This document shows positions 1 to 35,989 of a stretch of DNA of 35,989 nt, piece after piece. Below the pieces are notes generated by a model. The model did no database searches and had not been told where the DNA came from. It saw only the letters and a program-made list of their open reading frames with translations. Source of the stretch: Deltaproteobacteria bacterium. Lineage in GTDB: Bacteria; Desulfobacterota; Desulfarculia; Adiutricales; Adiutricaceae. Position 1 is the first letter of the stretch; every line of letters begins with the position of its first letter. The DNA lies in the NCBI GenBank assembly GCA_031254895.1, contig JAIRTO010000095.1, positions 1 through 35,989 of the forward strand, given 5' to 3'. The position numbers and the translations under genes were made by a program.

Positions 1-331
1 GTTTTTCCTGGCTTTTCGGCCGGAGAAAACCAAGGTTGGGCGAAAATGACGCGCGGGGGCCTCCATAAAAGGGGCGACCTTCGTCAAAGAAAAAATCTGT
101 TTTGTCCTTCTCGCCTGACAGGCGAGAGGCCTCAAAAAAATTGGCGCCAGAGACTATTTTTAAAAAGCCCGACCTTTTGGCCAGGTCTGATTTAGGCTAT
201 CAGGCTTGTTTTTTGCCAAAAGCGGCCTATTTTTGCGTTTGGCGAAGTCGTCTGGACGGAGAGGGCCTTTTGCCCGGTCAGAGGCCGGTCAAAAGTTGGT
301 CTGTGGCTGGCCCGAGGCCGGCCACAGCGCT
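1..331. other. Non-coding left edge with two hairpins
   Basis: I see no convincing gene here; the open frames are shadows. A perfect 9-bp inverted repeat with a one-base centre lies at 109-127, without a T-run on either side. A second hairpin (301-327) sits directly downstream of the minus-strand epimerase gene and is listed separately. Confidence 0.6.
301..327 (-). terminator. Possible terminator hairpin of the epimerase gene
   Basis: A 12-bp inverted repeat (301-312 with 316-327, one G-T pair, 3-nt loop) begins 5 nt past the epimerase stop codon. On the minus strand it is followed only by a short T-rich stretch (a run of four T), so it may be a weak or factor-assisted terminator or simply a 3'-end hairpin. 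Confidence 0.4.
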
Positions 332-1324
332 TCAAGCATTGCGCCACTTCGGGTCGTAAGGGTTTTTGGGGAAGCCGGCCAGGATTTCGCGCCTAATTTC
401 CTGCATGCCTTCGAAAAGACCGACGGAAGGGGCAAAGCCCAAAACGGCTTTTATTTTGCCGAATTCGACGAAATAGTCCCTCAGATCCGGCGTCGCCGGG
501 ACGAAATCGACGGTCGCGTCCGGATCCAAGTCGGCCAGGAGCTGGCCCAGAGTTTTGAATTGAACGTTTTGCTCGTTGCTGCCGACGTTGAAGACCTGGT
601 GATCGACCAAACTGGCCGGAGCCTCCAAAGCCATGATGAAGGCCTTGGCCACGTCTCGGACGTGGACCAGGGGCCTCCATTGCTCGCCGGAAAAAATGGC
701 GGCCTTTTTTTTCAAGGCAATTTCTCTGACCAAAAGGTTTACGGCCAGATCGAAGCGGGGACGGTAGGACAGACCATAGACGGTGGCCAGGCGGAGGACG
801 ACGGGGGAAAAGCCGGCATGGGCGGGAGCTGAGATGATTCTCTGTTCGGCCTTGGCTTTCAGTTCGGCGTAGAGAGACAAAGGGGCCAGTTCGGAGAGCT
901 CGTCGAGCTTTTCGCCTTCTCTGGCTCCATAACAGGAGTCGGTGGAAGTGAAGACGAACCGGCTGACCTGGTGGCAAGCGCAGCTCTCCAAGATGTTCAA
1001 AGCGGCCAAATAATTGGTTTCCAGAGCCAAAGCCGGATCAAGGTCGCAGGCGGGTTGCCCGACGACGGCGGCCAGGAGGACGGCCGCCTGATGGCCTGGT
1101 AGAGCCCGGTTGACGGCGGCGATGTCGCGGATGTCCGCATTGATCAGGCGAAGATGGGGGTGCGGCGCCAGAAGAGAAAGACCTTCGGAGCCATGGACGA
1201 GCTTGTCGAATATGGTCACCTCGCGCCCGGTTTCCAGAAGCTGGCGGCAGAGTTCAAGTCCTATATAGCCGGCTCCGCCGAAAACGAGAATGTTTTGAAG
1301 GCTGTTGTTTTGACGAATTTCCAT
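332..1324 (-). CDS. NAD-dependent epimerase/dehydratase (extended SDR family)
   Basis: A 330-residue cytosolic oxidoreductase of the extended short-chain dehydrogenase family, which modifies nucleotide-activated sugars for LPS, capsule or glycan synthesis. The Rossmann dinucleotide motif GGAGYIG is at residues 16-22. The catalytic Ser/Thr region TSTDS is near residues 126-130, and the YxxxK pair is Tyr152/Lys156. The motif LRLATVYG and the later RPLVHVRDVA segment are typical of the substrate-binding half, and the length is normal for the family. The start is the first ATG; a GGAG lies rather far upstream (about 15 nt), so initiation is not certain. The exact sugar substrate cannot be read from the sequence. 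The gene stands alone, with no glycosyltransferase neighbours in view, so a UDP-glucose 4-epimerase or dTDP-sugar role is only one possibility. Confidence 0.9.
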   Translation of the reverse strand: MEIRQNNSLQNILVFGGAGYIGLELCRQLLETGREVTIFDKLVHGSEGLSLLAPHPHLRLINADIRDIAAVNRALPGHQAAVLLAAVVGQPACDLDPALALETNYLAALNILESCACHQVSRFVFTSTDSCYGAREGEKLDELSELAPLSLYAELKAKAEQRIISAPAHAGFSPVVLRLATVYGLSYRPRFDLAVNLLVREIALKKKAAIFSGEQWRPLVHVRDVAKAFIMALEAPASLVDHQVFNVGSNEQNVQFKTLGQLLADLDPDATVDFVPATPDLRDYFVEFGKIKAVLGFAPSVGLFEGMQEIRREILAGFPKNPYDPKWRNA

Positions 1325-2754
1325 TTTGTTGGCCGAACTCTCCGGAGGGGAGCCGAAGGAGCGGCCTGCGCGAGGCCGAACGACGGCGCCGGGATTATGG
1401 CCGCCTTATTTTAGGCGGATTTTTAGAAAAACAGAGGAACAACAATCAAAAAGTGCAGATATGTATAGATTTGTCGCAACTTGAACCCGATTGGAGCTAA
1501 ACGCGAATGGAGCGGTTGATTTTTCCCGCCTGGCAGTTCATTATATTGTAAATTGATTTATGATAAAAATGTTAACTGATAATTGATTTTTCGCCAAAAC
1601 TTGGAGCCCTATCTCCGGAGAAGAACCCGAGAGGACCCCTTGGCGGCGGGGGGGGAGTCTATGGTTCTCTCGGCGCCTACAGTTTTGCTCCCCCGCCCGA
1701 CACGCGCAAGTCCGTCTCCAGAACGAGCCAAGGGCCAAAGGGGCGCTATTTAGGCCAGCCCTGGTTAGTCGGTTCAGTCGGCTAGTCGGTTCAGTCGGCT
1801 AGTCGGTTTGTCGGCTAGTCGGTTTGTCGGCCTTTGGGGCCAGTCGGCGGCAACGGCCCTTTCTCCGGTCGAAGAGGGGGAAAACAGGCTCAGCGACGGC
1901 TGGAAATGTCCGGATTTGTCCCATTCGTTTTCGCGGCGGCGGCTCGGGAGGGCGACGATGGCCAAGCTATAAGCGGGAAATTATTCCATATTTAGGGGGA
2001 AAGAAGATAAATATTTAGAGTGTAAATCTAAGAAACTTAGTCGTAAATCTAAAATTGACTTATGAAATATATATAAGTTTGAAAGTAAATTTTAAAATGT
2101 TAAATTAATAAAAATAGTTTGCCATAATTCATTTATTTTGTCGACAACATGGAATAAAGAGAGGTAAATTGATACTATAATTAATTGAAAATAAGAACGA
2201 ACATACGTTAGTCTTGTCATAAAAAGGCTGTTAAATTGATGATGCACTCTTTAGATAAATTATTATTGAGGCAAGCAGTCAAAAATTAGACCAGGTAGCA
2301 ACGCTGGCGCCAAGATGACGAAAAAATATCTTTAACTGAAGATAAAAAAATGATATTATAGTTTTAAGTTTTTTACAGTATTTCGGTCTGAATAGACGAA
2401 GGAGACATCGGCTCGGCTGACGAAGCCGCAAGTCCAGGCAGTCTGTTTATACATACTCGGAGCAAAAGGGCTTTGGCGGGACAGGCTGTTGCATAATTAA
2501 ATATTGCAAATTAGTTTATACATATAATTTCGTCTGACAGACCGTTTAGAACCATTTTTCGCCGAGAAAACTGGAGCGCTAGATTCTCCCGTCCGCTTCA
2601 GTCTTTATAGGGTCCCCGGCTGGCGCGTCGAGGACAAATCAATTCGGCTTAATTTCTATTTGGGTTTCAGGCCTTGCCGGATGGACGGATCGTCTCCGTT
2701 CTCCTTTATCCGGCTTGAAGCTCTCCCTGTTTTTCCTTGACAAGGAGTAGGAAA
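1325..2754. other. 1.4-kb gene-poor region, GC-rich then strongly AT-rich
   Basis: No convincing gene. From 1325 to about 1970 the base composition resembles the rest of the window and includes a short tandem array (1766-1831) and a 6-bp hairpin with a T-run (1401-1425). From about 1975 to 2380, and again around 2500-2530, the DNA becomes extremely AT-rich with no long open frame, then returns to normal just before the small HTH gene. The tract could be a decayed accessory insertion or an extended regulatory region. Confidence 0.6.
1766..1831. repeat. Short tandem repeat, four units of 16-17 bp
   Basis: Two perfect 17-bp units (1766-1782, 1783-1799; TAGTCGGTTCAGTCGGC) are followed by two perfect 16-bp variants (1800-1815, 1816-1831; TAGTCGGTTTGTCGGC). 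The array lies in non-coding DNA. Identity within each pair points to recent slippage or duplication. Similar arrays occur at 6294-6370, 11604-11670 and 34185-34225, with unrelated unit sequences. Confidence 0.9.
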
Positions 2755-2967
2755 ATGAAGATCGACGGTGAAGCCTTCCGGCAGGCCAGAATGAAAAAGT
2801 TGCTGAGCCCGTTAAATCTAGCCAGCGAGGCTGGCGTTTCCCCAAACATCGTAAAAAACATCGAGAAGGGGAAGACCCCCAGACTTGATCTCATTCGCAA
2901 GGTTATTTTTGCTCTGGACATGACCATTGAGGAGGCTCTGGAGAAGAAGATGATCTCCCATAGCTGA
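2755..2967 (+). CDS. Small Cro/C1-type (XRE) helix-turn-helix protein
   Basis: A 70-residue protein that is almost entirely one Cro/C1-type HTH domain. A helix beginning FRQAR is followed by LASEAGVSPNIVKNIEKG (HTH, residues about 22-39) and a third region LDLIRKVIFALDM. No second domain is present, so it is probably a small DNA-binding repressor or the antitoxin-like half of a lost module. The ATG at 2755 is chosen because AAGGAG lies 7 nt upstream (2742-2747); a TTG 18 nt earlier would overlap that site. No partner toxin or phage gene is adjacent. The gene sits at the edge of an AT-rich tract and a strong terminator follows it at 3204-3244. Confidence 0.8.
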   Translation: MKIDGEAFRQARMKKLLSPLNLASEAGVSPNIVKNIEKGKTPRLDLIRKVIFALDMTIEEALEKKMISHS

Positions 2968-3438
2968 CAATCCGCGCCGACTCGCGCTTTTGCCTTTTAA
3001 CGTTCTTCTCCGCATTCGTCCGTTTTTGGGCTCTGCCGACTTGTTTGAGTCGTTTCGCGCAAAACCGCTCAATCTTGTCGCTAACGCGTTCTTTTCGCGT
3101 TCAATTGATTTTGAACCTGTTTCTATCCATATGGTCGGCCGAAACATTGCCGCTGAAACATTTGGCCAAAAACATTTCAGATTTATTTCTTTTGAACTTC
3201 CGCGCCCCTACAAGGAAAACCCGCCTTGTAGGGGCTGATTTTTTCGACTTCCGAAATAGGCATGTCAGAAACATGTCCGCTGACGGCGAGACGGTTCCCT
3301 GAGGCGGTTCCCCGAGACGATCCCCATTGTCTGGACAGTTTTGAACGACAAAATGAGACAAAACCGCCGCCGCATCTTGCCTGTCTTTTTCTGAAGGAGA
3401 AAAACGCGCCCCATGTCCTTCAACGCCTATGTGCTATA
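2968..3438. other. Intergenic region between the HTH gene and priA
   Basis: About 470 bp with no supported gene. It contains the strong terminator at 3204-3244, then an AAGGAG (3394-3399), a short frame of eight codons starting at ATG 3413, and an extended -10 element next to the priA start. Confidence 0.6.
3204..3244 (+). terminator. Strong intrinsic terminator
   Basis: A perfect 12-bp GC-rich stem (GCCCCTACAAGG at 3204-3215 with its complement at 3224-3235), an 8-nt loop, then TGATTTTTT. It ends any transcript from the small HTH gene about 240 nt past its stop codon and isolates priA. Confidence 0.9.
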
Positions 3439-3440
3439 AT
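3432..3440 (+). promoter_or_regulatory. Extended -10 promoter element at the priA start
   Basis: TGCTATAAT matches the extended -10 consensus (TGnTATAAT). No good -35 is visible 16-18 nt upstream, as is common for extended -10 promoters. Transcription would begin near 3447. That would place the in-frame ATG at 3439 upstream of the transcript start, so either priA begins at GTG 3448 on a leaderless mRNA or a more distal promoter is used. Confidence 0.5.
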
Positions 3441-6267
3441 GCCTGCCGTGAACGATGCTTCTTCCCAATATTCTGGCGCGTCAGAACTTTATGAGCAGTC
3501 CCGCGTCTTCAAGGTCGCGGTGAACAGTCCCGCCCCCGACTTGTATTCCTACTTGGCTCCTCCGGGCCTAAAGGTGGAAACGGGCCAGATGGTCAGGGTT
3601 CCCTTCGGCGGCCGCGAGTTGACGGGCTACGTCATGGAGCCGGAAGACCCGACGACTCCGCCGGAAAAGCGAAGCTACAAGCTGAAGGAAATCAGCGCCG
3701 TTCTGGCGGCGGAGCCGCTTTTCGATCTGGAGCTGACCAAACTGGTCAAGTTCGTCGCCAACTACTATTTTTATCCTCCCGGACTGTGCGTCAATGAAAT
3801 CTTGCCCGGCGGGCTTTCGCCGAAACTTAAAGTTGAGCTTAAATTAACCAAAAAAGCTCTCGCCGCCGGACTCTCCGCCTGCTTAGGCGCCCCGAAAGCC
3901 GGCGCCAAGGCGAAGGCGAAAATTTCTTCGAAGGGCGGACCAAAAAGCGTCCCTCTTTTCGGCCCTGAACCGAAAGACCTGCCCGAAGGCGAGCTCGAAA
4001 ACCAGCCCTATGCGTCGCCAATTTCGGAAAACATCGACCCGGCTGGGGATTGGCCGGACGCGGCTCGGCTTTCGTCGTCAGAGCCTGCGGCGGCTTTAGC
4101 GGGGAAAGACCAAAGCCCCCGGGAAATAATTTTACGCCGCCTCTTTGAAGCCGGGGCGATAGCTCTGTCCGAATTTCAACCATGGAAAAAAGTCGTTTCT
4201 CAGCTAGTCAAGGAAGAGCTGGCCGAGCTGGCGTATGGCCTCGATTCTCAGGGAACGGGCTTTTCTTACGAGTGGCGCCTGTCGGTCAGGCCCGAGCCGG
4301 CCAATGAGGCGGCCGAGTCGCCGGGCTCAGGCGAAAAAAAGCGGTCTTCGCCGCTCAAAAAGCCAGTCCGATTGGGTCCTAAAGAGCAGCTTCTCTGGGA
4401 TTTGGTCAAAAAGGCCCCGCCGACTCCCTTGTCCCATTACCGACAGATTTTGGCCGGCAATGTGCTTGTTCAGGCCAGATCTTTGGAAAGAAAAGGCTTG
4501 ATCGATTTGGAGCGTCGAGAAAGGTTTCGAGATGACCCCGAACGCGCTCTGTCGGTCTCCGGCCCGACCATAGAGGCCCTGACCCCGGATCAGCTTGTGG
4601 CCGTCGAGGCCATCGGCGCGGCTTTGGACAAAAGGGAAAACAAAGGTTTTTTGCTGTTCGGAGTCACCGGCAGCGGGAAGACGGAGGTTTATCTCCAGGC
4701 GACGGCCAAGGCTCTGGACGCCGGCCGAGGGGTTCTGTGGCTCGCCCCTGAGATAGCTCTGACCATGGGCTTGGAAGGCCGGATACGTCAGAGATTTCCT
4801 TCTCTAGCCTTTTCCGTTCTTCACTCCGGCTTGTCTCAAGGTCAGAGACATGATCATTGGCTGGCCATCAGGCGAGGCGACTGCCGTCTGGCCATCGGCG
4901 CCAGAAGCGCCGTGTTCGCCCCCATGGCCGACATCGGTCTTATCGTGGTCGACGAAGAGCATGATTGGGCCTACAAGCAGGACGACGGTCTGCGCTATCA
5001 GGGCCGGGATTTGGCCGCTTGGCGAGCCAAAGAGGCGGGCGCCGCGCTGATTTTGGGGTCGGCCACGCCCTCGGTGGAAACGTACCGCCGGGCGTTGAAC
5101 GGACAGCTGACCTTGCTGCGCCTCCAAAGTCGGCCGGGCCAGGCGGTCATGCCCAAGGTGAAATTGATCGACCGCCGCAGCGAAGGCAAAGGCGGGCGGG
5201 ATCCTATCGCCCCGGAGGTGCGAGCCGCCCTGAAGGAGACTTTCGAGCGCGGAGAGCAGGTCCTGATGTTCATCAATCGTCGGGGTCTGGCCAATATGCC
5301 TATTTGTCTAAGCTGCGGGCAGAGTTTGAAATGCCCGCATTGCAGTCTTACCTTGACCCTGCACTCCAACCCCGACGAAAGAGCGAGCCAGTCGGAAGAC
5401 GATCGAGACGTTTCTTTCGCGGAAATGAAAAAACACGAAAATCTTCTCATCTGCCACGGCTGCGGGTACCGGGCCGCGCTTCCGAAACAGTGCCCTCAAT
5501 GCGAATCGTTTTTGGTGCGTTATCTTGGCGTGGGCACCGAGAGCCTCATCAGAGAGATGGAAAAAAGTTTCGACAAAAAAGGCCTCCGGCTGGACACCGA
5601 CAGCGCCAAGCGCAAAGGAGGGCTGAAAGCCATTTTGGACGGTTTCGCCAAAGGCGAGGCCGACTTTCTGGTGGGAACGCAGATGGCGGCCAAGGGTCAT
5701 GACTTCTCCAATCTGACCATGGTCGGGGTGGTGGAAGCTGATTTAGGCCTCAATGTGGCCGACTTCAGGGCCGCCGAGCGAACTTTTCAGCTCTTATGCC
5801 AGGTTTCCGGGCGCGCCGGTCGGCGAGAGCGTCCGGGACTGGTCTACATCCAGACCCTGTGTCCGGAACACTACGCCTTGACGGCCGCCCAGGAGCACGA
5901 TTACCAAACGTTTTTCGAAAACGAGATAGCCGTCAGGGAAGAACTTGGCTATCCGCCCTTCGCCAGAATGGCCTTGCTTCGTTTCAGCGGGCCCGGCGAC
6001 GCCGAAACGGCGGCAGAGGCCGAGGCCTCCGCCGAATTGGGACGAAAGCTGATTGAGGCGAAAAACCTGTCCGGTCTGGACATCTTCGGCCCGGCGCCCA
6101 GTCCCATGAGCAAATTGAGGGAAAAATATCGTCACCAGATCATGCTCAGAGCCTTCTCGGCCGAAGAACGGCACAGGCTTCTGCGTCGCTGGCTCCCCAT
6201 GATCCGGAGCCGTCTTTCCAAAAATGTCCGTCTGTCGGTGGACATCGATCCTTACAATTTGCTCTGA
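3439..6267 (+). CDS. priA: Primosomal protein N' (replication restart helicase PriA)
   Basis: PriA is a 3'-5' DNA helicase that recognises stalled forks and D-loops and reloads the replisome. Visible, from the start at 3439 (942 residues): the N-terminal 3'-DNA-binding domain (VFKVAVNSP, VPFGGRELTGYV), Walker A GVTGSGKTEVYL from residue 408, DEEHD Walker B at 505-509, paired zinc-binding cysteine clusters between about residues 623 and 690 (CLSCG, CPHC, CHGCG, CPQC), and the helicase C-terminal motifs GTQMAAKGHDF and QVSGRAGR. It is about 200 residues longer than E. coli PriA (732). Much of the excess is a low-complexity Ala/Lys/Pro-rich insert near residues 140-220, after the DNA-binding domain. 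The open frame continues upstream to 3262, but that part does not resemble PriA. The start is uncertain (3439 or GTG 3448). Confidence 0.95.
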   Translation: MPAVNDASSQYSGASELYEQSRVFKVAVNSPAPDLYSYLAPPGLKVETGQMVRVPFGGRELTGYVMEPEDPTTPPEKRSYKLKEISAVLAAEPLFDLELTKLVKFVANYYFYPPGLCVNEILPGGLSPKLKVELKLTKKALAAGLSACLGAPKAGAKAKAKISSKGGPKSVPLFGPEPKDLPEGELENQPYASPISENIDPAGDWPDAARLSSSEPAAALAGKDQSPREIILRRLFEAGAIALSEFQPWKKVVSQLVKEELAELAYGLDSQGTGFSYEWRLSVRPEPANEAAESPGSGEKKRSSPLKKPVRLGPKEQLLWDLVKKAPPTPLSHYRQILAGNVLVQARSLERKGLIDLERRERFRDDPERALSVSGPTIEALTPDQLVAVEAIGAALDKRENKGFLLFGVTGSGKTEVYLQATAKALDAGRGVLWLAPEIALTMGLEGRIRQRFPSLAFSVLHSGLSQGQRHDHWLAIRRGDCRLAIGARSAVFAPMADIGLIVVDEEHDWAYKQDDGLRYQGRDLAAWRAKEAGAALILGSATPSVETYRRALNGQLTLLRLQSRPGQAVMPKVKLIDRRSEGKGGRDPIAPEVRAALKETFERGEQVLMFINRRGLANMPICLSCGQSLKCPHCSLTLTLHSNPDERASQSEDDRDVSFAEMKKHENLLICHGCGYRAALPKQCPQCESFLVRYLGVGTESLIREMEKSFDKKGLRLDTDSAKRKGGLKAILDGFAKGEADFLVGTQMAAKGHDFSNLTMVGVVEADLGLNVADFRAAERTFQLLCQVSGRAGRRERPGLVYIQTLCPEHYALTAAQEHDYQTFFENEIAVREELGYPPFARMALLRFSGPGDAETAAEAEASAELGRKLIEAKNLSGLDIFGPAPSPMSKLREKYRHQIMLRAFSAEERHRLLRRWLPMIRSRLSKNVRLSVDIDPYNLL

Positions 6268-6293
6268 AAATATTTTAGGTTCCGGAAACGAAA

Positions 6294-6370
6294 CGCCCTG
6301 AGCATGAGACGCTCTGGACATGAAGCGTTCTGGACATGAAACGCCCTGGACATGAAGCGTTCCTGAATGG
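6294..6370. repeat. 16-bp tandem repeat downstream of priA
   Basis: Four units of 16 bp plus a partial fifth, starting at 6294, 6310, 6326, 6342 and 6358. The consensus is CGYYCTGGACATGAAR, alternating between CGCC/CGCT and CGTT at the start. The array begins 27 nt after the priA stop codon and has no hairpin character. Confidence 0.9.
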
Positions 6371-6751
6371 ACAAACCAAAAAATCTCGCGCATGACTCGT
6401 TCGATGACCGCCGGGTCTGTTTTTTTCTCTAATTTTCTCTTTTTAGGGCTGGCCGGAGCGAGTTCGCGGCGGGCTGTTTGGCGCCGAGGTCAAAAAAAAC
6501 TGAAATTTCGGTTTTTTTGGCCGAAAGTTGTCTCTAAATATCTCTAAAGTCTGTTATAATTAGGCGGCGCTCTTCGGACAGTCAAGATTGTCTGACTTCA
6601 AGACTTTTCTCCTTGTCCAGGCCGCCGCTCGAAAAGGCGGCGAGGTTTTTGGTCTAAGGGGCTTTCTCATTTTCTGTCGACGTTTGTCGCCTCGCCAAAA
6701 AAGGGACGAGGGCGCGTCGAAAAGGGTTCTGGCCGTTTCGTTCAAGTTTCT

Positions 6752-6780
6752 TGACCGCAAACGGGAAAGATCCTATAGTG
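6752..6780 (+). promoter_or_regulatory. Sigma-70-type promoter of the DUF1015-ispE unit
   Basis: TTGACC (6752-6757), a 17-nt spacer, then TATAGT (6775-6780): one mismatch in each hexamer. The expected start near 6787 leaves a leader of about 28 nt containing GGAGG (6800-6804) ahead of the ATG at 6815. Confidence 0.8.
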
Positions 6781-6814
6781 CTTATTTGAACGCAATCCCG
6801 GAGGTTTTTTTTCA

Positions 6815-8209
6815 ATGGTCAAAATAGCCCCCTTCAAAGGGGTGGTCTACAATAAAAGCCGTCTGGAGTCTGAAGGAGGCCTTCTCCTCGCTCCTCCATA
6901 CGACGTTCTGACCGAGTCTCAACGCCAGGAGTATCTCGACAGTCACGAAAACAATTTTTTGCATCTGGATCTGGGGAGGACTCTGCCTGAAGACCAAGAA
7001 GCTCTGACTTGGCACGAGCGTTCCGCCTCCACGCTGAACGCCTGGCTCAACAGCGGAGTTTTGGTTCGGCGAGAGCAGCCGTCCATCATCATGATGGACA
7101 CGGAGTGGGCTCATCCCATCACCGGCCGCCGCATGACCCGCCACGGCTTCATCTGTCTTCTGTGCATCGGCGAATCCGCCAACGGCGGAAAGGTCAAGCT
7201 CCACGAAAAGACCTTCAGCTATCACAAGGAAGAGCGGCTGGATCTGATGAAGAAAACGAGATGCCAGCTTAGCCCGGTCTTCGGTTTTTTTCCCGATCCC
7301 GACGACGCCATCCTCAAGACGATGTACGATTTGGGCGGCAGCGTTCCGGATTTGACCATAACCGAGCGCTCCGGATTGAGTCATCAGATCACGTTTTTGC
7401 AAGCCCAGAGCAGCCTTGGGGATCTCATCTCGCGTCTGGCCTCGTCGACCGTCTACATCGCCGACGGTCACCATCGTTTCGAGACGGCCCTCAAGTACAG
7501 ACAGATAATCCGGGAGGAGATGTCCAAAAACGATCAGGAGCCTCCGGCCAATTCGGCGCTGGACTATGTCCTCATCTATCTGTGTCCCATGAGCGATCCC
7601 GGTCTGGTGGTCTTGCCGACCCATCGGGTCTTGTCCAAGCTGGATCTCTCCAACGAAGAGATCTTGAAAGCTTTGGAGCCTTTCGCGGAAATCAAGACGT
7701 TTCCGTGGCCGAAAGGCGGAGCGGAAAAAGCCGCCTTGTTGGAGATGCGCAAGAAGCTCATCCGCGACGACGACAAAGGGCTGACCGTCTTCGGCCTGTA
7801 TCTGAAAGGGGCCGAGGCGTATTATTTTCTGAAGCTCAAAGAGAAAGTCAAACACAAGATAGCTCGGAGCAACTCGAAAGAAGCTTGCCTGTCCTGCTTG
7901 GACGTGTCGATTCTCACCAACGTCGTTTTTCAGGAGGCTTTGGGCCTGTCCGAAGCCGACCTCGACGATCCGAAGACTATCAGCTATTTCTCCGACATCG
8001 ACGAGACGATCGAGGAGGTGAAGAACGGCGAAGGGAGAGCGGCTTTCATTTTGAACCACACCAGCTTGGAAGAAATTTTGAAAGTGACCGAAGCCGGCAT
8101 GGTCATGCCCCGCAAGGCCACCTATTTTTATCCCAAGGTCTCCAGCGGCATAGTCTTCAATTTGGTCAATCCCATGGAGTCCATCCAGGGGATGGAACCG
8201 CAGTCCTGA
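6815..8209 (+). CDS. DUF1015 family protein
   Basis: A 464-residue cytosolic protein of the DUF1015 family, whose biochemical role is not established. Recognisable hallmarks are the N-terminal PFKGVVYN and APPYDVL segments (residues about 6-35), the central YIADGHHRFETALKYR signature, and a C-terminal stretch with VSSGIVFN. Length is in the usual range of roughly 400-470. GGAGG at 6800-6804 supports the ATG at 6815, and a near-consensus promoter lies just upstream. ispE follows after 4 nt, so the two are very probably co-transcribed. The GHHRFE signature suggests a catalytic site, but no reaction should be assigned. Confidence 0.93.
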   Translation: MVKIAPFKGVVYNKSRLESEGGLLLAPPYDVLTESQRQEYLDSHENNFLHLDLGRTLPEDQEALTWHERSASTLNAWLNSGVLVRREQPSIIMMDTEWAHPITGRRMTRHGFICLLCIGESANGGKVKLHEKTFSYHKEERLDLMKKTRCQLSPVFGFFPDPDDAILKTMYDLGGSVPDLTITERSGLSHQITFLQAQSSLGDLISRLASSTVYIADGHHRFETALKYRQIIREEMSKNDQEPPANSALDYVLIYLCPMSDPGLVVLPTHRVLSKLDLSNEEILKALEPFAEIKTFPWPKGGAEKAALLEMRKKLIRDDDKGLTVFGLYLKGAEAYYFLKLKEKVKHKIARSNSKEACLSCLDVSILTNVVFQEALGLSEADLDDPKTISYFSDIDETIEEVKNGEGRAAFILNHTSLEEILKVTEAGMVMPRKATYFYPKVSSGIVFNLVNPMESIQGMEPQS

Positions 8210-8213
8210 GCTC

Positions 8214-9242
8214 ATGGCCGACAGCGAGCCGGTCTTCGGCGCCGATCCGTCAGGACAGTTCGGATTGGCCCTGCGGGCGCCGGCCAAGATCAATTTGAGC
8301 CTAAACGTGTTGGGACGTCGTCAGGACGGCTATCACGAGCTGACCGGGGTGATGGCCAAGACGACCCTTTGCGACGAGATCTTCCTCTTCGTCCCGAAGG
8401 GAGCTGGCCGCGGAGACGAGACGAGCTTCTCCGAGGCCGAAACGGCCTCGGTCTTCTCTTCGGAAGGCGATTGTCTCCGTTTCGCCGACGAAATTGGCTC
8501 TCCCTTCGCCGGACGCCTGTTCGCCGACGCGGGCTTCAGCGGTTCCGACAATCTCGTCTTCAAGACCATCAGGGCTTACCGGCGTTTGACCGGCTGGCCT
8601 GAAGAGCCGGTCGGGGTCAAGATCAAGAAGAGAATTCCTTTGGGGGCCGGTTTGGGCGGCGGCTCCTCAGATGCTGCGGCTGTTTTGAAGCTTTTGGACA
8701 TGAGCCGAAAAAATGGCCCAAAAAATGCCCGAAGCTTTGGAGATAAAGACGGCTTGTCTCGGCTGGCTCTTTCCGAGTTGGCCGCCTCTCTGGGCGGAGA
8801 CGTTCCTTTTTTTTTGGAGGAGGACTCCGTTTGCGTGGCCAGAGGCATCGGGGAGAGGCTTTTTCGCTATTCGGAAAAATTGCCGGGGTCTCGGATAATC
8901 CTCGTCAATCCGGGACTTTCGCTGTCCACGGCCTCCGTGTTTTTGGAATTAGGCTTGACAACGAGCCCGGGTAGTAGTATTAGTTTTAGCGCAGATCTTG
9001 GCGGACTGGATTCCGCGTTCGGCCGCAACGATTTGGAAGGGGCGGCCGTGAAGCTGTGTCCGGCCATTTCCGAGATCAAAGCGGCTTTGTCGGCCGCCAG
9101 ACCGGCGCCTTCGCTGGTCGGTCTGTCCGGCAGCGGCCCGACCTGTTGGGCCCTCTATGAAGACGAGGCGAAAGCCTTCCAAGCTTTAGCCTCTCTAGAC
9201 CCGCCGTCCCAATGGTGGGTCAAGGCGGCGGCTTTGGCTTGA
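8214..9242 (+). CDS. ispE: 4-diphosphocytidyl-2-C-methyl-D-erythritol kinase
   Basis: IspE is the GHMP kinase that phosphorylates CDP-methylerythritol at the 2-hydroxyl in the non-mevalonate (MEP) isoprenoid pathway. Family marks: PAKINLSLNV with the conserved Lys at residue 25, the glycine-rich ATP loop PLGAGLGGGSSDAAA at 142-156, the catalytic Asp in SLGGDVPFF (Asp196), and the C-terminal LSGSGPTCWALY motif. At 342 residues it is longer than the usual 280-300, mainly because of an extra Ser/Glu-rich segment around residues 60-110. It begins 4 nt after the DUF1015 stop codon with only a weak ribosome-binding site, suggesting translational coupling. tRNA-Gln and prs follow. Confidence 0.95.
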   Translation: MADSEPVFGADPSGQFGLALRAPAKINLSLNVLGRRQDGYHELTGVMAKTTLCDEIFLFVPKGAGRGDETSFSEAETASVFSSEGDCLRFADEIGSPFAGRLFADAGFSGSDNLVFKTIRAYRRLTGWPEEPVGVKIKKRIPLGAGLGGGSSDAAAVLKLLDMSRKNGPKNARSFGDKDGLSRLALSELAASLGGDVPFFLEEDSVCVARGIGERLFRYSEKLPGSRIILVNPGLSLSTASVFLELGLTTSPGSSISFSADLGGLDSAFGRNDLEGAAVKLCPAISEIKAALSAARPAPSLVGLSGSGPTCWALYEDEAKAFQALASLDPPSQWWVKAAALA

Positions 9243-9315
9243 CGTCGACGACGGTTCCGGAAACGATCCGACGGCGTCGTCGAAAGGGCCGTATCCGCCT
9301 TTCGTTTTTTTTTGC

Positions 9316-9391
9316 TGGGGCGTCGTCAAGTGGTTAAGACACAGGGTTTTGGTTCCTGCATTCGAAGGTTCGAATCCTTCCGCCCCAGCCA
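9316..9391 (+). tRNA. tRNA-Gln (anticodon TTG)
   Basis: A complete 76-nt cloverleaf. The acceptor arm TGGGGCG (9316-9322) pairs with CGCCCCA (9381-9387); the discriminator is G and the CCA end is encoded. The anticodon stem CAGGG/TCCTG encloses the loop TTTTGGT, giving anticodon TTG for glutamine CAA codons. The T arm is GAAGG TTCGAAT CCTTC. The weak first pair (T-A) of the acceptor stem is typical of tRNA-Gln. It lies between ispE and prs. Confidence 0.97.
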
Positions 9392-9406
9392 GCGTCGCTA
9401 TGGACG

Positions 9407-9432
9407 GTTTTTTTTATATTTATAAAAAAAAC
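9407..9432. repeat. Perfect 12-bp A/T palindrome after tRNA-Gln
   Basis: G, eight T, ATA (9407-9418), then TT, then the exact complement TATA, seven more A and C (9421-9432). It starts 16 nt after the tRNA CCA end and lies 78 nt ahead of prs. The T8 run could help end the tRNA transcript, but there is no GC-rich stem, so its role is open. Confidence 0.7.
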
Positions 9433-9509
9433 GTGTATTTGACTATAAAACGCGCCTTTTATTTTTTGTCAGTTTGGTTTTTTCAAACTGAAGATGTCGA
9501 TGGTTTTCC

Positions 9510-10451
9510 ATGTCTAGCGAAATAGTCCTGATCTCAGGCAACTCTAACGTCAGTTTGGCCGCCGACATCTGCGGATGCCTCTGGCAGCCGTTGGGTTTGG
9601 CCCAAGTCAGACGTTTTTCCGATGGCGAGATCTTGGTCGAGATAGGCGAAAACGTTCGCGGACGCGACGCTTTCGTCATTCAGTCGACTTGCCACCCGGT
9701 CAACGACAACCTCATGGAGCTGCTTTTGATCATAGACGCTCTGAAAAGGGCGTCGGCCAGGAGGATAACGGCGGTCATACCCTACTACGGGTACGCCAGA
9801 CAGGATCGCAAGGCCACCCCCAGGGTGCCTATTTCCGCCAAGCTGGTGGCCGACCTCCTGACGGCGGCGGGCACTTCGCGAGTTTTGGCCATGGATCTGC
9901 ACGCCGGTCAGATTCAGGGTTTTTTCAACATCCCGGTCGATCATCTCTTCGCCGCTCCGGAAGTGTTGAAAGACATAAAAGATAATTACGATTTGGACAA
10001 CGTCATCCTGGTCTCTCCCGACGCCGGAGGCGTCGAGCGCACCAGGTATCTGGCCAAACGGCTATCGGCCCCCTTGGCCGTGGTCGACAAGCGCCGCGAA
10101 GCTCCCAACGTGGCCAAAGCCATGAGCATCATCGGCGAGGTCAAGGGTCGTCGGGCCATCATCGTCGACGACATGATCGACACGGCCGGGACTTTGACCC
10201 AGGCGGCCAATTTCGTTCTGTCCATGGGGGCCATCGATGTGGCCGCCTACGCCACCCACGCCGTCTTTTCCGGCAAAGCCATCGATCTCATCAATGATTC
10301 GGCTTTGTCTCAGGTGGTGGTTACCAACACCATTCCTTTGCCGGTCAATCGCGACGTGTCCAAGATTAAAGTTCTTTCTGTCGCTTCCTTGCTCTCGGAA
10401 GCCATCAGGCGCATCCATCAGGAAGACTCCATCAGTTCTCTATTCGTGTGA
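9510..10451 (+). CDS. prs: Ribose-phosphate pyrophosphokinase (PRPP synthetase)
   Basis: Prs makes 5-phosphoribosyl-1-diphosphate from ribose 5-phosphate and ATP, feeding purine, pyrimidine, histidine and NAD synthesis. The 313-residue product is standard length for class I enzymes. Signatures visible: [10 protein letters not shown] (36-45), [11 protein letters not shown] (91-101) at the ATP site, [11 protein letters not shown] (129-139) with the catalytic His131, and the PRPP-binding loop [12 protein letters not shown] (219-230). The start at 9510 matches family N-termini; only a weak purine-rich stretch precedes it. rplY follows after 37 nt on the same strand, so co-transcription is likely. 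Confidence 0.97.
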
Positions 10452-10488
10452 GCAGACTGTCGCGCCAATTATATTACGGAGATGACAA

Positions 10489-11148
10489 ATGGGTCTCAAC
10501 ACCACCCTAGCCGCCCGAGCCCGCGAGGCTCGCAGCAGCAATCACGCTAAACGTCTCAGAAGAGAAGGTTTGCTCCCCATCGTTTTTTATGGTCCCGGCC
10601 TGGAAGAGTCCAAAAGCCTGTCCGTCGAATACGCCGAGTTCAAAAAAGCCTTCCTGGATTCCGACGGCAACCGTTTCCTCTACACTTTGAACGTCGAAGG
10701 CATGGAGCCCAAGCCGGTCCTCTTGAAGGACTATCAGGTCGATCCGGTCTCTAGAAAAGTTCTGCACGCCGACTTTCAGCAAATAGATCCTCAAAAGCCC
10801 GTCACCGTGCAAGTCCCCCTCTCGCTCGTGGGCAAGCCCGCCGGCGTGGAAAGAGGCGGTCAGCTGCAGTTGGGCGAACGAGAAATCACCGTCTCGGGTC
10901 TGCCTGGCGACATCCCCTCGTTCATCGAGGCCGACGTGACGCCTTTGGGCTTAGGCCAAACCATGCATCTGTCTCAGGTCAAGCTCCCGGATAATCTGAC
11001 CTTGGTCAAGACGGCCGATCTGCCTGTCGCCGTCGTCGCCGTGCCCAAGGGGCTAAAGGCTGAAGCCGACGCCGCTTCCGGGGCCACCCCGGGCGTCGAC
11101 AAAAAAGCGGCCGCCGGCGACAAGAAGAAAACAGACAAGAAAAAGTGA
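10489..11148 (+). CDS. rplY: Large ribosomal subunit protein bL25 (Ctc/TL5 type)
   Basis: bL25 binds 5S rRNA in the large ribosomal subunit. This 219-residue version is the long Ctc/TL5 type: an N-terminal L25 domain (residues about 5-95, with ARAREARSSNHAKRLRREG and LPIVFYGPG) and a C-terminal TL5-like beta domain (about 100-190). It ends in an Ala/Lys-rich basic tail that probably stays disordered. An ACGGAG-type ribosome-binding site precedes the ATG by a few bases. In related genomes pth normally follows; here two terminators and an accessory island follow instead. Confidence 0.96.
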   Translation: MGLNTTLAARAREARSSNHAKRLRREGLLPIVFYGPGLEESKSLSVEYAEFKKAFLDSDGNRFLYTLNVEGMEPKPVLLKDYQVDPVSRKVLHADFQQIDPQKPVTVQVPLSLVGKPAGVERGGQLQLGEREITVSGLPGDIPSFIEADVTPLGLGQTMHLSQVKLPDNLTLVKTADLPVAVVAVPKGLKAEADAASGATPGVDKKAAAGDKKKTDKKK

Positions 11149-11170
11149 CGCGCTAAAGGCTCCGCTTTTG

Positions 11171-11206
11171 GCGGCAAGACGTTTGCCGCTGATTTATCTT
11201 ATTTTT
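11171..11206 (+). terminator. Weak terminator just after rplY
   Basis: A perfect 7-bp stem (GCGGCAA at 11171-11177 with TTGCCGC at 11183-11189, 5-nt loop) is followed by a T-rich but interrupted tail. It lies 23 nt past the rplY stop codon; a stronger terminator follows at 11267. Confidence 0.45.
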
Positions 11207-11266
11207 CTGGCGCTTCCCCAAACGCGGCGCCAAAAGCCAAAGTACGAAAAGCCTGACCAATTTACG

Positions 11267-11300
11267 ACGGTCGCCTGTTTTCAGGCGGCCGTTTTTTTTT
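11267..11300 (+). terminator. Strong intrinsic terminator of the prs-rplY unit
   Basis: An 11-bp stem (ACGGTCGCCTG paired with CAGGCGGCCGT, one G-T pair), a TTTT loop and an uninterrupted run of T from 11292 to 11300. Confidence 0.9.
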
Positions 11301-11603
11301 GCGCTGCTTCTGGGCGTCTGCATATGAGCGACCGGACCGAACCGGGCATCAGGGGGTTCATGTCAAGACATGGTCTCAGCCTGAAAGGCTAAATGTCAGC
11401 GCCAGGCCAGACTTCAGAAACTGCGGCCAAGAGCGAGGGCGTCCGGAAAGAGACCTAATTTATAGGAAGACTTAGGCGAACTTTCCGCGTCGGTGGTTTG
11501 GTTATGGAGCGCCTTCGGGTTCATTATTGACCATCAAGGCGTTGACGGCGGGAAATCGCGTCAGAAGGAAACAGAAAAAGATGGGGATGGGCGAGTTCAT
11601 GGA

Positions 11604-11670
11604 GAGCGACGGGCAATCTCGGAGCGCCGGGCAATCTCGGAGCGCCGAGCAATTTCGGAGCGCCGAGCGG
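11604..11670. repeat. 18-bp tandem repeat, about 3.7 units
   Basis: Units at 11604-11621, 11622-11639, 11640-11657 and a partial copy at 11658-11670, with consensus GAGCGCCGRGCAATYTCG. One frame reads as repeated Glu-Arg-Arg-Ala-Ile-Ser, but I see no real gene around it. Confidence 0.9.
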
Positions 11671-11739
11671 CAGGGCTGAAGAGCAATCGAGACCTGGACA
11701 TTCTGAACATTGGGGTCTTGTCGGGCGGGGGGATTTTTT

Positions 11740-12066
11740 GGGTCAGAGATACATACGTCATAAACTGTCGTGTTTATATGTTGAAATATGACGAATTGAA
11801 GGGGCTCTTACTAGCTGGCAAAGTCGTCGTCAGCCGATCTGACCGAAATGGGAGCGGAGGTCATGTCGCCTTGGCGGATACTTTGGGTCTGGTATGTATG
11901 CGACATAAATTGTCGTGTTTGTGTGTTGAAATATGACGTATTGAAGGGGCGCTAACTAGTTGGCAAAGTCGTCGTCGTCAGCCGGTCTGACCAAAAGGGG
12001 AGCAGAGGTCATGTCGCCTTGGCGGATTCTTTGGGTCTGGAATACATGCGACATAAATTGTCGTAT
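11740..12066. repeat. Long direct repeats (145/148-bp period) with an internal dyad
   Basis: Copy 1 starts at 11740, copy 2 at 11885 and a truncated copy 3 at 12033. Copies 1 and 2 match along their length apart from scattered substitutions and one extra GTC triplet in copy 2, which explains the 145 versus 148 spacing. Each copy starts with GGGTC. Copies 2 and 3 contain the inverted repeat CGACA-TAAAT-TGTCG about 15 nt in; copy 1 has a degraded version. The array ends about 85 nt before the AAA+ ATPase gene, a natural position for operator sites. Confidence 0.85.
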
Positions 12067-12149
12067 TTATTTGTATAAATAAGTTGCCTATAAAGAATTT
12101 ATTGTTAATTGGAATTCATAGACAATAAAATTGACTGAGGTTTGCGAAA

Positions 12150-14198
12150 GTGAAACAATACTTTATTGAAATGATAATTTATTATTTGCAAAGACTGTTA
12201 GCTGGCCCTTTACCTTTTGCGGCTATGGAACAGATATTTAATTGGTTTAAAAATTACCATGAATATCTTTTAGATACGGATTATACGGATTTGTATAATA
12301 AATTTGCTGGTGAAGATGGCGATTTAAAGAGCGTTAAAAAAAATAGCTGGCTTAGCAAATATTCTAGAGAAGAAAATTGTGAACAATTATTTCCTTTCAT
12401 ACGCTTTTTAATCTGCGAACATTTTAATAAGATTGTGGAGCCAGAAAATAACATAATAATAGAAGAATTAAACAAGATTTGCTCGATTTTTAACTTTAAT
12501 GACAAAGAAAGAGAAATAATAAAATTTATTATTTCATTAAAATCTATACCATATTTTGAGGTCTTAACAAGCAAATTTGATATACATTTGCTATCTAGTT
12601 GTATAAATTATAAGAATCTCGAAAATTTTGCGTTATTTGTAGGCTTAAAAGCTAATGAAATTAGTCAAATATTGAATTATAATTCTGATTTGATTAATAA
12701 AGGGATATTTAGAGTCGACAAAGACCGAGAATCGTTTATGTTGACCAGTTTGTCGGATATTGTCCTGACCGCTCTGCGAACGGGCGAATCTGACATTAAA
12801 AGTCTAGTTTTGGGCGGCAAGGTTCAGCCCAATTTAGAACGGAGCGATTTTGGGCATTTGACAGAAGATTTCGATTTTTTGGCTAATTTGCTGGAAAGAG
12901 CCACAGCCGCTAAAATGCCGGGCATCAATCTGTTGCTTTATGGCGCCCCGGGGACAGGGAAGACGGAGTTCGCCAAAACTTTGGCTTCGGCCGCCGGAGC
13001 CGATTTATATTCCGTTTCCGAAAGAGAATTGTCGAATAATCGGTCAGCGCGTCTGGACAACTTGAAAATGGCCAAAATTATGGTCAAAAATGATCCGAAA
13101 TCCGTCCTATTGTTCGACGAGGCCAGCGACGTGTTCGACTACAGCGTCAGCGACAAATATTCCAAATTGTATCTAAATAAGATGTTGGAGACAAACGAGG
13201 CGCCGGTAATCTGGATAACCAACCATGTGCGAAACATTGATTCGGCTTTTCTGAGGCGATTTTCCTATGCTCTGGAACTTAAGATCCCTCCCCCGGAAGT
13301 CAGGGCCAAAATGTGGCGCGACGAATTGGCGAAAAACGATTTGACTTTAGGCGACGCGGAAATTCGAGAGCTGAGTCGGACTTACGAAACCCCTCCGGCC
13401 TACATGACCAGCTCGGTGAAGGCAGGAAAAATCGTCGGCGATCCCAGCGTCGTCAAAAGGACCCTGGACAGTTTGGAAATGGCCATCTCCGGGATAATAA
13501 AGCAAGCTGAGCGGGAAGAGATCAATTTTAATCTCGAACTGGTCAACGTGAATATGGATCTGAGTGTTTTAACCGAAAAGATATTATCAAAAGGGTTAAA
13601 ACATTTTTCTCTTTGTCTGTACGGCGCTCCTGGGACGGGAAAATCCGAATATGTCCGGTATCTGGCCAAGAAGATGGACTTGACGGTGATGCATCTTCGA
13701 GCCAGCGATTTAATGGACTGTTATGTGGGCGGCACTGAACAGAATATTGCCAGGGCGTTCAAACAAGCTCGGGAGCAGCGCAAATTTTTGATCTTCGACG
13801 AAGCGGACAGTTTTTTGGGAGACAGAAAGCGCGCGGTGAGGAATTGGGAAATAAGCCACGTCAACGAGATGCTGACCTGGATGGAGACTCATCCCTGGCC
13901 TTTCGCCTGCACCACGAATCTTATGGATCGACTTGATGCGGCTAGTTTGAGACGATTCACGTTCAAGGTCAAATTCGGTTATTTAACCCCAGAGATGATA
14001 GCAGCCGCCTTCGAACACTTTTTTGGCTTTCGTCGCTCCATAAGTCTGTCGAGATTGACTCCGGCGGACTTCGCTTTGGCCGCCAAGAAAGCGTCAATAC
14101 TAGGCCTCGAGGATCCGTCGGAAATAGCGGCTCTGCTGACGGAGGAATGCAAGGCCAAAGGAGAAGAGTCGTCGACCATAAGGGGTTTTTGCGGTTGA
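12150..14198 (+). CDS. Double-AAA+ (Cdc48-like) ATPase with a novel N-terminal domain
   Basis: A 682-residue protein with two complete AAA+ modules. Module 1 has Walker A GAPGTGKT at 265-272, Walker B SVLLFDEASD at 318-327, sensor-1-like WITNH at 355-359 and an Arg-Arg pair in LRRF. Module 2 has Walker A GAPGTGKS at 492-499, a pore-loop-like YVGGTEQNI near 527, Walker B FLIFDEADS at 546-554 and another LRRF. Both look catalytically intact; only module 2 has a recognisable pore loop. Residues 1-190 match nothing I know and are encoded by DNA far more AT-rich than the rest of the gene. By analogy it may remodel or unfold a protein target. GTG 12150 is chosen because GAGG lies 9 nt upstream; ATG 12171 is an alternative. 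A WYL regulator follows after 346 nt. A stress or phage-defence role is inference. Confidence 0.88.
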   Translation: MKQYFIEMIIYYLQRLLAGPLPFAAMEQIFNWFKNYHEYLLDTDYTDLYNKFAGEDGDLKSVKKNSWLSKYSREENCEQLFPFIRFLICEHFNKIVEPENNIIIEELNKICSIFNFNDKEREIIKFIISLKSIPYFEVLTSKFDIHLLSSCINYKNLENFALFVGLKANEISQILNYNSDLINKGIFRVDKDRESFMLTSLSDIVLTALRTGESDIKSLVLGGKVQPNLERSDFGHLTEDFDFLANLLERATAAKMPGINLLLYGAPGTGKTEFAKTLASAAGADLYSVSERELSNNRSARLDNLKMAKIMVKNDPKSVLLFDEASDVFDYSVSDKYSKLYLNKMLETNEAPVIWITNHVRNIDSAFLRRFSYALELKIPPPEVRAKMWRDELAKNDLTLGDAEIRELSRTYETPPAYMTSSVKAGKIVGDPSVVKRTLDSLEMAISGIIKQAEREEINFNLELVNVNMDLSVLTEKILSKGLKHFSLCLYGAPGTGKSEYVRYLAKKMDLTVMHLRASDLMDCYVGGTEQNIARAFKQAREQRKFLIFDEADSFLGDRKRAVRNWEISHVNEMLTWMETHPWPFACTTNLMDRLDAASLRRFTFKVKFGYLTPEMIAAAFEHFFGFRRSISLSRLTPADFALAAKKASILGLEDPSEIAALLTEECKAKGEESSTIRGFCG

Positions 14199-14544
14199 AA
14201 TGGAAAAAAGTTCAGGTATAGGACGGTTCTGATCTTAGTAAGATAGCTTGAGGCGTCCAGAGGAAACTTGAAAGAACGCTAAATAATCAAAAAGCTCTTG
14301 GCGCGTCGCCGACTAATTGTTTGCGGAGGATACCCTAAAACCAAAATTCGCGCGGGCGCAAGGCGCGATGTTTGGCTGGGGCGGAGCGGAAGAAAGGCGC
14401 TTTTGGCGCGGCTGGGACGAAGGAAGAAGACGCCATAGGTGGCGCGAGCGCCGGGGGGGGGCTTGGCTGTTTTTGGACAAAAAATAACTGCCAAGCTTCG
14501 GAAAAGCGATATAATGATTGTTGGTCGGACGAAAAGGGGATTTT
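14199..14544. other. Intergenic region between the AAA+ ATPase and the WYL regulator
   Basis: About 350 bp with no supported gene and no clear terminator. A TATAAT at 14510-14515, without a convincing -35 at normal spacing, may give the regulator its own promoter. Confidence 0.5.
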
Positions 14545-15534
14545 ATGGCTTATGACGGCGAAAATTATGGTCAATTCCTGACCATGATGGAGCTGGTGAT
14601 GTGGCTGCAGACCACCAGCGTCGGCGTGTCTCTGGGGGACATTGAAGAAAAATTCCAAGTCTCTCGCCGGACGGCGGAACGGATGCGCAACGCCGTGGCC
14701 AATTTTTTCGGCGGGGATTTCGTCATTTGCGATCGGGACGGACCGACGAAGCATTACCGTCTGACGACTCGGCGAATGGATCCCGTCATTCTTTCCTCCG
14801 TGACCAACGATGAATTGGCGGCTTTTCCGGCGGCGATCGCGGCTTTGAAAAAACTGAACTTGCCGACGCAGGCGGCCAATCTGGCCAGCGCCGGGGAAAA
14901 GTTGAAAAGTTTGGTTCATTTGCGGCAGGCGGCGACGAACGACTTGGAAGATTTGATGAAATACGAAGGTTACGCTTCCAGGCCCGGTCCTGAGCTCAAA
15001 TATGACCAAAATATAGTCAAAACCATTAGGGAAGCCGTCCTGCGCTTGCGTCTCGTCAAAATCAAGTACGACTACTGGGGCAGCGAGTTGGACTTGACGC
15101 TGATTCCCTTGGGCATTCTCTACGGGGAGAGACGACACTACTTTGTGGCGCGTTACCAGAAAAGCGAGCCTGATGAAATAAGGCATTTCACGATAGACAA
15201 AATAATGGAAGCGACTATTCTTGATCAGGATTTCGAAGAAGACAAAAATTTCGATCTAAAGGACTACGCCGCCAAGTCTTTTGGGGCTTTTCACGAACCG
15301 CCCGTTGATGTAGAATGGCTGTTCGACGAAGAAGCGGCTAAGGACGCCGACAAGTTCATCTTTCACCCGGGCCAGGAAAAAAAGCTCAATCCGAACGGCT
15401 CTCTGACGGTCAAGTTCCGTTGCGGCGGCCTAGTGGAAATGGCTTGGCATTTGTACACTTGGGGCAAGCATGTCAAGGTCGTGAAACCCAAAAATTTTTG
15501 GAAAAAAGTTCAAAAAATAATGGATGACATATAA
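14545..15534 (+). CDS. WYL-domain transcriptional regulator
   Basis: A 329-residue regulator of the WYL family, members of which bind DNA through an N-terminal winged HTH and sense nucleotide-type ligands through the WYL fold. The HTH is at residues 29-50 (SLGDIEEKFQVSRRTAERMR). The WYL domain runs from about 170, with IKYDYWGSELDL at 173-184 and PLGILYGERRHYFVARY at 188-204. A C-terminal WCX-like extension (about 255-329) ends with HVKVVKPKNF. The ATG at 14545 has a GGGGA a few bases upstream; a TTG 27 nt earlier is less likely. WYL proteins often repress defence operons (BrxR, CapW), so the neighbouring ATPase and the dyad repeats at 11740-12066 are plausible targets, though this is not shown. 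Confidence 0.9.
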   Translation: MAYDGENYGQFLTMMELVMWLQTTSVGVSLGDIEEKFQVSRRTAERMRNAVANFFGGDFVICDRDGPTKHYRLTTRRMDPVILSSVTNDELAAFPAAIAALKKLNLPTQAANLASAGEKLKSLVHLRQAATNDLEDLMKYEGYASRPGPELKYDQNIVKTIREAVLRLRLVKIKYDYWGSELDLTLIPLGILYGERRHYFVARYQKSEPDEIRHFTIDKIMEATILDQDFEEDKNFDLKDYAAKSFGAFHEPPVDVEWLFDEEAAKDADKFIFHPGQEKKLNPNGSLTVKFRCGGLVEMAWHLYTWGKHVKVVKPKNFWKKVQKIMDDI

Positions 15535-15634
15535 ATCGTCGACATGTATGACTTTTCAGAGTAAATAAAGCGTTCGCATCTCCAAAGCAACGCCCGCCCG
15601 GCTCTGGCCGGAAAACCCGAAAAGGGAGGTTTTT

Positions 15635-16168
15635 ATGAGCGATTATATGGAATTGGCCAAAAAACGGCAGAGTTGCAGAACTTACAAGGATCAAAAAGTC
15701 GAACATGAAAAACTGGTCAAGTGCATAGAAGCGGCTAGACTGACGCCGTCGGCCTGCAATTCTCAGCCTTGGAGCTTCGTGGTCGTGGAAAGTCCGGACC
15801 TGGTCTCTGAAGTCGCCAAAACGACCATGCATTTAGGGATCAACGAATACATCGGCCAGGCGAAGGCCTTTTTCGTCGTCGTCGAGGAGCGCGCCGAACT
15901 CATGCCCAAGATCGCCTGCATGATCGACAGTCAGTATTTCGCCAAAGGCGATTTGGGGGCGGTCACGTTGTCTCTATGCCTGGAAGCCGAGAGTCAGGGG
16001 CTGGGAACCTGCATCGTCGGCCTCTTTGACCGACCCAAGCTTAGACAGCTTCTGAACATCCCTGAGAGCAACGGGATTTTTTTGGTGGTGGCCGTAGGCT
16101 ATCCCTCTGGAGACAAAGTCAGAGACAAGCACCGCAAGCCCATAGACTCCATCGTCAGATATATGTGA
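15635..16168 (+). CDS. Nitroreductase family protein (FMN-dependent)
   Basis: A 177-residue flavoprotein of the nitroreductase superfamily, which use FMN and NAD(P)H to reduce nitro compounds, quinones or similar acceptors. Visible marks are the FMN-phosphate motif KRQSCRTYKD (residues about 9-18), PSACNSQPWSFVVV (about 38-51), the DLGAVTLSLCLEAESQGLGTC helix region typical of small nitroreductases, and a C-terminal VAVGYPSGD. GGGAGG a few bases before the ATG is a strong ribosome-binding site. It follows the WYL gene by 100 nt on the same strand and converges on fhs at a shared terminator. The physiological substrate cannot be deduced. Confidence 0.92.
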   Translation: MSDYMELAKKRQSCRTYKDQKVEHEKLVKCIEAARLTPSACNSQPWSFVVVESPDLVSEVAKTTMHLGINEYIGQAKAFFVVVEERAELMPKIACMIDSQYFAKGDLGAVTLSLCLEAESQGLGTCIVGLFDRPKLRQLLNIPESNGIFLVVAVGYPSGDKVRDKHRKPIDSIVRYM

Positions 16169-16325
16169 CGCGTAGGCAAGCGGCCATTCCCGCGACGAAA
16201 CTAACTAGAAGAAATTGACGAAAAGTCGCTGAACGAGCCCTCGATTCAAGACTGGGTTTTGATCCGAAATTCGCGCCGGCGCCTCGCGGCGCCCTTCAAG
16301 TTTGAAATCATCATGTTGCTAATAA

Positions 16326-16366
16326 AAAAGGCCGTCGCTTCCCTTTCAGGGGAGCGGCGGCCTTTT
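16326..16366. terminator. Bidirectional terminator between nitroreductase and fhs
   Basis: A 14-bp stem (16330-16343 with 16350-16363, two G-T pairs) is flanked by A-run and T-run on opposite sides, so it can end both the plus-strand nitroreductase transcript and the minus-strand fhs transcript. Confidence 0.9.
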
Positions 16367-16423
16367 CAATTGGCGTCAACCTATGGCGTCATGCTGACGC
16401 CAGGCGACGGATAGCCTCGGGGT

Positions 16424-18202
16424 TTAGAACAAGCCCTTGACTTTGCCGGTCGCGGTGTCGACGTCGACGCGGCGATAAGCCGGGTCGGAAGCGGTGCCAG
16501 GCATGAGAGTGATGGCCCCGGCGACGGGAACCACGAAGCCTGCGCCGGCATAGATGAGGACGTCGCGGACGAACAGTCTCCAGCCCTTGGGCACGCCCTT
16601 GATGGTGGGGTTGTCGGACAGAGACAGGTGAGTCTTGACCATGCACAGACCGAGGTTGGCGGTGGCGGGATCCTTCTGGAAGCCGTCGATCTTCTTGAGA
16701 GCGTCCGGGCTGTAGTCGACGCCGTCGGCCCCGTAGACCTCTTTGGCGATGACTTCGACGCGATCCTTGAGGGGCTGGTCGAGTTCGTAGAGGAACTTGA
16801 AGTTCGGCTTGTCGTTGCAGGCGTCTTTAACGGCCTCGGCCAGTTCGATGGCGCCTTCGCCGCCCTTCAGCCAGTGATCGGAAACGGCCACGCGGGCGCC
16901 GGCGTCCACGCAGGCTTTCTTAATGGCGTCGATCTCCTCTTTCGTGTCGGTGACGAAAGAGTTGATGCAGACGACCGGGCTGATGCCGGACTTCTTGACC
17001 ACGTTGACGTGGTGAACGAGGTTCTCGCAGCCCTTGACGACCTGGCCGACGTTAACTTGCTTGTATTCTTCGGGCAGGGGCTTGCCGGGAGCGGGAATCG
17101 GAGCTCCGCCGTGGCATTTAAGAGCCCTGACGGTGGCCACGATGACGGCGGCGTTGGGAACCAAGCCGGAGAAGCGGCATTTGAGGTTCCAGAACTTCTC
17201 GAAACCGATGTCGGCGGCGAAACCGGACTCGGTGACGTGGTAGTCGGCCAGCTTAAGAGCCAGACGGTCGGCCACGATGGAGCTCTGGCCGATGGCGATG
17301 TTGGCGAAGGGGCCGGCGTGCACGAAGCAGGGCTGGCCTTCCAAAGTCTGGAGCAGGTTGGGATTGAGAGCTTCGACCATCCAGGCGGTCATGGCGCCGG
17401 CGACGTCCAGATCTGAAGTGGTGACCGGTTTGCCTTTTTTGTCATAGGCGACGACGATGCGGCCCAGTCTGGCCCTCAAGTCTTTCAGATCAGAAGCGAC
17501 AGCCAGAATGGCCATAATTTCGGAGCTGACGGCGATGCCGAACTTGGATTCCATCAGATAGCCGTCTTGCTTGCCGCCGAGACCGATGATGATCTTGCGC
17601 AGACACTGGGCGGCGAAGTCCATGATGAAGCCGAACTCGACCCTGGTGGGATCGATGTCCAAACGCTTCAGACCGCGTTTTTCCAAAGTGGCGTCGTCGT
17701 AGTTGCGCTCATGCTGCATGCGGGAGTTGACGGCCACCATGCCCAAGTTGTGGGAGTTCATGATGGCGTTGATGTCGCCGGTGAGACCCAAGGAGAAGGG
17801 AGTCAGAGGAACGCACTGGCTCATGCCGCCGCCGGCCGCGGAGCCTTTGATGTTCATGGTCGGACCGCCGGAAGGCTGACGAATGGCGGCGGTGACGGAC
17901 AGGCCCAATTTTCCGAGGCCCTGCACCAGACCCATGGTGGTCGTGGATTTGCCTTCTCCCAAGGGAGTGGGGGTGATGGCGGTGACGTCAATATACTTGC
18001 CGTTGGGCTTGTCGGCCAAACGATCCAAAGCTCTGGCGTAGTCGATTTTGGCGATGTAGTGGCCATAAGGAAGGACTTCGTCGTCGGTGAGTCCCATTTT
18101 AGCGGCGACGTCTTTAATCTTGACGAGTTGCTTTTCAGCCGCTTCGGCGATTTCATAATCCTTGGCGCCTTTGCCAGTCAGTTCTTTCCAGTCTAAAGCC
18201 AT
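16424..18202 (-). CDS. fhs: Formate--tetrahydrofolate ligase
   Basis: Fhs joins formate to tetrahydrofolate with ATP, giving 10-formyl-THF. It is the entry step of the methyl branch of the Wood-Ljungdahl pathway and also supplies C1 units for purines. The 592-residue length is slightly above the usual 555-560. The nucleotide-binding loop [14 protein letters not shown] is near residues 78-91, followed by [19 protein letters not shown] and the ITLMPG segment near the C-terminus. GGAGGA lies just upstream of the ATG. The gene stands alone on its strand, with no folD, metF or acsB nearby, so the sequence does not reveal whether it acts in acetogenesis, formate oxidation or biosynthesis. A long structured leader or separate RNA lies upstream. 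Confidence 0.97.
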
Positions 18203-18295
18203 GAAGATTCCTCCGTAATTTGGAATACTTAAGTTTACTCCAGCCAGGGGTATTCAGCGGCCGGAGTTGGCTCGTGTCTTTCTAACCTGCCTCGG

Positions 18296-18325
18296 AAAAA
18301 AAGGCGCCGGCCGAAAGCCACCACC
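18296..18325 (-). terminator. Second intrinsic terminator in the fhs leader
   Basis: On the minus strand GGTGGTGGC (18325-18317) pairs with GCCGGCGCC (18311-18303): 9 bp with one mismatch and two G-T pairs. The loop is TTTCG and seven T follow. It lies about 95 nt upstream of the fhs start codon. Confidence 0.75.
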
Positions 18326-18365
18326 ATCGTGGTTGATCGAAAAAATGCGCTTGGAAGACGAGCCC

Positions 18366-18653
18366 TAGAAAAAAACGGAATTAGCGTCCGTTTGGTTCGG
18401 AGCGGACCCGTCGTTCAACGTGTAAAGCGAAGTTTGCCCCGCCAAAAGGCAAGGGCAATCCAACCCCTGAGCAAATCGGCCTCAGAGTTCGGGCCTGGAA
18501 AAGCGTAAGCTGCAGGCCTGCCGTTCAAAGTCTCGCCTGGCGCAATTTCGCCGCTGCAGTCAGCGAGCCCAGAAAAGACTTGAAGAACTAGCGATAATTT
18601 CAAAACAAAATGAGGCGCCCATTATTTGACAAGGCACTCGTGTTTCAAGCATG
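18366..18653 (-). ncRNA. Putative small RNA or attenuator leader upstream of fhs
   Basis: A transcript from the promoter at 18660-18687 would start near 18653 and end at the terminator at 18369-18393, giving about 285 nt. Hairpins I can see on the minus strand are a CTCGC/GCGAG stem enclosing GGCG/CGCC, a 9-bp bulged stem AACTCTGAG/CTCAGGGGTT, and TTGCCC/GGGCAA enclosing GCC/GGC. The only open frame (62 codons from a TTG) has no ribosome-binding site. I do not recognise 6S RNA, tmRNA, RNase P, SRP RNA, a T-box, or the ZTP riboswitch often found before fhs. It may be a stand-alone RNA or a riboswitch-like leader with premature termination. Confidence 0.5.
18369..18393 (-). terminator. First intrinsic terminator in the fhs leader
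   Basis: On the minus strand AAACGGA (18393-18387) pairs perfectly with TCCGTTT (18379-18373) around a 7-nt loop, followed by four more T. It lies about 170 nt upstream of the fhs start and would cut transcripts from the upstream promoter at about 285 nt. Confidence 0.75.
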
Positions 18654-18659
18654 GCCAAA

Positions 18660-18687
18660 AGTATAGCATAAGGGCGTTTTTTGTCAA
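18660..18687 (-). promoter_or_regulatory. Near-consensus sigma-70 promoter
   Basis: Minus strand: TTGACA (18687-18682), a 16-nt spacer, TATACT (18665-18660). It has a perfect -35 and one mismatch in the -10. It points toward fhs, whose start codon is about 450 nt away, with two terminators in between. Confidence 0.85.
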
Positions 18688-19394
18688 GAATAATTTTCAT
18701 GTCCGAAGCGGCTAAAGACCTCTAGAGCAATGAGGTATTTAATAAAGAACGCTGTCTTGACCAAATTATGTTGACGCCGACTGAGGCGAGATGGAACGAA
18801 AGGGAGGGCGGAAAGGGAAAGACAGACAAAATAGCCATATTAGATAAAGTCGAATCACATTAGACAGCCAAATTTGAACAGTAGAGACAATGGAAACATT
18901 TTTGTGAGGCTGTGACGACGCGAGAGTGGACAGCGGAAATTGAAGGTTCGAATAAAATTGATTTTATGATCATAAACCTGGCGAGAGAATATATCGAACG
19001 CAGCAATATGGATAAAATATTCCATAAAAAAAATAAATATAGATGTTTAGTTTGTTTATAGATTAAATAAAAGATGATTTGTTATATTTATGATTACAAT
19101 AGCCACGTTATATATATTGAATAAAGAGCAGTCATGTCGAATAGATGGAAATGATTGTTAAAAAGCTGTCTATTTACAAATTAATTGCTTGAATTTAAAT
19201 TATATTTGTATTCCCGATTCGAGAGTTGCAAAAACATCAAATCTAACGGAAAGTATAGACCTAATGCTGGCGCGTGGCGAAACTGTTGGAGCATGGGCCT
19301 TTATGGAGCTCGCGTCGGGTTTTGGGGGACATCCGAGGAACGCTACTGGCTGCGACATGGGCTCAAGCGGACATTCGCTGACCAATTTATAAAA

Positions 19395-20618
19395 TCACTG
19401 AAACCGCAAAGCTTCGATGGGATTTTGCCGAGCCGCTTTCCAAGCCGGATAGAAGCCGAAGAAAAGACCGATGGCCGCCGAGACGGTGAAGGAGAGAATC
19501 ATGGAGGCGGGAGTGATCATGACCGAGGTTCGCCAGACGGCTTGAACCAGAAGAGCCCCGGAGGCGCCCGACAGCAAGCCCAGCAAGCCGCCGGTCAAGG
19601 AGACGAGCATGGCTTCGAGCATGAATTGGGTCTGAATGTCCTTCCGTCTGGCGCCGATGGCCAGGCGGATTCCTATTTCCCGCGTCCGCTCCGTGACGGA
19701 GACGAGCATGATGTTCATGATGCCGATGCCGCCGACGGCCAAAGAGACCGAGGCGATGGCCCCCAACAGGAGGGTCATGGCGGCGGCCGTGGCTTCGGCC
19801 GAGGCCATGACGGCCGAGAGGTTGTTCAAAAAGAAATCGTCGTCCTGCATGGGGTCGAGAATGTGGTGGCGCTCTCTCAGAAGGTCTCTGATGTCTTCTT
19901 CCAGTCTAGGCATTATGTCCGGGGTGACGGCCTTCAGCATGATCATGCGAACCATGCCTCTGAATTGGCTGCCGGCCAGGTAGCGTTGCGAGGAGGTGAG
20001 GGGGACTATGGCCGTGTCGTCCTGATCTCGGCCGTCCAGGCTTTGTCCTTTGGCGGCCAAAAGGCCCTCGACCAAAAAGGGCACGTTTTTGACCCGAACC
20101 GTCTGGCCCAAGGGATCAAGAGAGCCGAAGAGCTCCTTGGCGACGCTCTGGCCCAGCCAGATGGATCGGGAGGCGGTTTGGACGTCCAACTCGTCCATGG
20201 GCCGGCCAGCGGCCAGATCCCAGGATCTGACGGTCAGAAAGTCGCTGTTGACGCCCATGACCATGGTGTTCCAGTTTTGACCGCCGGCCACCATTTGGCT
20301 GTTGCTGTTGACGACCGGAGAGACGGCTTCCACTCCCTCCAGTTGGGCTAGAGCTTCGGCGTCGCTTTCGTTCAAGGTGTGGCGCGTTCCGGAGCCGGAG
20401 CGGGCGCCGGACGTGTTTTGGAAGCCGGCCAGAATGATGAAGACGTTGGTGCCTAAGCTGTCCACCTGTTTTTTGATGGTGACTCGGGTGCCTTCGCCTA
20501 CGGCCAGCATCAGGACGACGGCGGCGACGCCAATGACCATGCCCAGCATGGTCAGAAAGGAGCGCATTCTATTGGCGCCGATGGCTCTGACGGCTTCCAG
20601 GAGCATGGCGGAAAACAT
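19395..20618 (-). CDS. MacB-type ABC transporter permease (FtsX fold)
   Basis: A 407-residue inner-membrane permease of the MacB/LolC mechanotransmission class. An N-terminal transmembrane helix (about residues 20-43) is followed by a large periplasmic MacB_PCD domain. The FtsX domain comes next, with three helices near 275-300, 325-355 and 370-395, and contains the SVTERTREIGIRLAIGARR cytoplasmic loop typical of the family. In E. coli MacB the ATPase is fused to this part; here it is the separate gene upstream. The ATG lies 2 nt after the ATPase stop codon, with AGGAGG in the end of that gene, so the two are translationally coupled. The substrate is unknown; macrolide export should not be assumed from the name. 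Confidence 0.93.
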   Translation of the reverse strand: MFSAMLLEAVRAIGANRMRSFLTMLGMVIGVAAVVLMLAVGEGTRVTIKKQVDSLGTNVFIILAGFQNTSGARSGSGTRHTLNESDAEALAQLEGVEAVSPVVNSNSQMVAGGQNWNTMVMGVNSDFLTVRSWDLAAGRPMDELDVQTASRSIWLGQSVAKELFGSLDPLGQTVRVKNVPFLVEGLLAAKGQSLDGRDQDDTAIVPLTSSQRYLAGSQFRGMVRMIMLKAVTPDIMPRLEEDIRDLLRERHHILDPMQDDDFFLNNLSAVMASAEATAAAMTLLLGAIASVSLAVGGIGIMNIMLVSVTERTREIGIRLAIGARRKDIQTQFMLEAMLVSLTGGLLGLLSGASGALLVQAVWRTSVMITPASMILSFTVSAAIGLFFGFYPAWKAARQNPIEALRFQ

Positions 20619-20620
20619 TT

Positions 20621-21328
20621 TCAGAGCCTCCTGCGGTCTTCGATCGGCGCGTCTTCCACGATGAGACCGTCGTGAAATTTGACCAGACGTTTGGCGCAGG
20701 CGGCCACGTCCGGTTCGTGGGTGACCACGATCAAGGTCAAGCCCTGATCGTTCAATTCGCAGAAAAGACGCATTATTTCATCGCTGGTCTGGCTGTCCAG
20801 ATTGCCGGTCGGCTCGTCGGCCAGAACCAGATTGGGGCTGCCGGCCAGAGCCCTGGCTATGGCCGCCCTCTGCTGCTGACCGCCGGAGACCTGGCTGGGC
20901 CTATGCTTGGCCCAAGGGGAGAGTCCCACCTTGCCCAACATTTCCATGGCCCGGGCTCGTCTGACCGCGCCCGGCTGTTTGGCGTACAGGAGAGGCAGAC
21001 CGACGTTTTCCAGGAGATCGGCCCGAGGCAGAAGGTTGAAGCCTTGGAAGACGAAGCCCAGAAAGCGGTTGCGGCGGTTGGCCAGCTGGTCGGCGCTCAA
21101 AGAGCCGATTTCTTCGCCCAAGAGTCTGTATTCGCCGGAAGTCGGCACGTCCAGACAGCCTAAGATGTTCATGAAGGTGGACTTGCCCGAACCGGAGGGG
21201 CCCATGATGGCCACGAACTCGGCCGGCTCGATTTTGAAATCCACGCCGTGGAGAACTTCCAGATCCCCGGCTTCGGTGACGTAGGACTTTTTGAGAGCGT
21301 TCGTCTCTATGACTGTCTCGGCCGACAT
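20621..21328 (-). CDS. ABC transporter ATP-binding protein (MacB/LolD class)
   Basis: A 235-residue ATPase that powers the neighbouring permease. It has Walker A GPSGSGKST (about 44-52), a Q-loop in FVFQGFNLLPR, the signature VSGGQQQRAAIARALA, Walker B LVLADEPTG and the switch histidine in VVTHE. The ATG overlaps the adaptor stop codon by one base (TGATG), and AGGAGG lies inside the adaptor's last codons, which indicates an operon of adaptor, ATPase and permease. It belongs to the MacB/LolD/FtsE group by sequence pattern. Confidence 0.95.
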   Translation of the reverse strand: MSAETVIETNALKKSYVTEAGDLEVLHGVDFKIEPAEFVAIMGPSGSGKSTFMNILGCLDVPTSGEYRLLGEEIGSLSADQLANRRNRFLGFVFQGFNLLPRADLLENVGLPLLYAKQPGAVRRARAMEMLGKVGLSPWAKHRPSQVSGGQQQRAAIARALAGSPNLVLADEPTGNLDSQTSDEIMRLFCELNDQGLTLIVVTHEPDVAACAKRLVKFHDGLIVEDAPIEDRRRL

Positions 21329-22656
21329 CAGAACCTCCTGCGGCCGGGGGTCAAGAGAGTCCGATCGCCTTCCGGCTGGTTCTCGCCGATGACGACCATT
21401 TGGCCGGGCCGGAGATCTCCGGATCTGACTATGGTCTGGCGCAGGTCGGTCTGGCCCAGAGTCAGACCGACCATTTTGGGCTTGCCGTTCTCCAGCACGT
21501 ACACCCGGCCGTGAACTTCCTGAGAGTCCTGAAGCTGGTTTTCGGCCGCCTCCATGGGGGCGCCCCTGCCGCCGCCCCAGTGCCCGACGGCTCTGTCGCC
21601 GGTCCGTTCAGGGCTGGCGTCGGCGCGGGCCTGACCGTTCGGCGGCTCGTTTCGGAGGCCGTCGCCCGTCGGCCGCTCTTGCGGGGGCTCGGCCGCCGCA
21701 GCCGACGAGACCGAGGCGGCCTCTTCCGGCAGCTGATCGGAAGGGCGATAGTTCAGGGCCGAGTTGGGAACCAAAAGGACGTCGTTTTCGCGGTAAAGCT
21801 CTATGTCGACATAGGCGGTCATGCCGGGCAGGAGTTTTAGGTCGGGGTTGTCGACGTCTATGACCACGTCGTAGGTGACCACGTTGGAGGTGATGGTCGG
21901 GTTGAGGCGGATTTGGCGAAGCCGACCGGAAAAATTCTCGCCGGGGTAGGCGTCGACGGTGAAGACGACGTCCAGGCCGGGCGAGAGACGGCCTATGTCG
22001 GCTTCGGCGAAGCTGGCGTTGATTTGCATCTTGGTCAGATCGCCGGCTATGTCGATGAGGGTGGGGGTCTGAAAACTGGCGGCCACGGTTTGGCCGACGT
22101 CCACGGCTCTGTTGATGACCACGCCGTCCACGGGGGCCAGGATGCGGGTGTTGTTGAGATTGTAGATGTCCTGAGCCAGCGAGGCTTCATGCTGGGCCAC
22201 GCTGGCTTTGGCCATGGCCAGGTTGGCCGAAGCGACGTCGAACTCTTCCTTGGGGGCGGAGCCGTTTTTGTAGAGCTTTTCCTGACGGTCGTATTTTAGC
22301 TGGGCCAATTGAAGCTGGGCTTCCGAATTGGCCAGGTTGGCCCGGGACATGTCGGCTTTGGCTTGAAAGAGCTGATCGTCCAACACCATCAGCAGCTCGC
22401 CTTCTTTGACCGAATCGTTGAAATCGACCAGGATGTTTTTGATCGTCCCGGAAATCTGGGTGCCGACGTTGACGACCATGACCGGATTGATGGTGCCGGT
22501 GGCGCCTACGGCGATCCGGAGTTGTCCTTTATTTACTCGCTGAGCGCGATAGAAATTATCCACTTTTTGACGGGAGAACAGGTTGGGCAGAAAGAAGCCC
22601 AAGATAGCGAGGGCGAGGAGGGCAATGACAATTTTGGCCAGTTTTTTCGGCTTCAT
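21328..22656 (-). CDS. MacA/HlyD-type periplasmic adaptor (membrane fusion protein)
   Basis: A 442-residue adaptor linking the inner-membrane ABC pump to an outer-membrane TolC-type channel. An N-terminal anchor (about residues 5-26) is followed by the first half of a lipoyl-like domain (VNVGTQISGTIKNILVDFND). Next come an alpha-helical hairpin rich in Ala, Gln and Lys (about 105-170), the second lipoyl half (ILAPVDGVVINRAVDVGQTV) and a beta-barrel domain. An unusual low-complexity Pro/Glu/Ala/Gly-rich insert occupies about 305-375, just before the C-terminal segment. No outer-membrane TolC gene is in the window, so a partner elsewhere is needed. nnr lies 89 nt upstream on the same strand and may share the transcript. 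Confidence 0.93.
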   Translation of the reverse strand: MKPKKLAKIVIALLALAILGFFLPNLFSRQKVDNFYRAQRVNKGQLRIAVGATGTINPVMVVNVGTQISGTIKNILVDFNDSVKEGELLMVLDDQLFQAKADMSRANLANSEAQLQLAQLKYDRQEKLYKNGSAPKEEFDVASANLAMAKASVAQHEASLAQDIYNLNNTRILAPVDGVVINRAVDVGQTVAASFQTPTLIDIAGDLTKMQINASFAEADIGRLSPGLDVVFTVDAYPGENFSGRLRQIRLNPTITSNVVTYDVVIDVDNPDLKLLPGMTAYVDIELYRENDVLLVPNSALNYRPSDQLPEEAASVSSAAAAEPPQERPTGDGLRNEPPNGQARADASPERTGDRAVGHWGGGRGAPMEAAENQLQDSQEVHGRVYVLENGKPKMVGLTLGQTDLRQTIVRSGDLRPGQMVVIGENQPEGDRTLLTPGRRRF

Positions 22657-22745
22657 AAATGCACCAGCGGGCTTTCGTCAAACAAAGGAACTAAGGAGTC
22701 ATGACCGCGAAGGGCTGACGGCGGCTCGAGCCTGGAAGGGGCTTG

Positions 22746-24350
22746 TCAGGCGTATGTTGCATTATCCGTGCCAGAGCCGAGAACCTTCTTCCAGGCTTCA
22801 GGCAGACAGGCCTGTATTTCGGTCGGCAAAACGCCTCGGTCGGCCAGCCGCGAGGCGGCGACGTCTCCGGCCAGACCATGGAGGAAGACGCCCAGAGCGG
22901 CGGCGGCCAGGGGAGGAGCGTTCTGGGCCAGAAGACCGGCGACGAGGCCGGCCAGAAGATCGCCGGAGCCGCCGGCGGCCAGAACCGGACCGCCGACGGA
23001 GTTGACGAGGATTTCGCCGGAGGGGGCGGCCAGCAAAGTGTTAGAGCCTTTCAGCACGACTATGGCTCCGCTTTTTTCGGCCAGGGCGGCGGCCGCCGAC
23101 GGCCGATCGGCTTGGACTTCGGCCGAAGTCGAGCCAAGAAGCCTGGCCGCTTCTCCAGGGTGAGGGGTCAGGACTCGGGGCCAAGGAACTTTTTTCAGTT
23201 CCTCCAGTCGTCCGACCAGATTAGTCAAGGCGTCGGCGTCTATGACCATAGGCTTGGCCGCCGTCGAAATCAGACGCAGAGTCAGCTCCTTTTGCTCTTC
23301 GCCTAGGCCTAGGCCGGGTCCGAGACCTAAGGCCTGGGCTTTGGACATGAAATCCAAAATGGGTTCGGCGGCTTTGAAGGACAGGCCGCCTTGGCTGTCT
23401 TCAGGCAGAGAAAGGGTCATGGCCGAGGTCAGTTTGGCTTCCATGACGCCGCTCAGCGAAGCGGGGTGTCCGGCGGTGATGAGGCCGCAGCCGGAGCGCT
23501 GAGCCCCGAGGGTCGACAGGACGACGGCGCCGGTCTTCCCCGGGGAGCCGCCGACCATAAGACAATGGCCGAAGGAGCCTTTGTGCCCGTGTTTGGGCCT
23601 TGGGGGGACAAAGGTCTTGGCCAGAGAAGCGTCAAGCAGTCTGGCCCGCAGACCGGCCTGTTCCAGCATCGCCGGACACAAGCCTATGTCGCCCAGTTGC
23701 AGCTCTCCGGAAAGGGCTGGACCGTCTTGAAGGAAGTGACCCCATTTGAAAGTTCCCAGACTGACGGTCAGATCGGCCGGCAGGACTTCCGGGCCGGCCG
23801 TTCCGGCGTCTCCGGAGAGGCCGGAGCAAATGTCGACGGCCAGAACCCGGAAAGAGCGTCGGGCGGCTTGGGCGCTTTTGAGCGTTCTGGCCGCCTGGCC
23901 GGTTAGGGGACGATCCAGGCCGGTGCCGAAAATGGCGTCCACGACGAGGTCGTAGTCGGAAAAGGTCGGCAGAGGGTCGTCGTCCGACTGCACGAGGCGG
24001 ATGGACAGATTCAGCTTCTTGGCCAGGGCGAAGTTCGGGGCGGCGTCGCCTTTCGGCTCCGCTCCGGGCTTGCCGACGAGGAAGCAGTCGACTGGATGGC
24101 CCAGCGAAGAAAACAGCCTGGCCAGAACCCAACCGTCTCCGCCATTCTGGCCGGGGCCGGCCAGAACGAGGATTTTTTGGGCTCGGGTTTGCAAATCCGG
24201 CCAGAAATCCAAGGCTCGACTAAATATGGAGCGGGCCGCCGTTTCCATCAGGACGAGACCGGCCAGGCCAAAATCGGCTATGGCAATTCTGTCCAGCTCG
24301 CGGCTTTCGGCGCTGGTGGTCACATAAACTGGTTTGGAGGAAAGGGACAT
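22746..24350 (-). CDS. nnr: Bifunctional NAD(P)H-hydrate epimerase / ADP-dependent NAD(P)H-hydrate dehydratase
   Basis: A 534-residue fusion enzyme that repairs hydrated NADH and NADPH. The N-terminal YjeF_N epimerase half (about 1-225) shows GPGQNGGDGWVLARL, where a more usual form reads GNNGGDG, plus DAIFGTGLDRPL and VDICSGLSGD. The C-terminal ribokinase-like dehydratase half (about 240-525) shows GHKGSFGHCLMVGG, LTPHPGEAARLLG and the GGSGDLLAGLVAGLL nucleotide-binding motif. Length matches the E. coli Nnr fusion (about 515). In many deltaproteobacteria nnr sits near acpS or tsaE; here it precedes the MacAB cassette by 89 nt. Confidence 0.95.
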   Translation of the reverse strand: MSLSSKPVYVTTSAESRELDRIAIADFGLAGLVLMETAARSIFSRALDFWPDLQTRAQKILVLAGPGQNGGDGWVLARLFSSLGHPVDCFLVGKPGAEPKGDAAPNFALAKKLNLSIRLVQSDDDPLPTFSDYDLVVDAIFGTGLDRPLTGQAARTLKSAQAARRSFRVLAVDICSGLSGDAGTAGPEVLPADLTVSLGTFKWGHFLQDGPALSGELQLGDIGLCPAMLEQAGLRARLLDASLAKTFVPPRPKHGHKGSFGHCLMVGGSPGKTGAVVLSTLGAQRSGCGLITAGHPASLSGVMEAKLTSAMTLSLPEDSQGGLSFKAAEPILDFMSKAQALGLGPGLGLGEEQKELTLRLISTAAKPMVIDADALTNLVGRLEELKKVPWPRVLTPHPGEAARLLGSTSAEVQADRPSAAAALAEKSGAIVVLKGSNTLLAAPSGEILVNSVGGPVLAAGGSGDLLAGLVAGLLAQNAPPLAAAALGVFLHGLAGDVAASRLADRGVLPTEIQACLPEAWKKVLGSGTDNATYA

Positions 24351-25907
24351 GGTTCTTCGCTTTTGTTGGTTAGGGCAAGTTGAGCATTAAGTCGAGCTCC
24401 AAGTCGAGCTCCGCCATCGGCCTGTTCCTTTTGGCCAACTTGGGCAGGCCGACAAAAGGACGCTTTCGCCTGCGGATCGCTCGCAAATTGGCGACGCAAA
24501 ATGGGCGACAATGGCGATTCGAAGCGGCTTCGGCCAGGCGCCGACAGGCCAAATTAAAATTTTGCGGATCTTTGGTCGCGCCTAAGTCATGAAAAACAGA
24601 GAACCCCTTGGCCGAGATTGGTTCTAGGGGCTCGTTTTTCGGAGACCGCCGTTTCGCCAAAGGTTCAGGGGTTTTTGGAAAATCCCGCCTGACGGCCTGG
24701 CCGCGCAAAAGGAGGAAAACCATGAGGTTAAAGGCGGGGAGGAGGCGTTTTTCGCAGGCGCCGTATCGGCGCCTTGTCGGCGGCGGATTTTCCTCGGGGG
24801 ACTTTCTCTGACCGTCTCGATTAAGCCGGCTCGGGCCTATCCGGATAATCAACGCGCCCTTGTTCGGGGTGGCTCGGCTTTGACGTCGGCAAATCTAAGT
24901 CATCGAACTCGAAGATATAAGCGACGGCTTGGTCTGCAAAAAGGCGTTTTGCGGCGAGCCTCGGAAGATCAACTGGAAATAAGCCGGAGATTGAGACGAG
25001 GAGAGACTTGATTCCAAAATATTTCGCAACAATATCAGATAGTCAAAATGATGACAAGGGATTTGTCAGTCGAGCCGGCTAGGGGCGCCTGGCCGAAAAG
25101 CCTCGGAAAACACTGAAAAATCATCTTTTGAAGCCGATAACCGCAGAATTGATCCGTCTTCGGAACGCCCTTTCTTCAACCGGCCTGGCGACGAGGCCAG
25201 GTTGAGCGCGGCTTTGGCCAAATCGGCCGCTTCCCTGGTCAGTCCTCGGGCCTTCGAATTTTGGCGGCGAGGAGGACTTTGCTCATGAGCTTCTTCCGCG
25301 AAAGACGAAAAACGAGGTCGAGGAGCTTCGCCCGAGCTAAAATGAGACCAAAGCTGAGACATGAAACGAAGGTCTCCGGAAAACGGACATAAGCTTTTGG
25401 ATAAAAATTAGTCTAATTATTTGATTATAAGCTGACAGAAAGTCAGATCATTCTGGAAAATAGGGGCAAAATGGCTTGGGATCTTCGGCGAGGCGAGCTC
25501 CGGTTTAGGCCCTAAAGCGCCCCAAGGCCGGAAGGCCAAGGGGGACGGCCCAGGGGACACGGGGGGGCCATAAAAGATCTGGACGCGAATTGACGTCGCC
25601 AATTCGGCGGGCGTCGGCGGCAATTTGGCCGACTCCTTGCCCATGTCGGCGGGACAGGCGGAAAAAAAACCCTGGCGTCGATTGCGCCTTATGTCGCGGC
25701 CTTGCTTTAAAAGCCTAGGGTTGGTAGACTATCCCGGTTGCCAGGTTTGGCTTGCCGTCTATTTTGGCGAAGAAGGGCGGTCGTCTTTCGGGTCTCCCGC
25801 ACTAGTCCTCCCAACTTGCGCCCGCGCCCAATCATACGACTCTGTCGGCGACAGGGTCCATCCGACGGAGCCCCATCTAGGGGGCGCCCGTCGTTCCGGA
25901 GGACTAT
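24351..25907. other. 1.5-kb intergenic region with little recognisable content
   Basis: I support no firm gene here. One 98-codon minus-strand frame (25066-25362) is listed as a weak candidate. A short duplicated AAGTCGAGCTCC occurs near 24389-24412. A 5-bp hairpin (CTGAC/GTCAG) lies near 25431-25445, next to a minus-strand TATAAT (25425-25430). The remaining frames look like random open stretches in GC-rich DNA. Confidence 0.55.
25066..25362 (-). CDS. Hypothetical small protein (uncertain)
   Basis: A 98-residue frame with no recognised domain: polar, rich in Ser, Ala, Arg and Lys, with a predicted helical middle (TREAADLAKAALNLA). Supporting signs are a GGAG about 11 nt before the ATG and a TATAAT about 60 nt upstream on the minus strand. 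Against it are biased low-complexity composition, no neighbours on the strand and no clear terminator. It may equally be a random frame. Confidence 0.3.
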   Translation of the reverse strand: MSQLWSHFSSGEAPRPRFSSFAEEAHEQSPPRRQNSKARGLTREAADLAKAALNLASSPGRLKKGRSEDGSILRLSASKDDFSVFSEAFRPGAPSRLD

Positions 25908-26786
25908 TTGAGTTTCAAGCCCTTGACTCTGGCCGACAGATCCGTCTTTAGGGAAATGGAGAAACGCCGTCCCCTATACACTTCCGACGCCAATTTCACC
26001 AACATGTTCATCTGGCAGGGGTTTTATCATTTTTCTTGGACAACTGCCCATGACTGTCTTTGTCTCATCGCCGTCCCAGACGGCGGTCCGTCCTTCGCCA
26101 TGCCGCCGCTGGGCGTCGGCGACGCCCAGAAGGCCGTCGATTTTATGGTCGATCAGATGGAGACGCCCAGACTTTCCAGGATTCCGGAAGATCTGGCCGA
26201 GGCGATCCAAAAGGCTCATCCGACCTGGGAGGTCGAACGAGACGTCGACAACGACGACTACGTCTACCTGACCGACAAGATCATCAACTTGAGCGGCCGC
26301 AGAATGCACCAGAAAAAGAACCATTTCAACAGCTTCGTGAAAAACAATCGGTTCGAGCTGGTGACGGTCACTCCGGCCTTGCGCGACGAGCTGGTGGAGG
26401 TGGAAGCCAAATGGCTGACCTCGAAGACCGAAAAGATCGGCGAAAACACCCACTTGCAGATCGAAAAGGAAGCCGTTCATCTCCTTTTGGAGCATTTCGT
26501 CGCTTTGGAGATGCAGGGGCTGGCCATCAGAATTGACGGACGCATCGAGGCCTTCAGCCTAGGTGAGTCTTTGAGTCCTGATACGGCCCTAATTCACGTG
26601 GAAAAAGGCAGCCCGGACATCAGAGGCATTTACGTCGCCCTTTGCTCCAGCTTTTGTCGGGCCGCTTTCGCCGACAAAACTTTCGTGAACCGCGAGCAGG
26701 ATTTAGGTCTGCCGGGTCTCAGATGGTCCAAGGAATCTCTGAAGCCGGATCATATGAGAAAAAAGTTCACCATCTTGCCGAGATGA
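25908..26786 (+). CDS. DUF2156 / phosphatidylglycerol lysyltransferase C-terminal-like protein
   Basis: A 292-residue protein of the DUF2156 (LPG_synthase_C) family, which has a tandem acyltransferase (GNAT-like) fold related to MprF's catalytic part and to FemX-type aminoacyl transferases. Typical are the start SFKPLTLADRSVF, the SDANFTNMFIWQ segment, the HQKKNHFNSFVKNN motif (about residues 131-144) and the NREQDLGLPGLRWSKESLKP C-terminal signature. There is no membrane domain, so it is a stand-alone cytosolic enzyme, and the acceptor is unknown. TTG 25908 is chosen because GGAGG lies 5 nt upstream (25898-25902) and the N-terminus fits the family; ATG 25956 would remove conserved residues. 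A LysM lipoprotein follows after 110 nt. Confidence 0.88.
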   Translation: MSFKPLTLADRSVFREMEKRRPLYTSDANFTNMFIWQGFYHFSWTTAHDCLCLIAVPDGGPSFAMPPLGVGDAQKAVDFMVDQMETPRLSRIPEDLAEAIQKAHPTWEVERDVDNDDYVYLTDKIINLSGRRMHQKKNHFNSFVKNNRFELVTVTPALRDELVEVEAKWLTSKTEKIGENTHLQIEKEAVHLLLEHFVALEMQGLAIRIDGRIEAFSLGESLSPDTALIHVEKGSPDIRGIYVALCSSFCRAAFADKTFVNREQDLGLPGLRWSKESLKPDHMRKKFTILPR

Positions 26787-26896
26787 AATCCCGCAATCAG
26801 CTGTCGGCCGTCTCTGTCGACCTCTGCCGAACGCGGTTCCGAAAGCGGCCTGTTCGGTCGGGACAGAACGACGCTTTATGGGGCGGAGAAAAACGC

Positions 26897-27388
26897 ATGT
26901 CTCATTTTTCGTTCATGGAGCGAATAGTAAAAAGGGCGGCCCCGCTGGGCTTGGCCTTTCTTTCGGCTGTTTTTTTGCTTTTGGGCCAAGGTTGCGTCGG
27001 CGTTTCGGATGAAGATCTCGAAAATATCAGGCTGGAGAACGAAGCTCTCGAAGCGGAGCTTGTTTTGGAAAAGAGCCGCGCCGACATACTCAACAGGGCC
27101 TTGACCAACGTCTATAAGGAAAGGGATCGGCTGTCGGACTTGTTGAACAATCCTCCGCCTCCGCCGCCGTCCCCCGACGAAGAGAACGAGGCTGACGCGC
27201 CCGACCAAGCCCAGGCGGCGGATCAGCGCCAGGCCAGAACCTACGTGGTGAAGAAAGGCGAAACTTTGGGCGGCATCGCCCGGCGTCACCGGACGACGGC
27301 GGCGGCGTTGATCCGCTTGAATCCTTTTCTGGAGACTCGCCCCAATAACATGATCTGGGAAAATGACAAGCTGACTTTGCCCAGATGA
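26897..27388 (+). CDS. LysM-domain lipoprotein with coiled coil
   Basis: A 163-residue exported protein. The signal peptide (about residues 8-32) ends in GQGC, an imperfect lipobox with Cys33 as the probable lipidation site. Next come an acidic coiled coil (about 38-84), a proline run (86-92), an acidic Ala/Gln linker, and a C-terminal LysM domain (about 115-162; TYVVKKGETLGGIARRH and NDKLTLPR) that binds peptidoglycan. It probably tethers the envelope or assists cell-wall turnover. The ATG at 26897 follows a GGCGGAG. The longer open frame upstream overlaps the DUF2156 gene and lacks protein character. Confidence 0.85.
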   Translation: MSHFSFMERIVKRAAPLGLAFLSAVFLLLGQGCVGVSDEDLENIRLENEALEAELVLEKSRADILNRALTNVYKERDRLSDLLNNPPPPPPSPDEENEADAPDQAQAADQRQARTYVVKKGETLGGIARRHRTTAAALIRLNPFLETRPNNMIWENDKLTLPR

Positions 27389-27833
27389 GCGGAATTGGCG
27401 AACTGATTTGACGAACGGCTTTCTCGAACTGATTTCTAGAACGGCTGAGACGGGCGGCGCTGCTCGGCTCTGCGGCTTTTTTTGTTTTTCGATTTATTGC
27501 TGACTTATTTTTCGATTTCTTTCTGACTTGTTTGTCCGCCAGTTGAAGATCTTGAGCCTTCCAGGGGCGGCTTCCGACCTGCGTCAGGCCGGCCGTTTCC
27601 GGGGGCGGCTCTTTTTAACGTCAATTTCGTCTCGAACGAACATTCATCCGGCAAAATAATCTATAATACTACATTGCAGCTCGTTTGACGAAGATCGCCG
27701 TTCGCGGCAATTTTCTGATTTAACGATAAGATTCGCGCACATGGAGCAGGTCAACGGCTTGTTTCGGGCCTGGCGGCTTCTTCCTCCGGTTGGCCATAGG
27801 CCGCCTCCCGACAAGGACGAAAGTTCCAAAAAT
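27389..27833. other. Intergenic region ahead of proB
   Basis: About 445 bp with no supported gene if proB starts at 27834. A TATAAT at 27662-27667 lacks a good -35. GC-rich stretches followed by T-runs occur at 27449-27490 and 27563-27617, but I cannot fold either into a convincing terminator. Confidence 0.5.
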
Positions 27834-28967
27834 ATGGACAAGAGGTCAGAGTTAAAAAAAGTCAGGCGCCTGGTGGTCAAGATAGGCAGCTCTCTCGTCT
27901 GCGCTCAGGAGCGTTTGTCCCTTGGCCGGTTTCGTTCCTTCGCCGGACAGCTGGCCAAGCTGCGCGGGCGCGGGTTGGAGGTGGTTCTGGTTTCCTCCGG
28001 CGCCGTGGCGGCCGGGGTTCAAAAACTGGGCTTGACGACCAGACCGACGACCGTGCGCCTGAAACAGGCCTGCGCTTCGGCCGGTCAAGTCACCCTCATG
28101 AGCGCGTGGGAAAAGACTCTGGAAGCCTTCCATCTGAAATGCGCCCAAATTTTGCTGACCGCCGACGATCTGGCCGATCGCCGTCGGTTTCTGAACGCCC
28201 GCAACACCATCATGTCCTTGGTCGAAATGGGGGTCGTGCCGATCATCAACGAAAACGACACCGTGGCCGTGGAGGAGCTGAAAGTCGGCGACAACGACAC
28301 CTTGGGCTCCATGGTGGCCAGCTTGTGGGATGCCGATTTGTTCATAAATCTCACTGACTTGGACGGCCTTTATAGCTCCGATCCCCGAAAGGACGCTGAG
28401 GCCGCGCTGATCGCCGAAGTGGAGCGAGTCGACCAGAAGCTTCTGGACAGCGCCGGTTCCGGCGGTCCTTTAGGCACGGGGGGCATGTTCACCAAGGTCA
28501 GAGCGGCCGGCCGGCTGGCCGAAAGGGGCATGGCCAGCCTGATCGCCAACGGCTTGACCAGAGACGTTTTGGAGCGTCTTCTGGCGGGCGAGCCCCTGGG
28601 CACTTTTTTTGCGCCCTCCAAAAAGCGCCGGCGGGCCAAAAAACATTGGCTGGCCTTCGCGACCAGGCCGAAGGGAACGATCCGACTGGACGCCGGAGCC
28701 GTCAAGGCTTTGGTGGAGCGGGGCAAAAGCCTCCTGCCCAGCGGCGTCGCCGCCGTCGAAGGACTCTTCCAGGCCGGAGACGTCGTGACTCTGACGGACG
28801 GTCAGAACGGTCGGGAACTTGGCGTCGGACTCGCCAACTACAGCGCTTTGGAGATCCAAAAAATTAAAGGCCTCAAAAGCGCCGAAATAGAGGCGGCCCT
28901 TGGCTTCAGCCACTCGGAGGAAGTCATTCATCGCGACAATCTGGTCATCTTCGACCAAGACGGCTGA
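27834..28967 (+). CDS. proB: Glutamate 5-kinase
   Basis: ProB phosphorylates glutamate to glutamyl 5-phosphate, the first step of proline synthesis. Marks of the amino-acid kinase domain are VVKIGSSLV, VSSGAVAAG, NENDTVAVEELKVGDNDTLG, LTDLDGLYSSDPR and GTGGMFTKVRAA. A C-terminal PUA domain (about residues 285-365) is present. From ATG 27834 the protein is 377 residues, close to E. coli ProB (367). The frame continues to ATG 27741, but the extra 31 residues are Pro/Arg-rich and unlike ProB. Neither start has a strong ribosome-binding site. proA is not adjacent. Confidence 0.95.
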   Translation: MDKRSELKKVRRLVVKIGSSLVCAQERLSLGRFRSFAGQLAKLRGRGLEVVLVSSGAVAAGVQKLGLTTRPTTVRLKQACASAGQVTLMSAWEKTLEAFHLKCAQILLTADDLADRRRFLNARNTIMSLVEMGVVPIINENDTVAVEELKVGDNDTLGSMVASLWDADLFINLTDLDGLYSSDPRKDAEAALIAEVERVDQKLLDSAGSGGPLGTGGMFTKVRAAGRLAERGMASLIANGLTRDVLERLLAGEPLGTFFAPSKKRRRAKKHWLAFATRPKGTIRLDAGAVKALVERGKSLLPSGVAAVEGLFQAGDVVTLTDGQNGRELGVGLANYSALEIQKIKGLKSAEIEAALGFSHSEEVIHRDNLVIFDQDG

Positions 28968-29187
28968 TCTCGTCGCCTATGAGAATGAGGATGAGAATGA
29001 GGATTGAGGCGGCCGAGGAAGAGGCGGAGGCGGCTCCGCGATTTGCGGCGTCGGCGGCCGGGAGCGGGGCAAAGCCGCCAGCGGTCATGACTGTTTCAGT
29101 TTCGGGCGGCGTCGGTCGTCCCCTTTCGTCGGGCCGACGGATTGGGCCGAGCGCGTCGACGCAATTTTTGTTTTTTGGGGTGCATTC

Positions 29188-29766
29188 GTGAAAAACATCG
29201 TCAGACGAGCCTTTGACGACTTGGCCGCTTCTTTGGCGGAGGCCGGATCGCGCGACTCCATCGTCGTTTCGGCGGCGGAAATGATCGCCCGGTCTTTGAC
29301 CGGGGGAGGGGTCATATATATTTGCGGCAACGGCGGCAGCGCGGCCGAAGCTCAACATTTCGCGGCGGAATTCGTGGGTCGGTTTTTGACCGAAAGGTCT
29401 GGCCTGCCCGCCATGTCCCTCTCGACCGACACGTCCAAATTGACGGCCATCGGCAACGATTACGGCTTCGAAGAAGTTTTTCGGCGGCAGATAAAGGCGC
29501 TGGGCCGGCCTGGAGACGTTCTGTGGGGCATATCGACCAGCGGGACGTCCCCCAACGTCGTCAACGCTTTGGAAGCCGCCAAGGCCGGGGGGCTCGGCAC
29601 GATATTCATGTGCGGCCGGAAAAAGCCGGCTCTGCCTTTCGTCGACGTCCTTTTGGACGCTCCGGCTCCCGACACCCCCAGAATGCAGGAGCTGCATCTT
29701 CTGTACGGGCACGCCATTTGCGCTCTGGTCGATCACGTCATCATCGAAGGCGGAGGCCGCTCGTGA
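29188..29766 (+). CDS. gmhA: Phosphoheptose isomerase (sedoheptulose 7-phosphate isomerase)
   Basis: GmhA converts sedoheptulose 7-phosphate to D-glycero-D-manno-heptose 7-phosphate, the first step of LPS core heptose synthesis. The 192-residue SIS-domain protein has the expected length and the motifs CGNGGSAAEAQHFAAE (47-62), TAIGNDYGFEEVF, STSGTSPN (116-123) and MQELHLLYGH (166-175). The GTG start at 29188 has GGGG about 7 nt upstream. DiaA is a close paralogous family, but the conserved Gln-Glu-Leu-His region and context favour GmhA. The next gene overlaps it by 4 nt. Confidence 0.93.
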   Translation: MKNIVRRAFDDLAASLAEAGSRDSIVVSAAEMIARSLTGGGVIYICGNGGSAAEAQHFAAEFVGRFLTERSGLPAMSLSTDTSKLTAIGNDYGFEEVFRRQIKALGRPGDVLWGISTSGTSPNVVNALEAAKAGGLGTIFMCGRKKPALPFVDVLLDAPAPDTPRMQELHLLYGHAICALVDHVIIEGGGRS

Positions 29767-30719
29767 AAAAGAGCCTGCCGGAGCTGGATTTTAGCCGAGT
29801 CAGGCTCGGCTCTCTGCTCGAACGCGAGAGCCGGGTTTCGGCGGAGGATTTCGCCGAACCCCTCGCGCCGGGCCGGAGCCTTAAGAGCTTCGCCGAAGGG
29901 CTGCCCAATATTCTGGCCGCCTCGGATCTGAAAAAGGCGGCCTTCTCAGTGGCCCAGGCGGCGCGAACCGGCCGGACGGTCATGCTGGCCATGGGCGGCC
30001 ATCCCGTCAAGGTGGGCTTGGGGCCGGTCATCGTGGATCTGTTTGAAAGAGGAACGCTCACGTCCCTTTCCGGCAACGGCTCCATCATGGTTCACGACGC
30101 GGAAGTGGCTCTGGCCGGAGTCACCTCGGAAGACGTGGCCGAAGGTCTGCCCAAGGGAGATTTCGGGGTCACCCGGGAAACGGGAGAGCTGATAAACGCA
30201 GCCGTCAAGAGAGCGGCCGAAAACGGACGGGGACTCGGCCGCGCTTTGGGGGAGCTCCTCTTGGAAACGAAGGCGCCGCATCGCTCCAAAAGCGTTCTGG
30301 CCGCCGCCGCCAGACTGGACGTTCCGGCGACCATCCATGTGGCCGTGGGTTCCGACGTCTATCATATTCATCCCGACTGCGACGGGGCGGCCTTAGGGGC
30401 GGCGACCATGGACGATTTCCGGCTTTTTTGCCGCCTGGTGGCCGCTTTGGACAAAGGCGTCTTCATCAACTTGGGTTCGGCCGTCATCATGCCGGAGGTT
30501 TTTTTGAAAGCCCTGACTCTGACCCGCAACATGGGCTTTTCCATCGAAGATCTGATCACCATAAACATGGATTTCATCAAACAGTATCGTCCTCGCGTCA
30601 ACGTCGTCGAACGTCCTACTCGCCGCAGCGGTTGCGGCTACTCTTTCATAGGACACCACGAGATAATGTTTCCGCTTTTGATGTCGATGGTTTTGGAGAA
30701 TTTGGCCCATGTGGCGTGA
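29763..30719 (+). CDS. Conserved hypothetical protein, possibly deoxyhypusine-synthase-like
   Basis: A 318-residue cytosolic protein without an established function. It starts at GTG 29763, overlapping the gmhA stop codon in a GTGA junction, so the two are translationally coupled. Conserved-looking segments include MGGHPVKVGLGPVIVDLFERG, the VHDAEVALAGVTSEDVAEGL stretch, VAVGSDVYHIHPDCDGA and NLGSAVIMPEVFLKAL. I recall similar proteins from deltaproteobacteria described as having a deoxyhypusine-synthase-like NAD-binding fold, but I do not see that enzyme's active-site lysine segment. Coupling to gmhA suggests a part in heptose or envelope sugar metabolism; this is inference. Confidence 0.85.
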   Translation: MKKSLPELDFSRVRLGSLLERESRVSAEDFAEPLAPGRSLKSFAEGLPNILAASDLKKAAFSVAQAARTGRTVMLAMGGHPVKVGLGPVIVDLFERGTLTSLSGNGSIMVHDAEVALAGVTSEDVAEGLPKGDFGVTRETGELINAAVKRAAENGRGLGRALGELLLETKAPHRSKSVLAAAARLDVPATIHVAVGSDVYHIHPDCDGAALGAATMDDFRLFCRLVAALDKGVFINLGSAVIMPEVFLKALTLTRNMGFSIEDLITINMDFIKQYRPRVNVVERPTRRSGCGYSFIGHHEIMFPLLMSMVLENLAHVA

Positions 30720-30759
30720 GGGACCATCGGCGGGAGAGCTTTTTTTGGGGGAGGCGCTA

Positions 30760-31623
30760 ATGCGGCTCAGGGACATTGACATATCCGCTCCGACCTCGAC
30801 CCGGACGCCCTATGCCCAGCGGATGGACGTCATAAGGGGGCTTGTCGGCCGAGGTTCTGTTTTCTCTCCTAAACGCCGTTTTAATCTCTTCGGCGGCGCT
30901 TTTCGGCGTTTTTTTCGAGATTCGGCGAAATTTGTCTGGTCGGGAGGGCGTCTCGGCTTTTTTCGCCGTCATTCCCTTTTCTGTTTCGCGCTGCTCGCCG
31001 TTTTTTCCCTCGCGGAAAAGCCCGCGCCCTTGGCGGCTCAAGTCGAAGCCCAAGCCGACTCGAAGAGTTCCCTTTCCCTTCGGCAGCGCGTCGAGCCCGT
31101 TATGGCTGCGCCGGCTTCGCCGGCTGCGGAGGCCGGCTCAGTCGTCGGCCTTATGGCCGCCAACGCCGGAACCGGCGAAACGGCCGGCCTGGAGGCGGCC
31201 GTCGGCGCCGGACAACTGCCGCAAATCCCCAGACCCTTGTCCGCCTATTCCATGGCTCACCTCTATGAGCTGATCAGCCGAGAGCCTCCTCTGACTCGAA
31301 ACGAGATCGTGATTTACAGGAAGAATCTTTCGGCCATCGTGGCTTTGAACGCCGATCCGGCCGGCCTGGGGCCGATTTTGGAAGCCACCGGCTTGACTCA
31401 GCAGAGACTGACATACGTGGTCACCAAGATAGGGGTGGGCCTGTCCTACCTTCTGTACCCGGAAAGCCCGAAGCTCCGCCATCTGCCCGATTACTTGAAA
31501 CCCTCTTCTCTGGAGGAGGAATTGATCGCCGACCAGCTGGACGAGTTGGTGAACGACTTTCACAAGCTCTACGCTCCCGAGGTCAAACCCCGAAAAAGGG
31601 CCGTTTCCCGAAAAAGGCCATAG
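30760..31623 (+). CDS. Hypothetical exported or membrane-anchored protein
   Basis: A 287-residue protein I do not recognise. A basic N-terminal stretch of about 60 residues, rich in Arg and Phe, precedes one hydrophobic segment (about 69-84, FCFALLAVFSL) that could be a long signal sequence or an anchor. Then follow an Ala/Gly-rich linker (about 95-165) and a compact C-terminal region (about 170-270) with MAHLYELI, NEIVIYRKNLSAIVALNADP and LTQQRLTYVVTKIGVGLSYLLYP, ending in a basic Lys/Arg tail. GGGGGAGG just before ATG 30760 decides the start. It begins 40 nt after the previous gene and may be the last member of the gmhA unit. A terminator follows directly. Confidence 0.75.
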   Translation: MRLRDIDISAPTSTRTPYAQRMDVIRGLVGRGSVFSPKRRFNLFGGAFRRFFRDSAKFVWSGGRLGFFRRHSLFCFALLAVFSLAEKPAPLAAQVEAQADSKSSLSLRQRVEPVMAAPASPAAEAGSVVGLMAANAGTGETAGLEAAVGAGQLPQIPRPLSAYSMAHLYELISREPPLTRNEIVIYRKNLSAIVALNADPAGLGPILEATGLTQQRLTYVVTKIGVGLSYLLYPESPKLRHLPDYLKPSSLEEELIADQLDELVNDFHKLYAPEVKPRKRAVSRKRP

Positions 31624-31628
31624 AGGCG

Positions 31629-31660
31629 AAAAAAAAGGCGGTTAAAACCGCCTTTTTTTT
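31629..31660. terminator. Bidirectional intrinsic terminator
   Basis: GGCGGT/ACCGCC stem (31637-31642 with 31647-31652) around a TAAA loop, flanked by eight A on the left and eight T on the right. It starts 5 nt after the exported-protein gene and also faces the minus-strand gene at 31815. Confidence 0.9.
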
Positions 31661-31814
31661 CGGGAAGATAGAAAGATAGATGGAAAACCCTCGCCGTTTT
31701 GGCCCTTCGTTTTCGACAGCCTCGGCCGCTTTTTGGAGAAACGGCCCAGGGCCAAGAGAAATAAGCCGGTTCCAAAAAAAGCGGCTTTCCGCCTCTAATA
31801 TTTAGGCCAAACGG

Positions 31815-32477
31815 CTAACGGACTTTCTCGTACGAAAAATCGCAAATTTTTCCGCCCGTCATTATGGTCATGGTTCTGGTCAATTCGACTCCGGGGGCGT
31901 AGCCTTCCATGAAAGCCGCGTCGCGGCGGCAGGACAGATGAAAGCCCAGCTCGCGCATGTTCAGCTCTTGATACATCTCGGCGTACAGGCAGCGGGTGAC
32001 CTGATAGCGGAGCTTTTGGGCCGAACTCTCCAACACGGTCAAGACCGTGGCCCCGCCTTCGGACCATTTAGGCAGAATTTCGGCGAAGGTGGCCAGATCG
32101 GTCCGCCCTTGGAGCAGAGCCGCCTGACTTCGTCCGGCCTCTCTGGCGTCGTCGGCCACCGCCTCGCCTATTATGGCCTCGGCTTGGGCTTGGCCGGCCT
32201 CCTCGGCTATGGCGCGAAAGAACCATTTTATGACTTCGGCTTCCAGACGCCGTCTGGTCAGGATGGTCATAGGTTCGCCGGAGGCCGCCGCGCCTATTGA
32301 CGCTGACGCAAGCCGACCAGGCTCTGCCGGCCCGGCGGCGCTTCTGGCCTCGTGAGCTTTTCGCGCCAGCTCATGGGCGAGAGCCGGACCCAGCGTCGTT
32401 TCCAGCCTGGCCAGGATGACCCGGATGATGTTTTGTTCGATGCCGTTTTTTTCGGCCAGGAAAGTCGAATCGCCCAT
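31815..32477 (-). CDS. L-2-amino-thiazoline-4-carboxylic acid hydrolase family protein
   Basis: A 220-residue protein of the ATC-hydrolase-like family. The family name comes from an enzyme that opens the thiazoline ring in L-cysteine formation, but most members are of unknown function. Supporting features are the C-terminal region with YQVTRCLYAEMYQEL, HLSCRRDAAFMEGYAPG, LTRTMTIM and CDFSYE. The N-terminal half is helical and Ala-rich, with an Ala/Gly/Pro linker at about 48-66. GAGG lies 7 nt before the ATG. It is 183 nt downstream of dfx on the same strand, and the terminator at 31629-31660 follows it. The family call rests on pattern memory. Confidence 0.8.
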   Translation of the reverse strand: MGDSTFLAEKNGIEQNIIRVILARLETTLGPALAHELARKAHEARSAAGPAEPGRLASASIGAAASGEPMTILTRRRLEAEVIKWFFRAIAEEAGQAQAEAIIGEAVADDAREAGRSQAALLQGRTDLATFAEILPKWSEGGATVLTVLESSAQKLRYQVTRCLYAEMYQELNMRELGFHLSCRRDAAFMEGYAPGVELTRTMTIMTGGKICDFSYEKVR

Positions 32478-32660
32478 CTGTTGGCCTCGCGCGGGTTCGC
32501 GCCAAAAAATAGGAGCGCGCCAACCGGAGATCGCTGAAATGGCGGATATCCAGGAGAGCGGCGGCTATCTCGTCAAAAATATGGCTGCCGACGGCGGGGC
32601 CTTCGGCAGCCATTTGGAACCAAAAAAGGTTAAAGGTTCGTTTGGAGGCTAAATGGAAGC

Positions 32661-33035
32661 TCAGGCCTTCCACAAGCCGTGAAGGTTGCAGTACTCTCTG
32701 GCTTCAGCCGGCCCTTCAGGCGCCTGGAAGACGGCCTCGGGCGGTTCGCCGGGCTGCAAACGCTTGATTTGGCGGACTCCGCCGACTTCGAGTTCAATCC
32801 ATTGGATGGAGTGTTTCTCTTCCATGGGGTGGGCGACCGAGCCGACGGACACTTTGTAGCCGCCGTCGACCTTGGCGATGACCGGCACGTGTTTTTCCTT
32901 GGCGGCGTCGGTCGTGTTCTCGATGAGAAGCTTCATGGGATTCCCGCAGCAAACCAGGATCCCGCCGCCGCTTAAGACGACTTCGACCATCTGGCCGCAG
33001 GACTCGCATCTGTAGACTTGATTGATTTCAGACAT
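32661..33035 (-). CDS. dfx: Desulfoferrodoxin (two-iron superoxide reductase)
   Basis: Dfx reduces superoxide to hydrogen peroxide without releasing oxygen, a protection typical of anaerobes. The 124-residue product has both metal sites. Centre I is a desulforedoxin-like Fe(Cys)4 from Cys10, Cys13, Cys29 and Cys30. Centre II is Fe(His)4Cys from His49, His69, His75, Cys116 and His119, with the functional Glu47-Lys48 pair present. These positions agree with the classic Desulfovibrio protein. rbr lies 46 nt upstream on the same strand, so the two are probably co-transcribed and act in sequence: superoxide to peroxide, then peroxide to water. Confidence 0.97.
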
Positions 33036-33081
33036 ATCGGCACCTTTGCGGATTCAAGTTGTCTTAACAGAAAAGAAAAGG

Positions 33082-33648
33082 TCAGGACAAATATTCGAAA
33101 TACGCTTTGGGATGGGCGCAGGCCGGACAATGATCCGGGGGTTCCGTCCCCTCGTGGATGAAGCCGCAGTTGCGGCAGCGCCAAACGACCTTCGCGGGTT
33201 TTTTGAAATGCGTGCCCGCCTTGATTTCTTCGAGCAGGTCGTTGAACCTTTTCTCATGGTATTTTTCGGCGACGGCGATGGCTTCCATGACCCCGGCAAT
33301 CTCCTCGAAGCCCTCTTCCCGGGCCACTTTGGCGAATTGGGGATACATGGAGGTCCACTCGTGATTTTCCCCGCCGGCCGCGGCGGTCAGCTGGGTGACG
33401 ACGTCGGCTTTCAGACCGGCGGGAAAAGCGGCCGTTATGGTCGCCTCGCCCCCTTCCAGAAAGCGGAACAGACGTTTGGCGTGCTCCTTTTCCTGTTCGG
33501 CCGTTTCGGTGAAGATGGCGGCCACCTTCATATAGCCTTCCTTGGCGGCTATTGACGCGGCGAAGGCGTATCGATTTCTGGCTTGCGACTCGCCGGCGAA
33601 GGCGGTCAAGATGTTGACTTCGGTTTTAGTTCCTTTCAGGGCTGGCAT
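33082..33648 (-). CDS. rbr: Rubrerythrin (NADH-linked peroxidase)
   Basis: Rubrerythrin reduces hydrogen peroxide using a diiron site and a rubredoxin-type iron. This 188-residue protein has the four-helix ferritin-like domain with ligand motifs ESQARNRY (about 20-27), EQEKEHAKRLF (about 51-61) and AVAEKYHEKRF (about 124-134). A C-terminal rubredoxin domain carries Cys158, Cys161, Cys174 and Cys177. AGGAG precedes the ATG by 6 nt. The promoter at 33733-33761 would give a leader of about 80 nt. dfx follows on the same transcript. Confidence 0.97.
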   Translation of the reverse strand: MPALKGTKTEVNILTAFAGESQARNRYAFAASIAAKEGYMKVAAIFTETAEQEKEHAKRLFRFLEGGEATITAAFPAGLKADVVTQLTAAAGGENHEWTSMYPQFAKVAREEGFEEIAGVMEAIAVAEKYHEKRFNDLLEEIKAGTHFKKPAKVVWRCRNCGFIHEGTEPPDHCPACAHPKAYFEYLS

Positions 33649-33732
33649 TATGGTCTCCTGGCGGTATGAGCGGCTTCCCTGGGCCGGAATGGTTCCAGTC
33701 TTCGCTAGACCGGAAGGGCGAAAATATCCAAA

Positions 33733-33762
33733 ATCTTATTAATTTTTGACGAATTTGTCAAA
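33733..33762 (-). promoter_or_regulatory. Promoter of rbr-dfx with inverted repeat over the -35
   Basis: Minus strand: TTGACA (33761-33756), a 17-nt spacer, TAAGAT (33738-33733). A 6-bp inverted repeat TTTGAC-N6-GTCAAA (33745-33762) covers the -35 hexamer, a suitable place for a repressor. It does not resemble the classical AT-rich PerR box. Confidence 0.7.
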
Positions 33763-34184
33763 CGAAAAGCGGTCGTTCGTTCGCCTTTTCGGAGCCGATA
33801 AGTCCTTGGAGTTTCGGCAAAGTCTTCTCTCTTCGAACGACCGAACGCGCGTCGGGTTTTTTCATAAGACATGTTTTCGGATCGGGAGCGCGGCCATAGC
33901 CGAAAGTTTAAGCCAAGCGGACGGCTTTTTAGAGTCGGGAGTCAAGATGGGAACGCTTTTTTGTGGGGCGAAAGGCGCCGGGCCCATTTGAAGAAGAGGC
34001 GGGCGGAAGAGGTTCGCGAACAGAGGCAAACGGGGTTCTATGCCGTTTCGTCGACCTAAGGGAAGGTCGGTTTCAGGGTCGGCTAATTTTGCGGTTAAGG
34101 CCAGGGGCAGACGGTTATTGGCCTTGTCGGCCAAAATCTCCAGAGTCTTTGGCTAAGAGACGCCAGAAGAGTCGCAGGTCGAAA

Positions 34185-34225
34185 CGGGCGGCGTCAAAAA
34201 GCGGGCGGCGTCAAAAAGCGGGCGG
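34185..34225. repeat. 17-bp tandem repeat, about 2.4 units
   Basis: Perfect units CGGGCGGCGTCAAAAAG at 34185-34201 and 34202-34218, then CGGGCGG. It lies in non-coding DNA between hisD and rbr. Confidence 0.9.
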
Positions 34226-34380
34226 AATGGATAATGGCTTGAGAGGCTTGCGCCGGCGGGCCGTTTAGCCAAAAAAAACAGGCGAACGGCCCTTTTCCGA
34301 AGGTCGGAGCGGGCGCCGAAATGACGTTTGCGCCAAGCTTCCGCTTGAAGAAAAGAAGCCCGAAGGGAGATGCCGTCAGT

Positions 34381-35697
34381 TCATTTTTTCTTTGGTTTTT
34401 CGGCCAATCTGACGGTCGCGGTTTTGGCGTGAGCGGGCAAGCCCTCGGCCTGGGCCAATGTCGTTATGGTCCAGGAGATGTCTTTTAGGGCCTTTTTGGT
34501 CAGCTGCTGAAAAGTCGTCTTTTTGAGAAAACTGTCGGTGGAGAGACCGGAAAAGGCTCTGGCCGAGCCGCCGGTCGGGAGAACGTGGTTGGTGCCGGAG
34601 GCGTAATCTCCGGCGGGGATGGGCGACCAAGGGCCCAAAAAAACTGAGCCTGCGTTTTCGATTTTCCCAAGATGGGCCATAGGCCGCTTGACGACCACCT
34701 GGAGGTGTTCCGGAGCGTATTCGTTGGCGAAATCGAACGCCTCCTGGAGCGACGGAGTCGTCAGGATGGCGGCGTTGGCGAGCGACTTTTCGATAATGTC
34801 AGCTCTGTCGGCTTGAGGAACTTCCTGATTCACCATTCGAGCGACTTCTTTGGCCAGCTTCTCCGAAGTCGTCACCAGGACGGCGGCGGCTTGGGGGTCA
34901 TGCTCCAGTTGAGACAGAAAATCCCAGGTCAGATGCGTCGGGTCGGCGCTGTCGTCGGCTATGATGAAGCCTTCGCTGGGGCCGGCGGGCTGGTCGATGT
35001 CCACCTCCCCGAAAACGGCCAGTTTGGCGGCGGTGACCCAGGAGCTGCCCGGTCCGACTATCTTGTCGACCTTCGGGAGTCCTCCCAAACCGTAAGCCAG
35101 ACAGCCGATCGCCCAGGCGCCGCCGAGCTTGAAAATTTGGGTGGCGTTGGCGATCCGGCAGGCGACCAAAATTTCTGGCCGGGCGCAAAAGTCTTCCCCC
35201 GGCGGCGTGGCGACCACTATGGTCTTCACTCCAGCCGCCTTCGCCGGAACTATGTTCATAAGAGCGCTCGAGGGGTATGAGGCCCGCCCCCCCGGCACGT
35301 ACACTCCCGCTTTGCTTATGGGTCTGACGAATCGGCCGGCGAGGAGGCCTTCGGAGAATTCCGCGGAAGAAATGGCCTCTCCGAGCTGAGCCTTGTGGAA
35401 GGCGTAAATGTTGAAATACGCCAAGCCTAAAGCGTCGATCAGCGAGGAGTTAATCTGGCCGACGGCTTGCTCGAATTCCGCTTCCGAGACGAGAAATCTT
35501 TTCAGGTCGAATTTGCCGCCGGCTTTCTTCATGGCAGGGCCGTACTCCCTGGCCAGCTCCTTTTCGGGATCTTTCTTCAGGGCGGCCAAGATTTCGATGG
35601 TTCTGTCCATGTTCTCTCTCAAATTGTCGGAAGACCGCTTCAAGATGGCTTGGCGTCTGGGCGAAGACAAGGACGACAGCTGTTCGACTTTGATCAT
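34381..35697 (-). CDS. hisD: Histidinol dehydrogenase
   Basis: HisD oxidises histidinol twice with NAD to give histidine, the last step of the pathway. The 438-residue protein shows the family signatures: the KAGVYVPGGRASYPSS segment, KIVGPGSSWVTAAK (many members have an Asn-Tyr variant here), the zinc and catalytic motif SQLEHDP, the YAPEHLQ motif with the catalytic Glu-His pair, GDYASGTNHVLPT, and a C-terminal EGLPAHAKTATVR with the last zinc-ligand His. The C-terminus ends in a Lys/Pro-rich tail. No other his gene is adjacent. tadA lies 76 nt upstream on the same strand and may be co-transcribed. Confidence 0.96.
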   Translation of the reverse strand: MIKVEQLSSLSSPRRQAILKRSSDNLRENMDRTIEILAALKKDPEKELAREYGPAMKKAGGKFDLKRFLVSEAEFEQAVGQINSSLIDALGLAYFNIYAFHKAQLGEAISSAEFSEGLLAGRFVRPISKAGVYVPGGRASYPSSALMNIVPAKAAGVKTIVVATPPGEDFCARPEILVACRIANATQIFKLGGAWAIGCLAYGLGGLPKVDKIVGPGSSWVTAAKLAVFGEVDIDQPAGPSEGFIIADDSADPTHLTWDFLSQLEHDPQAAAVLVTTSEKLAKEVARMVNQEVPQADRADIIEKSLANAAILTTPSLQEAFDFANEYAPEHLQVVVKRPMAHLGKIENAGSVFLGPWSPIPAGDYASGTNHVLPTGGSARAFSGLSTDSFLKKTTFQQLTKKALKDISWTITTLAQAEGLPAHAKTATVRLAEKPKKK

Positions 35698-35773
35698 GTT
35701 GAACCTTTGGTTTGGCGTCAGGTTTTAGCTTCTTTATGGCTTGAAAAGACGAGGAGGGTTGAAAAAAAGAAAG

Positions 35774-35989
<216 letters not shown>

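Follow-up and report, generated by a model that had tools for sequence, protein, structure and literature searches.

What occupies the long interval between a strong promoter and the fhs gene towards which it points? The question is raised by a stretch of 35,989 nt (the window) from a 3.5 Mb draft genome, in which fhs encodes a formate–tetrahydrofolate ligase of 592 aa. By fhs, the nearest named relatives are 'Deltaproteobacteria' MAGs, series that we take to be of termite-gut origin, and Candidatus Adiutrix. In the Wood-Ljungdahl pathway, Fhs is the enzyme through which formate enters the methyl branch. Since an acetyl-CoA synthase (CdhC) is encoded in the window's genome, as in most of its family, fhs is probably a core gene of this carbon pathway here. 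Little seems to be known about the regulation of the methyl branch in gut bacteria. An initial annotation had read the interval 18296–18687 as a probable small RNA or attenuated leader before fhs.

Promoter and conservation of the fhs leader

The gene and its promoter are located as follows.

16424–18202, minus strand: fhs, assigned by Pfam PF01268 (FTHFS, E 1.7e-228) and PDB relatives
18660–18687, minus strand: promoter TTGACA-N16-TATACT with an extended -10 TG, found by a consensus scan; inferred transcription start ~18653

The near-consensus promoter that had been reported about 450 nt from fhs was confirmed at 18687–18660, with the end of its -10 element 457 nt from the fhs start and a leader of ~450 nt. 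No other site on either strand of the 36 kb window reached at least 11 of 12 consensus matches. The flank TGAAAAA.TTCTTGACA was kept together with the promoter in seven same-genus sequences, and the same kind of promoter was located 345–684 nt 5′ of fhs in genera g1, g3, g4 and g11, a range covering all examined members whose contig reaches fhs. In genus g6 (Ca. Adiutrix; L013 and L014), a TTGACA promoter was kept before fhs with a short leader of 138–166 nt, which carries another hairpin (CACAACC/GGTTGTG) and no P2 loop of the kind described below. Further upstream of the leader lies a MacB-like ABC export operon (19398–22656, minus strand) comprising an FtsX/MacB permease, an ATPase and an HlyD-type adaptor.

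Of 40 relatives, 38 yielded an fhs gene, and the DNA preceding it was extracted for alignment. Identity over the 190 nt that precede the promoter was 67.9%, against 69.3% for shuffled sequence; it was 81% at the promoter and 85% over the last 125 nt before the gene (domain E2). Fourfold-degenerate sites of fhs itself were 64–69% identical within the genus and 46–56% identical to most other genera. Conservation therefore starts sharply at the promoter, indicating selection on the leader. The interval 18296–18687 does hold the promoter and an upstream domain (E1, 18588–18434), but the best-conserved part of the leader, E2 at 18202–18330, falls mostly outside it.

Folding of the 288-nt segment was modestly more stable than that of shuffled sequences (z -1.78), so the GC-rich hairpins noted earlier hold up in a weaker form than stated, and single-sequence folding could not have settled the question. 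Comparative folding upstream of fhs in relatives, which had been suggested as a check, revealed compensatory changes in hairpin P2, the E1 hairpins and helix P0. No conserved reading frame was found in the window or in the relatives' sequences, in agreement with the earlier judgement that the segment has no credible coding frame. At the level of sequence comparison, the promoter, E1 and E2 are thus conserved, folded (as judged by covariation) and specific to fhs. The general mark of riboswitches, a conserved structured leader fixed to the gene of one pathway, is found here.

Two structured domains

E2, read on the minus strand, consists of a stem, a hairpin and, over the Shine-Dalgarno sequence, a second, weak hairpin.

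18268–18326, minus strand: stem P1, TGGTGGTGGCTTTC / GAAAGACACGAGCCA, with a conserved internal bulge; matched by model R2
18238–18266, minus strand: hairpin P2, CTCCGGCC-(GCTGAATACCCCT)-GGCTGGAG, with a conserved loop; compensatory pairs
18207–18226, minus strand: weak hairpin AUUCC/GGAAU over the Shine-Dalgarno GGAGG (18214–18210); conserved in sequence

The loop of P2 comprises 13 nt; most species have GYUGAWGANCCCU here, and the window has GCUGAAUACCCCU. Among 13 sequences, six of the seven P2 pairs changed on both sides while 94% of cells remained paired, and this signal collapsed once the partners were slid. Support for P1 came mostly from one-sided changes. The Shine-Dalgarno hairpin showed a shifted pairing register in other genera, and compensatory changes, looked for over the 13 sequences, were not seen in it. 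A pseudoknot or anti-Shine-Dalgarno pairing by the CUCC of P2 is available in some g1 members; it was rejected as a conserved pairing because it is lost in L007, L008 and L010–L012.

Two covariance models were built, R1 from P2 and the Shine-Dalgarno sequence and R2 from P1 and P2, the latter with the window left out. R1 recovered one strong copy (E<1e-9) per genome in 15 genomes, every copy directly 5′ of fhs; matches outside the training set were those in G001 and G030, plus one in G006 that is truncated where its contig stops (E 0.0019). R2 recovered the window's copy in a whole-genome search (E 1.3e-7), and a leave-one-out nhmmer sequence profile found E2 at E 1.1e-11. The exact P2 loop pattern gave eight matches, all at fhs. 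Searches for R1-type copies outside the family returned nothing convincing, and within it the fhs genes of Ca. Adiutrix (g6), g2, g8 and g9 were present without P2 in the R1 search. P2-type copies away from fhs were limited to weak matches (E>=0.0155), none near another recognised fhs copy, and were taken as chance. In L124 and L135, the spacer between E1 and P1 contained a second P1-like hairpin, possibly a duplicated element (in L135 at 249–323, E 0.026).

E1 is common to six same-genus species, in which hairpin A, CGAA, hairpin B, GGYUGGA and hairpin C follow in this order and the long-range helix P0 closes the domain. Its parts in the window, together with the two terminator-like sites named in the initial annotation, are listed below.

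18523–18588, minus strand: helix P0 (5′ arm 18588–18582, 3′ arm 18529–18523), from single-sequence folds and compensatory changes
18492–18518, minus strand: hairpin A, 93% of cells paired, four of ten pairs changed on both sides
18464–18491, minus strand: CGAA and hairpin B, 98% of cells paired, then the conserved GGYUGGA
18434–18458, minus strand: hairpin C at the terminator position, with a TTTTGTCTT tail in relatives and ACTTCGCTTT only in the window
18369–18408, minus strand: intrinsic terminator AAACGGA..TCCGTTT-T overlapping a rival stem GTCCG/CGGAC; window-specific
18296–18326, minus strand: second site resembling a terminator, ..GGCCGGCGCC-T7, found only in the window, where it overlaps P1 on the 5′ strand of that stem

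P0 encloses a partly conserved GACTGCAGCGGCGA stretch (18561–18548), and in the excised arms its pairs compensate between species, with G-C, A-U and C-G at one pair. The letters flanking hairpin B are conserved in the six species; in L135 (G006) this hairpin has grown by ~55 nt through tandem GCGAATAGGCGAAA repeats. The E1 covariance model R3, with the window in its training set, found a single strong match per genome in these six species, in every case 5′ of fhs. Left out, the window's E1 was weak on sequence alone (E 0.012). The window's own E1 is the less secure for this and for two structural points: P0 forms only the first four of its seven pairs, and hairpin C is without a good U-tract. 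Five same-genus species carry hairpin C with its tail, whereas the window combines a weak tail with a nearby private terminator. A rival helix between the 3′ strand of hairpin A and GGYUGG was paired in 95% of cells with no compensatory change. As a possible antiterminator, the 5′ strand of hairpin A can pair with the 5′ arm of the terminator perfectly in L124 and L135 and in part in the window, L006 and L009, but not in L008; this pairing is not claimed.

Both reported intrinsic terminators were found, but neither is conserved: the hairpin at 18393–18369 sits in an insertion absent from relatives, and the relatives have no T-run at 18326–18296. Unlike these two, the terminator-like hairpin at 18458–18434 is common to the genus. 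An RNA running from ~18653 to the T-run at 18369 would measure 285 nt by arithmetic on the predicted ends, as had been calculated for the first terminator. Over a 4.5 kb region, 10 terminator-like sites were found against 5.4 expected. The place and quality of terminators vary between species.

Proposed control of fhs and rival explanations

We consider it fairly likely that the fhs 5′ leader is a cis-acting attenuator combined with a translational switch, throttling Fhs at two points. The conserved promoter and two covarying domains, present once per genome, only before fhs and unmatched in Rfam, give good support to a new regulatory RNA tied to fhs and accord with the attenuated-leader side of the original proposal. 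A strong, probably constitutive promoter would start every fhs transcript. Many transcripts may end at a terminator in the E1 region, yielding RNAs of ~200–300 nt (285 nt predicted in the window), and read-through would be set by which E1 pairing wins. In the full-length RNA, E2 (P1 and P2) could sense a signal right next to the ribosome-binding site, its state setting ribosome access to the weakly paired Shine-Dalgarno sequence. From gene context only, the likeliest signal may be a metabolite of folate or one-carbon metabolism (THF, formyl-THF or formate) or a purine intermediate, in which case the leader would be a riboswitch; binding of a protein, for example Fhs itself, to the P2 loop would give rise to the same architecture.

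More tentatively, and with somewhat less than even confidence, we propose that P1 and P2 with the loop GYUGAWGANCCCU form a new riboswitch class in Adiutricaceae-type bacteria that responds to a folate or a one-carbon metabolite and, with the upstream attenuator, provides two-stage control of fhs in carriers of the Wood-Ljungdahl pathway. The RNA is compact, confined to fhs, supported by covariation and unmatched in Rfam, and as a riboswitch candidate it can be put to a direct test; knowing the ligand would reveal what these organisms sense to set pathway flux.

The main rival is a protein ligand for E2, in which P2, with or without the Shine-Dalgarno sequence, would be a site for Fhs autoregulation or for CsrA/RsmA repression at GGA rather than a metabolite aptamer. 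Protein sites typically look like this, a simple hairpin whose loop is fixed and whose stem is free to vary in sequence, and GGA recurs, as CUGGA in E1, CUGGAG in P2 and ACGGAGG at the Shine-Dalgarno; however, GGA occurs in any Shine-Dalgarno sequence, and the combination of P1 and P2, with its conserved internal bulge and its loop of 13 nt, exceeds most CsrA sites in complexity. We regard a protein site as unlikely on balance.

As for the small RNA of the original proposal, it is rather improbable that the terminated 5′ part (~200–300 nt) works mainly as a trans-acting RNA whose position before fhs is incidental. It would account for the unit having its own strong promoter, structured body and terminator, yet the unit is single-copy and always before fhs, its most conserved domain runs on to the fhs Shine-Dalgarno sequence, and 6S RNA was unmatched in all seven genomes searched. 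An ordinary long 5′ UTR, with the motifs serving as DNA operators or mRNA-stability elements, appears slightly less probable again. Operators can take the form of inverted repeats close to a start codon, but P2 lies ~400 nt downstream of the promoter, and the operator reading is rejected because compensating changes fall in the half-sites of P2 and the loop stays constant, the opposite of what an operator would show. A role in mRNA stabilisation alone is kept as a minor possibility. A leader-peptide attenuator starting at the conserved ATGGTGGTGGCTTTC is very improbable: ATG GTG GTG GCT or a near variant occurs in seven same-genus sequences, but it lacks a preceding Shine-Dalgarno sequence, L003, L004 and L015 have no ATG at that place, and the reading is rejected because the frames differ, stopping after 7, 9 or 30 codons or running into or past fhs in differing frames.

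Comparison with known RNA families

The covariance-model search against Rfam that the initial annotation had recommended was run on the window's leader and the relatives' leaders at gathering thresholds and at E<=10, and gave chance matches only; no family was matched in either. The only match in the window at the gathering threshold was a tRNA-Gln (TTG) at 9316–9391 on the plus strand. The ZTP (pfl) riboswitch often regulates fhs (PMC2864571). Its model (RF01750) matched none of the 37 genomes of the family, while matching two control genomes, and was absent from the leader scans, consistent with the earlier remark that the segment resembles none of the familiar RNA classes, ZTP included.

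6S RNA, which adjoins a folate gene in gammaproteobacteria, resembles the fhs leader in its strong promoter and length of ~200 nt. It differs in being a closed rod with a central bubble, whereas E1 folds as separate hairpins and the leader is not rod-like. The model RF00013 gave no match at E<=1 in seven g1 draft genomes, with controls matching; 6S may have been lost in these drafts or be too divergent for the model.

One other fhs-linked candidate is described in the literature, the fhsA motif (WRC-63-1), a weak riboswitch candidate 5′ of fhs in Leptotrichia and environmental DNA that consists of one hairpin and a terminator hairpin, with a proposed pseudoknot (PMC11109978). Its published description and its known taxa, to which the window's genome does not belong, would set it apart from the fhs leader. 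The THF-I riboswitch resembles the proposed fhs leader as a folate-sensing leader; RF01831 had no match in the genome search, in which control genomes were silent too, or in cmscan. THF-II (folE motif, RF02977), like the fhs leader, is a small RNA by the ribosome-binding site of a folate gene. It matched none of seven genomes at E<=1, a search in which controls matched only below the cut-off, and gave no cmscan match. THF-II is a rod with conserved bases in the internal loop between P1 and P2 and the ribosome-binding site inside P1 (PMC9881143), whereas the fhs leader holds its conserved bases in the terminal loop of P2 and its ribosome-binding site outside P2, a different structure from that of THF-II. 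Set beside these systems, the fhs leader is probably a structured RNA of its own, matching no Rfam family and serving as a built-in switch for this one gene.
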